From: Alphaproteobacteria bacterium
GTDB taxonomy: Bacteria > Pseudomonadota > Alphaproteobacteria > Thalassobaculales > Thalassobaculaceae
Reading direction: 5' to 3'
Assembly: GCA_024742275.1 (NCBI GenBank)
Contig: JANSYS010000005.1
Location: 1-64,000, forward strand
DNA length: 64,000 bases
Positions 1-64,000 of this stretch are shown here, piece by piece; within the stretch, counting starts at the first letter, position 1; each line of letters starts with the position of its first letter. The notes under the pieces are model-generated. The model made no database searches and was not told the DNA's origin. It saw only the letters and a program-made list of their open reading frames with translations. Position numbers and translations under genes: made by a program.

Positions 1-131
1 ATCGAAGGAGGATCAAAGCAGCGACATTCCGCGCCAGACGTCTGGCGCACCAGAACCAAGCCGCATAGCATCATCAAACAGGAGCCAGATCCTCCGTTAC
101 AAAACGAACTCGACTGGCCCAATTATCCTGA

Positions 132-848
132 CGACGGACAGCCCTGAACCGTGCGGTTGAAGCCGGTTACATCACGAGTGCTTACACTCACAAGCTCCTG
201 CCGAAATCCCCTCCGCGTGAACGGATTCTGACCAATGAGGAGATTGGCCTGCTGTTCGACACCGTCGAGGCGGAACACACCTTCTTATACATGATGATCG
301 CGTTCACTACCGGAGCCAGGCCAGGAGCGATCCTCGATCTGACGCGGGAGCGGGTGGATATCGACGGCGGCACCATCAACCTGCTCCCAGTCGGGCAGGT
401 TCAAAACAAGAAACGCCGCCCGGTCGTGCCAATCTGCAATACCCTGCGGCCTTGGCTCATACTCGCCGGGCAGACCTATGTCATCGAGTACCAGGGCCAA
501 CGGGTCGACAACAACCGTCAGGCCATCACCCGTCTCGCTGCCCGTGCAGGCCTCAAAGGCGTGTCCCGATACACGATCCGCCACACGGTCGCGACGGAAC
601 TTCGGGAACGTGGGTTGTCCGATTGGGATATCGCCACGCTACTCGGTCATCAGGACCCCAACCGCCGGACGACTGAGGGCTATGCGAAGTCGCGTGACCG
701 TACCCGTTCGCGTATCGCCGCTGCTATCGATGCGTGGTTCTCTGAAATCCAGCAGCACACGAAACGGCCCCTCATTCTGGACCCCGCCACGGCGGCTCAG
801 GAAATTCAGGCTCTGCGTGGGAATTGCGTTGGAAAATTGGCTGCCTGA
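132..848 (+). pseudogene. Tyrosine recombinase (phage-type integrase), catalytic part, probably decayed
   Basis: The readable frame holds a tyrosine recombinase catalytic domain. Arg I is in GARPGAI, a basic patch in NKKRRP, the box II Arg in YTIRHT (Tyr in place of the usual His of HxxR), the late His in LLGHQ, and the nucleophile Tyr in TEGYAK. The first in-frame ATG is at 291, but recognisable integrase sequence (RTALNRAVEAGYI) begins upstream at about 135. In the same frame a TGA at 129-131 and a TAG at 66-68 interrupt what should be the core-binding domain, and the other two frames give nothing convincing. I therefore read it as a remnant with a broken N-terminus. It sits 59 bp from the 3' end of tRNA-Ala, the usual place for an island integrase. 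A short functional product from 291 cannot be excluded but would lack the arm/core-binding domain. Confidence 0.65.
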
Positions 849-876
849 CCAGATCGGCGGAACCCAGAAACAGGTC

Positions 877-904
877 GGGGCCCCTTGGTTTCCCAAGGAG
901 CCCC
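877..904. terminator. Hairpin between integrase remnant and tRNA-Ala
   Basis: The arms GGGGC and CCTTGG (877-888) pair with CCAAGG and GCCCC (893-904), giving 11 base pairs and one C-A mismatch around a four-base loop. It lies just downstream of the tRNA-Ala gene on the minus strand and could end that transcript, but there is no clear T-run on either side. Confidence 0.4.
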
Positions 905-907
905 GGT

Positions 908-983
<76 letters not shown>

Positions 984-1082
984 GTATCGCCCCAACGGCT
1001 CTGGGTGCCACCGGAGGCCGCTTATCTATCTCCTGATCGTTCGACAATCAAGAGGATTGCGGCAAAAAATTACGACATGAAA

Positions 1083-1523
1083 TCAGGGCGTTTCGTCGTC
1101 GTCGACGTCATCGTCCAGTGCCAAATCGTCATCATCGTCGTCGTCGTCCAGGAGTTCGTCGTCGTCATCATCGTCCGCGAGCGGATCGGCGATCGGACGT
1201 TTTGCCGTCGTGTCGTCTTCCTCGACGTCGTCGTCGACGGGAGGCTCGTCGTCGAGGAGTTCTTCCTCCTCGTCTTCGTCATCCTCCTCGATATCCTCCT
1301 CGTCATCCGTCTCCTGGTCCTCGGCCTCGTCGTCGACCGGACGCTTCTTGGGCTTGTCCTCCGGCGGCAAGGCGCGCGACCGGCGGCTCTTCAGGACGGC
1401 TTCGGGATCGTAGGACGTGTCGCAGGCCGGGCAGACGATCGGTAACCGTTCCAGGTCGTAGTACCGAGCGCCGCAGGACTGACAGACCCGCTTGATTCCC
1501 CATTCAGGCTTCGCCACGGTCAA
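1083..1523 (-). CDS. TIGR02300 family protein (FYDLN acid domain)
   Basis: A 146-residue protein of unknown function that is typical of Alphaproteobacteria. The N-terminus has a small zinc-ribbon-like set, Cys14, Cys17, Cys31 and Cys34, around a YYDLERLP segment, the family's FYDLN motif. From about residue 63 to the end it is almost entirely Asp and Glu, which produces the long GTC/TCG-rich tract on the plus strand. The product would be soluble and highly acidic. It is transcribed away from aroA and toward the tRNA. The family name describes composition only, and no biochemical role is known to me. The start at 1523 leaves only a short leader before the conserved Cys pair, which fits the family. 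Confidence 0.9.
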   Translation of the reverse strand: MTVAKPEWGIKRVCQSCGARYYDLERLPIVCPACDTSYDPEAVLKSRRSRALPPEDKPKKRPVDDEAEDQETDDEEDIEEDDEDEEEELLDDEPPVDDDVEEDDTTAKRPIADPLADDDDDDELLDDDDDDDDLALDDDVDDDETP

Positions 1524-1994
1524 CTCCGCGTCGCTTCTAAGATGAACTTACCTTTAGGCTGTGGCGCGGGAATATCCACGATAGGCAAACCATGTCAAAG
1601 GCAAATTTGTCCGACACCGGCCGGACCGACACCACAGCGTGCAACATCGGGCCGCGACGGGAGGTCGAACGACTGTTGGGAAACCCGTCGACAGCAAGTG
1701 GATGCGGGCATCCGCCCGTCTTCTGCGTCCGGCCCAGACGTTGGTCATAAAGTTCGGACACCTGTCGCTGTCTGGCCTCGTTGGCGGCGACAATTGACGA
1801 GCCGCGTTCCGCGAAGCGACGGCCGCGAACTCGCCAGCGAGCCAGTTGGGCCAGATCGACCTCAAGTACCGGGTGGAACCGCAGCGGGTCGCGGGCGACG
1901 GGCCGGCGTGATATGACCGCCGCCGAAAAGCAATCGGAGGCCAACGGCCGCAGGAGCCTTTCGTGAAGCGCCATCCGTGTCTGGAGACCAAGAC
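1524..1994. other. Intergenic region between TIGR02300 gene and aroA
   Basis: This 471-bp stretch separates two divergently transcribed genes and should hold both promoters. Open frames of 124 to 215 codons cross it on both strands, but none resembles a known protein, and the minus-strand ones run deep into aroA. I see no tRNA, repeat or convincing hairpin. A GGAG at 1983-1986 is the aroA ribosome binding site. Confidence 0.5.
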
Positions 1995-3332
1995 ATGCCG
2001 CAACCGCTGATCTCGTCGCGTGCCCGTCCGCTGACCGGCACCCTGCGCGTGCCAGGCGACAAATCGATCTCCCACCGCTCGCTGATCCTAGGCGGGCTGG
2101 CGATCGGCGAGACCCGTATCGACGGACTGCTCGAAGGCGAGGACATCCTGGCCACCGCAGCCGCCATGCGGGCGTTCGGCGCAAAGCTTGAGCGGCTCGG
2201 GCCGGGGGAGTGGCGGGTCGTGGGACGCGGCGTCGGCGGACTGGAAGAGCCGGCAGACGTGATCGATTGCGGCAACGCCGGCACCGGGATCCGGTTGCTG
2301 ATGGGAGCCGCGGCGGGACAGCCGATCGCCACCTTCTTCACCGGTGACGGCTCGCTGCGGCGACGCCCCATGGGCCGGGTCGCGGCGCCACTCGCGCAGA
2401 TGGGCGTGCAGATTGTGTCGCGCGAGGGCGGCCGCCCCCCCTTGGCCGTGATCGGACCGGAAACGCTGATGCCGATCGCCTACACGCTGCCGGTCGCTTC
2501 CGCCCAGGTGAAGTCGGCGATCTTGCTGGCGGGATTGGCGGCTCCCGGCGAGACGACAGTGATCGAACCGAAATGGACGCGGGACCACACCGAAACGATG
2601 CTTCGCCATTTTGGTGCGGAAGTTCGGGTGCAGGACCTGGAGGACGGCAGGCACATAACCCTGGTCGGTCAGCCGGACTTGAGCGCACGGCCGGTCATCG
2701 TCCCCGCCGACCCCTCCTCCGCCGCGTTCCCGGCCGTTGCCGCCCTTCTGGTGGAAGGATCCGAGTTGACGTTGCCGGGCATCGGCATCAACCCGCTGCG
2801 CTTCGGCCTGTTCCAGACCCTGTTGGAGATGGGCGCCGATATCGAACTCACCAACACCCGTACAGAGGCTGGCGAACCGGTGGCGGATCTGGTCGTGCGC
2901 CACTCGCGCCTCAAGGGGATCGAAGTCCCGGCCGAGCGGGCGCCCTCGATGATCGACGAGTATCCGATCCTCGCGGTCGCCGCCGCCCATGCCGAAGGAA
3001 CGACCGTCATGCGCGGGCTGGAGGAACTGCGTGTAAAGGAAAGCGACCGACTGACCGCAACGGCAAAGGGCCTCGCGTCCTGCGGCGTCCGCGTAGATGT
3101 CACTGGCGACGACCTGACCGTATACGGAGCCGCCAACGGCGTGCCGGGAGACGCCACCATCCCCGTGGATCTGGACCATCGCATCGCCATGGCATTCCTG
3201 GTGCTTGGCATGGCCGCAGAATCGGCCATCGCGATCGATGACGAGGCGGCCATCGCGACCTCGTTCCCGGGATTCAAGGAGCTGATGAACCACGCTGGGG
3301 CCGCGATCGCGGCATGGGCGGCCGGCGGATGA
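1995..3332 (+). CDS. aroA: 3-phosphoshikimate 1-carboxyvinyltransferase (EPSP synthase)
   Basis: It transfers the enolpyruvyl group of PEP to shikimate 3-phosphate, the sixth step of the shikimate pathway, in the cytoplasm. The protein has 445 residues. The substrate-binding [10 protein letters not shown] lies at residues 20-29, NAGTGIRLL and RPMGR in the first half, and [19 protein letters not shown] and DHRIAM in the second. The ATG at 1995 is preferred because a GGAG lies 8 nt upstream; a GTG at 1977 is in frame but lacks such a site. The stop overlaps the cmk start by 4 nt, so the two are translationally coupled. An aroA-cmk-rpsA order is common in proteobacteria. The Gly in the NAGT motif is the usual, glyphosate-sensitive residue; sensitivity itself is an inference. 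Confidence 0.97.
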
Positions 3333-3955
3333 TCATCGCCATCGATGGGCCCGCCGGGGCCGGCAAGGGCACTTTGTCCAAGGCGTTGGCCAAGCATCTC
3401 GGATACCCGCATCTCGATACGGGCGCGCTCTATCGGGCAACGGCCCTCACCGTGCTTCGCGCCGGCGGCGACCCGGAGGATCCGAAGATCGCGGAGACGG
3501 CCGCCCGCTCCCTCGACACCGCCGTCCTCGACAGTCCGGATCTGCGGACGGCCGAGGTCGGGGCAGCCTCGTCGCAGGTCGCCGCCATCCCCGGCGTTCG
3601 GGCGGCACTGCTCGATTTTCAGCGCGGGTTCGCACACCGCCCGCCGGGCGCGGTCCTGGACGGGCGGGACCTCGGTACCGTGGTGGTGCCAGAAGCGGAC
3701 GTGAAGCTCTTCGTCACCGCGTCGGCCGCCGTGCGGGCCGGCCGCCGTCATCAGGAGTTGCAGGAGCGGGGCGAGCCCAGTATATATGCGCGCGTTCTCG
3801 CCGATATTGAGGCGCGGGACGCCCGCGATGCGGGTCGGGCGGATGCTCCGATGCGCAAAGCCAAAGATGCGGTCGAGATCGATACATCCGATCTCTCTCC
3901 CTCCGAGGTCTTAGCGCGGGCGCTTGCCGTGATCGAGGCTGCGGGAACGGAGTAG
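3329..3955 (+). CDS. cmk: (d)CMP kinase
   Basis: It phosphorylates CMP and dCMP with ATP to the diphosphates in pyrimidine nucleotide metabolism. The protein has 208 residues. A P-loop GPAGAGKGT lies at residues 7-15, followed by the CMP-binding LDTGALYRA, the DGRDLGTVV segment, and the lid region with [13 protein letters not shown] and [12 protein letters not shown] near the end. The ATG at 3329 overlaps the aroA stop (ATGA). A longer frame begins at 3314, but this start puts the beta-strand [10 protein letters not shown] at the terminus as in homologues. A 243-bp leader separates it from rpsA. Confidence 0.96.
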
Positions 3956-4198
3956 AGCGTCGAGCGTCTCAAGGTAGGGCGCCCGACATATCGTCAACCA
4001 ACCCGGCGGCCGCGGAATTCGGTCGATGCCCGACACAGGAGAGTCGGGCCGCCCGCGAAGGATCGGGCACACGATCTTCGGGAGGCTCTCAAGGGAGCCA
4101 GGGAAGATCCGATCCAGACATCGCCAGCCGCCGTCAACCGGACACGAGGCCCGACGCCATGGGCCCGCGGTCCGCATACGTGTTTCTAAGGAGAACTA

Positions 4199-5902
4199 AT
4201 GGCTGAAGCCGCTTACGCCGACGAATTCGAATCCATGCTGGAGGAGTCGTTCGGCCAGGTCACCTCGATCGAAGGCAGTGTCGTCAAGGGCATCGTCGTC
4301 GAGGTGGAGAACGACCACGCACTGATCGATGTCGGCCTCAAGTCCGAGGGCCGCGTCGCCTTGAAGGAATTCGCCGCCCCCGGTCAGAAGGCTGAGCTTA
4401 AGCCCGGCGACGAGGTCGAGGTTTATGTCGAGCGCCTCGAGGACCGCAACGGCGAGGCGATGCTGAGCCGCGACAAGGCACGCCGCGAGGAAGCCTGGGC
4501 CGCGCTTGAGCGCGCCTTCAACGACAACGAGCGGGTCACCGGCGTGATCTTCTCGCGGGTCAAAGGCGGCTTCACCGTCGATCTGTCCGGCGCCGTTGCG
4601 TTCCTGCCGGGCTCGCAGGTCGATATCCGTCCGGTCCGTGACATCGGCCCGCTCATGGGGACCCCGCAGCCGTTCCAGATCCTCAAGATGGATCGCCGCC
4701 GCGGCAACATCGTCGTGTCCCGCCGCGCCGTTCTCGAGGAGAGCCGTGCGGAAGCCCGCAGCGAACTCGTCGCGTCGCTCAAGGAAGGCATGATCCTCCA
4801 GGGCGTGGTCAAGAACATCACCGACTACGGCGCGTTCGTCGATCTTGGCGGCGTCGATGGTCTGCTGCACGTCACCGACATCGCGTGGCGCCGCATCAAC
4901 CATCCGACCGAAGCTCTGCAGATCGGCCAGACCGTGAAGGTCCAGGTCATCCGCTTCAACCCGGAGACCCAGCGGATCTCGCTCGGCATGAAGCAGCTTG
5001 AGGCGGACCCGTGGGAAGGCGTGGAAGTGCGCTACCCGGTCGGCACCAAGTTCACCGGTCGCGTCACCAACATCACCGACTACGGCGCCTTCGTGGAGCT
5101 GCAGCCGGGGATCGAGGGCCTGGTTCACGTCTCGGAGATGAGCTGGACGAAGAAGAACGTCCATCCGGGCAAGATCGTCTCCACCTCTCAGGAGGTCGAG
5201 GTGATGATCCTGGACGTCGATCCGAACAAGCGCCGCATCTCGCTCGGTCTGAAGCAGTGCCTGGGCAACCCGTGGGAAGACTTCGTCGAGAAGTATCCGG
5301 CGGGAACCGAGCTCGAGGGCGAGGTCAAGAACATCACCGAGTTCGGTTTGTTCATCGGCCTTCCCGGCGAGATCGACGGCATGGTTCACCTCTCCGACAT
5401 CGACTGGGACACCCCGGGCGAAGAGGCGATCCAGACGTTCAAGAAGGGCGACATGGTCAAGGCCAAGGTCCTGGACGTCGACGTCGAGAAGGAGCGCATC
5501 TCCCTCGGCATCAAGCAGCTGACCACCGATCCGTTCGAGGCCGGTTCGGCCGGTGTCCGCAAGGGCGCCGTCGTGACCTGCACCGTGACCCAGGTCACCG
5601 AGGGCGGTATCGAGGTCGGCGTCGGCGAGGGCCTGACGGGCTTCATCCGCAAGTCGGATCTGTCGCGTGACCGCTCCGAGCAGCGGCCCGAACGCTTCGC
5701 CGTCGGCGAGAAGGTCGACGCGAAGGTTACCAACGTCGACAACAAGACCCGCAAGCTGACCCTCTCCATCAAGGCCCGCGAGGTCGAGGAGGAGAAGAAG
5801 GCGATGCAGGAATACGGGTCGTCGGATGCCGGTGCCAGCCTGGGCGATATTCTGGGTGCGGCGCTCAAGCAGCGCGAGGAAGCGACGAAGGGCGACGAAT
5901 AA
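4199..5902 (+). CDS. rpsA: 30S ribosomal protein S1
   Basis: S1 helps bring mRNA to the 30S subunit and is essential in most Gram-negative bacteria. The protein has 567 residues, the usual length. It is built of repeated S1 RNA-binding folds, seen as KNITDYGAFVDLGG, TNITDYGAFVELQPG and KNITEFGLFIGLPG, with the phrase RISLGLKQ or RISLGMKQ closing successive repeats. A strong AAGGAG lies about 5 nt before the ATG. The 243-bp upstream leader contains small GC hairpins and could be the site of S1 autoregulation, although no specific element can be recognised. A strong intrinsic terminator follows at 5934. Confidence 0.98.
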   Translation: MAEAAYADEFESMLEESFGQVTSIEGSVVKGIVVEVENDHALIDVGLKSEGRVALKEFAAPGQKAELKPGDEVEVYVERLEDRNGEAMLSRDKARREEAWAALERAFNDNERVTGVIFSRVKGGFTVDLSGAVAFLPGSQVDIRPVRDIGPLMGTPQPFQILKMDRRRGNIVVSRRAVLEESRAEARSELVASLKEGMILQGVVKNITDYGAFVDLGGVDGLLHVTDIAWRRINHPTEALQIGQTVKVQVIRFNPETQRISLGMKQLEADPWEGVEVRYPVGTKFTGRVTNITDYGAFVELQPGIEGLVHVSEMSWTKKNVHPGKIVSTSQEVEVMILDVDPNKRRISLGLKQCLGNPWEDFVEKYPAGTELEGEVKNITEFGLFIGLPGEIDGMVHLSDIDWDTPGEEAIQTFKKGDMVKAKVLDVDVEKERISLGIKQLTTDPFEAGSAGVRKGAVVTCTVTQVTEGGIEVGVGEGLTGFIRKSDLSRDRSEQRPERFAVGEKVDAKVTNVDNKTRKLTLSIKAREVEEEKKAMQEYGSSDAGASLGDILGAALKQREEATKGDE

Positions 5903-5933
5903 GCAGCTTTCCCGTCGAAAACGCATCAAATTC

Positions 5934-5967
5934 GAGGCCGCCCGCCCCGCGGGCGGCCTCACTTTTT
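5934..5967 (+). terminator. Rho-independent terminator of rpsA
   Basis: A 12-bp GC-rich stem, GAGGCCGCCCGC pairing with GCGGGCGGCCTC, is followed by AC and five T residues. It lies 32 bp after the rpsA stop. Confidence 0.9.
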
Positions 5968-6018
5968 GGTAATAACTGGATACGCTGGCGAAAATGGTTC
6001 TATTAGAAACACTTAGAC

Positions 6019-6047
6019 TTGACGCAATGGGGGCGCGCTGGCACATT
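6019..6047 (+). promoter_or_regulatory. Possible ihfB promoter
   Basis: TTGACG at 6019-6024 is followed, after 17 nt, by CACATT at 6042-6047, a good -35 with a weak -10. It lies between the rpsA terminator and ihfB, where a separate promoter is needed. Confidence 0.3.
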
Positions 6048-6124
6048 TTCATTGGGGCGGGCAAGTGCGCCAGGAAGCAAAGCGCCGACCGCTCCGCGAT
6101 TCGGCTTCGCGGAGGCTCGGAAGC

Positions 6125-6406
6125 ATGACCAAGTCCGAACTGATTGCGCGCCTTGCGGAGGCGAATCCGCACCTCTTCCAACGCGACATTGAGCGTATTG
6201 TCTCGACGATCTTCGAAGAAGTCGCCGAGGCCCTGGCCCGAGGGGATCGGGTCGAACTGCGCGGTTTCGGGGCATTCTCCGTAAAGCAGCGCGAGGCCCG
6301 TGTCGGGCGCAATCCCCGGACTGGAGAGTCGGTCAAGGTGGAGAGCAAGGCGGTCCCGTTCTTCAAGACCGGCAAACTGCTCCGCGAGAAATTAAACTCC
6401 GACTGA
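6125..6406 (+). CDS. ihfB: Integration host factor subunit beta
   Basis: A 93-residue DNA-bending protein of the HU/IHF family that acts as a heterodimer with IHF-alpha in nucleoid structure, recombination and sigma-54 promoter activation. The start [12 protein letters not shown] and the arm segment [24 protein letters not shown] are diagnostic. The tail [11 protein letters not shown] points to the beta rather than the alpha subunit. The frame extends back to 6065, but the family starts at this ATG. The position directly after rpsA is the conserved one for ihfB and separates it from hup genes. Confidence 0.96.
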
Positions 6407-6488
6407 CCGCGTCAGTCGTCCGGCGGTTTTCCAACCTCCGTCCCCTGATACCCGGCCCCTCCACGGCAGTTTTGCTGCGGCGGTTAGG

Positions 6489-7982
6489 CTAGCCGTGACC
6501 TGCTGCATCGATCGCCGTCCGAATGCAGCCCGCCGCCCATCGGGCTCTGGCGCGGGGCAGCGATGCGAAGCCGACCAGCAGGCCGTTCCGACGGGCCGGA
6601 TCGCGAAAGTAGGCCGAGATCGGCGCCGGACGCACACCGAGGACCGTCGCCTTCTCGACCACGGTCCGATCATCCGGACCGCCATCGAGCGACACCACCA
6701 GATTAATACCCGTGTCGGGCCGTTCGACGGTGAAGCGGCCGTCCAGCATCGCTTCGAGCGCGTCCGCAAGCGCATCCCGCCGCTCGCGATACAGCGTCCG
6801 CATGCGGCGCAGGTGCCCAGCCATATGGCCCTCGTCCAGGAACCGGGCGAGCACCGCCTGGGTATCCAGCGCCGGCTGCCGGTCGAAATGTCCGCGCAGG
6901 CGCACAAGCGGATCGACCAGTCGGTGCGGCGCAGCGATGAACCCGATGCGCAGCGAAGGGGCCAGCGCCTTGGAGACGGTACCGACGTAGAGCACCCGGT
7001 CGGCGCCATCGAGCGCCTTGAGCGGCGGCACCGGCTTGCCGGCATAGCGGAACTCCCCGTCGTAGTCGTCCTCAAGCACGAACGGTCCGCCGCCGCTCGC
7101 CTGTTCGCCCATCGCCCAGTCGACGAGGGCTCGGCGACGGGAGAGCGACAGGGTGACGCCGAGCGGAAACTGATGGGTCGGGGTGACCGTGACCAGCCTG
7201 GCCTGCGGCGCCGACAAGCGGGCCTGGGCGACATCGAGCCCGTCCGCGTCCACCGGCACGGCTACGAGCCGTGCCCCGGTCGCCACCATGGGTCCCCTCA
7301 GGCCCGGGTAGCACGGCTCTTCGATGACGGCGGTATCGTCAGGATCGAGCAGAGCCCGGGAAATCAGATCGATTGCCTGCTGCGCCCCGGACGTGACGAT
7401 CAACGCATCCGGATCGACGATGAGACCGCGAAACGCTCCGAGATATCGGGAGATCGCCTGACGCAGGTCGACAAAGCCGGCGGGATCGCCATAGCCGAAA
7501 GCGGTCGCCGGCGTCTCGCGCCAGAAGCGCCCTGCCAACCGAGCCCAGGTTCGACCCGGGAAAGCGTCCAGACCCGGCCGCCCGGGCTGGAGCGGGCCGT
7601 CTATCGCACCGATGCCGACCCGCTCCGCCATCATTTTGTGGGCGGCGGCGGACAACCGGACGGGCGCCTGGGGTATCGGCGGCGCTGCCGGCGCCGGGAT
7701 CTGCGGCTTCAAGTCCGGTAGGTCGTCGGCGACACGGGTGCCGCCGCCTCGGCGGCCCACCACATACCCTTCCGCCGTCAACCGTTCGTAGGCGAGGCTG
7801 ACCGTGTTTCGGGCGACGGCAAGCTGCTCGGCGAGTTGACGGCTCGACGGCAATCGGGCGCCCGGCGGCAGCCTTCCCTCGGCGATGGAACGGCGGAAAA
7901 AGCCGGCGATCTGTTCCTGAAGCGGCGTCGGGTCGGCTCTGTCGGGCTGGAACACGCCCCAAACGGGCAAGGCATCGGCCAT
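6489..7982 (-). CDS. MocR-type regulator: GntR winged helix fused to class I aminotransferase domain
   Basis: A PdxR/MocR family transcription factor. A GntR-type winged helix is at the N-terminus (PLQEQIAGFFRRSI, LPSSRQLAEQL, ARNTVSLAYERLTAEG). It is followed by a PLP-binding fold type I aminotransferase domain with the Schiff-base Lys in VGTVSKALAPSLRIGF. Such proteins sense PLP or amines and usually control a divergent neighbour, here the PaiB-like gene. The frame opens at 8015. I favour the ATG at 7982 (MADALPVWG...) because the upstream 11 residues are not conserved-looking and the 8015 codon lies inside a palindrome. Target metabolite and direction of regulation are not visible. Confidence 0.88.
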   Translation of the reverse strand: MADALPVWGVFQPDRADPTPLQEQIAGFFRRSIAEGRLPPGARLPSSRQLAEQLAVARNTVSLAYERLTAEGYVVGRRGGGTRVADDLPDLKPQIPAPAAPPIPQAPVRLSAAAHKMMAERVGIGAIDGPLQPGRPGLDAFPGRTWARLAGRFWRETPATAFGYGDPAGFVDLRQAISRYLGAFRGLIVDPDALIVTSGAQQAIDLISRALLDPDDTAVIEEPCYPGLRGPMVATGARLVAVPVDADGLDVAQARLSAPQARLVTVTPTHQFPLGVTLSLSRRRALVDWAMGEQASGGGPFVLEDDYDGEFRYAGKPVPPLKALDGADRVLYVGTVSKALAPSLRIGFIAAPHRLVDPLVRLRGHFDRQPALDTQAVLARFLDEGHMAGHLRRMRTLYRERRDALADALEAMLDGRFTVERPDTGINLVVSLDGGPDDRTVVEKATVLGVRPAPISAYFRDPARRNGLLVGFASLPRARARWAAGCIRTAIDAAGHG

Positions 7983-8007
7983 CAGTTGGCCCCATGTGGA
8001 AGGTTTA

Positions 8008-8031
8008 TTTGGCATTTATCATACGGCCAAA
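8008..8031. promoter_or_regulatory. Palindrome between mocR-type gene and paiB-like gene
   Basis: TTTGGC (8008-8013) and GCCAAA (8026-8031) are perfect inverted arms with a 12-nt AT-rich spacer. The site lies in the divergent promoter region, where an operator for the MocR-type regulator would be expected. Confidence 0.4.
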
Positions 8032-8071
8032 AAAACGCTACACAACCCGATCAACCGATCGGAGTCGCTCC

Positions 8072-8719
8072 ATGTACACGCCCCCCGCCTTCCGACTTGA
8101 AGATCGGGACGCCGCCGTCGCTCTGATGCGCGAGAACGCCTTCGCCATTCTGGTCGCGCATCGTGCGGACACGGTGGAGATAACCCACGTGCCGCTTCTG
8201 GTGGAGACGCGCGGCGACGAACTGGTGCTCCGCGGCCATGTCGCCAGGGCCAACCCGATCGTCGCCCTGATCGTGGACGGAGCGGCCGCCACCGCGATCT
8301 TCAGCGGGCCGCATGCGTACATCTCGCCGGACTGGTATGCGAGCGAGGATCAGGTACCGACCTGGAACTACGTCGCCGTTCACGCCTCGGGCCCGCTGAA
8401 AGCGCTGGCGGCGGAGGACACGACCGGGCTGCTCGCCGAGCTTTCCGCCGAGAACGAGACGCCGCTCGCGCCGAAGCGGCCGTGGACGCACGACAAGATG
8501 CGCGCCGGGCTGATGACGCGAATGATCAAGGGCGTGCTCGCCTTCGAGCTACCGGTCGACCGGCTTGAGGCCAAGTCGAAGATGAGCCAGAACAAGAGGC
8601 CGGAGGATATCGCCGGAGCAACCGCGGGCCTGCGCGCCCGGGGCGGCGCCGAGGATATGGCCGTCGCCGATTTCATGGAACGGCTGTCAAACGGGGGCCG
8701 CCGGGACACACGGACCTGA
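8072..8719 (+). CDS. PaiB-like FMN-binding negative transcriptional regulator family protein
   Basis: The protein has 215 residues and the family's split-barrel FMN-binding fold. Typical segments are MYTPPAFRLEDRDAA at the start, GPHAYISPDWY, VPTWNYVAVHASG and a late KMSQNKRPED. In Bacillus subtilis PaiB is a repressor of sporulation and protease genes, but in proteobacteria the role is not established, and a flavin-dependent or stress function is as likely. The ATG at 8072 follows CGGAG by 7 nt; the frame stays open back to 7994. It is divergent from the MocR-type gene across a 90-bp promoter region holding a palindrome, which suggests one controls the other. Confidence 0.9.
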   Translation: MYTPPAFRLEDRDAAVALMRENAFAILVAHRADTVEITHVPLLVETRGDELVLRGHVARANPIVALIVDGAAATAIFSGPHAYISPDWYASEDQVPTWNYVAVHASGPLKALAAEDTTGLLAELSAENETPLAPKRPWTHDKMRAGLMTRMIKGVLAFELPVDRLEAKSKMSQNKRPEDIAGATAGLRARGGAEDMAVADFMERLSNGGRRDTRT

Positions 8720-8865
8720 CGATCGGACCTCAACGCCGCCGTGGCAAACGGCCTCGTTGGCAACCCGGCGTTCTCTGTCATCCTGACCCGCAAACCGCTG
8801 TGGCGTTGTCCAAGGAGCACACCGCCGCTAGATTGTGACTCTACCGTCACCGCCGAGGTTCCGAC

Positions 8866-9234
8866 ATGGGCCACCGCAATTGGGCCACCGCCCTGATTTC
8901 CTTCTGCATCAAGCTTCCGATCACCGTCGTCGTGGTCCTATTCGCCGTGTCGAACTGGAAGCCGGTGTCGATGGAACTGTGGCCGCTACCGGGCACGCTG
9001 GACGCGCCGCTGTCGCTGATCTTTCTGCTGGCTGTCGCCGCCGGGTTCATCTTAGGGGCCGTGATCGCGTGGACCGGGGAGATCGGCCACAAGATGCGTG
9101 CCAACCGCGCGGAGAAGCGCGCCGACGATCTGGAGCGCGAGCTCGCGGTCATGCGCATCCGCGAGGAGGAGATCCGGGCGCAGATCCCCAACACGTCCAA
9201 GCGTCCCGCCCTGGTGGACAAACGAGCAAGCTGA
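8866..9234 (+). CDS. LapA domain (DUF1049) membrane protein
   Basis: A 122-residue inner-membrane protein. Two hydrophobic helices lie at about residues 10-28 and 45-68, followed by a basic, coiled-coil-like tail (MRANRAEKRADDLERELAVMR, given here in part). The family corresponds to E. coli LapA (YciS), which works with LapB in controlling LPS synthesis; LapB is not in this window. The stop and the next start overlap as TGATG, so the gene is coupled to pyrF. From memory, lapA-like genes sit near ihfB and trpF in many alphaproteobacteria. Here the MocR/PaiB pair comes between. Confidence 0.85.
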   Translation: MGHRNWATALISFCIKLPITVVVVLFAVSNWKPVSMELWPLPGTLDAPLSLIFLLAVAAGFILGAVIAWTGEIGHKMRANRAEKRADDLERELAVMRIREEEIRAQIPNTSKRPALVDKRAS

Positions 9235-9944
9235 TGAAGCCGCATGAGAGGATCCTCGTCGGCATCGACACGCCGGACATGGAGCGTGCCCGACATATCG
9301 CGGAGCGGGTGCGCGGCCTGGTGGGCGGCATCAAGCTCGGCATGGAGTTTCACAACGCGAACGGTCCCGCGGGCGTGCGGGAGATCGCCGGCGACACGCC
9401 GCTGTTTCTGGATCTCAAGTATCACGATATCCCGAACACCGTGGCCGGGGCCGTGCGGTCCGCCGTGACCACCTGCCGGCCGCGCATCATCAACGTCCAC
9501 GCTTCCGGCGGGCCCGCGATGATGCGGGCGGCGGTCGACGCCAATCGGGACGCGGCAGCGAAAGTCGGGATTGCGCCGCCGTTGATGATCGCCGTCACCG
9601 TCCTGACCAGCATTGACGACGCGGATCTGGCGGCAGTCGGTCAGGCGACGCCCGCCGGCGATCAGGTCAAGCGCCTCGCCCTGCTCGCCAAGGAAGCGGG
9701 GTGCGACGGCGTCGTGTGCTCGCCGCACGAGATCACGACGCTGCATGATGCCTGCGGCGACAATTTCACCCTCGTCGTTCCCGGCATTCGACCGGCGGAC
9801 GCGCCCGAGGACGACCAGAAGCGTAAAATGACGCCCTCCGACGCCGTCTCCGCGGGAGCGGACTACATCGTCATCGGGCGGCCGATTACTCAGGCCGCTG
9901 ATCCCGCCGCCGCCGCCAAAGCGATTGCCGAGAGCCTGTTGTGA
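9234..9944 (+). CDS. pyrF: Orotidine 5'-phosphate decarboxylase
   Basis: It makes UMP from OMP, the last step of de novo pyrimidine synthesis. The protein has 236 residues and a TIM barrel. The catalytic network is Asp60, Lys62 and Asp65 in DLKYHDIPNT. The phosphate-binding segments are VVPGIRPA and ADYIVIGRPIT near the C-terminus. The ATG overlaps the previous stop by one base, and the end overlaps the GTG of trpF by 4 nt, so it is the middle gene of a coupled run. Confidence 0.97.
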   Translation: MKPHERILVGIDTPDMERARHIAERVRGLVGGIKLGMEFHNANGPAGVREIAGDTPLFLDLKYHDIPNTVAGAVRSAVTTCRPRIINVHASGGPAMMRAAVDANRDAAAKVGIAPPLMIAVTVLTSIDDADLAAVGQATPAGDQVKRLALLAKEAGCDGVVCSPHEITTLHDACGDNFTLVVPGIRPADAPEDDQKRKMTPSDAVSAGADYIVIGRPITQAADPAAAAKAIAESLL

Positions 9945-10624
9945 CCCGTTTCCGCAAGACCAAGGAGCCGCTGGTGAAAATCTGCGGCCTGAATACGCTG
10001 ACCGTGGTCGAGGCCGCTGTCGACGCGGGCGCCGACATGATCGGCTTCGTATTCTATGAGCGCAGCCGCCGGACCGTGACACCCGATCTTGCCGAGGCGC
10101 TCGGCAAGGACGTGACCGGCGTGACCCGGGTCGCCCTGGTCGTCGATGCCACCGACGCGGAGATCGACGAGATCACCGGTACCGGTGTGATCGACATGCT
10201 CCAGGTGCATGGAAAGGAAGGGCCGGACCGTGTTCTGGAGCTGAAGAAGCGGACCGGGCTGCCCGTCATGAAGGCGCTGAAGGTCGCGACCCCTGCCGAC
10301 GTGAAGCAGGCCTATGCGTATGTCGGTATCGCCGATCATCTGCTGTTCGACGCCAAGACCCCCAAAGGGATGAAGGGCGCCCTGCCCGGCGGCAACGGCA
10401 TCTCCTTCGATTGGAACCTGCTGGACGGGCTCAACATCGACATGCCGTGGATGCTGTCCGGCGGCCTGAACGCGGAGAACGTGGCCGACGCGATCCGAAC
10501 CACCGGCGCGCCGGGCGTAGATGCCTCATCCGGCGTCGAGGACAAACCCGGCGTGAAAAATCCCGACCGGATCCGCGCCTTTCTGCACGCGGCCAAGCAC
10601 GCCCTGCTGGAGCCCACGACATGA
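9941..10624 (+). CDS. trpF: Phosphoribosylanthranilate isomerase
   Basis: It performs the Amadori rearrangement of PRA to CdRP in tryptophan synthesis. The protein has 227 residues, a TIM barrel with general base Cys15 in VKICGL and general acid Asp137 in LLFDAKTP. The phosphate site is WMLSGGLNAENV and VDASSGVE near the end. The start is a GTG that overlaps the pyrF stop (GTGA). In many relatives trpB and trpA follow directly; here an M20 peptidase overlaps it by 4 nt instead, so the trp genes are split. Confidence 0.96.
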   Translation: MTRFRKTKEPLVKICGLNTLTVVEAAVDAGADMIGFVFYERSRRTVTPDLAEALGKDVTGVTRVALVVDATDAEIDEITGTGVIDMLQVHGKEGPDRVLELKKRTGLPVMKALKVATPADVKQAYAYVGIADHLLFDAKTPKGMKGALPGGNGISFDWNLLDGLNIDMPWMLSGGLNAENVADAIRTTGAPGVDASSGVEDKPGVKNPDRIRAFLHAAKHALLEPTT

Positions 10625-12021
10625 CCCCTCTGCCGACGGCGAGAGTTCTCGAGCGCGTTGATGCCGGCCTGGACGCCTCGGTCGAGCGCCTGTTCGACGT
10701 GCTGCGAATCCCCAGCGTCTCAACCGATCCGGCTTTCGCAGCCGACGTCCGGCGCGGCGCCCAATGGATGGCCGATACCCTGCGAGATCTTGGTTTCGAC
10801 GCCTCGGTGCGCGACACGCCGGGTCACCCCATTGTAGTTGCCCACCACGACGGACCGGGCGGCGACGCGCCGCACATTCTCTACTACGGCCATTACGACG
10901 TGCAGCCGGCCGATCCTCTGGAACTCTGGGAATCCGGCCCGTTCGAACCGGTACTGGTCGATGCCGAGCACGGCAAGCGAATCGTCGCGCGCGGTGCGGT
11001 CGACGACAAAGGCCAGGTGATGACCTGGATCGAAGCGTTCCGCGCCTGGATCGATGTAAACGGCACCCTGCCCTGCCGGGTCACCGTCCTGCTCGAGGGC
11101 GAGGAGGAGACCGGCAGCCCGTCGCTCGACGCGTTCATCAAGGCCAACGCCGACGAGTTGAAGGCCGATGCCTGCATCGTCTGCGACACCGGCATGTGGG
11201 ACGTGACCCAGCCGGCGATCACCTACAGCCTGCGCGGCCTCGCCTATCTCGAGGCGACGATCAAGGGACCGGACCGCGACCTGCATTCCGGCCTGTTCGG
11301 CGGCAGCATGATCAATCCGCTCAACCTGCTGGGCCGCATCGTCGGGGAGCTGCACGACGAGAAAGGCCGGGTGCAGATCCCGCACTTCTACGACGACGTC
11401 ATTCCGGTCGGCGAGAACGAGCGAGCCCAATGGGAGGCGCTCGGCTTCGACGAGGCGGCCTTCCTCGGGGAGGTCGGTCTGAAGACGGCCGGCGGCGAGG
11501 CCGGGGTGGGTGCGCTGGAGCGCCAGTGGGGCCGGCCGACCTGCGACGTGAACGGTATTCTGGGCGGCTATGTCGGCGACGGCGCGAAGACCGTCATCGC
11601 CAGGGAAGCCATGGCCAAGATATCGTGCCGCCTCGTGCCGGATCAGGATCCGCGGGCCGTCCTCGACAACCTCAAGAGGTTCATCGCGGACCGTCTGCCG
11701 GAGGAATACACCGCCACCTTCGTCGAACTGGGCGAGGCGCCGGCGATCCGGGTACCCACCGAGTCACCCTATCTGCAGGCCGCGCAGGCCGGACTCAAGG
11801 ACGTCTTCCGCCGCGACGCCTACCTGATCGGGTCCGGCGGGTCGATCCCCGCGGTCGGCTCGATCAAACGCTATCTCGGCATTGAGTCGATCCTGCTCGG
11901 CTTCGGCCTGGCCGACGACCGTGTGCATTCCCCGAACGAGAAGTTCGAGCTCGTGTGTTTCCACAATGGCATCCGCTCGAACGCGGCGGTGCTGGCCCGA
12001 ATCGCCGATCTTACGACGTAA
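10621..12021 (+). CDS. M20 family metallopeptidase (dipeptidase type)
   Basis: The protein has 466 residues and no signal peptide, so it is cytoplasmic. The two-metal centre is visible: His in YYGHYDVQP, bridging Asp in GAVDDKGQ, the catalytic Glu pair in LEGEEETGS, Asp in VCDTGMW, and the final His in ADDRVHSPNE. A dimerisation (lid) domain lies between about 200 and 330, with DRDLHSGLFGG. These features fit the ArgE/DapE/CNDP dipeptidase group. The substrate is likely a dipeptide or an N-acylated amino acid and cannot be fixed from sequence. The ATG at 10621 overlaps the trpF stop, suggesting one transcript. Confidence 0.92.
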   Translation: MTPLPTARVLERVDAGLDASVERLFDVLRIPSVSTDPAFAADVRRGAQWMADTLRDLGFDASVRDTPGHPIVVAHHDGPGGDAPHILYYGHYDVQPADPLELWESGPFEPVLVDAEHGKRIVARGAVDDKGQVMTWIEAFRAWIDVNGTLPCRVTVLLEGEEETGSPSLDAFIKANADELKADACIVCDTGMWDVTQPAITYSLRGLAYLEATIKGPDRDLHSGLFGGSMINPLNLLGRIVGELHDEKGRVQIPHFYDDVIPVGENERAQWEALGFDEAAFLGEVGLKTAGGEAGVGALERQWGRPTCDVNGILGGYVGDGAKTVIAREAMAKISCRLVPDQDPRAVLDNLKRFIADRLPEEYTATFVELGEAPAIRVPTESPYLQAAQAGLKDVFRRDAYLIGSGGSIPAVGSIKRYLGIESILLGFGLADDRVHSPNEKFELVCFHNGIRSNAAVLARIADLTT

Positions 12022-12031
12022 GAAGGGCCGG

Positions 12032-12625
12032 CTAGGACTGGCGTAGGCAAAGCTCGTTGAGAACGCCGTCCTTCAATCTGTAGACCACCCCATGGACCTG
12101 TAGCTTGCTCCCCTTCGCCCAGGCGTCCCGGACGATGGTGGTGCGGCAGACGTTGTCCGCCTGCTCGATGACGTTGAGCTCGCACAGCCGGTCGAGAGCC
12201 TCTTCCCGAAGCATGTCCTCTGGCAATTCCTTCGCGTGCAACCGCTGCACCACCCGGATATGGTTGAGCCAGTTGTCGATCAGGCCGTTGTCGGCGTCCG
12301 ACATCGCAGCCTTCACGCCGCCGCAGCCGTAGTGCCCGCAAACGAGTATATGGCTGACCTTCAGAACCTCCACGGCGTACTGAATGACCGATAGGCAGTT
12401 CAGATCGGACGGCACGACCATGTTGGCGATGTTGCGGTGGACGAACACCTCGCCTGGCGGGAGGTCGAGAATCTGGTTGGCGGGAACGCGGCTGTCGGCG
12501 CAACCGATCCAAAGAATGTCAGGCGCCTGCTGCTCCGACAGCTTGGCGAAATAGTCCGGATTGGCCGCCTTGATCCGATCGGCCCATTGCCGATTGCGGT
12601 CCAGGATCTTCTCGAAATCGTCCAT
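12032..12625 (-). CDS. Beta-class carbonic anhydrase
   Basis: It interconverts CO2 and bicarbonate. The protein has 197 residues. The zinc ligands Cys42, His98 and Cys101 lie in GCADSRVP and GHYGCGGV, with the Asp44-Arg46 dyad. The length and the QILDLPPGEVFVHRNIAN segment match the Can/CynT group of plant-type beta enzymes. It converges with the M20 peptidase gene, leaving only 10 bp between stops. Confidence 0.95.
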   Translation of the reverse strand: MDDFEKILDRNRQWADRIKAANPDYFAKLSEQQAPDILWIGCADSRVPANQILDLPPGEVFVHRNIANMVVPSDLNCLSVIQYAVEVLKVSHILVCGHYGCGGVKAAMSDADNGLIDNWLNHIRVVQRLHAKELPEDMLREEALDRLCELNVIEQADNVCRTTIVRDAWAKGSKLQVHGVVYRLKDGVLNELCLRQS

Positions 12626-12759
12626 CGATGACCCGCTATTCGATCGTTTGTTCGGCTATATCACGACCCTTGTCGCCGGATCACCTTTGACGGCCCGGCC
12701 ATGCGCAGCGGCGCCAGACCTGCGACATCATCGATGCGAGCCCGGCAATGCGGCGCCGG

Positions 12760-13947
12760 TCAGGAGGACAGTTCAGATGAGGCGGCTGCCAAGGCGCCGG
12801 CGGTGTCGGCGTTACGACCGAGATCCGCCATCGCGGACGCGATCTGATGGATATCGGTCAGGATGTCGCCGTCGGTCACGTATCCCATGGTACCGATGCG
12901 AACCAAACGGTCCTTCAGGTCCTCGAACCGTGTGCCGGCGACAACGGCGTTGTAGCCCTCCGACAGTCGGTCGATCAGCGCCGGAGCCGAAAGCCCCTCC
13001 GGCGTCTTGGCCACGACAAGGGTCGGACTGGGCGTACCGGTCGGGAACACGGCGAAGCCGAGCGTTTCCAGCCCGGCGCTCAACGCCCTGTTGAGCCGCC
13101 CATGCCGGGCGAGTGCCGCCGTGGCGCCCTCCTCGCCGATCATTGTCAGAGCCTCGTCCAGCGCGTTCAGCATCGCGACCGGGGCGGTGTAGGTCGGCTC
13201 TCCCTTCTCGGCCAAAGGACGGAAGCGGCGATAGTCGAAGTAGCTCCTAGGGCCGCGATCATCACGTTCGATCAGCGCCCAGGCCTTCTTGCTGATGCTC
13301 GCAATCCCAAGGCCCGGCGGGCACATCAACGCTTTCTGGGACGCCGACACGACCACGTCCACGCCCCAGTCGTCGGCCCGCATCTCGGCGCCGCCGAGGC
13401 CGCTAACGCTGTCGCAGGCGAGTACGGCCTCGGTCTCGCCGACAATCGCGCCGAGAGCTTTCAAATCGGTGAGTGCGCCCGTCGAGCTCTCGCTGTGGAC
13501 TGTGAAGACCGCGTCGTAGGTCTTGTCCTTCAGGGCCTTGCGGACGCCGTCCAGATCGATCGGATCTCCCCGTTCCGAGACGACCTCGTCGACTTCGGCG
13601 CCGATTGCCTCGGCGAGCCGACGGAATACCGGTCCCCATTGGCCGTTGGTAGTGATCAGCACGCGGCGGCCGGGTCCGGCGAGATTGACCACCGCGGACT
13701 CCATGGCGCCGATACCGGTGGACGCGAACAGGAAGGGCGGAATGCCGGAACGGCCCAGGATCGGCTGCAAGCGCTCCTGGATCGCCTTGAAGCGGGCCAG
13801 AAACTCGGGGCCGCGATGCGCCAGCATCGGTCGCGCGGCAGCCTTGAGCACACGCTCGGGCACGGCGGTCGGGCCCGGCAGGCGAAGGCGATATGGCAGG
13901 GCTACCCCGGCGGGCGCCCCTTCGACGGAGGTCTGGCGATCGGTCAT
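12760..13947 (-). CDS. Class V aminotransferase (alanine/serine-glyoxylate type)
   Basis: A 395-residue PLP enzyme of fold type I. Key segments are RLPGPTAVPERVL near the start, HRGPEFLARF, STGIGAMESAVVN, VHSESSTGAL, CDSVSGLGGAEM and the PLP Lys in SASQKALMCPPGLG. The arrangement is that of alanine-, serine- or phosphonoacetaldehyde-glyoxylate aminotransferases used in glyoxylate or photorespiratory-type metabolism. The exact substrate is open. It is divergent from the SDR gene at 14115 across a 167-bp region without an obvious operator. Confidence 0.88.
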   Translation of the reverse strand: MTDRQTSVEGAPAGVALPYRLRLPGPTAVPERVLKAAARPMLAHRGPEFLARFKAIQERLQPILGRSGIPPFLFASTGIGAMESAVVNLAGPGRRVLITTNGQWGPVFRRLAEAIGAEVDEVVSERGDPIDLDGVRKALKDKTYDAVFTVHSESSTGALTDLKALGAIVGETEAVLACDSVSGLGGAEMRADDWGVDVVVSASQKALMCPPGLGIASISKKAWALIERDDRGPRSYFDYRRFRPLAEKGEPTYTAPVAMLNALDEALTMIGEEGATAALARHGRLNRALSAGLETLGFAVFPTGTPSPTLVVAKTPEGLSAPALIDRLSEGYNAVVAGTRFEDLKDRLVRIGTMGYVTDGDILTDIHQIASAMADLGRNADTAGALAAASSELSS

Positions 13948-14114
13948 CGGCGGAAACTCGGCTCAGCAGTTGCGCCAGCATCGAAGCAGCGGGCGCGCGG
14001 TTCGGCAAGACGGTGAATGCCCGGAACCGAAGGAATGACCGACCTGCCACTCCGCATCTTGGCGCCGCGCGAGGCCGCCCCTAGAGTCGCCGCTCACCAT
14101 CGCAGGAGACGGAT

Positions 14115-14852
14115 ATGGACCTCGGACTCTCGGGCAAGAGCGTGATCGTGACCGGCGGCACTCGGGGCATCGGGCTCGCCATCGCCAAAGCCTGCCTCGC
14201 GGAGGGCGCGACGGTGTCAGTCTGCGGCCGCACCAGAGAGTCCCTCGACTCAGCCCTAGCCGAGCTGGGAGACGGAGCGCATGGAACGTTGTGCGATGTC
14301 GGCGACGCCGAGGCGTTGTCCGCCTATGTGAACGATGCGGCGACCGCATTGGGAGGTCTGTTCGCATTGGTGAACAATCCCTCCGGTTTCGGCGCCAGCG
14401 ACGACGAGGAAGGCTGGAAAAAGGGAATCGACGTCGATCTCATGGGGGTGGTGCGCGCCACATGGGCGGCGGCTCCCCATCTCGAGAAAACCGGCGGCAG
14501 CGTGCTGAACATCTCCTCGATCTCAGGCATCGGGCCGAGCGGGTCCATTCCCTACGGTGCCGTGAAAGCGGCTGTGATCCAGCTCACACAGTCCCACGCC
14601 GTGCGCTATGCGCCGCAGGGAATCCGAGTGAACTGCATCGCGCCCGGATCCATCGAGTTTCCGGGCGGAAGCTGGGAGTGGCGTCGCTACAATGAACCGG
14701 ACAAGTACTTCGCAACGCGCGACCGCATTCCCTTCGGGCGGATGGGCACGCCGGACGAGGTCGCGCGCGTTGCCGCCTTTCTGGTTTCCGAGGCGGCCAA
14801 CTGGGTCACCGGCCAGACCGTGGCGGTCGACGGCGGTCAGAACTTCGGCTGA
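14115..14852 (+). CDS. SDR family oxidoreductase
   Basis: A 245-residue classical short-chain dehydrogenase. The cofactor site TGGTRGIG is at about residues 13-20. The catalytic Ser is in NISSISG and the Tyr and Lys in PYGAVKAA. The closing segment VAVDGGQNFG is typical. The usual NNAG is changed to NNPSG, a mild departure in the structural motif. RTRES after beta-2 suggests NADP preference, but that is weak. The substrate is unknown. Confidence 0.9.
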   Translation: MDLGLSGKSVIVTGGTRGIGLAIAKACLAEGATVSVCGRTRESLDSALAELGDGAHGTLCDVGDAEALSAYVNDAATALGGLFALVNNPSGFGASDDEEGWKKGIDVDLMGVVRATWAAAPHLEKTGGSVLNISSISGIGPSGSIPYGAVKAAVIQLTQSHAVRYAPQGIRVNCIAPGSIEFPGGSWEWRRYNEPDKYFATRDRIPFGRMGTPDEVARVAAFLVSEAANWVTGQTVAVDGGQNFG

Positions 14853-15004
14853 CCGCGCCGCCCACCACCTCAGGTCCAGACCGCGCTTCGGGACCCATAC
14901 CCCTGAGGGGCGCGGCGGGAGCGGAGACCTGCTATTCTCCCACCAGGAGACAACGCCGCGCAGGCCGCGCAGCAGGCGGCGCATTGGACCGGAGCATCTG
15001 TCGA

Positions 15005-16438
15005 ATGACTGAAATCACCCGGGACGGTTCCGTCGCCCCCGGTGCACGCCTGGACGGACTACGCACCGACGAGGCGTCGTTGAGCCGGCCGCGGGCAGCC
15101 GGCAACGGGGATACGGCCGAGAAGCGTCTGAAACACTATCTGCCGAAGACCCTGTTCGGCCGGGCGCTGCTCATCATCGTCACTCCTGTCGTTTTGATGC
15201 AGGTGATCTCGACCTACGTGTTCTACGAACGCCACTGGGAAATCATGACGCGGCGCCTGGTCCACAGTCTGGCCGGCGACATAGCGTTCCTGGTCGAGGA
15301 ACTCAGGCCGCCGATCACAGAAGACGCGGTCGACCGGCTGTCGGAACGGTCTATCCGGCACTTCGACATCGAACTGCATTGGCGCCCCGACGGCATCTTG
15401 CCGAATCGACCGGGATTCTCGGTGTTCGACCAGACCCAGATGGCGATGCAGGACGCGATGCACACCAAGGTCCGCCGCCCCTACGTGATGAACACCGACA
15501 CCATCGACCGGCGGATCGAGATCCTGGTTCAGCTTCCCTCAGGCGTGCTCCAGGTGATCGCCCACAAGAAACGTCTGTTCACCTCGACCACCTATGTCTT
15601 CCTGCTCTGGATGGTCGGGTCGTCGCTCGTGCTGTTCGCGGTCGCCATCGTCTTCATGCGCAACCAGATCCGGCCGATCCGCCGCCTGGCGATCGCCGCA
15701 CGGGCCTTTGGCCTGGGGCGCGACGTCACCGGGTTCAAGCCGGAGGGCGCCACCGAAGTCCGCCAGGCATCGGCCGCGTTCCTGCAGATGCGGGACCGGA
15801 TCAATCGCCAACTCACCCAGCGCACCGAAATGCTTGCCGGGGTGAGCCACGATCTGCGAACCCCGCTGACCCGGATGAAGCTCGAACTGGCCATGCTCGG
15901 CGACAACGAGGATACCGCCGAACTCAAGGCGGATGTGTCCGAGATGGAGCGCATGGTGGAAGGCTACCTTGCCTTCGCGCGCGGTGAGGGCGCCGAGACG
16001 CCGGTGGAGATCGACGTCGGAACGCTGGTGAACGACCTGACCGCCAGCGAACGCCGCGGCGGCAGCCGCATCGTCTACGAACAGCCGGACGACGGTGTCG
16101 CCGTCTTGCCCGCCCGTCCCGACGCCCTGCGCCGGGCAGTCGCCAACCTGATCCAGAACGCGGCACGCTACGGAACGCGCGTCAACGTCGCTGTAATGCG
16201 GGTCGGCGACACGGTGGAGATCCTGGTCGATGACAACGGATCCGGGATTCCCGTCGAGAAACGGGAGGAGGCTTTCCAACCGTTCAAGCGCCTCGAACCG
16301 TCGCGCAACCAGGAGACCGGCGGGACGGGCCTCGGCCTGACCATCAGCCGCGACATCGTCCGCAGTCACGGCGGCGACCTGACCCTGGAAGAGTCGCCGA
16401 TGGGCGGCCTGCGGGCGGCGATCCGACTGCCGATCTGA
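15005..16438 (+). CDS. EnvZ-like sensor histidine kinase
   Basis: A membrane sensor kinase of 477 residues. The first transmembrane helix is at about 50-72 and a periplasmic domain of about 130 residues follows (HWEIMTRRL to VQLPSGVLQV). The second helix is at about 205-225 with a HAMP linker. The HisKA box GVSHDLRTPLTRMK comes next, then HATPase motifs NLIQNAARYG, DDNGSGIP and GTGLGLTIS. The arrangement, with a short HAMP and this H-box, is that of EnvZ or osmolarity-type kinases. No response regulator gene lies beside it in this window. A TTG at 14984 is also in frame; the ATG at 15005 is preferred. Confidence 0.92.
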   Translation: MTEITRDGSVAPGARLDGLRTDEASLSRPRAAGNGDTAEKRLKHYLPKTLFGRALLIIVTPVVLMQVISTYVFYERHWEIMTRRLVHSLAGDIAFLVEELRPPITEDAVDRLSERSIRHFDIELHWRPDGILPNRPGFSVFDQTQMAMQDAMHTKVRRPYVMNTDTIDRRIEILVQLPSGVLQVIAHKKRLFTSTTYVFLLWMVGSSLVLFAVAIVFMRNQIRPIRRLAIAARAFGLGRDVTGFKPEGATEVRQASAAFLQMRDRINRQLTQRTEMLAGVSHDLRTPLTRMKLELAMLGDNEDTAELKADVSEMERMVEGYLAFARGEGAETPVEIDVGTLVNDLTASERRGGSRIVYEQPDDGVAVLPARPDALRRAVANLIQNAARYGTRVNVAVMRVGDTVEILVDDNGSGIPVEKREEAFQPFKRLEPSRNQETGGTGLGLTISRDIVRSHGGDLTLEESPMGGLRAAIRLPI

Positions 16439-16474
16439 CGTCGGGGATCGGCGGTCTCGGGCTGTGACTATGCC

Positions 16475-16489
16475 GTTCCCTTTTCGTAC
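16475..16489. promoter_or_regulatory. Possible LexA (SOS) box upstream of uvrB
   Basis: GTTC, seven bases, then GTAC, one mismatch from the alphaproteobacterial direct-repeat SOS box GTTC-N7-GTTC. It ends 21 nt before the uvrB start. The motif is short and could be chance. Confidence 0.3.
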
Positions 16490-16510
16490 CCCTCGCCCTA
16501 TGTTCCTCGC

Positions 16511-18742
<2,232 letters not shown>

Positions 18743-18785
18743 TCAGCACTGCCAGGAGTCCTCTCGGCCTCGTCCCGGAGCGGGT

Positions 18786-18826
18786 CGCGCGCTGACGCAA
18801 CCCCACCGTGATCCCGTCAGCGCGCG
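18786..18826. terminator. Long-stem hairpin between convergent uvrB and ydcH-like genes
   Basis: CGCGCGCTGACG (18786-18797) and CGTCAGCGCGCG (18815-18826) form a perfect 12-bp stem with a 17-nt loop. It lies exactly between two convergent genes, so a bidirectional terminator is the likely role, though no T-run follows. Confidence 0.5.
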
Positions 18827-18836
18827 CGGCTCACAG

Positions 18837-19079
18837 TTAGCCGGCTCTCAGCATGTCGAAGATCTCGTCCTTCAGCGCGAGGCGCTTCTTCTTGCATTCC
18901 TCGGCATAGGCGTCGGAGGCCGGCTCGATCTCGGCCTCGATTCGGGCGACCTCTCTGTCGATGTCGTGATAGGCATCGAAGAGTCTGGCGAAATGTGCGT
19001 TCTCGGTCTTCAGGATGTGTATCTTGTCCTTCAGTTCCGGGAACTCGCTGCCGATATCGTGGTGAAGGTCGGTGGTCAT
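18837..19079 (-). CDS. YdcH family protein (DUF465)
   Basis: A small cytoplasmic helical protein of 80 residues with the family layout: FPELKDKIHILKTEN, then FARLFDAYHDIDREVARIE, and the ending KKRLALKDEIFDML. Members are predicted antiparallel coiled coils of unknown function. The frame begins at 19085 with MF, but the ATG at 19079 (MTTDLHHDIG) matches the family start better. Confidence 0.9.
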   Translation of the reverse strand: MTTDLHHDIGSEFPELKDKIHILKTENAHFARLFDAYHDIDREVARIEAEIEPASDAYAEECKKKRLALKDEIFDMLRAG

Positions 19080-19208
19080 GAACAAGCCCTTCTCGTCTCT
19101 TGATAGCAGGACGGTATGACGCCGATATCGAAAGGTCGTTGACTGAGATCAATTCCCTGGGACGGGACGCCGCACGGGTCAGGCCGACCCGGCGGAGGCC
19201 GCCGGCAC

Positions 19209-21203
19209 CTACCGGCGGTCTTCCGGGGTATCGGCCGCTCTCGGAGGATCGGCATCAACCACATCGTCTTCACCCGAAGCCGCCCGGGCGGAGCCGTCCG
19301 CCGATCCGCTTGGATCCACGATGCGCGGGGCCGACACCGGATCGTGCCGCTCCTTACCCGCATCGGCCTCTCGGGCGCGGTTGTCCTCTTCCTCACCCCA
19401 CATGGCGGCGACTAGGAGCGGATCTTCCGGCGGCTGAACCGCCGGCGCGTCGCCGTCAGGACGTTCGCCGATCGGCCGGCCGATGCCGTCCACCATCCTC
19501 AGGCTGCGGATCAGCTCCTCGATATCGGCCCATTCGGAGCCGGTTTGACGCAGCACAGCGCCGCCGAGCTGCAGGCTGGCCTCCATCGTCTCCACCACCG
19601 TTCCGGCGGCACCCAGTTCCTCCAGCCGTCTCGCGTGGAGCGGATCGCGGGCCCGGGCGAAGATCGGCAATTCCGGCAGTCGGCTGGCTAGGTGGTGGAC
19701 GGTCCGCTCGACCGCGTGACCGTCGGTCGACATGGTCAGGACCACCGCACGCGCCCGTTCCCCGCCGAGCTTGTGCAATACCTCCGGCCGGCTGGCGTCC
19801 CCATAGTACACGGTGTGGCCGTCGCGACGGCCGAGCCTGACGTTCTGGGCAACCGTGTCGATGGCGATGTACGGCACCATCTTGGCGTCGAGAAGGCGTG
19901 CGATGGTATGGCCGACACGCCCGAAACCGGCGATGACCACGTGATCCTGCATCTCGAAGTGGGACTCGCTATCAGCCGCGAGCGCCTTGTTGTCCTGTTG
20001 CTCGAAGAAGACCGCAACCCGGCTGATCGCCCAGACGACGACCGGCGTCACAGCCATCGATATGGCGACGACCAGGAATAGCAGGTCCACCGTTTCGTCG
20101 GGCACCACGGCGGAGGCCGCCGCGATACCGAGAATGACGAAAGCGAACTCGCCGCCCTGGGCCAGCAGAGCCGCGCTGCGGAGGCTGACCGCGAACGGCA
20201 TGCTGAACGCCATGGCGAGGACCAGGACCACGACGAATTTCAGCGCGATCAACCCGCCGAGATAGGTCAGAACCGTGATCACCTCCCGGAAGGCGAGTCC
20301 GATATCGACCGACATGCCGACGGTCATGAAGAACAGGCCGAGCAGAATGCCGCGGAACGGCTCGATATCCGCCTCCACCTGATGCCGGAATTCGCTCTCA
20401 GACAGCAGCAGTCCGGCGAGAAACGCGCCAAGCGCCATGGACAGGCCGACCTGCTGGGTGGCCCAGCCGATGCCGAGCACCACAAGCAGGGTCATCGCCG
20501 TGAACAGCTCCGGCGCGCCAGCCGACGCGATGACATGATAGAGGGGACGTAGCAGCTGCCGTCCGGCGACTACGATGATCGCCAGCGCCAGCACGGCCAT
20601 GCCCAAGACCTTCACCAGTTCGACCGCGATGGACCAACCGTCCAGTTCCTGTCCGAGCAGCGGCACGATGACCACGATGGGAACGACCGCAAGATCCTGG
20701 AAAAGCAGCGCTGAGAAGGATGCGCGACCGTGGCGGGTCGCGAGTTCACCGCGCTCGTTCATGAGCTGAATGACGAATGCCGTGGAGGACAGGGCCAGGG
20801 CCGCCCCGATCGTGGCAGCCGATCCGTAGGTCTGCCCCAACACGAGGGCCGTCACGGCTATTAGAACGCCCGTGACGACGACCTGCGCCGATCCGAAGCC
20901 GAAGACCAACCGGCGCATCACCTTGAGACGCGCGAACGACAGCTCGAGACCGATGGTGAAAAGCAGAAAGACGACGCCGATCTCAGCAAGTTCCCGGGTC
21001 TCGGTCACATCGTCGATGATGCCGAGTCCGTGTGGGCCGATCATGGCGCCGGCCGCGAGATAGCCCAGGACCAGACTGAATTTCAGACGCCGCAGCAGAG
21101 GCGCAAACAGAACCGCAGCCGCCAAAAAAATCAGGGCGTCGCCGATCGGGCTGCCGTGGCCGCTCGACTGCATCGTGTCGAAGGCGTCCAGCAGGCTTTC
21201 CAA
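19209..21203 (-). CDS. CPA2 family monovalent cation:proton antiporter with RCK domain (KefB/KefC type)
   Basis: An inner-membrane protein with about 12 hydrophobic segments over its first 400 residues (for example LGYLAAGAMIGPHGLG and ALALSSTAFVIQLM). A cytoplasmic TrkA-N domain follows, with the NAD-binding VVIAGFGRVGHTIARLL and ADGSR-like YYGDASRPEVL. Such proteins exchange K+ or Na+ for protons and act in pH or electrophile stress. An acidic, Pro-rich tail of about 100 residues shows no known domain. The start is uncertain: a TTG at 21203 has a GGAG 8 nt upstream, and the ATG at 21173 is an alternative. No kefF/kefG-like partner is nearby. Confidence 0.9.
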   Translation of the reverse strand: MESLLDAFDTMQSSGHGSPIGDALIFLAAAVLFAPLLRRLKFSLVLGYLAAGAMIGPHGLGIIDDVTETRELAEIGVVFLLFTIGLELSFARLKVMRRLVFGFGSAQVVVTGVLIAVTALVLGQTYGSAATIGAALALSSTAFVIQLMNERGELATRHGRASFSALLFQDLAVVPIVVIVPLLGQELDGWSIAVELVKVLGMAVLALAIIVVAGRQLLRPLYHVIASAGAPELFTAMTLLVVLGIGWATQQVGLSMALGAFLAGLLLSESEFRHQVEADIEPFRGILLGLFFMTVGMSVDIGLAFREVITVLTYLGGLIALKFVVVLVLAMAFSMPFAVSLRSAALLAQGGEFAFVILGIAAASAVVPDETVDLLFLVVAISMAVTPVVVWAISRVAVFFEQQDNKALAADSESHFEMQDHVVIAGFGRVGHTIARLLDAKMVPYIAIDTVAQNVRLGRRDGHTVYYGDASRPEVLHKLGGERARAVVLTMSTDGHAVERTVHHLASRLPELPIFARARDPLHARRLEELGAAGTVVETMEASLQLGGAVLRQTGSEWADIEELIRSLRMVDGIGRPIGERPDGDAPAVQPPEDPLLVAAMWGEEEDNRAREADAGKERHDPVSAPRIVDPSGSADGSARAASGEDDVVDADPPRAADTPEDRR

Positions 21204-21488
21204 CGGTTCGTCTCCATTCGCATCTGTGAAGCGGCTTGGTCCGGCGAGACCACCCGGCAATCCTAGACAATCGCCACCGAGGAGGCTAGCGGGCCCAGGA
21301 AAACTCCTCGTATACAATCATTGAAATTTCGTTCCGGCACACCATTCCTATGGGTCACGCGCGCCGCGCTTGCCCGCCACCAGTCCGCAGATTTTGATGA
21401 TCTCGCCGCCAAACCAAGTGTTCGCCACGACGCGCCTCGGCCCGACAGGCCCAATGCACCGGCCCGGCGAACGTTGCGGGAGGGCACG

Positions 21489-22460
21489 ATGATCTCAGCG
21501 GCCATGATTTTCGCCGGTCTGGTGCTCCTGCTGGTCGGGGCGGAAACCATGATTCGCGGCGCCGTCGCCATCGCTCGGCGGCTGGACATCAGCCCGCATG
21601 TCATCGGCCTCACAGTCATTGCCTTCGGCACGTCGGCACCCGAACTCTTCGTGAGCCTCAAGGCGGCGACGGCCGGTTCGCCCGGAATCGCGATCGGCAA
21701 CGTGATCGGTTCCAACATCGCCAATATCCTGCTGATGATCGGAACCGTCGGGGTGATCTCGCCCTTCGTATGCGGAGGCGCCCCCATACGCCGCGACGGG
21801 CTCGCCCTGGTTCTCGGCACTCTCCTGTTCGTGGCGATAGGCGTCCACGGTATCATCGAGCGGTGGCATGGCGGGCTCATGCTGATCATGCTCGCGGGCT
21901 ATCTGTTCTACTGCTACTACGAGGAACGTCGCCGGCCGGACAGCATTCATGCCAAGGAGGTGGAGGAGTTCGATGCACTCCCCACCAGCACGTGGCGCAG
22001 TGCCCTCTACACGATCGGCGGACTGATCGGCGTCCTTATCGGCGCCCGTCTGCTAGTCGACGGCGCTGTGGACATCGCCCACAAGGCTGGAATTTCCGAA
22101 ACGGTGATCGGTATCACTGTGGTCGCCGTCGGAACCTCGTTGCCGGAGCTCGCAACCACGCTGGTCGCGGCGCTGCGCCGCCACAGCGACGTCGCGCTCG
22201 GCAACATCATCGGCTCCAACATCTTCAATACCCTCGGCATCCTCGGAACGGTCGCGCTCGTACAGCCGCTGCCGATTCCGCCCGAGGTGATGTCGCTGGA
22301 CCTCTGGTTCATGCTGGGTGTGACGGTCGTCTTCGTGGCCATGGCCATCAAGCTGCCGTCTTTCAGCAGACCCTGGGCGCTGGTGTTCTTCGCCGCCTAT
22401 GTGGCGTTCATCGCGAACCAGTTCGTTCCCGTGAGCACCCTGGCTTTCGCATCCTACTGA
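21489..22460 (+). CDS. Calcium/sodium antiporter (CaCA family, YrbG-like)
   Basis: A 323-residue inner-membrane exchanger with about ten transmembrane helices. It has the two inverted alpha-repeats of the family: AFGTSAPELFVS with GNVIGSNIANILL, and AVGTSLPELATT with GNIIGSNIFNTLG. The acidic Glu residues of both GTSxPEL motifs bind the cation. It probably exports Ca2+ against Na+ or H+. The ATG at 21489 follows GGGAGGGC closely; the frame extends back to 21321 without coding character. The stop is 8 bp before the next SDR gene. Confidence 0.94.
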   Translation: MISAAMIFAGLVLLLVGAETMIRGAVAIARRLDISPHVIGLTVIAFGTSAPELFVSLKAATAGSPGIAIGNVIGSNIANILLMIGTVGVISPFVCGGAPIRRDGLALVLGTLLFVAIGVHGIIERWHGGLMLIMLAGYLFYCYYEERRRPDSIHAKEVEEFDALPTSTWRSALYTIGGLIGVLIGARLLVDGAVDIAHKAGISETVIGITVVAVGTSLPELATTLVAALRRHSDVALGNIIGSNIFNTLGILGTVALVQPLPIPPEVMSLDLWFMLGVTVVFVAMAIKLPSFSRPWALVFFAAYVAFIANQFVPVSTLAFASY

Positions 22461-22468
22461 GCGACACC

Positions 22469-23248
22469 ATGGCCCAACGTACCACCCAGCCCGTGCCGAA
22501 ATCCGCTCTGGTCACCGGCGGGGCGCGCCGGGTCGGCCGCGCCATCGCCCTGGCCCTGGCAGGCGCCGGCTGGAATGTGGCCGTTCACTATGGCACGTCG
22601 CGCGATGAGGCGGAGCGCACCGCCGACGACGTGCGATCTCTCGGCACCCGCGCCATGACGGTCGCCGCCGATCTTGGCGATGAAGCCGCCGTCAAAGAAA
22701 TGGTTCCCCGCGCGGAAGCGGAACTCGGTCCGATCGGATTGCTGGTCAACAATGCCTCGACCTTCGAGCGGGATCAGCTGTCTACGGCCACACGCGAAAG
22801 CTGGGATCGGCATATGGAGCCCAATCTGCGGGCGCCTCTGGTCCTGATCCAGCAGTTCGCCGACCGCCTGCCCGCGGAGTACGACGGCGCGGTCGTCAAT
22901 ATCATCGACCAAAGGGTCTGGAACCTGACCGAGGACTTTCTCTCCTATACCCTGAGCAAGGTCGGCCTCTGGGCGCTTACACGCTCGCTCGCCCTCGAAC
23001 TGGCGCCACGAATCCGGATCAATGGAGTCGGCCCTGGCCCCATCCTGCCCAGCGTCCATCAGCAGCAGGATCAGTTCGACGCCCAGGCGCGCGCGATGCC
23101 GCTACAGCATGGGGCCGGGCCGGACGAGGTCGCCGACGCAGTGCTTTACCTGGCGACAGCGCGGTCGGTCACCGGCCAGATGATCGCGGTCGATGCCGGG
23201 CAGCATCTATGGTGGGCTCCCCCAGGGCCAGAGACGCCGCGCGACTGA
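22469..23248 (+). CDS. SDR family oxidoreductase, FolM/pteridine reductase-like
   Basis: A 259-residue short-chain dehydrogenase. The cofactor motif TGGARRVGRAIA, in which an Arg-Arg follows Ala, is typical of pteridine reductase PTR1 and FolM. Also present are NNASTFERD, NIIDQRVWNLTEDFLSYTLSK with the Tyr-x3-Lys pair, and GVGPGPILPS. FolM reduces dihydromonapterin or dihydrofolate with NADPH, and a folate-related role is likely but not proven. In many alphaproteobacteria such a gene is next to folB/folK; these are not present here. A 432-bp spacer separates it from uvrC. Confidence 0.85.
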   Translation: MAQRTTQPVPKSALVTGGARRVGRAIALALAGAGWNVAVHYGTSRDEAERTADDVRSLGTRAMTVAADLGDEAAVKEMVPRAEAELGPIGLLVNNASTFERDQLSTATRESWDRHMEPNLRAPLVLIQQFADRLPAEYDGAVVNIIDQRVWNLTEDFLSYTLSKVGLWALTRSLALELAPRIRINGVGPGPILPSVHQQQDQFDAQARAMPLQHGAGPDEVADAVLYLATARSVTGQMIAVDAGQHLWWAPPGPETPRD

Positions 23249-23680
23249 CGGCGGTTTCGACATCCGTCGACAGGCCGCCCGGGTGAAGGCTTATGTAATC
23301 CTGCAATCCATTTCGTGAAATAGTTCTCAAGCAATCGTTTCGCCGATGTCTTGCCGACGCTACGGTAGCCGTCAAGATCACTGGCGAACTTGTTCACACG
23401 GACTACTGGCTTCGATGGCTGTAATCTAAGTGTCAAAGAAGTCTCGAACATCGATGACAGCGGACAGACCAGATCAAAAAATGTTTCGCAATTTCATATA
23501 CTTAACGATTTGCTTAAAAACTAGGCATTTTGTAGCCGGGCCACGGAGTCTGCGGGCTCCGGCGAACCCAGGCCGGCTTTTCAACAAGGTTTTCCACAGG
23601 AATCGTGGATTAAGAAACCGCGCTCTGTGCGCGTTTTTTGGTGCATCCGATACACGCGGCCAGGCATCGCGGGCACGGCC
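23249..23680. other. Long leader region upstream of uvrC, possible small RNA
   Basis: This 432-bp region has no credible gene. It contains TATACT at 23497-23502, a possible -10 with no clear -35. A GC-rich stem-loop follows at 23535-23577 (GCCGG with CCGGC outside, CGGAG with CTCCG inside) and ends in TTTT. A second small hairpin is CCAC/GTGG near 23594-23608. A terminator-like element closes it at 23619-23639. The region is more AT-rich at 23470-23530 than its surroundings. It may be a small RNA or the uvrC 5' leader. Confidence 0.35.
23619..23639 (+). terminator. Terminator-like hairpin upstream of uvrC
   Basis: CGCGC and GCGCG enclose a five-base loop and are followed by six T residues, all on the plus strand. 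It is 370 bp past the SDR stop and 41 bp before uvrC, so it would end either the SDR transcript or a small RNA. Confidence 0.5.
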
Positions 23681-25648
23681 ATGAACAAGCCATTGGCAAA
23701 CAGCGATTTTAACGATCCGCCGACAGGAACCGAACGGGCGCGGCGCGGTCGCCGGACCGTTCCCGACATCGAACGCGGGGTCGGCGTAATCCGGAATCAG
23801 GTCCGAACGCTGCCCAATGCGCCGGGCGTTTATCGAATGCTCGACGAGCATGGCGACGTTCTCTACGTCGGCAAGGCGCGCAATCTGAAGAAACGGGTGG
23901 TGAACTACACCCTCCCGGCGAAGCTCCCGCACCGGATCTTCCGAATGGTCAGCGAAACCGCGTCGATGGAGATCGTGCGGACCCACACGGAAGTCGAAGC
24001 TCTGCTGCTCGAGAGCAACTTGATCAAGCGTCTGAAGCCGCGCTTCAACGTCCTGCTCCGCGACGACAAGTCCTTCCCCCACATCCTGGTCACCGGCGAT
24101 CACCCCTACCCGCAACTCGCCAAACACCGGGGCGCGCGGAAACGGAAGGGCCAGTATTTCGGCCCCTTCGCATCGGCCGGTGCGGTGAACCGCACCATCA
24201 CGGCCCTGCAGCGGGCGTTTCTGTTGCGAAACTGCACGGACAGCATGTTCTCCAACCGCCAGCGACCGTGCCTGCAGTACCAGATCAAGCGCTGCTCGGC
24301 GCCCTGCGTCGGCTATGTGAGCGAGGCCGAGTACGCCCGCCAGGTCGAGGACGCGACCCGCTTCCTCACCGGCAACAGCACCGAGATCCAGCGCGAGTTC
24401 GCCACCCGCATGCAGGAGGCGGCGGAGGAGCTTGAATTCGAGACCGCGGCCATCTACCGCAACCGTATCCGCGCGCTGACGGCCGTCCAGGCCAACCAGG
24501 ACATCAACGTCGAGGGCGTGGAGGAAGCCGACGTGATCGCACTCCATGCGGAGGGCGGCCAAACCTGTATCCAGGTCTTCTTCTTCCGGGCGGGCAGCAA
24601 CTTCGGCAACCGCGCGTATTTCCCGGCCCACGACAAGCAGACCGAGCCAGAGGACGTGCTCGCCGCCTTCATCGGCCAGTTTTACGACGACAAGGTCCCG
24701 CCGCGCCTGATCCTGGTCAGTCACGATATCGTCGAGGCCGACCTGATCGGCGAAGCCCTGTCGACCCGGGCGGAGCGCAAGGTCGAGATGTCCCGTCCCC
24801 AACGCGGCGGACGGCGCAAGTTGATGGACCACGCCCTGACGAACGCCCGAGAGGCGCTGGGCCGCCGCATGGCAGAGAGCGCGTCCCAGCGCAAGCTGCT
24901 GGAGGGGGTCGCCGCCGTCTTCGGCCTGGACAGCACGCCGGAGCGGATCGAGGTCTACGACAACTCGCATATCCAGGGGTCGAACGCCGTCGGCGCGATG
25001 ATCGTCGCCGGACCGGACGGTCTGATGAAGAACGCCTACCGGAAGTTCAACATCCGCAACGTGACCGGGCGCGAGAGCGCCACCCAGGACGGGCTGGCCG
25101 AGGTCGAGGCGGGCGACGACTACGCGATGATGCGCCAGGTGCTCACCCGCCGCTTCGGCCGCGCACTGAAGGAGGACCCGGAGAGGACGACCGGCGCCTG
25201 GCCGGACCTGATCCTGGTCGACGGCGGACAGGGCCAGCTCACCGTAGCGCTGGAAGTGTTCGAGGAGCTCGGTATCGACGACGTTGCGGTGGTCGGCGTC
25301 GCCAAGGGCCCCGACCGGGACGCCGGCCGCGAGCGGTTCTTCATGCCGGACCGGGAGCCGTTCCTCATGGAGCGGCGCGACCCGGTCCTCTACTTCCTCC
25401 AGCGGCTGCGCGACGAAGCGCACCGCTTCGCCATCGAGACCCACCGTGCGAAACGCACCAAGGCGATCAGCGCCAACCCGCTGGACGAGATCGCCGGCAT
25501 CGGTGCCAAGCGCAAAAAGGCGCTGATGCACCATTTCGGCTCGGCCCGCGGCGTCTCCCGCGCCGGGCTGGGAGACCTAGAGGCCGTCGACGGCATCAGC
25601 AAGGCAGTCGCGCGCAAGGTCTACGACCACTTCCACGAGGACGGCTGA
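23681..25648 (+). CDS. uvrC: Excinuclease ABC subunit C
   Basis: UvrC makes both incisions around a lesion after binding UvrB. The protein has 655 residues. The GIY-YIG nuclease domain is at about residues 40-130, with APGVYRMLD and [15 protein letters not shown] Cys-rich segment [15 protein letters not shown] follows, then the UVR motif [12 protein letters not shown]. The RNase H-like endonuclease domain contains [13 protein letters not shown] and LVDGGQGQL, and a C-terminal helix-hairpin-helix is in [13 protein letters not shown]. The ATG at 23681 is chosen; the frame opens at 23627 in the terminator-like region. It converges with pgsA. Confidence 0.97.
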
Positions 25649-25690
25649 GGCGGAAGACGATAGAGAACCGGCCGCGGGCTCACCTGCCCA

Positions 25691-26272
25691 CTACTCGTCC
25701 GCTGTCCGGTCGCCCTCGCTGGACACCTGACGGAGACCGGCGATCAGGTAGTCCCAACCGGTGTAGAGCGTCAGCACCGCGCCGATCCATAGGCCGACCT
25801 CGCCCACCAGACGGGCGTCGATCCAGTCGGGCGAGTCGTCGCCGATGATCAGAAAACCGATCGCGAGGAGCTGCACCGTGGTCTTCCATTTGGCGAGTCG
25901 GCTGACCGGCATGCTCACGCGCAGCTCGGCCAGAAACTCCCGAAGCCCCGAAACGAGGATTTCGCGCAACAGAATCACCAGCGCCGCGAGGACGGTCAGT
26001 CCTGCGATATGGTCCAGGGCCACGAGAATCAGCAGCGATGCGCCGACCAGCAGTTTATCGGCAATCGGGTCGAGCAGGCGGCCGAGCCCCGACTGGACCT
26101 CCCAGGCGCGGGCGAGGTAGCCATCCAGATAATCCGTGATGCTCGCGAACGCATAGAATCCGAGCGCCACCCAGCGCAGGGTTTCGCCGCCGAACCAGAG
26201 ACAGACGACGACAGGTACAACCGCGAGAATGCGGGAAATCGTCAAGAGATTGGGCAGTTGGGCTAGCATCAC
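25691..26272 (-). CDS. pgsA: CDP-diacylglycerol--glycerol-3-phosphate 3-phosphatidyltransferase
   Basis: It makes phosphatidylglycerophosphate, the precursor of phosphatidylglycerol and cardiolipin, in the inner membrane. The protein has 193 residues and about five transmembrane helices. The CDP-alcohol phosphotransferase motif runs through ITDYLDGYLARAWEVQSGLG into RLLDPIADK, with the conserved DG, AR, G, D and D spacing. The N-terminal PNLLTISRIL is also diagnostic. uvrC-pgsA neighbours are common in proteobacteria, and in other alphaproteobacteria moaD/moaE follow, as they do 2.6 kb away here. Confidence 0.96.
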   Translation of the reverse strand: MMLAQLPNLLTISRILAVVPVVVCLWFGGETLRWVALGFYAFASITDYLDGYLARAWEVQSGLGRLLDPIADKLLVGASLLILVALDHIAGLTVLAALVILLREILVSGLREFLAELRVSMPVSRLAKWKTTVQLLAIGFLIIGDDSPDWIDARLVGEVGLWIGAVLTLYTGWDYLIAGLRQVSSEGDRTADE

Positions 26273-26482
26273 GATCCAATTCGCCGGGCGCGGCGGGCAA
26301 GTCTCTCTGGCCTAGGAGACCGCATTACGCCATAGGCAGGCGTCAAAGAAAACGGCGCCTTTTCGAGACCCCGCCGACGCGTTTCCCAAACCGCCGCCAC
26401 CGGCACAGGCTCGAAGATCGGAACCGCGGAGGCTCGAACGATTCCCACCGACTGACGGCAAGTCCACCCGATCCGACGGAGA

Positions 26483-27052
26483 CTAATCGGCGCCGGCCGA
26501 CGGCACCTTCTGGGCGGCGAGCAATTCCCGTTCACGGCGTTGACGTGCGACCTCCAAGAGACGGAGCCGCCGCCGGTGGGCGCGTGCCTCGAGAACCCGC
26601 TCGACAACGCGCCCCAGGAAGTAGCCGGCGGGAAGCCCGGCGATCATGAAGGGTAGAGAGCCGAGCAGGATCGCGACGGTTCCATCGCCGAGGGCGAAAA
26701 TCAGGTCCTTGATGTGCTCGGCATCCTGGAACTCCACGAGACCGGAGCAGCTCATCATCTGGCAGCCGATCCAGTAGTAGAACGTATAGGTCGGCACCAT
26801 CGTCAGAGGGTTGACCACCAGCGATCCGACCAGGGCGATCACCCAGTCAAACGTTGCGGGACGCCAGTAGCGATTGCACAACACGGCAATGATGAAACAG
26901 ATCACCGCCTGGAGACCGACCGTGGGCGAAAATCCGACGGCCATTCCCATGCACATGGAACGGGAGATCACGCCGGGCGACATGCTGGTCCTGCGCCACT
27001 GGCGGAGGATCTTACCGAACATTCGCAGTTGCAGCCGCCGCACAGACAACAC
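26483..27052 (-). CDS. DUF2062 domain-containing membrane protein
   Basis: A 189-residue inner-membrane protein of unknown function. The domain is recognised by the amphipathic start RMFGKILRQWRR, then SRSMCMGMAVGFSPTVGLQ, and VVNPLTMVPTYTFYYWIG. About three hydrophobic helices are seen. A basic, charged tail (EARAHRRRLRLLEVARQR) follows, which may lie on the cytoplasmic surface. It is divergent from the molybdenum cofactor operon across a 92-bp region with a palindrome. Confidence 0.85.
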   Translation of the reverse strand: MLSVRRLQLRMFGKILRQWRRTSMSPGVISRSMCMGMAVGFSPTVGLQAVICFIIAVLCNRYWRPATFDWVIALVGSLVVNPLTMVPTYTFYYWIGCQMMSCSGLVEFQDAEHIKDLIFALGDGTVAILLGSLPFMIAGLPAGYFLGRVVERVLEARAHRRRLRLLEVARQRRERELLAAQKVPSAGAD

Positions 27053-27071
27053 TCCAGGGCAATCGGGTTTC

Positions 27072-27094
27072 GCGAACCTATATTTGCGGTTCGC
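27072..27094. promoter_or_regulatory. Palindrome between DUF2062 gene and mobB
   Basis: GCGAACC (27072-27078) and GGTTCGC (27088-27094) are perfect 7-bp arms around an AT-rich 9-nt spacer. It lies 51 bp before mobB and 20 bp before the divergent gene, a position that fits an operator. No regulator is encoded beside it. Confidence 0.35.
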
Positions 27095-27144
27095 TCAAAA
27101 CAACCGTATCCAAACATTTATGTCTAAGTCGTGAATCCGGTACG

Positions 27145-27657
27145 ATGAAACGCGTTTTTGGTATCGCCGGCTGGTCCGGCAGCGGAAAGACCACGCTCTT
27201 GCGCGCCCTGATCCCGGCGCTGCTGGCGCGTGGCCTTTCGGTTTCAACCATAAAACACGCGCATCATGACTTCGACATAGACAAGCCGGGCAAGGACAGC
27301 TTCATCCATCGGACCTCGGGCGCCCATGAGGTCATGATCAGCTCCGCCCATCGTTTCGCCCTGATGCATGAACTACGCTCTGTTCCGGAGCCGAGCCTGA
27401 CCGACCTCGTCGCCCGCCTTGAACCCGTTGATATCGTGCTGGTCGAAGGCTTCAAGTTCGACCCGATCGCCAAGATCGAGGTCCATCGCCCGTCCCTCGG
27501 CAAACCGCCGATCTGGCCTGAGGATATGCATATCGTCGCCGTCGCCACCGACTCGCCGCTGCCTCACTGCGACCGTACGGTTCATGACCTGTCCGATATC
27601 CCGTCGCTAGCGGATATCGTCATGGATCGGGCGTCGGCATTGGAGGCGGCAGGATGA
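27145..27657 (+). CDS. mobB: Molybdopterin-guanine dinucleotide biosynthesis protein B
   Basis: A 170-residue GTP-binding protein that assists MobA in forming the guanine dinucleotide form of molybdenum cofactor. The P-loop GWSGSGKTTLL lies at residues 9-19. Family segments are STIKHAHHDFDIDKPGKDS, VMISSAHRFALM and VDIVLVEGFKFDPIAKIEVHR. It is the first gene of a tight operon; its stop overlaps moeA by 4 nt. mobA is not in the window. Confidence 0.95.
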   Translation: MKRVFGIAGWSGSGKTTLLRALIPALLARGLSVSTIKHAHHDFDIDKPGKDSFIHRTSGAHEVMISSAHRFALMHELRSVPEPSLTDLVARLEPVDIVLVEGFKFDPIAKIEVHRPSLGKPPIWPEDMHIVAVATDSPLPHCDRTVHDLSDIPSLADIVMDRASALEAAG

Positions 27658-28901
27658 CGCGGCTGCCGAACGACTGCTTCGCGACGGACACCTCCCCGCT
27701 CTCGGTCGAAGCGGCCCTCGAGCGCATTCGCGGCCGTCTGACCCCTGTGACCGGCATCGAGACGGTGGCCCTCGACGACGCTCTCGACCGGGTATTGGCC
27801 GAGGACGTGATCTCGCCGATCGACGTGCCGCCGCACGACAATGCGGCGGTCGACGGCTACGCGGTACGCTCAGACGACCTTAAGCCGGGCGGGACGGAAC
27901 TGCCGGTGGCCGACCGGATCGCCGCCGGGCATCCGCTCGACGGTGCGATCCCGAAGGGCTCCGCGGCCCGCGTCTTCACCGGGGCGCCGGTCCCGGCAGC
28001 CCTGGATACGGTGGTGATGCAGGAAGACTGCCACGAGGCCGATGGCCGCGTCCGCCTTCCCGCCCAGGTGCGCGTGCGGGCCAATATCCGGCGCCGGGGC
28101 GAAGACGTCCGCCGAGGCGCGGTGACGTTGACGGCGGGCAGACGGCTCGGGCCGGGCGATCTCGGCCTCGCCGCCTCGATCGGCGGCACCGCCCTCGCGG
28201 TGCGCCGCCGACTGCGCGTCGCCCTCGCGTCGACCGGCGACGAGGTGACGGAGCCGGGCGATCCGCTGCGGAGCGGTGCCGTCTTCGACGCCAACCGGCA
28301 TACGGTGAAGGGCCTGCTCGCCCGACTCGGCTGCAGCGTCACCGATCTGGGAATCGTCAGGGACGACCCAGCGGCCATCGCCCGCACGCTGCGATCGGCG
28401 GCCGGGAGCCACGACGCCGTGATCACGTCGGGCGGGGTGTCCGCCGGCGAGGAAGACCATGTCCGCGCCGCCGTCGCAGCCCATGGTCGGATCGACGCCT
28501 GGCGCCTGTCTGTGAAGCCGGGACGGCCGGTCGCGCTGGGCGTGATCGACGGCAGCGCGTTTATCGGCCTCCCCGGCAACCCGGTCGCCGCGGTCGTCGC
28601 CTTCGTCACGCTTGCCCGCCCGATCCTGCTGGCGTTGTCCGGGGCGGTCGCGATCGCGCCGGCGCGCTACCCCGTGACGGCGGGCTTCGACCATGCGAAG
28701 AAACCTGGACGCCGTGAGTTCCTGCGGGTCCGACTCGACAGCGGCATGCCGCCGGTGGCGCTCAAGGCTGGGCCGGATGGCTCCAGCATTCTTTCGGCCC
28801 TGGCGGCAGCGGACGGCCTGCTCGACATTCCCGCGGACTCGACCGGGCTGGCGAAGGGGGACACGGCTGACTATCTGCCGTTCAACGAGGTGATGCGATG
28901 A
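27654..28901 (+). CDS. moeA: Molybdopterin molybdotransferase MoeA
   Basis: It inserts molybdate into adenylated molybdopterin. The protein has 415 residues. Diagnostic parts are SPIDVPPHDNAAVDGYAV in domain I, RVFTGAPVPAALDTVVMQED, VASTGDEV-like ALASTGDEVTEPG, ITSGGVSAGEEDHVR and IGLPGNPVAAVVAF. The last two bind the pterin and resemble MogA. The start overlaps mobB and the end overlaps moaD, each by 4 nt, so the four cofactor genes should be made together. Confidence 0.96.
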   Translation: MTRLPNDCFATDTSPLSVEAALERIRGRLTPVTGIETVALDDALDRVLAEDVISPIDVPPHDNAAVDGYAVRSDDLKPGGTELPVADRIAAGHPLDGAIPKGSAARVFTGAPVPAALDTVVMQEDCHEADGRVRLPAQVRVRANIRRRGEDVRRGAVTLTAGRRLGPGDLGLAASIGGTALAVRRRLRVALASTGDEVTEPGDPLRSGAVFDANRHTVKGLLARLGCSVTDLGIVRDDPAAIARTLRSAAGSHDAVITSGGVSAGEEDHVRAAVAAHGRIDAWRLSVKPGRPVALGVIDGSAFIGLPGNPVAAVVAFVTLARPILLALSGAVAIAPARYPVTAGFDHAKKPGRREFLRVRLDSGMPPVALKAGPDGSSILSALAAADGLLDIPADSTGLAKGDTADYLPFNEVMR

Positions 28902-29149
28902 AACTGATGTATTTCGCGTGGGTGCGCCAGCGTATCGGCACGGCGAGCGAAACGGTGGACGCCCCGGCCGAAGCGGCGACGGTCGAAGACCTTGTGGCTT
29001 GGCTAAAGACACGAGGTCCGGGCTATGCCGAGGCGTTTCGGGACACTCGGGCGATCCGGTTCGCGGTGAACCAGGAATATGTCGAGCCGACCCATCCCGT
29101 GGCGGCGGGCGACGAGATCGCGTTCTTCCCGCCGGTGACCGGAGGCTGA
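28898..29149 (+). CDS. moaD: Molybdopterin synthase sulfur carrier subunit
   Basis: An 83-residue ubiquitin-fold protein that carries sulfur as a C-terminal thiocarboxylate to MoaE. The essential Gly-Gly end is present in FFPPVTGG. The start MKLMYFAWVRQRIG is typical. It is 3 bp from moaE. Confidence 0.96.
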   Translation: MKLMYFAWVRQRIGTASETVDAPAEAATVEDLVAWLKTRGPGYAEAFRDTRAIRFAVNQEYVEPTHPVAAGDEIAFFPPVTGG

Positions 29150-29152
29150 GCG

Positions 29153-29605
29153 ATGGCCGTGCGCGTGCAGGAAGCGGATTTCGACATCGGTCGGGAGTTG
29201 GCCGATCTGACCGCCGGGAACCACGCGATTGGCGGCCTCGGGGTCTTCGTCGGACTGGTCCGCGATATCGCCGGCGGCGAAGCGGTCAGCGCGATGTCCC
29301 TGGAACACTATCCCAGCATGACCGAGCGGCAGTTGGCAGAGATCGAGGCGGAGGCGCTGGCGCGGTGGCCGCTGGAGGCGAGCCTGATCATCCATCGGGT
29401 GGGAGACTTGATGCCGGGCGACAACATCGTCCTGGTCGCCTGCGCGTCCGCACACCGGCAGGCGGCCCTCGATGCCACCGCGTTCCTGATCGACTGGCTG
29501 AAAACCAAGGCTCCGTTCTGGAAACGCGAGGAAACACCGGAAGGTGCGCGCTGGGTCGACGCCCGGGAAAGCGACGACGCCGCCGCTGCGCGATGGAGCA
29601 AGTGA
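29153..29605 (+). CDS. moaE: Molybdopterin synthase catalytic subunit
   Basis: It converts cyclic pyranopterin phosphate to molybdopterin with MoaD as sulfur donor. The protein has 150 residues. Conserved parts are GVFVGLVRD, LEHYPSM, IHRVGDLMPGDNIVLVACASAHR and the active-site Lys in FWKREETPEG. moaA and moaC, needed for the preceding step, are not nearby. The operon ends here and an AT-rich stretch follows. Confidence 0.96.
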   Translation: MAVRVQEADFDIGRELADLTAGNHAIGGLGVFVGLVRDIAGGEAVSAMSLEHYPSMTERQLAEIEAEALARWPLEASLIIHRVGDLMPGDNIVLVACASAHRQAALDATAFLIDWLKTKAPFWKREETPEGARWVDARESDDAAAARWSK

Positions 29606-29606
29606 C

Positions 29607-29651
29607 TATTTATAGTTGTGATATTTAAGATATAAAACTTATTTATAGTTG
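29607..29651. repeat. Two 12-bp direct repeats in an AT-rich promoter region
   Basis: TATTTATAGTTG occurs at 29607-29618 and again at 29640-29651, start to start 33 bp, about three helical turns. The surrounding 29606-29660 is strikingly AT-rich in a GC-rich genome. It lies just after moaE and about 58 bp before the membrane protein gene at 29709, so it is probably that gene's promoter or regulator-binding region. Confidence 0.55.
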
Positions 29652-29708
29652 AATATCGACTTACTCTGATGTCCAATTCCTCTCGCACACTGTTGGGGAG
29701 GATTGGGG

Positions 29709-30584
29709 ATGCTCGACAATTCCGTCATCGACGTGGCGCTGGGCCTGATTTTCTTCTACGTCGTCCTGAGCCTGATCGTGACATCGGCTCAGGAATGGAT
29801 TGCCAGCCTGCTCCGACTCAGGGCGAAGACCCTGCGCAAGGGCATCTCCCGACTGGTCGGAGACGAACTGGCACGGCAGGTTTACCGGCACAGCATGATC
29901 CGCAACCTGGCTATATCGGACAGACACCTGCCCTCCTACATCGACCCGCAGACCTTGAGCGCGGTGCTGCTGGATATCGTCGCCCGCGACCAGGACGGCA
30001 AGTCGGTTCTGGTGCAGAACGCCGACGAGCTCAAGGCGGCGGTGGAGAAGATCCCCGCCGGCAATCCGATCGGCGACGTGCTCAAGACCGCGGTGGCCGC
30101 CGGCGACAATGCGGCGCACGAGATGAGCGACTACCTCGCCGCCTGGTTCGACGAGGGCATGGAGCGGATTTCCGGCTGGTACCGTCGCGATGCCAAGGCC
30201 ATCACCGTGGCCCTTGCGGTCGTGCTCACCCTTGCGACCAACGCCAGTACCGTGCAGGTCGCCGGGAGCCTTTGGAAGAACGACTCCCTGCGCTCGGTCA
30301 TCGCTACGGAAGCCATGACCGCGGCAAACACCGGCAGCGTCTCGGCCGTCCAACAGTCGGATATCGACAGCCTCAGGGCCTTCCCCATCGGCTGGACCGA
30401 GACGACCTTTGACCGGATGAACTGGCCGGCCGCGGTTCTCGGTTGGCTGCTGACCGTCGCAGCAATCAGCCTCGGCGCTCCATTCTGGTTCGACCTGCTC
30501 TGCAAGGTTGCCAACCTGAGGGGTTCCGGGGGCGTCACGAACCGAGGCTCGAAAGCGGGAGCGATACCCTCCGGGACCGACTGA
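29709..30584 (+). CDS. Conserved membrane protein of unknown function
   Basis: The protein has 291 residues. A hydrophobic helix near residues 8-26 (DVALGLIFFYVVLSLIVTS) anchors the N-terminus. A middle soluble region of about 130 residues follows, with a second hydrophobic stretch at about 168-185 and a last one near 245-265. It ends with a short conserved-looking phrase, SLGAPFWFDLLCKVANLRGSG, then a low-complexity tail. I know proteins with this start and end from many bacteria, but none with an assigned function. The ATG at 29709 follows GGGAGG; a TTG lies at 29703. It sits alone behind an AT-rich region with direct repeats and may be cotranscribed with the phosphoesterase 78 bp downstream. 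Confidence 0.7.
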   Translation: MLDNSVIDVALGLIFFYVVLSLIVTSAQEWIASLLRLRAKTLRKGISRLVGDELARQVYRHSMIRNLAISDRHLPSYIDPQTLSAVLLDIVARDQDGKSVLVQNADELKAAVEKIPAGNPIGDVLKTAVAAGDNAAHEMSDYLAAWFDEGMERISGWYRRDAKAITVALAVVLTLATNASTVQVAGSLWKNDSLRSVIATEAMTAANTGSVSAVQQSDIDSLRAFPIGWTETTFDRMNWPAAVLGWLLTVAAISLGAPFWFDLLCKVANLRGSGGVTNRGSKAGAIPSGTD

Positions 30585-30662
30585 AAGATCATCAACGGGG
30601 TTGTCGGGAGGCCGATACAGGCTGCACCATCCGCTCATCGAGGCGCGATCGGGGAGCGAAAC

Positions 30663-31406
30663 ATGCGGCTCGCGGCCATTGCCGATATCCATGGAAATCA
30701 TTTGGCGCTGAAGGCGGTGCTGGACGACATCGACCGTCAGAACGTCGATCTGACCGTCAATCTCGGCGACCACCTGAGCTCGCCACTGGAAGCGGCAAGA
30801 ACGGCGGATCTGTTGTTGGCCAGCCAGATGGTCTCGATCCGCGGTAATCACGACCGATGGATTCTGGAGAAGACCCCGGAGCAGATGGGTGCATCCGACC
30901 GCTGGGCGCATGATCAGCTCACGGACGCGCACAAGGAGTGGCTCGGCACGCTGCCGGCAACGCGCTGGATCGACGACCGGATCTTTCTGTGCCACGGCAC
31001 ACCCGGCTCCGACACGACCTACTGGCTGGAGAAGGTCCGCCCCTATGGCGTGATCACGATGAGCCCCATCGAGGAGATCGAGGCGGCGGCGGAAGGTATC
31101 GACTGTCCGCTGATCCTCTGCGCCCACACCCACATCCCGCGCGCGGTCCGATTGCGGGACGGGCGGCTTGTCGTGAATCCCGGCAGCGTCGGCTGTCCCG
31201 GCTACGACGACGATAGCCCGCCGATACCGCACATCATGCAGGCGGGCACGCCGGACGCGTCCTACGCCATCTTGGAGGAAGTCGGCGGCGCGTGGCGCGT
31301 CAGCTTCCGGCAGGTGCCTTACGACCACATGGCCATGGCCGAGATCGCGAGGGCCCGCGGAAATGCCGCCTGGGCAAGCGCGCTCTCCTCCGGATGGATA
31401 CGGTAG
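30663..31406 (+). CDS. Metallophosphoesterase family protein
   Basis: A 247-residue calcineurin-like phosphoesterase. The metal-binding motifs are present in order: ADIHGNH, NLGDHLSS, IRGNHDRW, LCHGTP, and CAHTHIPRAV with VVNPGSVG. The group (YfcE/MJ0936-like) includes cyclic-nucleotide and other phosphodiesterases as well as phosphatases, and the substrate here is unknown. No signal peptide is seen. A hairpin shared with the convergent clpA gene follows it. Confidence 0.92.
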   Translation: MRLAAIADIHGNHLALKAVLDDIDRQNVDLTVNLGDHLSSPLEAARTADLLLASQMVSIRGNHDRWILEKTPEQMGASDRWAHDQLTDAHKEWLGTLPATRWIDDRIFLCHGTPGSDTTYWLEKVRPYGVITMSPIEEIEAAAEGIDCPLILCAHTHIPRAVRLRDGRLVVNPGSVGCPGYDDDSPPIPHIMQAGTPDASYAILEEVGGAWRVSFRQVPYDHMAMAEIARARGNAAWASALSSGWIR

Positions 31407-31430
31407 CTCACCGCCAGTTGTCCCCACGGG

Positions 31431-31463
31431 AAACGAAAACGGCCTCTCCCGATGGGAGAGGCC
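31431..31463 (-). terminator. Rho-independent terminator of clpA
   Basis: GGCCTCTCCC (31441-31450) and GGGAGAGGCC (31454-31463) form a perfect 10-bp stem with a three-base loop. On the minus strand it is followed by GTTTTCGTTT. It may also slow transcription from the convergent side. Confidence 0.85.
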
Positions 31464-31491
31464 GCCTCGATGTCGCCGATGTCGAACCGGT

Positions 31492-33852
31492 CTAGTCGAC
31501 CAGTTCCTCCACCTTGCCGGTATCCTTGCCGTCGCCGCCGCCTTTGCGGCCCTTGGACTTGGTCCGCTTTTCGGGCTTCTCCGGGGTCGGTTCGTCGTCG
31601 AAGTCGAAGGCGAGCTTGCCGTCGACCAGACCGATACGGACCACACCGCCCTTTACCAACCGACCGAAAAGCAGCTCTTCCGCCAGCGGCTTCTTGATGT
31701 GCTCCTGGATCACCCGAGAGAGCGGCCGGGCGCCGTAGAGACGGTCGTAGCCCTTCTCGCCGAGCCAGTCGCGCGCCTGCTGGCTCGCCTCGATCGTGAC
31801 ACCGCGATCGGCCAGCTGCGCCTCGAGCTGGATCAGGAACTTGTCCACGACCCTGCCGATGGTGTCCTGACCCAGCGCCTTGAAGCCGATGATGGCGTCG
31901 AGACGGTTGCGGAACTCCGGCGTGAACATCCGGTTGATCGCTTCGGTATCGTCGCCCTCACGCTGGGAACGCGCGAAGCCGATCGCTTCCTTCGCAAGGT
32001 CCGCGGCACCGGCATTCGTGGTCATGATCAGGATCACGTTACGGAAATCCACGTGCTTGCCGTTGTGGTCCGTCAGTTTGCCGTGGTCCATGACCTGAAG
32101 CAGGACATTGAACAGATCCGGATGGGCCTTCTCGATCTCGTCCAACAGCAGCACGCAGTGCGGATGCTGGTCGATCTGATCGGTCAGAAGCCCGCCCTGG
32201 TCGAACCCGACATAGCCCGGAGGTGCGCCGATCAGCCGGCTGACGGAATGGCGTTCCATGTATTCGGACATGTCGAAGCGGATCAGCTCGACGCCCATGA
32301 TCATCGAAAGCTGGCGCGCCACTTCGGTTTTGCCCACGCCGGTCGGGCCCGAGAACAGGTAGTTGCCGATCGGCTTGTCCGCCTCGCGCAGTCCGGCACG
32401 TGCAAGCTTGATCGCGGTCGCCAGCGAGGTGATCGCCTCGTCCTGGCCGAAAACCACGGTCTTCAGATCGCGCTCGAGGTTGGCGAGCACGGTCTTGTCG
32501 TCCGTGGACACGCTCTTCGGCGGGATCCGAGCGATCTTCGCGACGATGTCCTCGACCTCTTTTACGCCAATGGTCTTGCGACGCTTCGACGGCGAAACCA
32601 GCATCTGTGCTGCCCCGACCTCGTCGATCACGTCGATCGCCTTGTCAGGCAGCTTGCGGTCGCCGATGTATTTCGCCGACAGTTCCACTGCCATCTTGAG
32701 CGCATCGTTGGTGTAGCGCACCTTGTGGTGCTCCTCGTAGTAGGGCTTTAGCCCCTTGAGGATCTTGATCGAATCGGCGATCGACGGTTCGTTCACGTCG
32801 ATCTTCTGGAACCGGCGAACCAGCGCGCGGTCCTTCTCGAAGTAACTCCGGTACTCCTTGTAGGTGGTCGACCCGATGCAGCGCAGTCCCCCCGACTGAA
32901 GCGCCGGCTTCAGAAGGTTGGAGGCGTCCATCGCTCCGCCGCTCGTGGCGCCGGCGCCGATCACGGTGTGGATCTCGTCGATGAACAGGACCGCGTGCGG
33001 GTTCTGCTCAAGCTCGTTCACGACGGCCTTGAGGCGCTCTTCAAAATCGCCGCGATAGCGGGTTCCAGCAAGCAGCGCCCCCATGTCGAGGGAGAAGATC
33101 TGGGCGTCGATCAGAACCTCGGGAACGTCGCCGTCGACGATCCGCTTGGCCAGCCCTTCGGCGATGGCGGTCTTGCCGACGCCCGGATCGCCGACATAGA
33201 GCGGATTGTTCTTGGTACGGCGGCACAGGATCTGGATCGTGCGCTCGACCTCGTGCTCGCGGCCGATAAGCGGATCGATCTTCCCCGACGCGGCCTTCTT
33301 GTTCAGGTCGACGCAGTAGGCGTCCAGCGCCTCATGCCCCTGCTTGTTGACCTGCTCGCCTTTCGAGTCCTCGTCGGCGCCGTCGACGGAGCGTTTCGGC
33401 TCCGCCTGCTGCTGACCGTGGACCTTTGCGATGCCGTGGCTGATGTAGCTCACCGCATCGAATCGGGTCATCTCCTGCTCCTGCAGGAAGAAGACCGCAT
33501 GGCTCTCCCGCTCCGACAGCAGGGCGACCAGCACATTGGCGCCGGTGACCTCCTCGCGGCCGGAGGATTGGACGTGAATGACCGCGCGCTGCACCACCCG
33601 TTGGAAACCGGCCGTGGGCTTAGCCTCCTCCAGCGCACTGCCGACGAGCCCGTTCAGCTCGGTATCGATATAGGTGATCAGGTCGTCCCGCAGCTTCGTG
33701 ACATCGACGCCGCACGCTTTCAGCACGGCCAGCGCGTCCTGATCGTCCGTCAGCGACAGCAGCAGATGCTCGAGGGTGGCGTATTCGTGGCGCTTCTCGT
33801 TCGCTAGGCCGAGGGCGCGGTGCAGGCTCTCTTCGAGGTTCTTCGACAGCAT
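31492..33852 (-). CDS. clpA: ATP-dependent Clp protease ATP-binding subunit ClpA
   Basis: The AAA+ unfoldase that feeds substrates to ClpP, including N-degron proteins delivered by ClpS. The protein has 786 residues. The N-domain starts [14 protein letters not shown]. Walker A of D1 is GDPGVGKTA and of D2 GPTGVGKTE. Walker B appears as LFIDEIHT and [10 protein letters not shown]. The ClpP-docking IGF-type loop is near [10 protein letters not shown]. The tail is rich in Lys and Gly. The frame opens at 33987, but the ATG at 33852 begins the true N-domain and follows GGAGAAAG. It is 4 bp from clpS, in one operon. Confidence 0.97.
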
Positions 33853-33856
33853 GTCG

Positions 33857-34183
33857 TCAATCTTTCTCCAAGGTGCACTGCAAAGGATGGTGGTGCTGGC
33901 GCGCGAAGTCCATGACCTGAGTGACTTTGGTTTCGGCCACCTCGTAGGTGAAGACCCCGCAGACCCCAACACCACGTTGGTGGACATGCAGCATGATCCG
34001 AGTCGCTTCTTCGCGATTCTTGCTGAAGAATCTTTCTAATACGTGAACGACGAACTCCATCGGCGTGTAGTCGTCATTCAGCATGATGACTTTGTACATC
34101 GATGGTTTTTTGGTCTTCGGACGCGTCTTGACGACCACACCCGTGTTCGTGCCGTTCCCGTTTCCGCGATCGTCGTCAGTCAT
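33857..34183 (-). CDS. clpS: ATP-dependent Clp protease adaptor ClpS
   Basis: A 108-residue adaptor that binds N-degron substrates and hands them to ClpA. The core runs from [18 protein letters not shown], with the ligand-pocket DDYTPMEF, through [22 protein letters not shown] flexible N-terminal extension of about 28 residues, rich in Gly, Asn and Thr, precedes it and inhibits ClpA in the E. coli system. The frame is open to 34543; the ATG at 34183 gives the usual length. Confidence 0.96.
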
Positions 34184-34400
34184 TCTCAACCCGTGGGCAT
34201 CTGGTGATATCCCCGGCCGCCGGCGGTCGACGGCCGCCGAAGTTCTCGCGGCCAACGAGCCGCGCATGCGGCGCCGCCTCATGAGGATATGAGATTGAAC
34301 GGGCCAGGGGGAAGGGGGCGTGGGCACATAGGGTTCAATTCGCCTCTCGGCGCTGCAGCACGGCACGTCGGACCGACCGCAGCAGCCATCCCCAACGCAA

Positions 34401-34432
34401 GAAAGCCCGGTCGACGTCCGACCGGGCTTTCC
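34401..34432 (-). terminator. Rho-independent terminator of the phasin gene
   Basis: GAAAGCCCGGTCG (34401-34413) and its complement (34419-34431) form a perfect 13-bp stem with a five-base loop, followed on the minus strand by TTGCG. It lies 50 bp past the phasin stop. The other intergenic bases (34184-34400) hold the clpS promoter, which I cannot place. Confidence 0.8.
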
Positions 34433-34481
34433 GTGATCGATGGTTCCAAGATTCGGATGCGCAGAGCGCTCCGGATCAGAC

Positions 34482-35012
34482 TTAGGCGGCGACCTTTGAG
34501 ATCGTCTCGACGGTCTCGTCGACCCGGGCCTTGATCGGCTCAATCGCCTCGTTGGCGGTCTTGACGGTCATCTCGGAAAGCTTGGTGCTTTCGGCGACAA
34601 AGCTGTCGAAGGAGGACTTGGCGAAATCGTTCTGCAGGTCGACGACCTCGTTCACACTCTTCGCGCCCATCACCTTCTTGGAAAAGTCGACGCTCGAGTC
34701 GACGGAGGTCTGGGTGTAGCTGAACCAAGCCTTGGTCACGTCCTCGAAGCCCTTGGCGAAGATGCCGAAGGACTTGGTGAAGGCCTCGTAGTTCGCCTGC
34801 TGGTAGGTCGCAAACTGATCGTAGCCCTTGAACGCGGCGGCCTGAGCCTTCTCCATGTTCTCCTTGGCGACGGAAACGACCTGCTCGAAATTCTTCTGGC
34901 CGGTTTCCTGGGTCAGCTTGGTCATGCTCTCGATGGTCTCCTTACCGGCGGCGACGGCTGCGTCGACCGGCGTCGCACTGCGTGCGGTGGTTTTCTTGTT
35001 GGCGTTGGACAT
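34482..35012 (-). CDS. Phasin family protein
   Basis: A 176-residue protein of the Phasin_2 group that coats polyhydroxyalkanoate granules. It is an amphipathic, mostly helical protein: [38 protein letters not shown] and [15 protein letters not shown] are typical stretches. An Ala-rich end follows. The ATG at 35012 (MSNANKK) has a good GGAGAGAG site 6 nt upstream; longer starts at 35024 and 35081 are less likely. Its presence suggests that the cell stores PHA, although phaC/phaZ are not in the window. Two near-identical operator-like sites lie upstream. Confidence 0.92.
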
Positions 35013-35063
35013 GGCTCTCTCCATTCGGTCGATGGCACGTCGCGATCCGGATCCTAGATCCAA

Positions 35064-35081
35064 TTTTGTGCATCGCAACAT
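35064..35081. promoter_or_regulatory. Operator-like site 1 at phasin gene
   Basis: TTTTGTGCATCGCAACAT, containing TGC-N3-GCA, matches site 2 at 16 of 18 positions. It lies 52 bp before the phasin start. TGC/GCA spaced motifs are known as PhaR binding sites at phasin promoters; that identity is inferred. Confidence 0.5.
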
Positions 35082-35121
35082 GACGGATATGTGGGACCTG
35101 CCCTTCGAACGTCAAGAGATA

Positions 35122-35139
35122 TTTTGTGCAATGCAACAT
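35122..35139. promoter_or_regulatory. Operator-like site 2 at phasin gene
   Basis: TTTTGTGCAATGCAACAT, with TGC-AAT-GCA at its centre, is 58 bp from site 1 in the same orientation. The two copies in one promoter region are unlikely by chance. Confidence 0.5.
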
Positions 35140-35327
35140 TTTTCCGCGCGCGATGGCAGGATCGCTCTCAAGAACATCCACCCCTCGCGGAAGGTCAGCT
35201 CTCCAAATCAAACGCTTATGGACAAAAGCTCACCTATCTTCTAGAGTTCGCGAGGTGATTCGGAGGCTGCGTACGGTAGCTTCCCTTTCCGTTAGAGCCC
35301 AGGCCCAGACGGCAGCGGAGTGCACGC

Positions 35328-36542
35328 ATGCGGCGGATCGTACTGGTTTTGGCAATACCGTTGCTGGTCGCCGGCCTCCTGGCAACCGTCATCGCGGCGC
35401 CTGCCAAGGCGGCCTCGAAATACGCGGCTTTGGTCATGGACGTCGAAAGCGGCAAGATTTTGTTCTCGCGCCACGCCGACGCCCGGCGCCATCCTGCATC
35501 CCTGACCAAGATCATGACCCTGTACATGGTCTTCGACGCGCTGGAGAGCGGCAAGCTGTCGATGAACCAGCGCATTCCCGTGTCGGCCCGGGCGGCGGGT
35601 CAGCCATGTTCCTGTCTAGGGCTACGGCGCAGCAATACGATCCGGGTCAAGGACGCCATTCTCGCCCTCGTGACGAAATCCGCGAACGATGTCGCCACGG
35701 CGGTCGGCGAAGCGATCGGCGGCACCGAATACCGGTTCGCCGTCGCCATGACCGATAAGGCGAAAAGGCTGGGCCTGACCTCCACCCGCTTCATGAACGC
35801 ATCCGGCCTGCACGATCGACGTCAGATCACCACGGCCCGGGACATGGCACGGCTGGCCGTCGCCATCCGTCGAGACTTCCCCGGATACTACAAGGTCTTC
35901 GCGACCCGGACCTTCGAGTACAACGGGCGGAAACACCGCAACCACAACAAGCTGCTGGGCGCCTTCGACGGGACAGACGGTTTGAAGACCGGATACATCA
36001 ATGCGTCCGGCTACAACCTGGTCGCTTCCGTGGAGCGCAACGGCACGCGCCTGATCGGTGTGGTGTTCGGCGGCCGGTCGGGTCGCACCCGAAACGCTGA
36101 AATGAAGAAGATTTTGACCACCGGCTTCAGTCGGGCGGAGGAAATACGCATCGCCTCCTTCAAACCGCCTCTGCCGGTTCCGCGGCCGACGATCATGGCA
36201 ACGGCAGAATCCCCATCGACGGCTCCGGTGCTCATTCTCGGCTCGGCCGTAGGCTCAGCCGGAGAAGACGAAGTCGGCTCCCGCGACGACGCGGACGGCT
36301 GGGGCGTCCAGGTTGGGGCCTATTCGACGGAACTGCGGGCGCAACGCTCGATCGCCATGGCCCGCGGACTGGTGCCGACCCTGCTGACCGACGCGGACGC
36401 CAAGGTCGAAGCGCTGACCAACCGGGATACGCCGATCTACCGGGCCCGCCTTTTCGGTCTGCTGGAGGCAGAGGCACGCTCAGTCTGTCTCGACCTGAAG
36501 CGTCGGCACCTCCCCTGCGTTCCGGTCCCCGCCGGCGGATAG
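35328..36542 (+). CDS. D-alanyl-D-alanine carboxypeptidase (S11) with C-terminal SPOR domain
   Basis: A low-molecular-weight penicillin-binding protein of the DacA type, 404 residues, that trims pentapeptide stems of peptidoglycan in the periplasm. A signal peptide covers about residues 1-28 (ending AAPAKAA). The catalytic motifs are SLTK, SAN in TKSANDVA, and KTG in DGLKTGYIN. The C-terminal 75 residues, from GWGVQVGAYSTEL, form a SPOR domain, which binds denuded glycan and could bring the enzyme to the septum. A segment after RAAGQP reads PCSCLGLRRSN where homologues usually have a PPSKLGL-type sequence, a local divergence. It diverges from the phasin gene. Confidence 0.93.
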   Translation: MRRIVLVLAIPLLVAGLLATVIAAPAKAASKYAALVMDVESGKILFSRHADARRHPASLTKIMTLYMVFDALESGKLSMNQRIPVSARAAGQPCSCLGLRRSNTIRVKDAILALVTKSANDVATAVGEAIGGTEYRFAVAMTDKAKRLGLTSTRFMNASGLHDRRQITTARDMARLAVAIRRDFPGYYKVFATRTFEYNGRKHRNHNKLLGAFDGTDGLKTGYINASGYNLVASVERNGTRLIGVVFGGRSGRTRNAEMKKILTTGFSRAEEIRIASFKPPLPVPRPTIMATAESPSTAPVLILGSAVGSAGEDEVGSRDDADGWGVQVGAYSTELRAQRSIAMARGLVPTLLTDADAKVEALTNRDTPIYRARLFGLLEAEARSVCLDLKRRHLPCVPVPAGG

Positions 36543-36554
36543 GAAGACGCTTTC

Positions 36555-37940
36555 TCAGAACGGCGGGACATCCAGTCCGGCGCTTCGCACCGCGCTCCTC
36601 ACCTGATCCTTGAGACGCTCCAGCCCCTCGACGCTTTGCGCTTCGCAGCGGGCCACAAGCACATCCTGGGTGTTGGAGGCGCGCAGCAGCCACCAGCCCT
36701 CGTCCGAGCTTACACGGACGCCATCGATGTCGTTGACGGCCACGTCGGAGCGCGTCGCCAGGGATTGTCTCACAGCCTCGATGGCGCCGAATTTCAGCTC
36801 CTCGGCGCAGGGAAAACGGATCTCGGGCGTGTTCAGGACCGTCGGCAGAGCGTCGCGCCATGTGGAGACCGGCCGGGCCGACGACGCTACCAAGGCCAGC
36901 AGGCGTACCGCCGCGTACAAGGCGTCATCGAAGCCGTAGTAGCGGTCCTTGAAGAAGATGTGTCCGCTCATCTCGCCCGCCAGCGGCGCGCCGGTTTCCG
37001 CCATCTTGTTCTTGATCAGCGAGTGCCCGGTCCGCCACATCAGCGGAACCCCTCCCAAATCGGCGATTCGGTCGAACAGAACCTGGCTGGCCTTCACATC
37101 GGCGATGACCGTGGCGCCTGGCTGTGCCGCCAACACCTCGGTGGCGTAGATCGCGACGAGCTGATCGCCCCAGATCACCCCGCCGGCCTGGTCGATCACG
37201 CCGATGCGGTCGCCGTCCCCGTCGAAAGCGATGCCGAGATCGGCCTGCGCTTCGGCGACCGCGTTCCGAAGCCCGTCGAGGGTCTCCGGGACAGTCGGAT
37301 CCGGGTGGTGGTTGGGGAAGGTGCCGTCCACCACGGGATAGAGAACCCGGTGGGTGCCAGGCAGTGCCTCCGCCAACGCCGTGACGACGGGACCGGTCGC
37401 CCCGTTGCCGCAATCCCACACCACCGACAGCGGCCGGTCCTGCCGATGGTCTCGCAACAAGCGGGCAAGGTACGGTTCCAGGATCGCCACACGCTCGATC
37501 GTCCCCGCGCCGGAGGCAAACCGGCCGGCCGACGCGATCTCGCCCAAGCGCTGGATATCCGCGCCGAAGAATGGCGCCGTTCCCAGCATCATCTTGAAGC
37601 CGTTGTAGTCCGGCGGATTGTGCGAGCCGGTGATCATGATGCCGCCATCGGCACCCAGTTCATGGACAGCGAAATACAACGCCGGCGTGGGGCATCCGCC
37701 AAGATCAAGCGCGTCGATCCCGCAATCCGTCAGTCCACCGATTGCCGCCGCGGCGATAGCCGGCGACGACAATCTGCCGTCGCGCCCGACTGCGACGCGT
37801 TTGCCGCCCGCCTGCGCCACGATGGTCCCGAAAGCTCGGCCCAGTGCGTAGGCATCCGCGTCATTCAGGGTCTCGCCGATCACGCCCCGGACGTCGTATT
37901 CCCGGAGAATTGTCGGATCGAACCGATGGCGTCCGGTCAC
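36555..37940 (-). CDS. Phosphomannomutase/phosphoglucomutase
   Basis: An alpha-D-phosphohexomutase of 461 residues that interconverts 1- and 6-phosphates of glucose or mannose. The phosphoserine loop TGSHNPPDYNG, the metal loop DGDGDR, the sugar loop GEMSGHIFFKD and the phosphate-binding RASNTQD are all present. This corresponds to the AlgC/ManB group, which acts on both sugars. It is the last gene of galU-ugd-pgm on the minus strand, 15 bp after ugd, so its product, glucose 1-phosphate, feeds GalU. The symbol is left open because mannose or glucose preference is not visible. Confidence 0.93.
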   Translation of the reverse strand: MTGRHRFDPTILREYDVRGVIGETLNDADAYALGRAFGTIVAQAGGKRVAVGRDGRLSSPAIAAAAIGGLTDCGIDALDLGGCPTPALYFAVHELGADGGIMITGSHNPPDYNGFKMMLGTAPFFGADIQRLGEIASAGRFASGAGTIERVAILEPYLARLLRDHRQDRPLSVVWDCGNGATGPVVTALAEALPGTHRVLYPVVDGTFPNHHPDPTVPETLDGLRNAVAEAQADLGIAFDGDGDRIGVIDQAGGVIWGDQLVAIYATEVLAAQPGATVIADVKASQVLFDRIADLGGVPLMWRTGHSLIKNKMAETGAPLAGEMSGHIFFKDRYYGFDDALYAAVRLLALVASSARPVSTWRDALPTVLNTPEIRFPCAEELKFGAIEAVRQSLATRSDVAVNDIDGVRVSSDEGWWLLRASNTQDVLVARCEAQSVEGLERLKDQVRSAVRSAGLDVPPF

Positions 37941-37955
37941 GGCGCGACCGAGCCG

Positions 37956-39299
37956 CTATTGCGCCGCCGCGCCGGCGGACGTCTCGCCGCGTTCGGTCCC
38001 CCGGCCAATGCAGGTGTAGCGGAAGCCTGCGGCCCGCATCTCCTCAGGATCGTAGACGTTGCGCAGGTCGACCATCACAGGCGCCTTCAGCAGCGCCTTG
38101 ATGCGATCGATATCCAGGGCGCGGAACTGGTTCCACTCGGTAACGATCGCCACCACATCGGCGCCGTCCATCGCCTCATACGCGCTTTGGCAATAGGTGA
38201 TGTCGGGCAGCAGCTTGGCCGCTTCCTCCATGCCTTCCGGGTCGTACCCACGCACCGTCGCGCCCGCCCCGATCAGTTCGGACACAATATCGATCGACGG
38301 GCTGTCGCGCATGTCGTCGGTATTCGGCTTGAAGGTGAGCCCGAGCAGAGCCACCGTCTTGCCGGCGACGGACCCGCCGCAGGCGGCCACGATCCGATCG
38401 GCCATGGCCCGCTTGCGCTTGTCGTTCACGTCCACCACGGTCTCGATGATGCGCAGCGGCGACCCGTAATCCTGTGCGGTCTTGACCAGAGCGAGCGTGT
38501 CCTTCGGAAAACAAGACCCGCCATAGCCCGGCCCCGGGTGCAGAAACTTGCGGCCGATCCGCCCGTCGAGCCCGATCCCTTTCGCCACATCGTGGACATC
38601 GGCGCCGACCCGCTCGCACAGATCCGCGATCTCGTTGATGAAGGTGATCTTGGTCGCGAGGAAGGTGTTGGCGGCGTACTTGATCATCTCGCTCGTCTCC
38701 AGCTCGGTGAAGACGATCGGGGTCTCGATCAGAAACAGCGGCCGGTAGAGCTGACGCATGACATCCCGGGCCCGGTCGCTGCCGGCGCCGATGACCACAC
38801 GGTCCGGGCGCATGAAGTCGTTGATCGCAGCGCCTTCTCGCAGGAACTCAGGGTTCGAGCAGACGTCGAAGTCGCCGTCGGGCCTGCGCTCGCGAATGAT
38901 CCGCTCGACCTCGCGGCCGGTCCCGACGGGCACGGTCGACTTCGTCACCACCACCGTATAGCGGTCCATGTTGTCCGCGATCTCGGCAGCGGCAGCATAG
39001 ACGTAGCTGAGATCGGCGTGGCCGTCTCCGCGTCGGCTTGGCGTTCCGACGGCGATGAAGACCGCGTCGCAGTCCTTCATCCCATCGGCGAGGTCGGTGG
39101 TGAAGGACAAGCGATCCGCCTTCACGTTGTTGGCGACCAGATCCTCCAGACCAGGCTCGAAGATCGGGATCTCACCGGCTTTCAGCCAGCGGATCTTGTC
39201 CGCATCCTTGTCGACACAAACGACGTCGTGGCCAAACTCGGAAAAACAGGCACCTGTAACGAGGCCAACGTAGCCCGTGCCGATCATCGCGATGCGCAT
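37956..39299 (-). CDS. UDP-glucose 6-dehydrogenase
   Basis: It oxidises UDP-glucose twice with NAD to UDP-glucuronate for polysaccharides. The protein has 447 residues. The NAD site MRIAMIGTGYVGLVTGACF is at the N-terminus. STVPVGTG follows, then the catalytic Cys in GGSCFPKDTLAL. The C-terminal UDP-binding domain has LGLTFKPNTDDMRDSPS. It lies between galU and the hexomutase in the same operon. Confidence 0.96.
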   Translation of the reverse strand: MRIAMIGTGYVGLVTGACFSEFGHDVVCVDKDADKIRWLKAGEIPIFEPGLEDLVANNVKADRLSFTTDLADGMKDCDAVFIAVGTPSRRGDGHADLSYVYAAAAEIADNMDRYTVVVTKSTVPVGTGREVERIIRERRPDGDFDVCSNPEFLREGAAINDFMRPDRVVIGAGSDRARDVMRQLYRPLFLIETPIVFTELETSEMIKYAANTFLATKITFINEIADLCERVGADVHDVAKGIGLDGRIGRKFLHPGPGYGGSCFPKDTLALVKTAQDYGSPLRIIETVVDVNDKRKRAMADRIVAACGGSVAGKTVALLGLTFKPNTDDMRDSPSIDIVSELIGAGATVRGYDPEGMEEAAKLLPDITYCQSAYEAMDGADVVAIVTEWNQFRALDIDRIKALLKAPVMVDLRNVYDPEEMRAAGFRYTCIGRGTERGETSAGAAAQ

Positions 39300-39366
39300 G
39301 GAAGTCTCCTTATCCCGAAGGCCCGATGGCTGACACCGGGCCTCCCGCAGCTGTGCTCAGCAGATG

Positions 39367-40236
39367 CTAGACGTAGTGTTTGAGGAAAGCCTTAATGTCG
39401 TCCCTCATATCGTCCCGGGCCAGCGCGAAGGCGAGGTTGGCCTCAAGGAAGCCGACCTTGTTGCCGCAATCGAAGCGGCGACCCTCGAACAGCACGCCGT
39501 TGAACGGTTGCAGGCCAAGCTGTCGGGCCATCGCGTCGGTGAGCTGGATCTCGCCCCCGGCCCCCTTCTCCATTCGTCCCAGATCCTCAAAGACCTTCGG
39601 CTGCAGGATATAGCGGCCGATGACGGCGTAGTTCGACGGGGCTTCCTCCGGTTTCGGCTTCTCGACCAGACCGCGGACCTCGACCAGGTTGCCGTTGACA
39701 TCGCCCGGTGTGACGACGCCGTAGGCGGAGATCGCCTCGCGCTCGACTTCCATCAGCGCGACCATGTTGCCGCCGACCTCGTTATAGGCGTCGATCATCT
39801 GCTTCAGGCAGCCGCGCTCCGACAGAATCAGGTCGTCGGCCAGAAGAACGGCGACCGGCTCCGAGCCGACGAAGTTGCGGCCACACCAGACCGCGTGACC
39901 GAGGCCGAGCGGCTCCTGCTGGCGCGTGAAGGCAAGGCTGCCGGGCGCCGGAACGGTGGCGCTGAGCAGCTTGAGCGCGTCGTTCTTCTGACGCGAGGTC
40001 AGCATGTCCTCAAGCTCGTAGGCGACGTCGAAATGGTCCTCGATGGCGCTCTTGCCACGCCCGGTCACGAATATGAGCTCTTCGATACCGGCCTCGCGCG
40101 CTTCCTCCACCGCGTATTGGATCAGCGGCTTGTCGACGACGGTCAGCATTTCCTTCGGCATCGACTTTGTCGCCGGCAGGAAGCGGGTTCCAAGGCCTCC
40201 GACAGGGAATATCGCCTTGCGGACGGGTACAGGCAT
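39367..40236 (-). CDS. galU: UTP--glucose-1-phosphate uridylyltransferase
   Basis: It makes UDP-glucose from glucose 1-phosphate and UTP. The protein has 289 residues. The nucleotide site FPVGGLGTRFLPATKSMPKE starts at about residue 10. LIQYAVEEAREAGIEE, VLLADDLI and VEKPKPEEAPSN follow, all typical of GalU. It is the first gene of galU-ugd-pgm, 67 bp before ugd. A 95-bp gap to the J-domain gene upstream may hold the promoter. Confidence 0.96.
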   Translation of the reverse strand: MPVPVRKAIFPVGGLGTRFLPATKSMPKEMLTVVDKPLIQYAVEEAREAGIEELIFVTGRGKSAIEDHFDVAYELEDMLTSRQKNDALKLLSATVPAPGSLAFTRQQEPLGLGHAVWCGRNFVGSEPVAVLLADDLILSERGCLKQMIDAYNEVGGNMVALMEVEREAISAYGVVTPGDVNGNLVEVRGLVEKPKPEEAPSNYAVIGRYILQPKVFEDLGRMEKGAGGEIQLTDAMARQLGLQPFNGVLFEGRRFDCGNKVGFLEANLAFALARDDMRDDIKAFLKHYV

Positions 40237-40331
40237 CGTCTCCTCACAATCGTATTCTCGGTTAGAGGGGGTGGCCTATCAGGTGGGAGGTTATCGCGCA
40301 TTGCCAAGCCATCGCGCAAGCGGCACGCCGG

Positions 40332-41063
40332 TCAGCGCCCCCCGATCAGCACGTCCTTGGCCATATTGACCTGTGCCGCAACCCAAGAGGATCCGCCACG
40401 GTCCGGGTGGTTCGCGAGCATCAGCCGGCGGTGGGCGTCGCGGATCTCCTTTTCCGTCGCCCCCTCCGAAACGCCCAGAATTTCGCGCGCCCGAGCAGGT
40501 GTCATCGATGGCTCGCCACGGTTCCCCGCATCGGTTCCCGTACCGGACGAGGGGCCGGCGCCCGCCTCGTCGCCGTCCATCTGCGGTCCCATGCGGTCGA
40601 GCCAGGCGTCGAAGACCTGCCGAGACTCGATATCTCCGTCGAGCGCTCCGGCCAGAGCGGACAGTTCCTCCGGGCTCAGATCCGACAGCAACCGGCCGGC
40701 GAAGGGCCCCTGAAGTACCTCCCCGTCCATTGCACCGCTATCGTGATCCAGTGTCATGGCGAGCCAGCGGGTCCGAACACCCGTACTCTGTCCGGGCCGC
40801 GGACCCCGCGCCGCCTTCGCGGCATTGCGCAGCCGCCGGAAGATATGAGAGCCCCGGAGCAGGAATGGGAGGGCGAACGGGGCCATGTAGGCCAGCCATT
40901 CCAGGCGACCACGAAACAGGATCAACAGAGCCAGGCCGGCCGCGAGGAGGATACCGACCCATTTCAACGCCCGCAGAATGTCACGGGGTTCGGCATTGAG
41001 CAGCCAACGGCCCATGAGCCCGAAACCGGCAATGAGGCAGAGGCCGAGAACCGCATACGCCAT
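40332..41063 (-). CDS. Membrane-anchored J-domain protein
   Basis: A 243-residue protein with hydrophobic helices at about residues 2-20, 30-50 and 55-70. A cytoplasmic linker of about 120 residues follows, and then a short C-terminal J domain with the invariant HPD in MLANHPDRGG. This layout, with the J domain last and membrane helices first, resembles the Tim14/Pam18-like or DjlA-like group, which stimulates DnaK at the membrane. The J domain is cut short after helix III, as in Tim14. It is 3 bp from the upstream VWA gene, so the two are probably made together. Confidence 0.85.
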   Translation of the reverse strand: MAYAVLGLCLIAGFGLMGRWLLNAEPRDILRALKWVGILLAAGLALLILFRGRLEWLAYMAPFALPFLLRGSHIFRRLRNAAKAARGPRPGQSTGVRTRWLAMTLDHDSGAMDGEVLQGPFAGRLLSDLSPEELSALAGALDGDIESRQVFDAWLDRMGPQMDGDEAGAGPSSGTGTDAGNRGEPSMTPARAREILGVSEGATEKEIRDAHRRLMLANHPDRGGSSWVAAQVNMAKDVLIGGR

Positions 41064-41066
41064 CTG

Positions 41067-41813
41067 TCAGCCCTTGACCTGACTGGTCAGCAACTTCACC
41101 GCCTCACTCTTTCCGGCACCGTAGTCGAGCAGCGCCTGGCGCCCGCCGGTGGCATAGACGGCGACGGCTGCGAGCAGTTCCTTCAATCGGTCCGCGCTGG
41201 CGAGATCGAACGGGCAATAGGCGCCTCTGGTGAGGGTTGCGATCTGCCGGAAACAGCGCGCCGCGATCGGATCCCCGCCTTCATGGAAGACGAAGGCAGG
41301 CACGCCGAGTACGCCGAGCTCACCGGCGCTGTGGCAGACAGCGTCGATGTCCTCCTCGAACGCATCGCCGACGAAGATCAGGGCGCCGACCTTCTCCCGT
41401 TTGGTCTCCTTGACGGCGTGCTGGAGGATCTTGCGGATCTGCGTTTGACCGCCCAGGCAGCGCACGCCGGTCATCACCCTACCCAGCGCTGCGGGATCGG
41501 AGTGCCATTTCGACGCCTTACACTCGCCGAAGCCGCGATAGAAAACGAGCTGTACGTCAAGCCCGCCCAGCGCCGCCGTCTGATGAAACATCTCCCCCTG
41601 GATATGGCAGGCCCGGTCCCACGTCGGCTCGCGGCTGGCGGTCGCGTCGAGGGCGAAGACCAGGCGTCCCCGCCGACCGGTCGGGGCCTGCTTCGGCATC
41701 GACCGTACGGTGGACAGGAAGGCGTCGATTTCCGACCGGGTGGAAACCTCCCCTCCGGCCTTGTCGGCCGCTGTCGGCAGCGCTCGGTCCTGGTCTCTCC
41801 TGGTGCCCATCAT
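41067..41813 (-). CDS. VWA domain-containing protein
   Basis: A 248-residue soluble protein. After a disordered start of about 50 residues comes a von Willebrand A fold. The MIDAS-like DATAS lies in VFALDATASREPTWD, with a Thr where canonical DxSxS has Ser. The middle has VKETKREKVGALIFVGDAFEEDID, the strand that carries the metal-binding Asp. The partner or ligand is unknown. It is directly upstream of the J-domain gene, suggesting that the pair acts in one process. A second in-frame Met follows the first, and either could start the protein. Confidence 0.82.
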   Translation of the reverse strand: MMGTRRDQDRALPTAADKAGGEVSTRSEIDAFLSTVRSMPKQAPTGRRGRLVFALDATASREPTWDRACHIQGEMFHQTAALGGLDVQLVFYRGFGECKASKWHSDPAALGRVMTGVRCLGGQTQIRKILQHAVKETKREKVGALIFVGDAFEEDIDAVCHSAGELGVLGVPAFVFHEGGDPIAARCFRQIATLTRGAYCPFDLASADRLKELLAAVAVYATGGRQALLDYGAGKSEAVKLLTSQVKG

Positions 41814-41954
41814 ACGCCTGATACGCGGCCAAACCCGCTGCGGATGCGGGCGGCGGCCTTCGTGGTTAAAATCTCTCCTGCCCTAAGATCGGTACTGGAA
41901 CGCAGTATGCCAACACCAAGCGCGAAATCAGCGGAACACGGGCGGGAGGATCTT

Positions 41955-42455
41955 GTGGCGGGAGAGCAGAGGAACCCGGGTCTACGGGTCCGCGCGATGA
42001 CCGAGTCCGACGCCGGCGGGGTGCTGGATATGATCGCCGCCCTATCGGCCCATGAGGGCGCGCCGCCGCCACCGATCGATCGGGCAGCGCTGATCAAGTG
42101 GAGCCTCGGAAGCGACGCCCGATTCTCTGCCATCGTTGCCGACATTGCCGGCGAACTCGTCGGATACGCCCTGTTCCACGACGGTTTCCACATCGGGCGG
42201 GGCCGGCCCGGGACCATGCTCATGGACCTGTTCGTCGATCCGGCCCACCGCCGTCGACGGATCGCCCGCGCGCTGCTCGCCGAGGTTGCCCGCGCCACTG
42301 CGAGCCGGGGCGGCGACTGGATTACCTGGCAGGCCCACCCGCGCAACGCCGAAGCGTTGGCGTTCTACAGGTCAATCGGCGCCCGGCGCTATTCCGCCGC
42401 CGACTACGAACTGGCCGACCAAGCGCTCTTGTCGCTCCAGCCCCCCGGCGACTAG
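41955..42455 (+). CDS. GNAT family N-acetyltransferase
   Basis: A 166-residue acetyltransferase. The beta-4/alpha-3 segment MLMDLFVDPAHRRRRIARALL holds the acetyl-CoA loop, although the usual RGxGxG is RRRRIA, a weaker form. The end has WQAHPRNAEALAFYRSIGA. It resembles diamine or spermidine acetyltransferases in general fold only, and the substrate is unknown. The GTG at 41955 is chosen because GGGAGGA lies 4 nt upstream; an ATG at 41907 is an alternative. Its end overlaps the convergent mipZ by 4 nt. Confidence 0.8.
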   Translation: MAGEQRNPGLRVRAMTESDAGGVLDMIAALSAHEGAPPPPIDRAALIKWSLGSDARFSAIVADIAGELVGYALFHDGFHIGRGRPGTMLMDLFVDPAHRRRRIARALLAEVARATASRGGDWITWQAHPRNAEALAFYRSIGARRYSAADYELADQALLSLQPPGD

Positions 42456-43339
42456 CCGGCTTGCCGAGCCCGGGGCCGGCGCTCCGGAAGCTGCAGGGCG
42501 TTGATGAGTGCCCGTACTTCCTGCCGTGCGGCGACGTGGGACATGCGGGGCCGCGCCGAGTTCGGCCGGGCGCGGTCGTCGAACATGTCGAGCATGGTGA
42601 GACCCTGAAGAAACAGCTCGCGGAAGATCACCCGTTCGCTGAAACCCGGCGCCATCCGGAAGCCGATGCGCCGCGCAAGGCGCTGGAGCACGTCGGCCAT
42701 TTCCTTCTTGTTGTTCGCTTCCAGCGTCGACAGCCGGTTGCGCATGACGATCCAGTCGATCGACCCGCCGTCCCGCTGGGCCCTCGCCTTCCGCTGATCC
42801 CAGACCATCTCGGCATAGACACTGGGCCGCGCCATCTCGCCGGTCTGGCCGTCCACATGGGCGACCACATCGAGGTCGATGAAGCTGTCGTTCACCGGTG
42901 TGACAAGCGTGTCTGCATGGGAATGGGCGACCCGCGCGAGGTAACTGTCGGTGCCGGCGCAGTCGATCACCACGTAGTCGACGATGTCCCGCAGCTTGCC
43001 GAGGATCGCTTCGAAACGCTGCTTGTCCTCGGCCCGCGCCTCGTCGCGTACCGGCTTGTCCGAGGGTGCGAGGAAGAAGTGCCGGGGCATTGGCAGTTTA
43101 CGCTTCTCGCGCTGGATCGTCGTCGCCCGATTGGACAGGTACCGGGTCAACGTCCATTGCCGTGCGTCCAGATCGATGGTTCCTACCGCATAGCCGAGGC
43201 GCAGCAGAGCGACCGTCAGGTGCATGGACGTGGTGGACTTCCCCGACCCGCCCTTTTCGCAGCCGACGACGATGACATGCGCCGGTTCGCCGGGCAGGGC
43301 GTCGTTCGCGGGGGCGGTTTCTGCGGCTGTATCGGCCAC
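42452..43339 (-). CDS. mipZ: Division plane positioning ATPase MipZ
   Basis: A ParA/MinD-type ATPase that forms a gradient from ParB at the poles and blocks FtsZ assembly away from midcell in Caulobacter and other Alphaproteobacteria. The deviant Walker A is EKGGSGKST at about residue 28 and is preceded by HVIVVGC. The switch segments DLDARQWTLTRYL and VVIDCAGTDSYL are characteristic of MipZ. The C-terminal region includes FGF-less RVIFRELFLQGLTMLD, typical of the family. The start is unsure: I chose the GTG at 43339, since the ATG at 43501 would overlap the upstream gene by 47 bp and add an unconserved stretch. Confidence 0.9.
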   Translation of the reverse strand: MADTAAETAPANDALPGEPAHVIVVGCEKGGSGKSTTSMHLTVALLRLGYAVGTIDLDARQWTLTRYLSNRATTIQREKRKLPMPRHFFLAPSDKPVRDEARAEDKQRFEAILGKLRDIVDYVVIDCAGTDSYLARVAHSHADTLVTPVNDSFIDLDVVAHVDGQTGEMARPSVYAEMVWDQRKARAQRDGGSIDWIVMRNRLSTLEANNKKEMADVLQRLARRIGFRMAPGFSERVIFRELFLQGLTMLDMFDDRARPNSARPRMSHVAARQEVRALINALQLPERRPRARQAG

Positions 43340-43454
43340 GGCGGATCTATTCCATGCGGTTTCGGATGTAAGACTCGTTACAGGCGGAACGGGTTCCGCG
43401 CAAGCACGCGGTGCGGGTGGAACACTCCCGATCGACCGCTCGGATCGCAGGCTC

Positions 43455-45548
43455 TCAGGCGCGGCGAAGCCAGACCGCCGTGTCGTGGAAGACGGCCCCA
43501 CCCATGGGTGGCGGGCTGTCTGCCGACGTGAGCAGGTTGATGCCCACCCCCTCCTCGAAGGCGGCGTTCGGCCAGACCGATTCGACGATGACCGTGCCCG
43601 GCTGTACCCCGTCGAACAGCCGGGCGTGCAGGACCACGGAGCCCTGGTCGTTGCCGACCCGCACCCGGTCGCCGTCGGCGACGGCGAGATCCTCCGCCGC
43701 GTCGGGATGGAGCAGAACCGTCGGCCGGCCCTCGCGCTTTCGGCTGGTGGCGGTCTCGGTGAAGGAGGTGTTGAGGTAGTTGCGCGCCGGCGCGGTCACC
43801 ATGCGGAACGGCTTCTCCGCCGTCGCGCGGTCGACGATGTCCACGTGATCCGGGAACCCCTCGATGCCGGCGCCGGCCGGTCCCAGCGCGGCCCAGTCTG
43901 CACGGAGACGGAACCGGCCCGAGGGCGTCGGGAAGCCGTTGGCGAACCGCTTCTCCGCCGCGTCGGTCGGGCCGACATCGAGCCAGCGCCGCTCCACCAT
44001 CTCGTCAAAGCCGGGATAGCCGGACTTCCGCAGCGTCGCGTCGAGAAGCTCGGCCTCGGTCATGCGGCAGGACGGGTGGTCGCCGCCGAGCTTCAGGATG
44101 AGATCGTTCAGCAGACGGTGGTTGCTGCGGCATTCCCCCGGCGGGTCGATCACCGCGTCGTGCACCTCCAGGTGCGGATGGCCTCCGGCGGTGTACAGGT
44201 CTGCGTGCTCCAGGAAGGTCGTGGCGGGAAGGACCACGTCCGCGTGGCGGGCGGTCTCGGTCAGGAACTGCTCGTGCACGGCGACGAACAGGTCGTCGCG
44301 CCGGAAGCCTTTCTGCACCCGGCCACTATCCGGTGCGACGGCGACCGGGTTGGTGTTCTGGATCAGCATGGCGGTGACCGGCGGCCCCTCGCCGAGCCCC
44401 GCATCCTCGCCTGTCAGCACCGGCCCGATGCGCGACATGTCGAGGACGCGGACCGACGGGTCGAGACGATCGGTCGCCTCTATCAGCGACTTGTCGACCT
44501 TGTAGTACCCGTCGACCTTCCAGAGCGCGCCGCCGCCCTCGTACTGCCACTTGCCGCCCACCGTCGGCAGGCAGGCGACCGCGTGGACCTGCATCGGCCC
44601 GTTGCGGGACCGGGCGAAACCGTAGCCGACGCGGATATAGGCCCGGTCGGTCTCGCCGTAGCGTTTCGCCAGGGCCTCGATCTGGGCGGCGGGCACACCG
44701 CTGATCGCCTCGGCCCATTGCGGTGTGCGGGATTTCAGATGCGCCTCCAGCTCCGCCGCGTTCTCGGCGAAGCGGGCCAGATAGGCGCGGTCGGCCAACC
44801 CGTCGCGGAACAGCACATGCATCATCGCCGCCGCGACCGCCCCGTCGGTGCCCGGCCGCACCATGACGTGCTCGTCCGCCGCCTCGGCGCTCGGCGTGCG
44901 GTAGGGATCGACCACGACGAAATGGGCGCCACGCTCCTTCCGCGCCCGGGCGACGTGGGTCATCACGTTCACCTGGGTCGAGACCGGATTGCCGCCCCAC
45001 ATGATGATCAGGTCCGACTGCGCCATCTCGCGTGGATCGGTGCCCTTGATGCCGCCCATGCCGGCCATCCAGCCCGCCCTGACGACCGTGGTGCAGATGT
45101 TCGGATCCTGGCGCGAGTAGCCCATGACGTTGCGCAGGCGGTTGATCCCGTCCCGGTTCACCAGCCCCATGGTGCCGGCGAAGTAATACGGCCAGACGGT
45201 CTCGGCCCCGTGCCGTTCGGTCGCCTCTGCGAAGGCGCCCGCGACCCGGTCCAGGGCCTCGTCCCAGGAGATCTCGCGGAACTGGGTCGAGCCCTTCGGG
45301 CCCGTCCGGAGCAGCGGGCGCATCAATCTGTCGGGATGGTGAACCCGCTCGGCGTAGCGGGCGACCTTCGCGCAGATCACCCCGGCCGTGTAGTCGTTCG
45401 CGGCGGCGCCGCGGATCCGGCCGATGGTGTGGCGGTCGACCCGCTCCACCTCCAGCGCGCAGGCGCTGGGGCAGTCGTGCGGGCAGACGGAAGGAACGGT
45501 ATCGAGCGGCATGGGCCAAGGGTAGCGGTTGGCCATCGCCCCTGTCAT
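43455..45548 (-). CDS. Molybdopterin oxidoreductase family protein
   Basis: A 697-residue member of the DMSO reductase family. The N-terminal 4Fe-4S motif is VCPHDCPSACALEV with a later Cys in GVICAKVARY. Molybdopterin-binding segments include MWGGNPVSTQVNVMTH, MLIQNTNPVAVAP and the C-terminal domain with TSFTETAT and DGDRVRVGN. There is no Tat signal, so it is cytoplasmic. The arrangement resembles biotin-sulfoxide-like or formate dehydrogenase-like enzymes without a known substrate. It is divergent from an AraC-type regulator 108 bp away. The start could instead be the ATG at 45533 or 45512. Confidence 0.88.
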   Translation of the reverse strand: MTGAMANRYPWPMPLDTVPSVCPHDCPSACALEVERVDRHTIGRIRGAAANDYTAGVICAKVARYAERVHHPDRLMRPLLRTGPKGSTQFREISWDEALDRVAGAFAEATERHGAETVWPYYFAGTMGLVNRDGINRLRNVMGYSRQDPNICTTVVRAGWMAGMGGIKGTDPREMAQSDLIIMWGGNPVSTQVNVMTHVARARKERGAHFVVVDPYRTPSAEAADEHVMVRPGTDGAVAAAMMHVLFRDGLADRAYLARFAENAAELEAHLKSRTPQWAEAISGVPAAQIEALAKRYGETDRAYIRVGYGFARSRNGPMQVHAVACLPTVGGKWQYEGGGALWKVDGYYKVDKSLIEATDRLDPSVRVLDMSRIGPVLTGEDAGLGEGPPVTAMLIQNTNPVAVAPDSGRVQKGFRRDDLFVAVHEQFLTETARHADVVLPATTFLEHADLYTAGGHPHLEVHDAVIDPPGECRSNHRLLNDLILKLGGDHPSCRMTEAELLDATLRKSGYPGFDEMVERRWLDVGPTDAAEKRFANGFPTPSGRFRLRADWAALGPAGAGIEGFPDHVDIVDRATAEKPFRMVTAPARNYLNTSFTETATSRKREGRPTVLLHPDAAEDLAVADGDRVRVGNDQGSVVLHARLFDGVQPGTVIVESVWPNAAFEEGVGINLLTSADSPPPMGGAVFHDTAVWLRRA

Positions 45549-45656
45549 CCGCCAAACGTAGTCCCAAAAGTCGGCTTTGCCCCGAAGGTCAATTTCGATC
45601 AGGCCGTCGCTCCCGCGCCGTGGCAGTTTCCCCTAGTGGGTTTACTGGAGAGCACG

Positions 45657-46529
45657 ATGCGCATCGTGGACAAGGCGCTCTGGCATATCGAAAGCCGGTT
45701 CTCAGAGGAGATCGACCTTGGCGAGATCGCCGCGTTCTGCGGGGTGTCGACCTTCCACCTGTGCCGGGCGTTTCGAGCTGCGACCGGGTTGACAGTCATC
45801 CGGTACCTGCGGGACCGGCGGCTGACCGAGGCGGCACGCGCGCTCATGTCCGGAGGGACTAACGTCACGAGCGTCGCCGTCGAGTTCGGCTACGGCTCAC
45901 TGGAGGCTTTCACCCGGGCCTTCCATGGCCGGTTCGGAATCCCGCCGTCGAAGGTCCTCGATGGGCAGGGCTTGGACCGTTTAGAACTGTTGGCACCGAT
46001 CCGCCTACCGCAGGTACCGACCACACTCCCGGCGCTGGTCGGGTTCGAGGCGCGTCCCGGACTCAAGCTGATCGGCCTGCCGGGCCGACACCGCGCGGGC
46101 GACAGCCGTCGGGTTCCGCTGCAATGGCACCGTTTCCTGTCCCATCTCGGCACCGATGACGGTCGGCTCGGCGTGCCGGCATATGGACTGATCGCGAGGC
46201 AGGGGCAGGGGCTGGGACAGGGGCTGGAGGGCGAGGCCGGCTCCGCGACCTACCTTTGCGCCATCGAGAATACCGGTCTCCTGGACTTTCCCTCCGACTA
46301 TCAAGACATCCGAATTCCCGCCAAGCGGTATGCGGTCTTCCGCCACGACGGCCATGCCAGCGCGCTCTACCGGAGTTGGGACGCCATCCGTGCAGCCCAG
46401 GAAGAAGGCACGCTGCCACGTCTTCCGACGGGGCCAGACACACCGATCGGGATCGAACGCTATTCCCGCAACTACGACCACGATGCGGCAACAGGAATCG
46501 TCGAGCTATGGCTGCCGCTCAACGATTGA
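45657..46529 (+). CDS. AraC family regulator with GyrI-like effector domain
   Basis: A 290-residue transcription factor. The N-terminal AraC-type double helix-turn-helix spans about residues 1-105, with LGEIAAFCGVSTFHLCRAF and VTSVAVEFGYGSLEAFTRAF. The C-terminal GyrI/SOUL-like ligand domain begins around 125 (VPTTLPALVGFEARPG) and ends with EIVELWLPL-like residues. This is the Rob/MarA-type layout, in which the GyrI domain binds small hydrophobic or cationic molecules. The ATG at 45657 follows GGAG by 6 nt. It is divergent from the molybdopterin enzyme, its probable target. Confidence 0.88.
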   Translation: MRIVDKALWHIESRFSEEIDLGEIAAFCGVSTFHLCRAFRAATGLTVIRYLRDRRLTEAARALMSGGTNVTSVAVEFGYGSLEAFTRAFHGRFGIPPSKVLDGQGLDRLELLAPIRLPQVPTTLPALVGFEARPGLKLIGLPGRHRAGDSRRVPLQWHRFLSHLGTDDGRLGVPAYGLIARQGQGLGQGLEGEAGSATYLCAIENTGLLDFPSDYQDIRIPAKRYAVFRHDGHASALYRSWDAIRAAQEEGTLPRLPTGPDTPIGIERYSRNYDHDAATGIVELWLPLND

Positions 46530-46550
46530 AGCGCTCCCTTGAAGCCGACC

Positions 46551-46586
46551 CCAACCCGAGAATCACCCCCAACCCGAGAATCACCC
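46551..46586. repeat. Perfect 18-bp tandem duplication
   Basis: CCAACCCGAGAATCACCC occurs at 46551-46568 and again at 46569-46586 without a gap. It lies between the AraC-type stop and the serine hydrolase start, about 14 bp upstream of the latter. Confidence 0.9.
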
Positions 46587-46600
46587 AAGGAATTCTACCG

Positions 46601-47782
46601 ATGCCGCACCTACGAATTCCCGGCGCCAGAGCAATGCTGGCGATCGTCGTTGCCGTGGCCTTGTCGGGCGGAGGCCTTGCCGCGGCATCGGAAACTGGCC
46701 CTCGGTTGGATCGGACATACGGCCCGGCACTCGGCTGGAACATGAAGGGACTGTCCAAGGCATTCGACTTTGCCGCGACACTCAGCACCGACACGCTGAT
46801 CGTCCAAACCTCCGGGCAAACAATAGGCGTTCTCGGCGATCCGGCGAGCGTGTTTCATGTCCATTCCGTGCGCAAGGCGGTTCTGAGCACGTTGATCGCG
46901 CAGCATCTTGGGACCTCTCCCGGCCAGATCCGTCAGGAGGCAACCCTCCAAGACCTCGGCATCGACGACGCGCCCGGCCCTCTGACAAACCTGCAGAAAA
47001 CCGCGACGGTCCTCGATCTGCTGCACAGCGCTTCAGGCATCAACCACCCGGCGGCGGCCGAGGAAGGTCAGGAGGCAGAGAAGACACGTCGACTGGGGAT
47101 CGCAGAGAACCGGCCCGGTACGATCTGGGCCTACAACAATTGGGACTACAACGCGCTGACCACGATCTTCGAACAGCAGACCGGCCTTACCATCGCCCTA
47201 GCATTTGAAACTGGTATCGCGCGACCACTTGGGATGCAGGACTTCACGCAGGCAAGCGTCTCCTACATCGGCGCGCCGGAACTGTCCCGGCACCGCGCCG
47301 CCGCGTTCCGACTGTCGGGCCGCGATCTGCTGGCCTTCGGAAGGATGTATTTGAACGAGGGGCGGTCCGTTGCCGACGGCCTTCTCCCGGCGGCCTGGCT
47401 GGACCGCATCTTCGGCGAAGCCAGAGAGACCGGTACCAGCGGGCTAAGTCATCGCCACGGCATGCTCTGGTGGATCCCGGACGACGGGTCCGGGCTGCCG
47501 GACGGCACGTTCTGGGCCAAAGGCCTCGGCCCTCAGGCGGTTGTCGTGATCCCCGCCTGGGATACCGTCATCGTCCACCAGACGGACATGACCGCGTTCC
47601 TGTCGCGATTCATCGGACGCTTGCGCGCGGGCGAAACCGCCGAGAAAGCGATTGAGGACCTCGTTCTCGGGTGCATCGCCGGGGCAGAGAGCGGTGGCGA
47701 GTTCTGTCGCAACGACCGGCTGATCCTGCGTCGTGAGTTCGCAAAGCTGGTACGGCTGATCGCCGACGCGAGAGCGCGCTAA
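46601..47782 (+). CDS. Secreted serine hydrolase (beta-lactamase/class C fold)
   Basis: A 393-residue protein with a signal peptide over about residues 1-30 (MLAIVVAVALSGGGLAAAS). The penicillin-binding fold is supported by Ser89-Val-Arg-Lys92 (SxxK) and by the Tyr in IWAYNNWDYN. HRHGMLWW and the KGLG segment lie near the third motif. Such proteins include esterases, D-aminopeptidases and beta-lactamases; the substrate is not apparent. The ATG at 46601 has an AAGG about 10 nt upstream. A tandem duplication lies directly before it. It is 9 bp from the convergent pfk gene. Confidence 0.85.
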   Translation: MPHLRIPGARAMLAIVVAVALSGGGLAAASETGPRLDRTYGPALGWNMKGLSKAFDFAATLSTDTLIVQTSGQTIGVLGDPASVFHVHSVRKAVLSTLIAQHLGTSPGQIRQEATLQDLGIDDAPGPLTNLQKTATVLDLLHSASGINHPAAAEEGQEAEKTRRLGIAENRPGTIWAYNNWDYNALTTIFEQQTGLTIALAFETGIARPLGMQDFTQASVSYIGAPELSRHRAAAFRLSGRDLLAFGRMYLNEGRSVADGLLPAAWLDRIFGEARETGTSGLSHRHGMLWWIPDDGSGLPDGTFWAKGLGPQAVVVIPAWDTVIVHQTDMTAFLSRFIGRLRAGETAEKAIEDLVLGCIAGAESGGEFCRNDRLILRREFAKLVRLIADARAR

Positions 47783-47791
47783 TGGCGGCCA

Positions 47792-48886
47792 CTACGCCGA
47801 CGGCGCCGGCACGTCGCCGAGGTAGATCCCGAGCCCCAGCGCAGTGCGGACGACGATGTCCTCGGCGGACACAGGGCGTTTGTTCGATACCACGTCGGTT
47901 ATGGAGACGTCGCCGACACCCCGGTTGCGCCAGACGGCCACGCGCCCGGTCGCGCCCTTGGCCATCAGATCGACCGCATGCACGCCGAGCGCGCTGGCCA
48001 GCACCCGATCTGCGGCGTTCGGCTCCGCCCCGCGCTGGACGTGACCGAGCGTCGTCACCCGCACATCGGCGCCGATCTTCTTCTCCAGTTCGTCGCCGAT
48101 CCACTCTCCGATGCCGCCATAGCGCTCGCCGCCGCCGGGACGGGGACGCATGGCCTGGGAACCGTCGGATCGCGGCGTCGCCTCGGCGACCACGATGAGC
48201 GAGAATCGCCGACCGTGATGGCCCACGCTCTGAATAGCGTCCACCACCCCGTCGATGGAGTAGGGGAATTCCGGAATCAGGCACACATCGGCACCGCCCG
48301 CGACCGCCGCATGGGTGGCGATGTGGCCGGCGTCGCGCCCCATCACCTCCAGGATCATTACACGGTTATGGCTCTGCGCCGTCGGATGCAGCCGGTCCAG
48401 GGCCTCGACCGCCACGGTGACGGCGGTATCGAATCCGATGGTGGTGTCGGTTCCGTAGACATCGTTGTCGATGGTCTTGGGGATGCCGATGAACGGCAGG
48501 TCCGCGCGCTGCATGATCCGATCCAAAATCATCATGCTGCCGTCGCCGCCGATCCCGACCAGACCGTCGATCCCGAGATCCTTCAACCCGGTGACGATTT
48601 CGTCCGACCGATCCACCGGACCGTGCGGCGACGGGAAGGCGAAGGGGTCACCCGTGCTGACGCTCCCCAGCATCGTGCCCGCCCGGCGGAGCAGATGGCC
48701 GTCGAACACGGCGGGGTCCAACGGGCGAACCCGCATCGGGCGTTCCATGACGCCCCGGGTGCCGTCCTCGATGCCGATCACCTCCCAGCCGTAGATCGTG
48801 CTCGCGTGCAGCACCACCGCCCGGATCGCGGCATTCAGGCCGGCGCAATCTCCGCCGCTCGTCAGTACCGCGATTCGCTTGGTCAT
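47792..48886 (-). CDS. 6-phosphofructokinase (mixed-substrate group III)
   Basis: It phosphorylates fructose 6-phosphate in glycolysis. The protein has 364 residues. The nucleotide-binding motif VLTSGGDCAGLNA is at the start, GGDGS is at residues 113-117 and the base is in PKTIDND (136-142). MGRDAGHIA and HVQRGAEPN follow. The Gly in GGDGS is the ATP-type residue, while the Lys in PKTIDND is the one seen in PPi enzymes, a combination typical of group III. The phosphoryl donor is therefore uncertain. It is divergent from the amidohydrolase gene. Confidence 0.93.
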   Translation of the reverse strand: MTKRIAVLTSGGDCAGLNAAIRAVVLHASTIYGWEVIGIEDGTRGVMERPMRVRPLDPAVFDGHLLRRAGTMLGSVSTGDPFAFPSPHGPVDRSDEIVTGLKDLGIDGLVGIGGDGSMMILDRIMQRADLPFIGIPKTIDNDVYGTDTTIGFDTAVTVAVEALDRLHPTAQSHNRVMILEVMGRDAGHIATHAAVAGGADVCLIPEFPYSIDGVVDAIQSVGHHGRRFSLIVVAEATPRSDGSQAMRPRPGGGERYGGIGEWIGDELEKKIGADVRVTTLGHVQRGAEPNAADRVLASALGVHAVDLMAKGATGRVAVWRNRGVGDVSITDVVSNKRPVSAEDIVVRTALGLGIYLGDVPAPSA

Positions 48887-49023
48887 GCCGCTTCCTCTCT
48901 CATGAACCCCAACCCTCTACGTCCCCGCCCTCGCGGTCCCCGACAGCGCGCAGCGGCACATCTTGGCCCCCATTAAGGCTCCGTGCCATGCTCCGCCGGA
49001 ATGAAGAAACCCGGATCACCCCT

Positions 49024-49923
49024 ATGATCGACCTCAAGATCGTCGACACCCACCATCATCTGTGGGACCTGGACGCCAACTACTACCCTTGGCTCAGTGA
49101 TCGGCCGGAGCCACACTTCTTCCTGGGCGACTATAGCGCGTTGAAACGCAACTATCTTCCTGTGGACTACAAACGAGATGCCGAGGGCTTCGACATCGTC
49201 AAGACCGTCCACTGCGAAGCCGAGTGGGACAGGGACGATCAGGTCGCCGAGACCGAGTGGCTGACGGCGCTCGCCGCAGAGACCGGAATGCCCAACGCCA
49301 TCGTCGGCCATGTCTGGCTCGATGATCCGGAGGTCGAGGCGAAGCTGGACGGGCATTGCCGGTCTCTGCTGATGCGCGGCATACGCTCCAAACCCGTCAC
49401 AGCCGCGACCGCCGACATGGCAAGGCCTGACGGACCGCGCAGCCTGTCAGATCCTGCCTGGCGACGCGGTTACGCCGCCCTCGCCCGCTTCGGCCTCAGC
49501 TACGATCTCCGGGTTCCGTTCTGGCACCTGAAAGAGGCGGCGGCGCTGATCGAAAACCATCCCGACGTGCCCGTAGTGGTCAACCATCTCGGCTTCCCCT
49601 GGGACAGAACACCCGAGGGACTGTCGGCGTGGCGGGCTGGGATGAAGCGCATCGCCCGGATTCCGTGGGTCCACCTGAAAGTCTCGGAGCTCGGCCTCCA
49701 CGACGCACCTTGGACGGTGGAGAGCAACCGGGCGGTCGTGCTGGAAGCGCTGGATATCTTCGGCCCCGAGCGTTGCATGTGGGCCTCGAATTTTCCGCCG
49801 GCGAGCCTCCGCATCGGCTTTCGGGACCAACTCGAGGGTTTTTTCGAGATCCTGTCCGACCTGACACGACAGGAGCTCGAAGCGGTCTTCCATGACACCG
49901 CAACCCGCTTCTATCGTCTGTGA
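49024..49923 (+). CDS. Amidohydrolase family protein (COG3618 type)
   Basis: A 299-residue TIM-barrel metal hydrolase. The metal motif VDTHHHLWDL is at the start, HCEAEWDRDD, RGIRSKPV and NHLGFPWDRTPEG are internal, and MWASNFPPASL carries the last Asp-like position as Asn. This is the 2-pyrone-4,6-dicarboxylate/L-fuconolactone hydrolase group, and the exact lactone or amide is not known. The ATG at 49024 starts the conserved barrel; a start at 48988 adds 12 residues. It is 32 bp from the next gene on the same strand. Confidence 0.88.
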   Translation: MIDLKIVDTHHHLWDLDANYYPWLSDRPEPHFFLGDYSALKRNYLPVDYKRDAEGFDIVKTVHCEAEWDRDDQVAETEWLTALAAETGMPNAIVGHVWLDDPEVEAKLDGHCRSLLMRGIRSKPVTAATADMARPDGPRSLSDPAWRRGYAALARFGLSYDLRVPFWHLKEAAALIENHPDVPVVVNHLGFPWDRTPEGLSAWRAGMKRIARIPWVHLKVSELGLHDAPWTVESNRAVVLEALDIFGPERCMWASNFPPASLRIGFRDQLEGFFEILSDLTRQELEAVFHDTATRFYRL

Positions 49924-49955
49924 TCCACGTTCATCGCCGCCGGGGGGCTGACCGC

Positions 49956-50783
49956 GTGACCGACTATCAGGAAACATTCAGATCCGCCGTCCCACCGTGG
50001 GAATGCGATATCGTCGAGCACTTCACCGTGGCCTACTACTACGAGAAGTTTCGCGCCGCCGGCGACCGCGCACTTCTGGCTCTCGGCATCCTGGCCGGGG
50101 AGGCCCGCACCACCGCCTGCTACACCCGATACAAGAAGGAACTGCGGGCGGGCGACTCCTATCGGATCGTCTCGGCGCCGATCCGAGCGACCGGGAGCGG
50201 GCCGGGCGGCGGCCTCACAATTGGCCACAAGCTGATCGACACCGCATCGGACACCGTCGCCGCCACCACCGAGCAGACCTTTACCCTGAACAATCCGATC
50301 TCGCTCGACGGCTATGCCGACTGGGATGGTGAGCCCCGAGAGGCCCGCTCGGAACCTGCCCCGAAGGCGGGATGGATTCCGGCTGCGACGGATGTAGTGC
50401 TTCCGAAGGACGTGGACGCGGCAGGCCGGCTGACCCTCGACGCCATGGTTCACCGTTTCACCGGCGCCGGCGGCCACCTGCTGAATGCGATAGGCTGGTC
50501 CTCGGGCCATATGCGCGACAACCGTGTCGGCTTCTCGACCTTCGAGTTTCAGTTGGCGATCGGCGCCCTGCCCTGGGTCGGCACTCCACTCGATACCGAG
50601 TCGACCATCGGCTCCGTCGGCCGCTCCTCCATGCGTATGGTGCATCGGATGATCCGTGCCGATACCGGCGACCTAGTGGCGCAACTGTCCCAGTTCGGCG
50701 TTCATCTCGACATGAACGCACGCCGGCCGTCCGCGATCCCGGAGGAGATCGCAGCGGCAGCCCGTGCCCTGGCGGGAGAGTAG
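49956..50783 (+). CDS. Acyl-CoA thioesterase-like protein (double hotdog)
   Basis: A 275-residue protein with two hotdog-fold halves. The first half contains the thioesterase-type VPPWECDIVEHFTVAYYYEKF, close to 4-hydroxybenzoyl-CoA thioesterase-like motifs. The second half has MVHRFTGAGGHLLNAIGWSS. The substrate is unknown. A GTG at 49956 is preferred because a run of G residues lies just upstream. It sits between an amidohydrolase and a GNAT gene in one direction, which suggests a small catabolic operon. Confidence 0.78.
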   Translation: MTDYQETFRSAVPPWECDIVEHFTVAYYYEKFRAAGDRALLALGILAGEARTTACYTRYKKELRAGDSYRIVSAPIRATGSGPGGGLTIGHKLIDTASDTVAATTEQTFTLNNPISLDGYADWDGEPREARSEPAPKAGWIPAATDVVLPKDVDAAGRLTLDAMVHRFTGAGGHLLNAIGWSSGHMRDNRVGFSTFEFQLAIGALPWVGTPLDTESTIGSVGRSSMRMVHRMIRADTGDLVAQLSQFGVHLDMNARRPSAIPEEIAAAARALAGE

Positions 50784-50786
50784 ACG

Positions 50787-51257
50787 TTGGCCGCCGCTAT
50801 GAGTATCCGCGAGGGCGGGCTCGACCTGCCGGACGTACACGCGCTGCTGCAGACCCATCTCGACACGATGGCGCTGCACTCCCCGGCGGAGAGTCGCCAC
50901 GCCCTTGATCTGAGTGGCCTGCGGGTGCCGGAGGTGACGTTCTGGACGGTCTGGGAAGGCGACGATCTGATCGGCTGCGGTGCGCTGAAGGAGCTGTCGC
51001 CGGAGCACGGCGAGATCAAGTCGATGCATACCGCCGCCGCCCATCGCGGGAAGGGCGTGGCCGGGAAGATCGTCGAGCACGTCATTGCGACCGCGAGCGC
51101 GCGCGGCTACTCCCGCCTCAGCCTCGAGACCGGCTCCCCCGACGGCTTCGCCGCCGCCCGTGCGCTCTACGAACGCTATGGCTTCGCCTATTGCGGTCCG
51201 TTCGGCGACTATCGCGAGGACCCCTACAGCGTGTTCATGACACTGGATCTGGAATAG
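50787..51257 (+). CDS. GNAT family N-acetyltransferase
   Basis: A 156-residue acetyltransferase. The acetyl-CoA loop is clear in MHTAAAHRGKGVAGKIV, with RGKGVAG matching the RGxGxxG pattern. The last part, ETGSPDGFAAARALYERYGF, is typical of the ElaA/YncA-like group. The substrate is unknown. The TTG at 50787 has a GGAG 8 nt upstream, while an ATG at 50799 would shorten it by four residues. It begins 3 bp after the thioesterase stop. Confidence 0.88.
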   Translation: MAAAMSIREGGLDLPDVHALLQTHLDTMALHSPAESRHALDLSGLRVPEVTFWTVWEGDDLIGCGALKELSPEHGEIKSMHTAAAHRGKGVAGKIVEHVIATASARGYSRLSLETGSPDGFAAARALYERYGFAYCGPFGDYREDPYSVFMTLDLE

Positions 51258-51404
51258 GCGAAGGCTCCTCCAATTCTCCTTGCACACTCCCCGAACTCGT
51301 TCAGCGGCGAGCGAGCAGCGCGCGCGATGTTTCAGTCGCTCATGCGAGCTTTGGGCCCAGCCCCGGAACAACTCGAGAGAGTGAAGCTTGGGGGGCTACG
51401 CGTT

Positions 51405-52328
51405 CTAATCCACCTCCCGGTTCACCCGCTCGCGCCAGACCAGCACGACGGCGCCGGTGACGATCAGCACCGCGCCCAGGATCGACAGGGGGACCGGAAT
51501 CACCGCGAAGACCGCCGCGTCGTAGAGCGCGGCAAAGACCAGGGCGGCATAGAAGGACGGCATCACGTAGCTCGCATCGGCCCGCTTCATCGCCTGGATG
51601 AACAGGCTTTGTGCCGTCACCATGACGACGCCGATCGCCGCTAGAAGCAGCCATTGCTGCGGCGTCGGCCACTGCCAGACAGTCAGCGCGACCGCGGCCG
51701 AGACCACCGCCCCGATCGTGTTGTTGACGAACAGAATACGGATCGCGGGCTCGCCGTCCCCCGCAGACCGGCCCGCAAGCATCTTGATAAAGATCACCTC
51801 GAAGGCCCCGAACAGCGCGGCGGCCAGGGCGATCAGCGCCGCCGGCTGGAACGCCGCCATGCCAGGTCGGATCAGCACCAGGGCGCCAAGCACCGCCATG
51901 CCGGCCGCCGCCCAGCGCCAAGGCCCGACCCGCTCGCCGAGCAACGGAATCGCCAGGACCATCGCGATCAGCGGGTTCAGAAACGAGATCGCCGTCGCAT
52001 CGCCGAGCGGCATCAGCGCAGCGGCGGTGAAGATGCAGGTGACCGTGGCCCAGCCGGCGACCGACCGGGCGGCATGCAGGCGCCAACGCGTCCCCGCGAA
52101 ACCCGGCCGCATGACCACGATCACGGGGACCAGCGCCAACCAGGCGAACAGGAACCGCCCGGCGCTCACCATGAACCCGGGCAGCGGGTCACCGAGAAGC
52201 TCCTGCCCCAGCACCTTGGCCATGAGCGTGGTCGCCGCGACCAGCGCGGCGGCTCCGGTCATGAACAGGGCGGCAATGGTCAGGCGGCGCCGCGCCGCCG
52301 GCGCGTCTGCCTCACTGTCGGGCGACAT
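51405..52328 (-). CDS. DMT superfamily transporter (EamA domains)
   Basis: A 307-residue inner-membrane protein with two EamA repeats and about ten hydrophobic helices. The first repeat ends in AAALMPLGDATAISFLNPLI and the second in KRADASYVMPSFYAALVFAALYDA. Such proteins export amino acids, nucleosides or other metabolites; the cargo cannot be told. It is convergent with the GNAT gene, and 33 bp separate it from the upstream GST gene on the same strand. Confidence 0.9.
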   Translation of the reverse strand: MSPDSEADAPAARRRLTIAALFMTGAAALVAATTLMAKVLGQELLGDPLPGFMVSAGRFLFAWLALVPVIVVMRPGFAGTRWRLHAARSVAGWATVTCIFTAAALMPLGDATAISFLNPLIAMVLAIPLLGERVGPWRWAAAGMAVLGALVLIRPGMAAFQPAALIALAAALFGAFEVIFIKMLAGRSAGDGEPAIRILFVNNTIGAVVSAAVALTVWQWPTPQQWLLLAAIGVVMVTAQSLFIQAMKRADASYVMPSFYAALVFAALYDAAVFAVIPVPLSILGAVLIVTGAVVLVWRERVNREVD

Positions 52329-52361
52329 TCATTTTACCTTTCGGCGGCTGATCGGCGGTGT

Positions 52362-52982
52362 TCAGCGCGTCAGAGGGCGCAACGCGTCCTGGCTCGGCGC
52401 GCTCTCAGCGATGGAGGGCACGGCGTCGTAAGCATCCGACCAGGCGGCCAAGGTTGGATGGGCCTCCCGCCAGTCCGGCACCAGCTCGTAGAACCGCATC
52501 ATCCCGAGACCGGCGACGATGCAGAGCGTGTCGAAGCTGATCGGCGGCGCGCCCGTCGGGACCTCGAGCGTCTTGTTCAGATGGGCGAGACCGCGCCGAA
52601 CCTGGATGTCGGCCACCTCCAGCATGAAGGCCGAGCGATCTTCCTCCTGACGCCGTGTTTCGCGCGACCAGACCGTGACCACGTCGAGAAAGGCGAGGGA
52701 CTGGGCCTCCGCCGCCACCGCCTGCCAGTCGCCGTAGCGAGCGACGGTCTGCCTGCCCGACTTCTCGTCGAGATAGGCGCAGATGTGGCGCGCCTCAGGG
52801 AGCACGAGATCGCCGTCCTGCAACAGCGGCACCCGGCCGAGCGGAGAGATCGCAACAACCGGACTGTCCGGCGTCCGCAGCCCGACCCAGTCGAGCTCCA
52901 GCCGGTCGCCGAGCCCGCCCTCGATCGCGGTGATCCGGCAGATCCGGGCATAGGGCGAGTTCGGGGTGTAGTAGAGCTTCAT
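52362..52982 (-). CDS. Glutathione S-transferase family protein
   Basis: A 206-residue two-domain protein. The N-terminal thioredoxin fold has MKLYYTPNSPYARICRI, where the catalytic position is Ser in SPYAR. Gly-loop residues SPLGRVPLLQDGDLVLPEARHICAYL give the cis-Pro and the Glu-Ala/Ser pair for the glutathione gamma-glutamyl group. The helical C-terminal domain follows. It may detoxify or isomerise unknown compounds. The frame opens at 53222, but the ATG at 52982 is the family start. Confidence 0.9.
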   Translation of the reverse strand: MKLYYTPNSPYARICRITAIEGGLGDRLELDWVGLRTPDSPVVAISPLGRVPLLQDGDLVLPEARHICAYLDEKSGRQTVARYGDWQAVAAEAQSLAFLDVVTVWSRETRRQEEDRSAFMLEVADIQVRRGLAHLNKTLEVPTGAPPISFDTLCIVAGLGMMRFYELVPDWREAHPTLAAWSDAYDAVPSIAESAPSQDALRPLTR

Positions 52983-53090
52983 GGGCCTGGCCTCCTCCCG
53001 GCGGTTCTTGTGGCGGCCGACACCGTACAGCAGGGAACGCGTGGAGGGAGGGGACAGTTTTTTACAGGCTGCGGACACGTGCGTGCGCGG

Positions 53091-53112
53091 ATCCCGATGT
53101 GCATCAGGATGA
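53091..53112. repeat. REP-like palindrome family A, diverged copy
   Basis: This 22-bp unit differs by several bases from the copy at 53149 but keeps the order ATCC-GA, TGC, TCAGGATGA. It is probably an older member of the same family. Confidence 0.5.
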
Positions 53113-53148
53113 CCGGAGGGGTCGAGGGGTTGATGGGTCCGGGCGTTG

Positions 53149-53170
53149 ATCCTGACTTGCGTCAGGATGA
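53149..53170. repeat. REP-like palindrome family A, copy 1
   Basis: ATCCTGACTTGCGTCAGGATGA contains the inverted arms TCCTGAC and GTCAGGA around a short centre. It is the reverse complement of the copy at 53198 apart from single-base changes. Confidence 0.75.
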
Positions 53171-53197
53171 CGGTTTGTATCCGCCCAACCCCTCCCG

Positions 53198-53219
53198 TCA
53201 TCCTGACGCAAGTCAGGAT
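53198..53219. repeat. REP-like palindrome family A, copy 2 (inverted)
   Basis: TCATCCTGACGCAAGTCAGGAT is in the opposite orientation to copy 1 with 27 bp between them, so the pair can form a large stem. It lies 45 bp past the end of the acetolactate synthase-like gene. Confidence 0.75.
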
Positions 53220-53264
53220 CAAGCCGCCGGCCCTACCGCAGCAGCCCCGCCCCGACCGGCCGCC

Positions 53265-54998
53265 TTACGCCACCCGGTCGCCCTTCTTGACCTGCACCGT
53301 GCGGTTGTCGACGGCGGGGAGCATCTTTGCCGGGTCGCGGGTGACGACCACGTCGAGCACGGTCGGCCGGCCGGTCTCCGCCAGCGCCTTGGCCAGGGCC
53401 GGGGCGATCTCGTCCGGGGCCTCGACCCGGATGCCCTGGCAGCCAAAGGCCGACACCACCTCGGCGTAGTTGGTCTCCGCGAGGTCCGAGGACTGGTAGT
53501 TGCCCTCGCCGTACATCAGATGCTGCAGCGCCTTCACGTAGCCGGAGGCGGCGTTGTTCACGACGATCACCGTGAAGGCCAGCCCGAGCCGCCGCGCCGT
53601 CTCCAGCTCGCCCAGCACCATGTTGAAGCCGCCGTCGCCGGTCAGCGCCACCACGGGGCCGAGCCCGTCATGCTGCGCGCCCAGCGTCGCCCCGATGCCA
53701 CCCGGCACGCCGTAGCCGATGGAGGCGAAGCCCCGGTCCGGCACGAAGCCGCGCCCGGCCTGCTTGGTGTCGTAGACCAGCCCGCCCCAATGCGCCGCAA
53801 ACCCACCGTCGGCCACCAGTGTCGCGTCCGCCGGCAGCGCCTTGTTCAACTCGTTCAACAGGCGGGCCATGTTGATCGGCGACGCGGCGTCGTTCAGGCG
53901 GCCGTCCACGTCCTTGCGCCAGGCGGCCATGCGCGTCGGCACCTCTCCCGCCCAGCCGGCCAGTTTGTCCCGCAGGCCGCGCCCGGCCAGAGCGCCGCGC
54001 AGTTCGTCCAGGGTCGCCTTCACGTCGCCCCACAGGCTGAGCGCCGGCATCAGGGTGCGGCCCATCTCCTCGGCGACGATGTCGAGATGAATGACGGTTT
54101 TGCCCTTGGGCGGCACGGTGTAGCGCTTGGTCGCGATCTCGCCGAGCTTGCAGCCGACCACGAACAGAACGTCGGCTTCCTCGATCATCGCGTTGGCGAT
54201 CCGGTCGTAGCGGCCGAACAGACCGGCGGAGAGCGGATGGGTGCAGGCGACGGCCCCCTTGCCGGACATGGTATGGGCGACCGGCATGTTGGTCGCCTCT
54301 GCGAAGGCGGTGACGCTGTCCGCCGCCCGGCTGATATGCACGCCGCCGCCGCACAGCATCAGCGGACGCTCGGCCGAGGCCAGCATGTCGACGGCGGTGT
54401 CGAGCGCGGTGGCGTCGGGACGGGTGCGCAGCGCCGGGGCAGCGCGGTGGATCGGGTCGACGACGAACTCCTCCTCGTCGAAACCGAACGTGCCGTGGCA
54501 GATGTCCTCGGGCACGTCGAGCACGACAGGGCCGGGCCGGCCGGAGGTGGCGACGGCGAAGGCGCGTCGGACCAGTTCGGGAATGCGCTCGATATACTCG
54601 ACCCGCAGCACCTCCTTGACCGCCGGAGCGAGGATATCCAGCTGCTTGGACTCCTGGGTCATGTTCTTCCAGGAATGCAGCCGATGGCTGTCGCCGACGA
54701 TGGCGACGATCGGTATGCCGGCGTTCAGGCTCTCCACCAGTGCCGTCACCAGATTGGTCGCACCCGGGCCGAGCGTTGCGTCGACCACGCCGACCCGGCC
54801 GGTCACCTTGGCGTAGGCGTCGGCGGCGAAGGCGCCGCAGCGTTCGTCGTTGATCAGGTAGTGCCTCAAACCGAGACGGCGGGCGGCATCGTAGAACGGC
54901 AGAAGCTGAAACCCGCCCATGCCGAACATCGGCCCGACCTTGAAGGCCTGCAGCATTCGCGCCAGCGCTTCGCCGCCGGTCATCTCGTTCGTGGTCAT
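53265..54998 (-). CDS. Thiamine pyrophosphate enzyme, acetolactate synthase large-subunit type
   Basis: A 577-residue TPP-dependent enzyme. The catalytic Glu is in NDERCGAFAADAYAK. The second half has the TPP motif GDGGFNMVLGELETARR ending in VVNNAASGY. The FAD-free central domain has LCGGGVHISRAAD. It is related to acetolactate synthases, sulfoacetaldehyde acetyltransferases and similar lyases, but has no ilvN-type regulatory subunit beside it. The reaction is therefore unknown. It is flanked on both sides by clusters of one palindromic repeat and lies next to an E1 alpha/beta pair on the same strand. Confidence 0.85.
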   Translation of the reverse strand: MTTNEMTGGEALARMLQAFKVGPMFGMGGFQLLPFYDAARRLGLRHYLINDERCGAFAADAYAKVTGRVGVVDATLGPGATNLVTALVESLNAGIPIVAIVGDSHRLHSWKNMTQESKQLDILAPAVKEVLRVEYIERIPELVRRAFAVATSGRPGPVVLDVPEDICHGTFGFDEEEFVVDPIHRAAPALRTRPDATALDTAVDMLASAERPLMLCGGGVHISRAADSVTAFAEATNMPVAHTMSGKGAVACTHPLSAGLFGRYDRIANAMIEEADVLFVVGCKLGEIATKRYTVPPKGKTVIHLDIVAEEMGRTLMPALSLWGDVKATLDELRGALAGRGLRDKLAGWAGEVPTRMAAWRKDVDGRLNDAASPINMARLLNELNKALPADATLVADGGFAAHWGGLVYDTKQAGRGFVPDRGFASIGYGVPGGIGATLGAQHDGLGPVVALTGDGGFNMVLGELETARRLGLAFTVIVVNNAASGYVKALQHLMYGEGNYQSSDLAETNYAEVVSAFGCQGIRVEAPDEIAPALAKALAETGRPTVLDVVVTRDPAKMLPAVDNRTVQVKKGDRVA

Positions 54999-55028
54999 GA
55001 GATTTCCTCTCGGTTCCCTGTGTTGTTG

Positions 55029-55050
55029 TCATCCTGACGCACGTCAGGAC
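55029..55050. repeat. REP-like palindrome family A, copy 3
   Basis: TCATCCTGACGCACGTCAGGAC differs at two positions from copy 2. It begins 31 bp before the TPP-enzyme start codon region. Confidence 0.7.
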
Positions 55051-55075
55051 CTTTGTTTCTGTTCGCCTCCTCCCG

Positions 55076-55097
55076 CCATCCTGACGCAAGTCAGGAT
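55076..55097. repeat. REP-like palindrome family A, copy 4
   Basis: CCATCCTGACGCAAGTCAGGAT is in the same orientation as copy 3, with 25 bp between them, and differs from copy 2 only in the first base. Confidence 0.75.
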
Positions 55098-55151
55098 CAG
55101 CGCTCTTCCGTCGACGTCCCAGATCCGCGCGGCTCTACCGTTCGCGGCTTG

Positions 55152-55173
55152 GTCCTGACCTGCGTCAGGACGA
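55152..55173. repeat. REP-like palindrome family A, copy 5 (inverted)
   Basis: GTCCTGACCTGCGTCAGGACGA faces the other way from copies 3 and 4 and lies between them and the E1 beta gene end. Complementary changes in both arms keep the palindrome intact. Confidence 0.7.
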
Positions 55174-55188
55174 CGGATCGGCAGGGCG

Positions 55189-56160
55189 TCACATCTTCAT
55201 CAGTACCCGCGCCGTCTCTGCGATCATCGCCGCCGTAACCCGCACCGTGTCCTCCAGCGGCGGGGCGTAGGCGATGGGGACGCGCGGCGCGCCGAGGCGC
55301 TTCACCGGCGCCTTCAGGTCGCGGAACAGCACGTCGGACACCGTCGCCGCGATCTCCGCGCCGAACCCGCCGGCCTGGACGCTCTCGTGGGCGACGATCA
55401 AGCGGCCGGTCTTCTTCACGCTGTCGAACACCCGCTCCTTGTCCCAGGGCCAGAGCGTGCGCAGATCGATCACCTCGACCGACGCCCCCTCCTTCTCCAG
55501 CGTTGCGGCGGCGGCGACCGCTTCGTGCACCGTCGCCGACCAGGACAGGATCGTCAGGTCATCGCCGGTGCGCAGCAGACGGCGGCGGCCGAGCGGCAGC
55601 GGATCGTTGTTGTCGACCTCACCCTCCAGCGCCCAGAGGTTCTTGTGCTCCATGTAGACGACCGGGTCGTCCGAGCGGATCGCCGACTTCAGCAGGCCGT
55701 AGTTGTCGACCGGACTGGACGGACAGACCACGACGAGGCCGGGGATGTGGGTGTACCAGCTCTCGAGGCTCTGCGAGTGCTGCGCGGCTGACGAGCGCCA
55801 CATGCCCATGGGCTCGCGCACCACGAGCGGCACCTTGGCCTGGCCGCCGAACATGTAGCGGGCCTTGGCCGCCTGGTTGACCAACTCGTCGACGGCGCAG
55901 AGGGCGAAATCGGCGAAGCGCATCTCCACCACCGGTCTAGTCCCGCCGAGCGCCGCCCCCACGGCCACGCCCATGATCGCCGCTTCCGAGATCGGCGCGT
56001 CGGAGATCCGCTCGGGGCCGAACTCCTCCGGCAGGCCCTTGTACTGGCCGAACACGCCGCCACGCCGTAGGTCTTCGCCCAACGCCCAGACCGTCGGGTC
56101 GCGATGCATCTCCTCGCGCAGGGCGTTCTTCGCGGCCTCGCCATAGGTCATCGTCACCAT
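55189..56160 (-). CDS. 2-oxo acid dehydrogenase E1 component, beta subunit
   Basis: A 323-residue transketolase-type subunit. It has MTYGEAAKNALREEMHRD at the start, LPEEFGPERISDAPISEAAIMGVAVG, HSQSLESWYTHIPGLVVVCPS and VEVIDLRTLWPWDKE. This is the acetoin dehydrogenase or branched-chain oxo acid dehydrogenase group. With the alpha subunit directly upstream (12 bp away) it forms a heterotetramer that decarboxylates a 2-oxo acid and passes the acyl group to a lipoyl E2. No E2 or E3 is found in the window. Confidence 0.93.
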   Translation of the reverse strand: MVTMTYGEAAKNALREEMHRDPTVWALGEDLRRGGVFGQYKGLPEEFGPERISDAPISEAAIMGVAVGAALGGTRPVVEMRFADFALCAVDELVNQAAKARYMFGGQAKVPLVVREPMGMWRSSAAQHSQSLESWYTHIPGLVVVCPSSPVDNYGLLKSAIRSDDPVVYMEHKNLWALEGEVDNNDPLPLGRRRLLRTGDDLTILSWSATVHEAVAAAATLEKEGASVEVIDLRTLWPWDKERVFDSVKKTGRLIVAHESVQAGGFGAEIAATVSDVLFRDLKAPVKRLGAPRVPIAYAPPLEDTVRVTAAMIAETARVLMKM

Positions 56161-56172
56161 CGGCCGGCCTCC

Positions 56173-57204
56173 TCAGTACGCGTCCAGGCGGGGATCGCCG
56201 ACGTCCTGCACGTCGGCGAAGGCGCGTTCCAGCGGCGGCCAGGGCGCGGCCTTCGCATCGTCGTAGACCGCGTCCATCTCCTCGATGGCGTCGCGTTCAT
56301 GGTCCGCCAGCCGGTCGCCACGCACCCCGGCATCTGCGAGCGTCTGCGCAAGCCGGCTGATCGGACAGCGCGTCCAAGCGGCGGTCACGTCGTCGCGGGC
56401 CCGGTAGCCGTCGGGATCGGCCGCCGTGTGGCCGGTCAGGCGATAGGTCTTGGCGTTGATGAAGCGTGGACCGCCGCCAGCCCGGATCGCCGCCACCGCG
56501 TCGCGAACCGCCTCGTCCAGGGCAACAACGTCGTTGCCGTCAACCTCCACCGCCGGCAGACCGATCGCCGCCGCCCGGGCGGCAGGGCCCGGCCCGGCTG
56601 TCATGTCGGCCGTGCGGGTCGTGGAGGCGTAGCCGTTGTCTTCGCAGACGAAGAGTGCCGGCAACTCGAACACCTTGGCCCAGTTGAGACCTTCCAGGAA
56701 AGGACCCCGATTGATCGCGCCGTCGCCGAAGATCGAGCAGGCGACCCGATCCTCGCCGCGCATCTTGATCGCCTGCGCCGCCCCGGCAGTGATGTGGATG
56801 TTGGCGGCGACGACACCATTGGCGCCGAGCATGCCGACCGAGAAGTCGGCGATGTGCATGGAGCCGCCCTTGCCGTGACTGGTTCCGCCTTCACGGCCCA
56901 GCAGCTCGCGCATCATCGCCCGCGCATCAGCCCCTTTCGCCAGCGTATGGCCGTGGCCGCGATGGGTGGAGGCGAGGATGTCGTCGGGGCGCAGGTTGGA
57001 GCAGACGCCGACGGCGATGCCCTCCTGGCCGATCGAGGGATGGATGGCGCCGAGCACCAGCTTCTCGGTATTGGCGCGCAGGGCCGCCTCCTCGAAGGCG
57101 CGGATCCGCCACATCAGCTTGTGATGGGCGAGCAGGCGGTCGAGATCGAGGTTGCGCCCCGCAACCGAGCCGGATGCGGTTGGCGCGTTCGGGTCTGCCG
57201 TCAC
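56173..57204 (-). CDS. 2-oxo acid dehydrogenase E1 component, alpha subunit
   Basis: A 343-residue subunit that binds thiamine pyrophosphate. The TPP motif is GDGAINRGPFLEGLNWAKV ending in CEDNGYAS. Earlier parts include RRIRAFEEAAL-like MWRIRAFEE and GQEGIAVGVC, and HRGHGHTLAKGAD with the TPP-stabilising His. GKGGSMH is also typical of the AcoA group. It precedes the beta subunit in the same operon. The substrate (pyruvate, acetoin or a branched-chain oxo acid) cannot be told. Confidence 0.93.
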   Translation of the reverse strand: MTADPNAPTASGSVAGRNLDLDRLLAHHKLMWRIRAFEEAALRANTEKLVLGAIHPSIGQEGIAVGVCSNLRPDDILASTHRGHGHTLAKGADARAMMRELLGREGGTSHGKGGSMHIADFSVGMLGANGVVAANIHITAGAAQAIKMRGEDRVACSIFGDGAINRGPFLEGLNWAKVFELPALFVCEDNGYASTTRTADMTAGPGPAARAAAIGLPAVEVDGNDVVALDEAVRDAVAAIRAGGGPRFINAKTYRLTGHTAADPDGYRARDDVTAAWTRCPISRLAQTLADAGVRGDRLADHERDAIEEMDAVYDDAKAAPWPPLERAFADVQDVGDPRLDAY

Positions 57205-57273
57205 GGATGTCCTCCCAGGTGCCCCCGATCTTGATGCCGGGGTCCGAAACCTTAGAGAGCGCCGCGACGGGGG

Positions 57274-57324
57274 GTCAAGCCGCCGGATGACCGGCGGAGG
57301 GTCAAGCCGCCGGATGACCGGCGG
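57274..57324. repeat. Tandem 27-bp repeat, each with a palindrome
   Basis: A 27-bp unit beginning GTCAAGCC runs from 57274 to 57300, and the first 24 bases of it recur at 57301-57324. Each copy has the perfect inverted repeat CCGCCGG-ATGA-CCGGCGG (57280-57297 and 57307-57324), so two identical hairpins can form in series between meaB and the E1 alpha gene. Confidence 0.85.
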
Positions 57325-57357
57325 GCGCTCAACCGATCGGCGGAGGGTTCCGGTGGC

Positions 57358-58377
57358 TCAGCCGTGGTCGAGTCCGAACGCTTCCAGAATCCGGGTCGCC
57401 GCCGCCGCCGGCGTCGTGTCACCGCCGACCACCGCCGCCTCCAGCTCGGGCACCAGGGCCTTCACCTCCGGGTGGCCCTCCAGGGCGCCGATCAGCCGGT
57501 CGCGGACCATGGCCCACATCCAGCGGACCTGCTGGCCGGCGCGCTTGCGCTCGAAGGAGCCGGCCGCCTCAAGCGCCTGGCGGTGCTCCTTCACCGTACC
57601 CCAGACGTCGTCGATCCCTTGTTTGATGAGCGCCGAACAGGTCAGAACTTTCGGCGACCAGTCCGGGTCGGCCTGCTGAAGGATGTGCAGCGCGCCCTTG
57701 TATTCGCGTGCGGCCCGGTTGGCGCGGTCGCGGTTGTCGCCATCCGCCTTGTTGATCACGAGCATGTCGGCGATTTCGAGGATGCCCTTCTTGATCCCCT
57801 GCAGCTCGTCGCCCGCGCCCGGCAGCATCAGCACCATGAACATGTCGACCATTTCGGCGACGGTGACCTCGCTCTGGCCGACGCCGACCGTCTCCACCAG
57901 CACCACGTCGAAGCCCGCCGCCTCGACCACCACCATGGTCTCGCGCGTCGCCCGCGCGACGCCGCCGAGAGTGCCGGCCGAGGGCGACGGCCGAATGAAG
58001 GCGTTCGGGTCCTGCCCCAGGTCGGTCATCCGGGTCTTGTCGCCGAGAATGGAGCCGCCGGAGCGGCCGCTGGTCGGATCGACGGCGAGCACGGCGACCT
58101 TGTGGCCGCTGCCGGTCAGGTGGGTGCCCAGCGCCTCGATGAAGGTGGACTTGCCGACGCCCGGCACGCCGGTGATGCCGACCCGATGCGCCCCACCCGC
58201 ATGGGGCAGCAGCCGGACCAGCATCTCCTGCGCCAGATCCCGGTGAGTCGGCTTGCGGCTCTCGACCAGGGTGATGGCACGGGCCACCACCGCCCGGTCG
58301 CCAGACCGCACACCGGCGACGTAGTCGTCGACCGACAGCGAGCGGCGGCGGGGCGGACTTGCCGGGGCGTCAGTCAT
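57358..58377 (-). CDS. meaB: Methylmalonyl-CoA mutase-associated GTPase MeaB
   Basis: A 339-residue G3E P-loop GTPase that protects and reloads methylmalonyl-CoA mutase with adenosylcobalamin. The P-loop is GITGVPGVGKSTFIEAL. VDPTSGRSGGSILGDKTRM, VLVETVGVGQSE and NKADGDN are the switch and specificity motifs of the MeaB/ArgK family. It lies 160 bp after the mutase genes, with a repeat pair in the gap, and should work on their product. Confidence 0.95.
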   Translation of the reverse strand: MTDAPASPPRRRSLSVDDYVAGVRSGDRAVVARAITLVESRKPTHRDLAQEMLVRLLPHAGGAHRVGITGVPGVGKSTFIEALGTHLTGSGHKVAVLAVDPTSGRSGGSILGDKTRMTDLGQDPNAFIRPSPSAGTLGGVARATRETMVVVEAAGFDVVLVETVGVGQSEVTVAEMVDMFMVLMLPGAGDELQGIKKGILEIADMLVINKADGDNRDRANRAAREYKGALHILQQADPDWSPKVLTCSALIKQGIDDVWGTVKEHRQALEAAGSFERKRAGQQVRWMWAMVRDRLIGALEGHPEVKALVPELEAAVVGGDTTPAAAATRILEAFGLDHG

Positions 58378-58410
58378 GGGATCCTTCGTTTCATCATCTC
58401 ATCGACCACT

Positions 58411-58429
58411 CCCCGGATTCATTCCGGGG
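58411..58429. repeat. REP-like palindrome family B, copy 1
   Basis: CCCCGGATTCATTCCGGGG is a near-perfect palindrome with arms CCCCGGA and TCCGGGG. With copy 2 in inverse orientation 51 bp away, it can form a large stem between the mutase and meaB genes. Confidence 0.7.
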
Positions 58430-58480
58430 TCCACGGTTGGTGCGCTCTATCGCCGGACTTCTCGCACACCGAGGCGTGGG

Positions 58481-58499
58481 CCCCGGAATGAATCCGGGG
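58481..58499. repeat. REP-like palindrome family B, copy 2 (inverted)
   Basis: CCCCGGAATGAATCCGGGG is the reverse complement of copy 1, and the bases flanking each side also match, so the repeated unit is about 30 bp long. Confidence 0.7.
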
Positions 58500-58536
58500 A
58501 GTGCGAATGAGGTGGGAAGGCCGAGAAAAACTCCCT

Positions 58537-60690
58537 TCAGGCGGCGCGGGTCTCGTCGCCGAAGGTGTCGAGAAGCTTCTTCAGCAGGTCGATGGCCGCC
58601 TCTGCGATGACCGTCCCCGGCGGGAAGATCGCCGCCGCGCCGGCCTTGCGAAGGGCGTCGTAGTCCTGGGGCGGCACAACGCCGCCGACCACGACCATGA
58701 TGTCCTCGCGACCCAGTTTCGCCAATTCCTCGCGCAGTTCCGGCACCAGTGTCAGATGCCCCGCCGCCAGCGACGACGCGCCGACCACATGAACGTCGTT
58801 CTCGACCGCCTGACGGGCCGCCTCGGCCGGGGTCTGGAACAGAGGGCCGATATCCACGTCGAAACCGAGATCGGCGAAGGCGGTGGCGATCACCTTCTGG
58901 CCGCGGTCGTGGCCGTCCTGGCCCATCTTGGCGATCAGGATGCGAGGCCGCCGGCCCTCCTGCTCCTCAAATTCGGCGACGAGCTGCTTGACCTGATCCA
59001 CCACGCCGCTCTCCCCCACTTCCTTGGAATAGACGCCCGAGATCGCCTTCACCTCAGCGACATGTCGGCCCCAGACCTTCTCCAGCGCCATCGAGATCTC
59101 GCCGACCGTCGCCCGCGCCCGGGCAGCATCGACAGCGAGCGCCAGCAGGTTGGCCTCTCCCGTCTCGGCCGACCGGGTAAGCGCGTCCAGCGCGGCGTCG
59201 ACCTTGGACTGGTCGCGCTCGGCCCTCAGGCGGGCGAGCTGTTCGAGCTGGCCCTTGCGGACTTTGGCGTTGTCGACCTTGAGGATCTCGATGTTCTCGG
59301 GGTCGTCGGTCCTGTACTTGTTCACCCCGACGATGGTCTGGCGCCGCGCGTCGATCCGCGCCTGGGTGCGGGCCGCCGCCTCCTCGATCCGCATCTTCGG
59401 AATGCCCGCCTCGATCGCCTTGGCCATCCCGCCGTAGCTCTCGACCTCCTGGATATGGGCCCAGGCCTTCTCCGCCAGATCGCGGGTCAGCCGTTCGACG
59501 TAGTAGGAGCCGCCCCAGGGATCGATCACGCGGGTCGTCCCTGTCTCCTGGGCGATCAGGAGCTGGGTGTTCCGGGCGATCCGCGCCGAAAAGTCGGTCG
59601 GCAGGGCCAACGCCTCGTCCAATGCGTTTGTGTGCAGCGACTGGGTGTGTCCGTGGGTGGCGGCAAGCGCCTCGACACAGGTTCGCGTGACGTTGTTGAA
59701 CACGTCCTGCGCGGTCAGCGACCAGCCGGAGGTCTGGCAGTGGGTGCGCAGCGACAGGGACTTGTCAGACTTCGCGCCGAACTCCTTGACCAGCTTGGCC
59801 CAGAGCAGGCGTGCAGCCCGCATCTTGGCAACCTCCATGAAGAAGTTCATGCCGATCGCCCAGAAGAACGACAGACGCGGGGCGAAACGGTCGACGTCGA
59901 GCCCCGCATCCATGCCGGCGCGGATGTACTGGACCCCGTCAGCCAGCGTATAGGCCAACTCCAGGTCCGCCGTCGCCCCGGCCTCCTGCATGTGATAGCC
60001 GGAGATCGAGATCGAGTTGAACTTCGGCATCTTCTCCGAAGTGTAGGCGAAGATGTCGGAGATGATCCGCATGGAGGGGATCGGCGGGTAGATGTAGGTG
60101 TTGCGGACCATGAACTCCTTGAGGATGTCGTTCTGGATGGTCCCGCTCAGCTTCTCCGGCGCCACGCCCTGCTCCTCGGCCGCCAGAATATAGAGCGCCA
60201 TCACCGGCAGCACCGCGCCGTTCATGGTCATCGACACGCTCATCTCGTCCAGCGGAATGCCGCTGAACAGGGTCTGCATGTCCAGGATGCTGTCGATCGC
60301 CACGCCCGCCATACCGACATCGCCGGCAACCCGGGGATGGTCGCTGTCGTAGCCCCGGTGGGTGGCGAGATCGAAGGCGATGGAGAGGCCCTTCTGCCCA
60401 GCCGCCAGATTGCGGCGGTAGAAGGCGTTGCTCTCCTCGGCGGTCGAGAACCCGGCGTATTGTCGGATCGTCCAGGGTTTTGTGACATACATGGTCGGAT
60501 AGGGACCGCGCACGAACGGCGGAATCCCAGGCCACGTATTCAGGTGGTCCAGACCCTCCAGATCCTCCGCCGTATAGAACGGCTTCACCGCGATGCCTTC
60601 CGGCGTCACCCAGGGCTCGGCGCCCGCCGGAGCAGCGGCTTCCGCACCCCGGCCGAGCTCGATACTGGCGAAATCGGGTATCCGGCTCAT
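58537..60690 (-). CDS. scpA: Methylmalonyl-CoA mutase large (catalytic) subunit
   Basis: It isomerises (R)-methylmalonyl-CoA to succinyl-CoA with adenosylcobalamin, linking propionyl-CoA use to the TCA cycle. The protein has 717 residues. The TIM-barrel catalytic half has [18 protein letters not shown], the active-site [14 protein letters not shown] region and CQTSGWSL. The C-terminal B12 domain has the base-off His in [13 protein letters not shown] and [13 protein letters not shown]. The ATG at 60690 overlaps the small-subunit stop as TGATG. The frame extends back to 60798 without family character. Confidence 0.97.
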
Positions 60691-62678
60691 CACTGGCCTC
60701 CCTCGTTCAGAACGCCGAGACGGCTGAGCACGCCGCGGACCGTGGCGAGCGTATCGTCGCCTGCGAAGACATAGCCGTCGATCCCGGCTTCGTCCCATTC
60801 CGCCGCGTGGTCGCCAGGACGCCCGGCCAGCAGCACCTCGCGCGCGCCGGCGGCTTTCAGTGCCTGGGCGGTCGCCGCCGCACGCTCGGCATAGATGCTA
60901 TCACTCGAGCATATCACCGCCAAATCCGTCCCTGTCCCCGCCAGGGCGGCTTTCAGATCGCCCCCGTCTCCGTCGACATCCACGCAGGCGATGCCGCCAG
61001 TGCCGAGATGGTTTCGGGCAAACGTCGCCCGCGCTGTCGACAGGGCCGGGCCGCCGAGCAGCACAAGCAACGCCGTCGGTCGGGACGCCGCCGCATCGGA
61101 GGCGTCGCGCAAAGCCTCGAACGCCTCGCCCAGACGATGAGCGGTCGGCGCCTCGATGGTTTCGCGGTTTCCGGCGGCGTCCAAAAGGGCGTCGAGCGTA
61201 TCGACGCCGGCAAGCGACGCGGCCATCGCAGCAACCAGGGCCTCGCGGTCCACGGTCTCCACGTCCGCCGGCGCCTCGTCGATCTTCGGAAAGGCGTTAA
61301 CGCCGGTGAGTTCTTCGCGCCGGCCGGCGATACGCCGTTCGCGTTCGGCCCAGGCATCGGCACATTCCCTGGCGACCGCCCCCGAGGTCAGATGCCGCGC
61401 CATGCCGCCGGCCGCCTCGATCGCCTGGAACCGCTCCCAGGCCCTACCTGCGAGCTGGTCGGTAAGGCTCTCCACATACCAGCTCCCTCCTGCCGGATCC
61501 CCAACCTTCGCCAGGCTGCTCTCCTCCGCCAGAATGACCTGGGTGTTGCGGGCGATCCTCCGGGCGAAGCCGTCCGGCAGGCCGCAGGCATGGCTGTAGG
61601 GCAGCACCGTCATGCTGTCCGCCCCGCCGACCGCGCCGGAGAAGGCGGCGACGGTGGCCCGTAGCATGTTCACCCACGGATCGCGCCCGGCCCAGGCATT
61701 CGGCGCGGTCACGACATGGAGGCGCATGGACCGGGCCGTATCCGGCGCGCCGCAGGCAGCCATGATTGCCGCCCACAGCCTCCGGGCGGCTCGCAGCTTG
61801 GCGATCCCCAAGAACACGTCGACCCCGACCGGCAGAGAGAACTCAATTTGTTTCGCCGCGTCCTCGATCGACAGACCACCCGCCTCCAGGGCGCGCAGAT
61901 AGGCGACGCCGGTGGCAAGGGCATAGGCAAGGTCCATCGCCTCGTTCGCGCCGGCGCTGTGATACGGCGAGGTGTCGACGGAGACGGTCGTGACCTGGGG
62001 ATACGTCGCCGTCATGTCGGCGGCAAGAGCCGCCATTCGGGCAAGCGAGGAGGACAGCGGCTCCGGGAGCATGCCGTCGGCTGCGAGCGCCCCGAGCGGA
62101 TCGGCGCCCAGATGGCCGAGCACACCCTTAGCTTCGATCCCGCGATTTTTCCAAAGCGTCCGAAGCATGGCGGCGACGCCGGCGAAGGCGCCTCCCGGTT
62201 GCAGCGACACGACGGCGGCGTCGAGAAAGATCCCGTCCAAAGCGGTCTCGAGGGCGGCGGCACTGTGCAGCATGACCCCGTCCGTCCCGGCATTGGCGGA
62301 ATCGGTCGCCGCCGTGCCGCCCAGGCGACCAGCCCGATCAAGCCGCAGAATGACGGAGACAGCACCCCGCTCCAGATCGGCGAGGACGGCCCTATTGACC
62401 GCTTTCGGGTCGGGATGGGAGTGGAGTTGGCGGATGTCCCAGCCCGTCGCGGCACGGCCCAACGCGCGAGCGTTGCGGGTCGCGGCGTCGGCCGGAGGCG
62501 GAGCGCTGTCGGCGGCGTAGATCGGGTCGGTGACGATCCCCTCCGCCAGGCGTCTGGTCAGCATCTTGTCGAAAGGCGCCCCCTTCAGCGCGGCCTCGGC
62601 CAGCTTGCGCCACGCCTCCCGATCGGCCGCCGGAAAATAGGCGGCCAAGGTCAGGGCACCGGTCACGTTCTCGGTCAT
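60690..62678 (-). CDS. mutA: Methylmalonyl-CoA mutase small subunit
   Basis: A 662-residue partner of the catalytic subunit that shares the fold but has lost the cobalamin-binding DxHxxG motif; the C-terminal domain ends with [17 protein letters not shown]. Segments [35 protein letters not shown] and [10 protein letters not shown] match the family. The heterodimer is the bacterial type. It starts 24 bp from a perfect 18-bp palindrome. Confidence 0.95.
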
Positions 62679-62701
62679 CGCACTCCCCGTCCGCGTCGCA
62701 G

Positions 62702-62719
62702 CATGAACCGTCGTTCATG
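62702..62719. promoter_or_regulatory. Perfect 18-bp palindrome upstream of mutA
   Basis: CATGAAC-CGTC-GTTCATG has 7-bp perfect arms with a four-base centre. TetR-family repressors commonly bind palindromes of this kind, and its position 24 bp from the mutA start fits an operator. No TetR gene lies nearby. Confidence 0.5.
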
Positions 62720-62727
62720 AGATACGA

Positions 62728-62744
62728 CCTGATCGGCGATCAGG
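62728..62744. promoter_or_regulatory. Second perfect palindrome upstream of mutA
   Basis: CCTGATC-GGC-GATCAGG has 7-bp perfect arms and a three-base centre. It lies 9 bp beyond the first palindrome and differs from it in sequence, so it may be another regulator's site or an RNA hairpin. Confidence 0.4.
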
Positions 62745-62831
62745 CAACCGGCGCGAGACGCGCGCGAGCCTGCCCGGCACCCGCTTTCCGGTTCGCGTGA
62801 CCCGGCGCGCGGATAGTGGCAAAAGGTCTCC

Positions 62832-63740
62832 ATGAACCCGAGCGAAGAGCGACGCACTCACTGGCTGGCTCCGGCGATTGCCACGGTCATCCTTCTGGTG
62901 CTGGTGGCCACGTCCGCCGGCGGCGCCAACTGGCAACTCACCGCCATGGTGCTGGTTACAGTCGCCGTGGTGGTGGCCCTCCTCCACAGGCTGTTGCCCG
63001 GCAGCCGCTTCTTCTCCATCACCTTTGCCAATGCCATCGGCGTCTATGCCTGCATCTATGTCTCCTTCCTGGAGGCGCGGTTCGAGCCGACCAACCGTCT
63101 GGTCGAGGTCGCCGCCTTCCTGCTGCCGATCATCGGCTTCGCACTTGCCGTCTACGTGCGGCGCCAGGGCATCCGCTCGGTCATCTCGTCCGAACATCCC
63201 CGGATCGAGACCCGGTTCGATCGGGTATTTCTCTGGCTGCTGCCAGTGACTGCGATCGGAGTCCTGAATTTCCTGGTACCTCTGGAGAGCTGGGACCCTG
63301 GACAACGCGGCGTCTGGCTGCTCGGCGCCATGTCGGCGGTCGCCATCGTGATCTTTCTGGCCGGACACAGCGTGGCGGTGTTCCTGGTTGATACCGGGCT
63401 GCTGTTCGAAGACTTCTATGTAACCGCCGCGCGCCTGATCAAGCCGGCCTTCGCCTTCCTTACCTTCTACTCGTTGATCACCATCGTCTTCGCGGCTCTC
63501 TATCGGCTGATAGACAGGTTCGACGGGGTCGACACCTTCGCCTTCTCGGGCGTCGCGCGAGATATCGGCTTCGCCGAAAGCCTCTACTTCTCCATCGTCA
63601 CGCTCTCGACGGTAGGGTATGGAGACGTGGTCCCGCTGACATATGCGGTGCAAGCGCTGGTGGCGGTCCAGATCGTGGCCGGCATCGTCCTGCTGCTGTT
63701 CGGCTTCCAGGCCGTGATGCGGGCCACACGGGACATATGA
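62832..63740 (+). CDS. Potassium channel family membrane protein
   Basis: A 302-residue inner-membrane protein with about seven hydrophobic segments. The potassium selectivity filter STVGYGDVVPLT lies near residue 260, between the last two helices. The N-terminal half has no close relative that I recognise, and no regulatory RCK domain is attached. The filter supports K+ conductance; gating is unknown. Its stop overlaps the start of the next gene by 4 nt. It is divergent from mutA. Confidence 0.88.
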   Translation: MNPSEERRTHWLAPAIATVILLVLVATSAGGANWQLTAMVLVTVAVVVALLHRLLPGSRFFSITFANAIGVYACIYVSFLEARFEPTNRLVEVAAFLLPIIGFALAVYVRRQGIRSVISSEHPRIETRFDRVFLWLLPVTAIGVLNFLVPLESWDPGQRGVWLLGAMSAVAIVIFLAGHSVAVFLVDTGLLFEDFYVTAARLIKPAFAFLTFYSLITIVFAALYRLIDRFDGVDTFAFSGVARDIGFAESLYFSIVTLSTVGYGDVVPLTYAVQALVAVQIVAGIVLLLFGFQAVMRATRDI

Positions 63741-64000
63741 TTCTGACCGGACGCCGAGGCTCCATGACCGCCCCCGCGACGCCCCCCTCCCCGCCTCTCC
63801 AGGAATTCGCCCATCTGCGCATCGCGCTGGGGTGGGTGATCGGCCTCACTGCGCTCCGGCTGTTCGCAAACGCATTGACCGGCCTGGAACTCTACGGCGA
63901 CGAGGCTCAGTACTGGACTTGGGCGGAGATCCTCGACCTCGGCTATTTCACGAAGCCGCCGCTGATCGCTTGGATCATCGCCGCGACCACGGCCGTCTGC
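63737..64000 (+). CDS. GT39-family glycosyltransferase, N-terminal fragment (cut by window end)
   Basis: The visible 88 residues contain a hydrophobic helix and the diagnostic YGDEAQYWTWAE with the catalytic Asp-Glu, then GYFTKPPLIAW. This is the ArnT/PMT type that transfers sugars from polyprenyl phosphate. The start ATG overlaps the channel stop (ATGA), so the two are probably coupled. An internal ATG at 63764 is also possible. The rest of the gene is beyond the window. Confidence 0.85.
   Translation, partial: MILTGRRGSMTAPATPPSPPLQEFAHLRIALGWVIGLTALRLFANALTGLELYGDEAQYWTWAEILDLGYFTKPPLIAWIIAATTAVC

Follow-up and report, generated by a model that had tools for sequence, protein, structure and literature searches.

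Directly downstream of moaE, in the 64-kb stretch of DNA analyzed here (hereafter the window), a short AT-rich block carrying two copies of the same 12-bp sequence precedes a gene for a membrane protein, which we refer to as gene X. The locus raises two linked questions, namely what the block and its repeats do, and what kind of protein they may control. We compared the DNA with the rest of the 4.69-Mb assembly and with a same-site ortholog, and the protein with its relatives in other genomes and on plasmids. The features on which the analysis relies are collected in Table 1.

Table 1. Features of the moaE–X–metallophosphoesterase region (columns: feature; position in the window; strand; basis)
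moaE, upstream neighbor	29153..29605	+	profile match
Imperfect dyad ACTAT-TT-ATAGT (ACTATNNATAGT) over repeat copy 1	29605..29616	.	genome search
AT-rich block, proposed promoter region	29606..29660	.	80% A+T; 11 TpA steps in 55 bp
Direct repeat copy 1, TATTTATAGTTG	29607..29618	+	exact-copy search
Direct repeat copy 2, TATTTATAGTTG	29640..29651	+	exact-copy search
Leader, partly shared with the sister-species ortholog (CTGT.GGGGAG)	29661..29708	+	comparison; GGGGAGGA read by eye
Gene X, 291-aa protein of an unnamed family, about 3 hydrophobic segments	29709..30584	+	alignment, hydropathy, profile scans
Hydrophobic segment 1, about residues 6-26	29724..29786	+	hydropathy; approximate bounds
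Hydrophobic segment 2, about residues 163-183, the weakest, after WFDEGMERISGWYRR	30195..30257	+	hydropathy, alignment; approximate bounds
Hydrophobic segment 3, about residues 241-262, with LGAPFWFD	30429..30494	+	hydropathy, alignment; approximate bounds
Metallophosphoesterase (calcineurin-like), downstream neighbor	30663..31406	+	profile match

A preliminary description of this DNA had pointed out the repeat and the marked AT-richness of the block, and both observations hold. The two exact copies of TATTTATAGTTG start 33 bp from each other, and both fall in the 103-bp gap between the end of moaE (29605) and the start of X. When up to one mismatch is allowed they are still the only such sites in the 64 kb, where 0.01 are expected. 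Direct repeats of 12 bp or more appeared in none of 3,000 dinucleotide and none of 3,000 mononucleotide shuffles of the block (longest, 11 bp). Since the dinucleotide shuffles never reached this length, the repeat is real and exceeds chance even for the composition of the block itself. The lowest-GC 55-bp stretch of the window starts at 29600 (GC 0.182); the non-overlapping runner-up starts at 23476 (GC 0.255), before a gene read by eye as uvrC. The A+T excess is abrupt and limited to approximately 55 bp, and gene X has a GC content of 64.3%, similar to its neighbors.

The spacing of the repeats had been taken as a hint of a cooperative DNA-binding regulator, in which case the two 12-mers would be operators dedicated to X. 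A distance near three helical turns, a repeat beyond chance and a short dyad over copy 1 all agree with this proposal. The search of the genome for more copies of TATTTATAGTTG went the other way, as the whole 4.69-Mb assembly holds no third exact copy. With up to one mismatch the motif occurs at nine places including the window pair, compared with seven for the reversed control pattern. Of the other seven near-matches, five are on contig C8 and one on contig C15, in fetched stretches of 25-29% GC, which indicates that near-matches follow composition. Furthermore, the dyad ACTATNNATAGT occurs once in the genome and is broken in repeat copy 2 by one extra T (read by eye), and no regulator gene was recognized beside X on reading the list of open reading frames. 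Both repeats are also missing upstream of the one same-site ortholog compared, so that the expected conservation in relatives failed in this comparison. Recurrence of the motif in the genome and conservation upstream of the ortholog (a single one) are the two properties that we looked for in an operator of a regulon, and we found neither. Given no third copy, near-matches at background and an ortholog without the repeats, such an operator is quite unlikely. As a separate observation, the 25-29% GC stretches of contigs C8 (76.6 kb) and C15 (27.8 kb) stand out in a GC-rich assembly and may represent a low-GC element or contamination.

Alternatively, the repeat could be a functionless relic, left by slippage or by a small insertion that duplicated 12 bp of its target. 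Its absence from the sole ortholog compared and the lack of a third exact copy in the genome are what such a relic would leave, and the tandem repeat finder returned no array between 29400 and 29900. Against this explanation, the repeat lies within the likeliest promoter region of X, where the composition is extreme. We regard a relic as a serious possibility, short of an even chance. Overall, we infer that the AT-rich block is the promoter of X and that the 12-bp repeat represents a local duplication within this promoter rather than the operator of a regulon. A scan of positions 29400-30800 for sigma-70 promoters and terminators found none, although such a simple scan says little in an alphaproteobacterium, and the sole Rfam match in the window is a tRNA at 911-983.

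The composition of the block also raises the possibility of silencing. According to a study in Sinorhizobium fredii (PMC8857273), recruitment of MucR increases with AT content and, to a weak degree, with the number of TpA steps, and the pattern TTXXXGXXXTXXXXXXXXXXTT is enriched; a review (PMC9957244) provides further background on MucR. The genome analyzed here encodes one MucR/Ros gene (E 1.4e-52), and the TpA count of the block is the maximum of the window, with six steps in the next non-overlapping 55-bp stretch. MucR/Ros might thus coat this AT- and TpA-rich DNA and keep X low until it is needed. However, none of the seven matches to the published pattern in the window (6.55 expected) lies in the block, the 200 bp around the block are only 50.5% AT, and the stretch upstream of the sister-species ortholog is milder, its lowest 55-bp GC being 0.36. 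A promoter bound by this silencer is possible, and we hold the reading tentatively. AT-richness is not a general property of the family: across 49 family rows, near-copies and fragments included, upstream AT content has a mean percentile of 0.47 relative to other genes of the same locus, so there is no family-wide trend.

Recent transfer had been offered as another reason for the AT content, and here the evidence points to an old gene. The sister species G003 carries an ortholog with 64% identity at the same site after moaE (locus L034, in the MAG record JARGOG010000012.1, Thalassobaculaceae bacterium). The gap upstream of this ortholog measures 170 bp as compared with 103 bp in the window; both gaps have an AT-rich piece, that of G003 being different and milder, and the two leaders have in common parts near the ribosome-binding site. 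Between the two genomes, X shows a dN of 0.27 and a dS of 0.96, while dS ranges from 0.63 to 1.06 for moaE, moeA, the metallophosphoesterase and clpA. The GC3 of X (0.849) is also like that of its neighbors (0.83 to 0.865). By these values, X is under purifying selection and is not a newcomer. In L034:6970-8552, opposite-strand genes lie between X and the metallophosphoesterase, and by eye they include a GntR-type regulator and a methyltransferase.

A recent acquisition of X would be compatible with the patchy spread of the family. Relatives were found in at least 14 of the 289 genomes sampled from the class, 14 of 396 from the phylum, 11 of 329 from the class to which G526 belongs and 7 of 36 from the order; these samples overlap, most of them include the window genome, and the counts are lower bounds because scoring covered a subset of the candidates in each genome. 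Relatives also occur on 12 plasmid records, four from Rhizobium, two from Agrobacterium and one each from Paracoccus, Caballeronia, Vitreoscilla, Hymenobacter, Kovacikia and Nostoc. In addition, X is missing from the site in the genus mates G002 and G004, where moaE is directly followed by the metallophosphoesterase. In a tree of moeA, moaD and moaE, however, these two non-carriers pair with each other (0.974) inside the carriers, with the window genome outside G003, G002 and G004 at a support of only 0.72, and one old loss explains this pattern equally well. Together with the same site in the sister species and neighbor-like dS and GC3, this makes recent acquisition very unlikely. X was probably present in the ancestor of the genus and then lost once, or gained before the split. 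Among the 22 genomes searched, 17 others with a moaE match have neither X nor the phosphoesterase in the stretches examined around moaE, of up to 1.5 kb on either side. Two members of the same listed genus, G001 and G005, are approximately 1.5 Mb in size at 99% completeness and have no moaE match; other members measure 4.7-5.6 Mb.

We then considered the protein. The better start of X is the ATG at 29709 rather than the TTG at 29703 of the list of open reading frames, and GGGGAGGA at 29695-29702 is the likely ribosome-binding site of this ATG (read by eye). Hydropathy windows of 19 residues exceed 1.6 at three places, with centers at residues 10-23, 173 and 176, and 248-256; with just two centers above the value, the second span is weak. 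Charged residues favor K/R over D/E after segment 1 (six and three, respectively) and after segment 3 (four and one), and no such basic excess precedes segment 2 (four and five). Hydropathy and charge together give a modest signal that suggests about three spans, with the N-terminus outside and the C-terminus inside. Twenty aligned relatives have conserved an N-terminal helix, PSYI, WFDxxMDRxSGWYKR in the middle, NxDT, LPIGW and a C-terminal LGAPFWFDLL. The conserved ends that the preliminary description had reported are therefore visible in relatives as the N-terminal hydrophobic helix and the C-terminal motif.

That description's further statement, a membrane protein with no assigned function, is borne out by profile searches. 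The window protein has no match in Pfam or NCBIfam at E up to 1, only chance-level matches in PHROG (E 0.22-0.28) and no match in phages and viral contigs. When 20 members were scanned, NCBIfam gave no match, holin families included, and Pfam gave weak PG_binding_1 tails in three members, a chance-like match in one and no holin. A 20-row profile found no PDB chain at E up to 0.1, and AlphaFold on two sequences returned a mean pLDDT of 39.9 and no usable fold. A small keyword search retrieved no published description of the family. According to taxonomy lines, the family is present in Pseudomonadota, Bacteroidota and Cyanobacteriota, and a different query gave a weak match in Nonomuraea. What is new at this locus is the X family, not the repeats: neither the Pfam nor the NCBIfam copy used contains a model for the family core, which is also without a PDB relative, and this is of wider interest than the repeats.

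Collecting homologues and inspecting their gene neighborhoods, as had been advised, proved informative. A lipase or peptidoglycan hydrolase lies beside the X relative or is fused with it in 15 of 42 non-redundant loci, mostly in tight operons; one of two adjacent Lipase_3 members in the tally has no assigned locus, so that the count could be 16. The enzyme is an immediate neighbor in 13 loci (L030, L051, L054, L055, L064, L105, L110, L111, L114, L129, L130, L133 and L134) and is a C-terminal Lipase_3 fusion in two relatives (L109 and L132). A separate Lipase_3 gene adjoins the X relative in L130. In all 15 loci, the enzyme was seen in a Pfam scan of the individual protein. Partners belong to the classes patatin, Lipase_3, Tle1-like, Amidase_2, Amidase_3, M15, Hydrolase_2, GH46 and GH19. 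L134 combines Amidase_3 with patatin, L051 has a patatin (one of three) and the GH19 match in L133, at 27.2 bits, is barely above the cut-off of 25.5. Other partners include an S8 peptidase in L062, TIR and DUF4062 proteins in L057, and a vanadium haloperoxidase, which adjoins X in L050 and in L128 and precedes it by three genes in L052. In the remaining 27 of the 42 loci no lipase or wall hydrolase was identified beside X; many of these loci have housekeeping-like flanks (judged by eye), as does the window, where the neighbors are moaE and the metallophosphoesterase and the X copy is an orphan.

The 42 loci consist of 41 kept loci plus L051, which was added by hand with its two neighbors. We dropped two duplicates (L034 and L115), five near-copies of kept loci (L026, L031, L033, L128 and L136) and L025, the ortholog of the window, whose non-lytic neighbors count against the pairing. 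Four loci (L065, L112, L113 and L138) are partial, and neighbors were scanned if they were at least 90 aa and shorter than 1200 aa.

We compared the immediate neighbors with a far control, composed of 64 genes in the fourth place out. For 80 immediate neighbors, where 25 of 183 families were listed and the single-member ones thus in part, seven of the 12 Pfam families found on at least two proteins are lipase- or wall-related, although three of the seven wall-related matches are not independent, as PG_binding_1 falls on the same proteins as Amidase_2 (two) and GH46. None of the seven such families of the far control is lipase- or wall-related; SLT_2 and phage lysozyme occur there once each, among the 25 of 95 families listed. 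Seventeen nearby enzymes were examined; 15 of them are on the strand of X, and 14 of these lie within 56 bp of it. Within the first 45 residues of the enzymes, hydropathy in 15-residue windows reaches at most 1.92 (in L062, borderline), and the partner enzymes thus show no clear signal peptide by this crude test with uncertain starts. On the family tree, the enzyme label requires two changes as compared with a shuffled mean of 4.6, and only one of 500 shuffles was as low, which indicates that it is clustered. Enzyme-linked relatives form several small groups, each with support of its own, that differ in their enzymes; resolution of the tree is poor, with 16 of 41 inner branches starred, and it may also accommodate one origin of the pairing.

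Other features of these neighborhoods are recorded here as observations in their own right. In L050, L128 and L052, from plasmids of Rhizobium, Agrobacterium and Paracoccus, respectively, three hypothetical genes and the vanadium-dependent haloperoxidase precede X, with two small genes between haloperoxidase and X in L052. L026, L030 and L031 (from G003, G004 and G002, respectively) hold another, distantly related X paralog, whose tail weakly resembles PG_binding_1 and which is flanked by a trypsin/cell-wall-hydrolase protein and by a 985-aa protein that is adenylate cyclase-like by its N-terminus; a search of the window genome found only the window copy of X. At L028:10074-10097, a perfect 24-bp palindrome, GTCTACTGCAATATTGCAGTAGAC, stands in the stretch that separates an SH3-domain gene from the X homologue.

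Because some members recur beside lipid- and peptidoglycan-degrading enzymes, the family may provide effectors with a membrane partner. Our preferred reading, to which we assign a probability of roughly 0.4, is that X is an old standalone gene with its own promoter in the block and that its family supplies the membrane part of small envelope-attack modules. X would be driven from 29606-29660, possibly damped by the MucR/Ros protein of the genome. The family protein would span the inner membrane about three times, with its N-terminus outside and its C-terminus inside, and would anchor, or pass, an adjoining or fused lipase or peptidoglycan hydrolase that has no clear signal peptide. The simplest account of the family is a membrane partner for enzymes attacking lipids or the wall, either a holin-like exporter or an inner-face anchor. 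The lipase fusions and the predicted inside C-terminus favor an anchor, and the wall hydrolase partners favor export.

Among the observations that count against such modules, L057, the closest relative from beyond the genus, has a TIR and a DUF4062 protein as its neighbors, and an inside C-terminus is at odds with binding of the wall by the weak PG_binding_1 tails that three members carry. Because the window copy is an orphan with no partner beside it, and its closest extra-genus relative has TIR and DUF4062 instead, the role of this copy can at best be inferred; it may work with an enzyme encoded elsewhere, or may have taken another task.

The same neighborhoods could reflect the opposite relationship, with X proteins as immunity or stress-sensing proteins guarding against envelope-attack enzymes. 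Tight pairing with toxic enzyme classes would be expected of such guards, and orphan copies would then stand alone. However, one family would have to deal with chemically unrelated partner enzymes, and two members are themselves fused to a lipase, which is unusual for immunity proteins; we consider this explanation unlikely. A broader version of the envelope-attack reading, which is bolder and to us rather doubtful, sees the family as a common three-span platform that swaps partners without clear signal peptides, be they lipases, peptidoglycan hydrolases, proteases, haloperoxidases or TIR effectors. The platform would either export these partners or turn them on the envelope of its own cell, and orphans would be kept under an AT-rich, silencer-prone promoter. 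If true, it would be the platform of an undescribed kind of envelope-attack module.

Three known systems invite comparison with this locus and its relatives. Like the alphaproteobacterial genes silenced by MucR/Ros, X has an AT- and TpA-rich putative promoter stretch, of 55 bp only, in a GC-rich genome encoding MucR/Ros. Unlike them, the block bears no published pattern, the body of X is not AT-rich and X is not recent.

Holin-endolysin pairs and type 10 secretion resemble some relatives, in which the genes for a multi-span protein and for a wall hydrolase that lacks a clear signal peptide (M15, amidase or GH19) form a tight operon, and natural holin-endolysin fusions have been reported (PMC9527704). 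Such a co-encoded signal-less wall hydrolase is missing beside the window copy and is present in a minority of relatives. Most X relatives, at approximately 280-400 aa and with a long middle region, also differ from holins of the usual size. Moreover, patatin, lipase, haloperoxidase and TIR partners need no holin, and the searches gave no holin-family match and, for the window protein, nothing in phages or viral contigs.

Finally, the Thoeris defense system comes to mind at L057, the one locus where X lies beside a ThsB-like TIR protein (scored as ThsB at E 4.2e-71), and where a DUF4062 protein is its other neighbor. X differs from the Thoeris components in having no PADLOC match when the three proteins of the locus are scanned, and no Thoeris-like genes were recognized in the window on reading its list of open reading frames. 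In L057:6904-9993, the ThsB-like TIR gene, X and the DUF4062 gene share a strand, and a gene read by eye as a DNA methylase lies approximately 3 kb away; this arrangement is possibly a defense locus.
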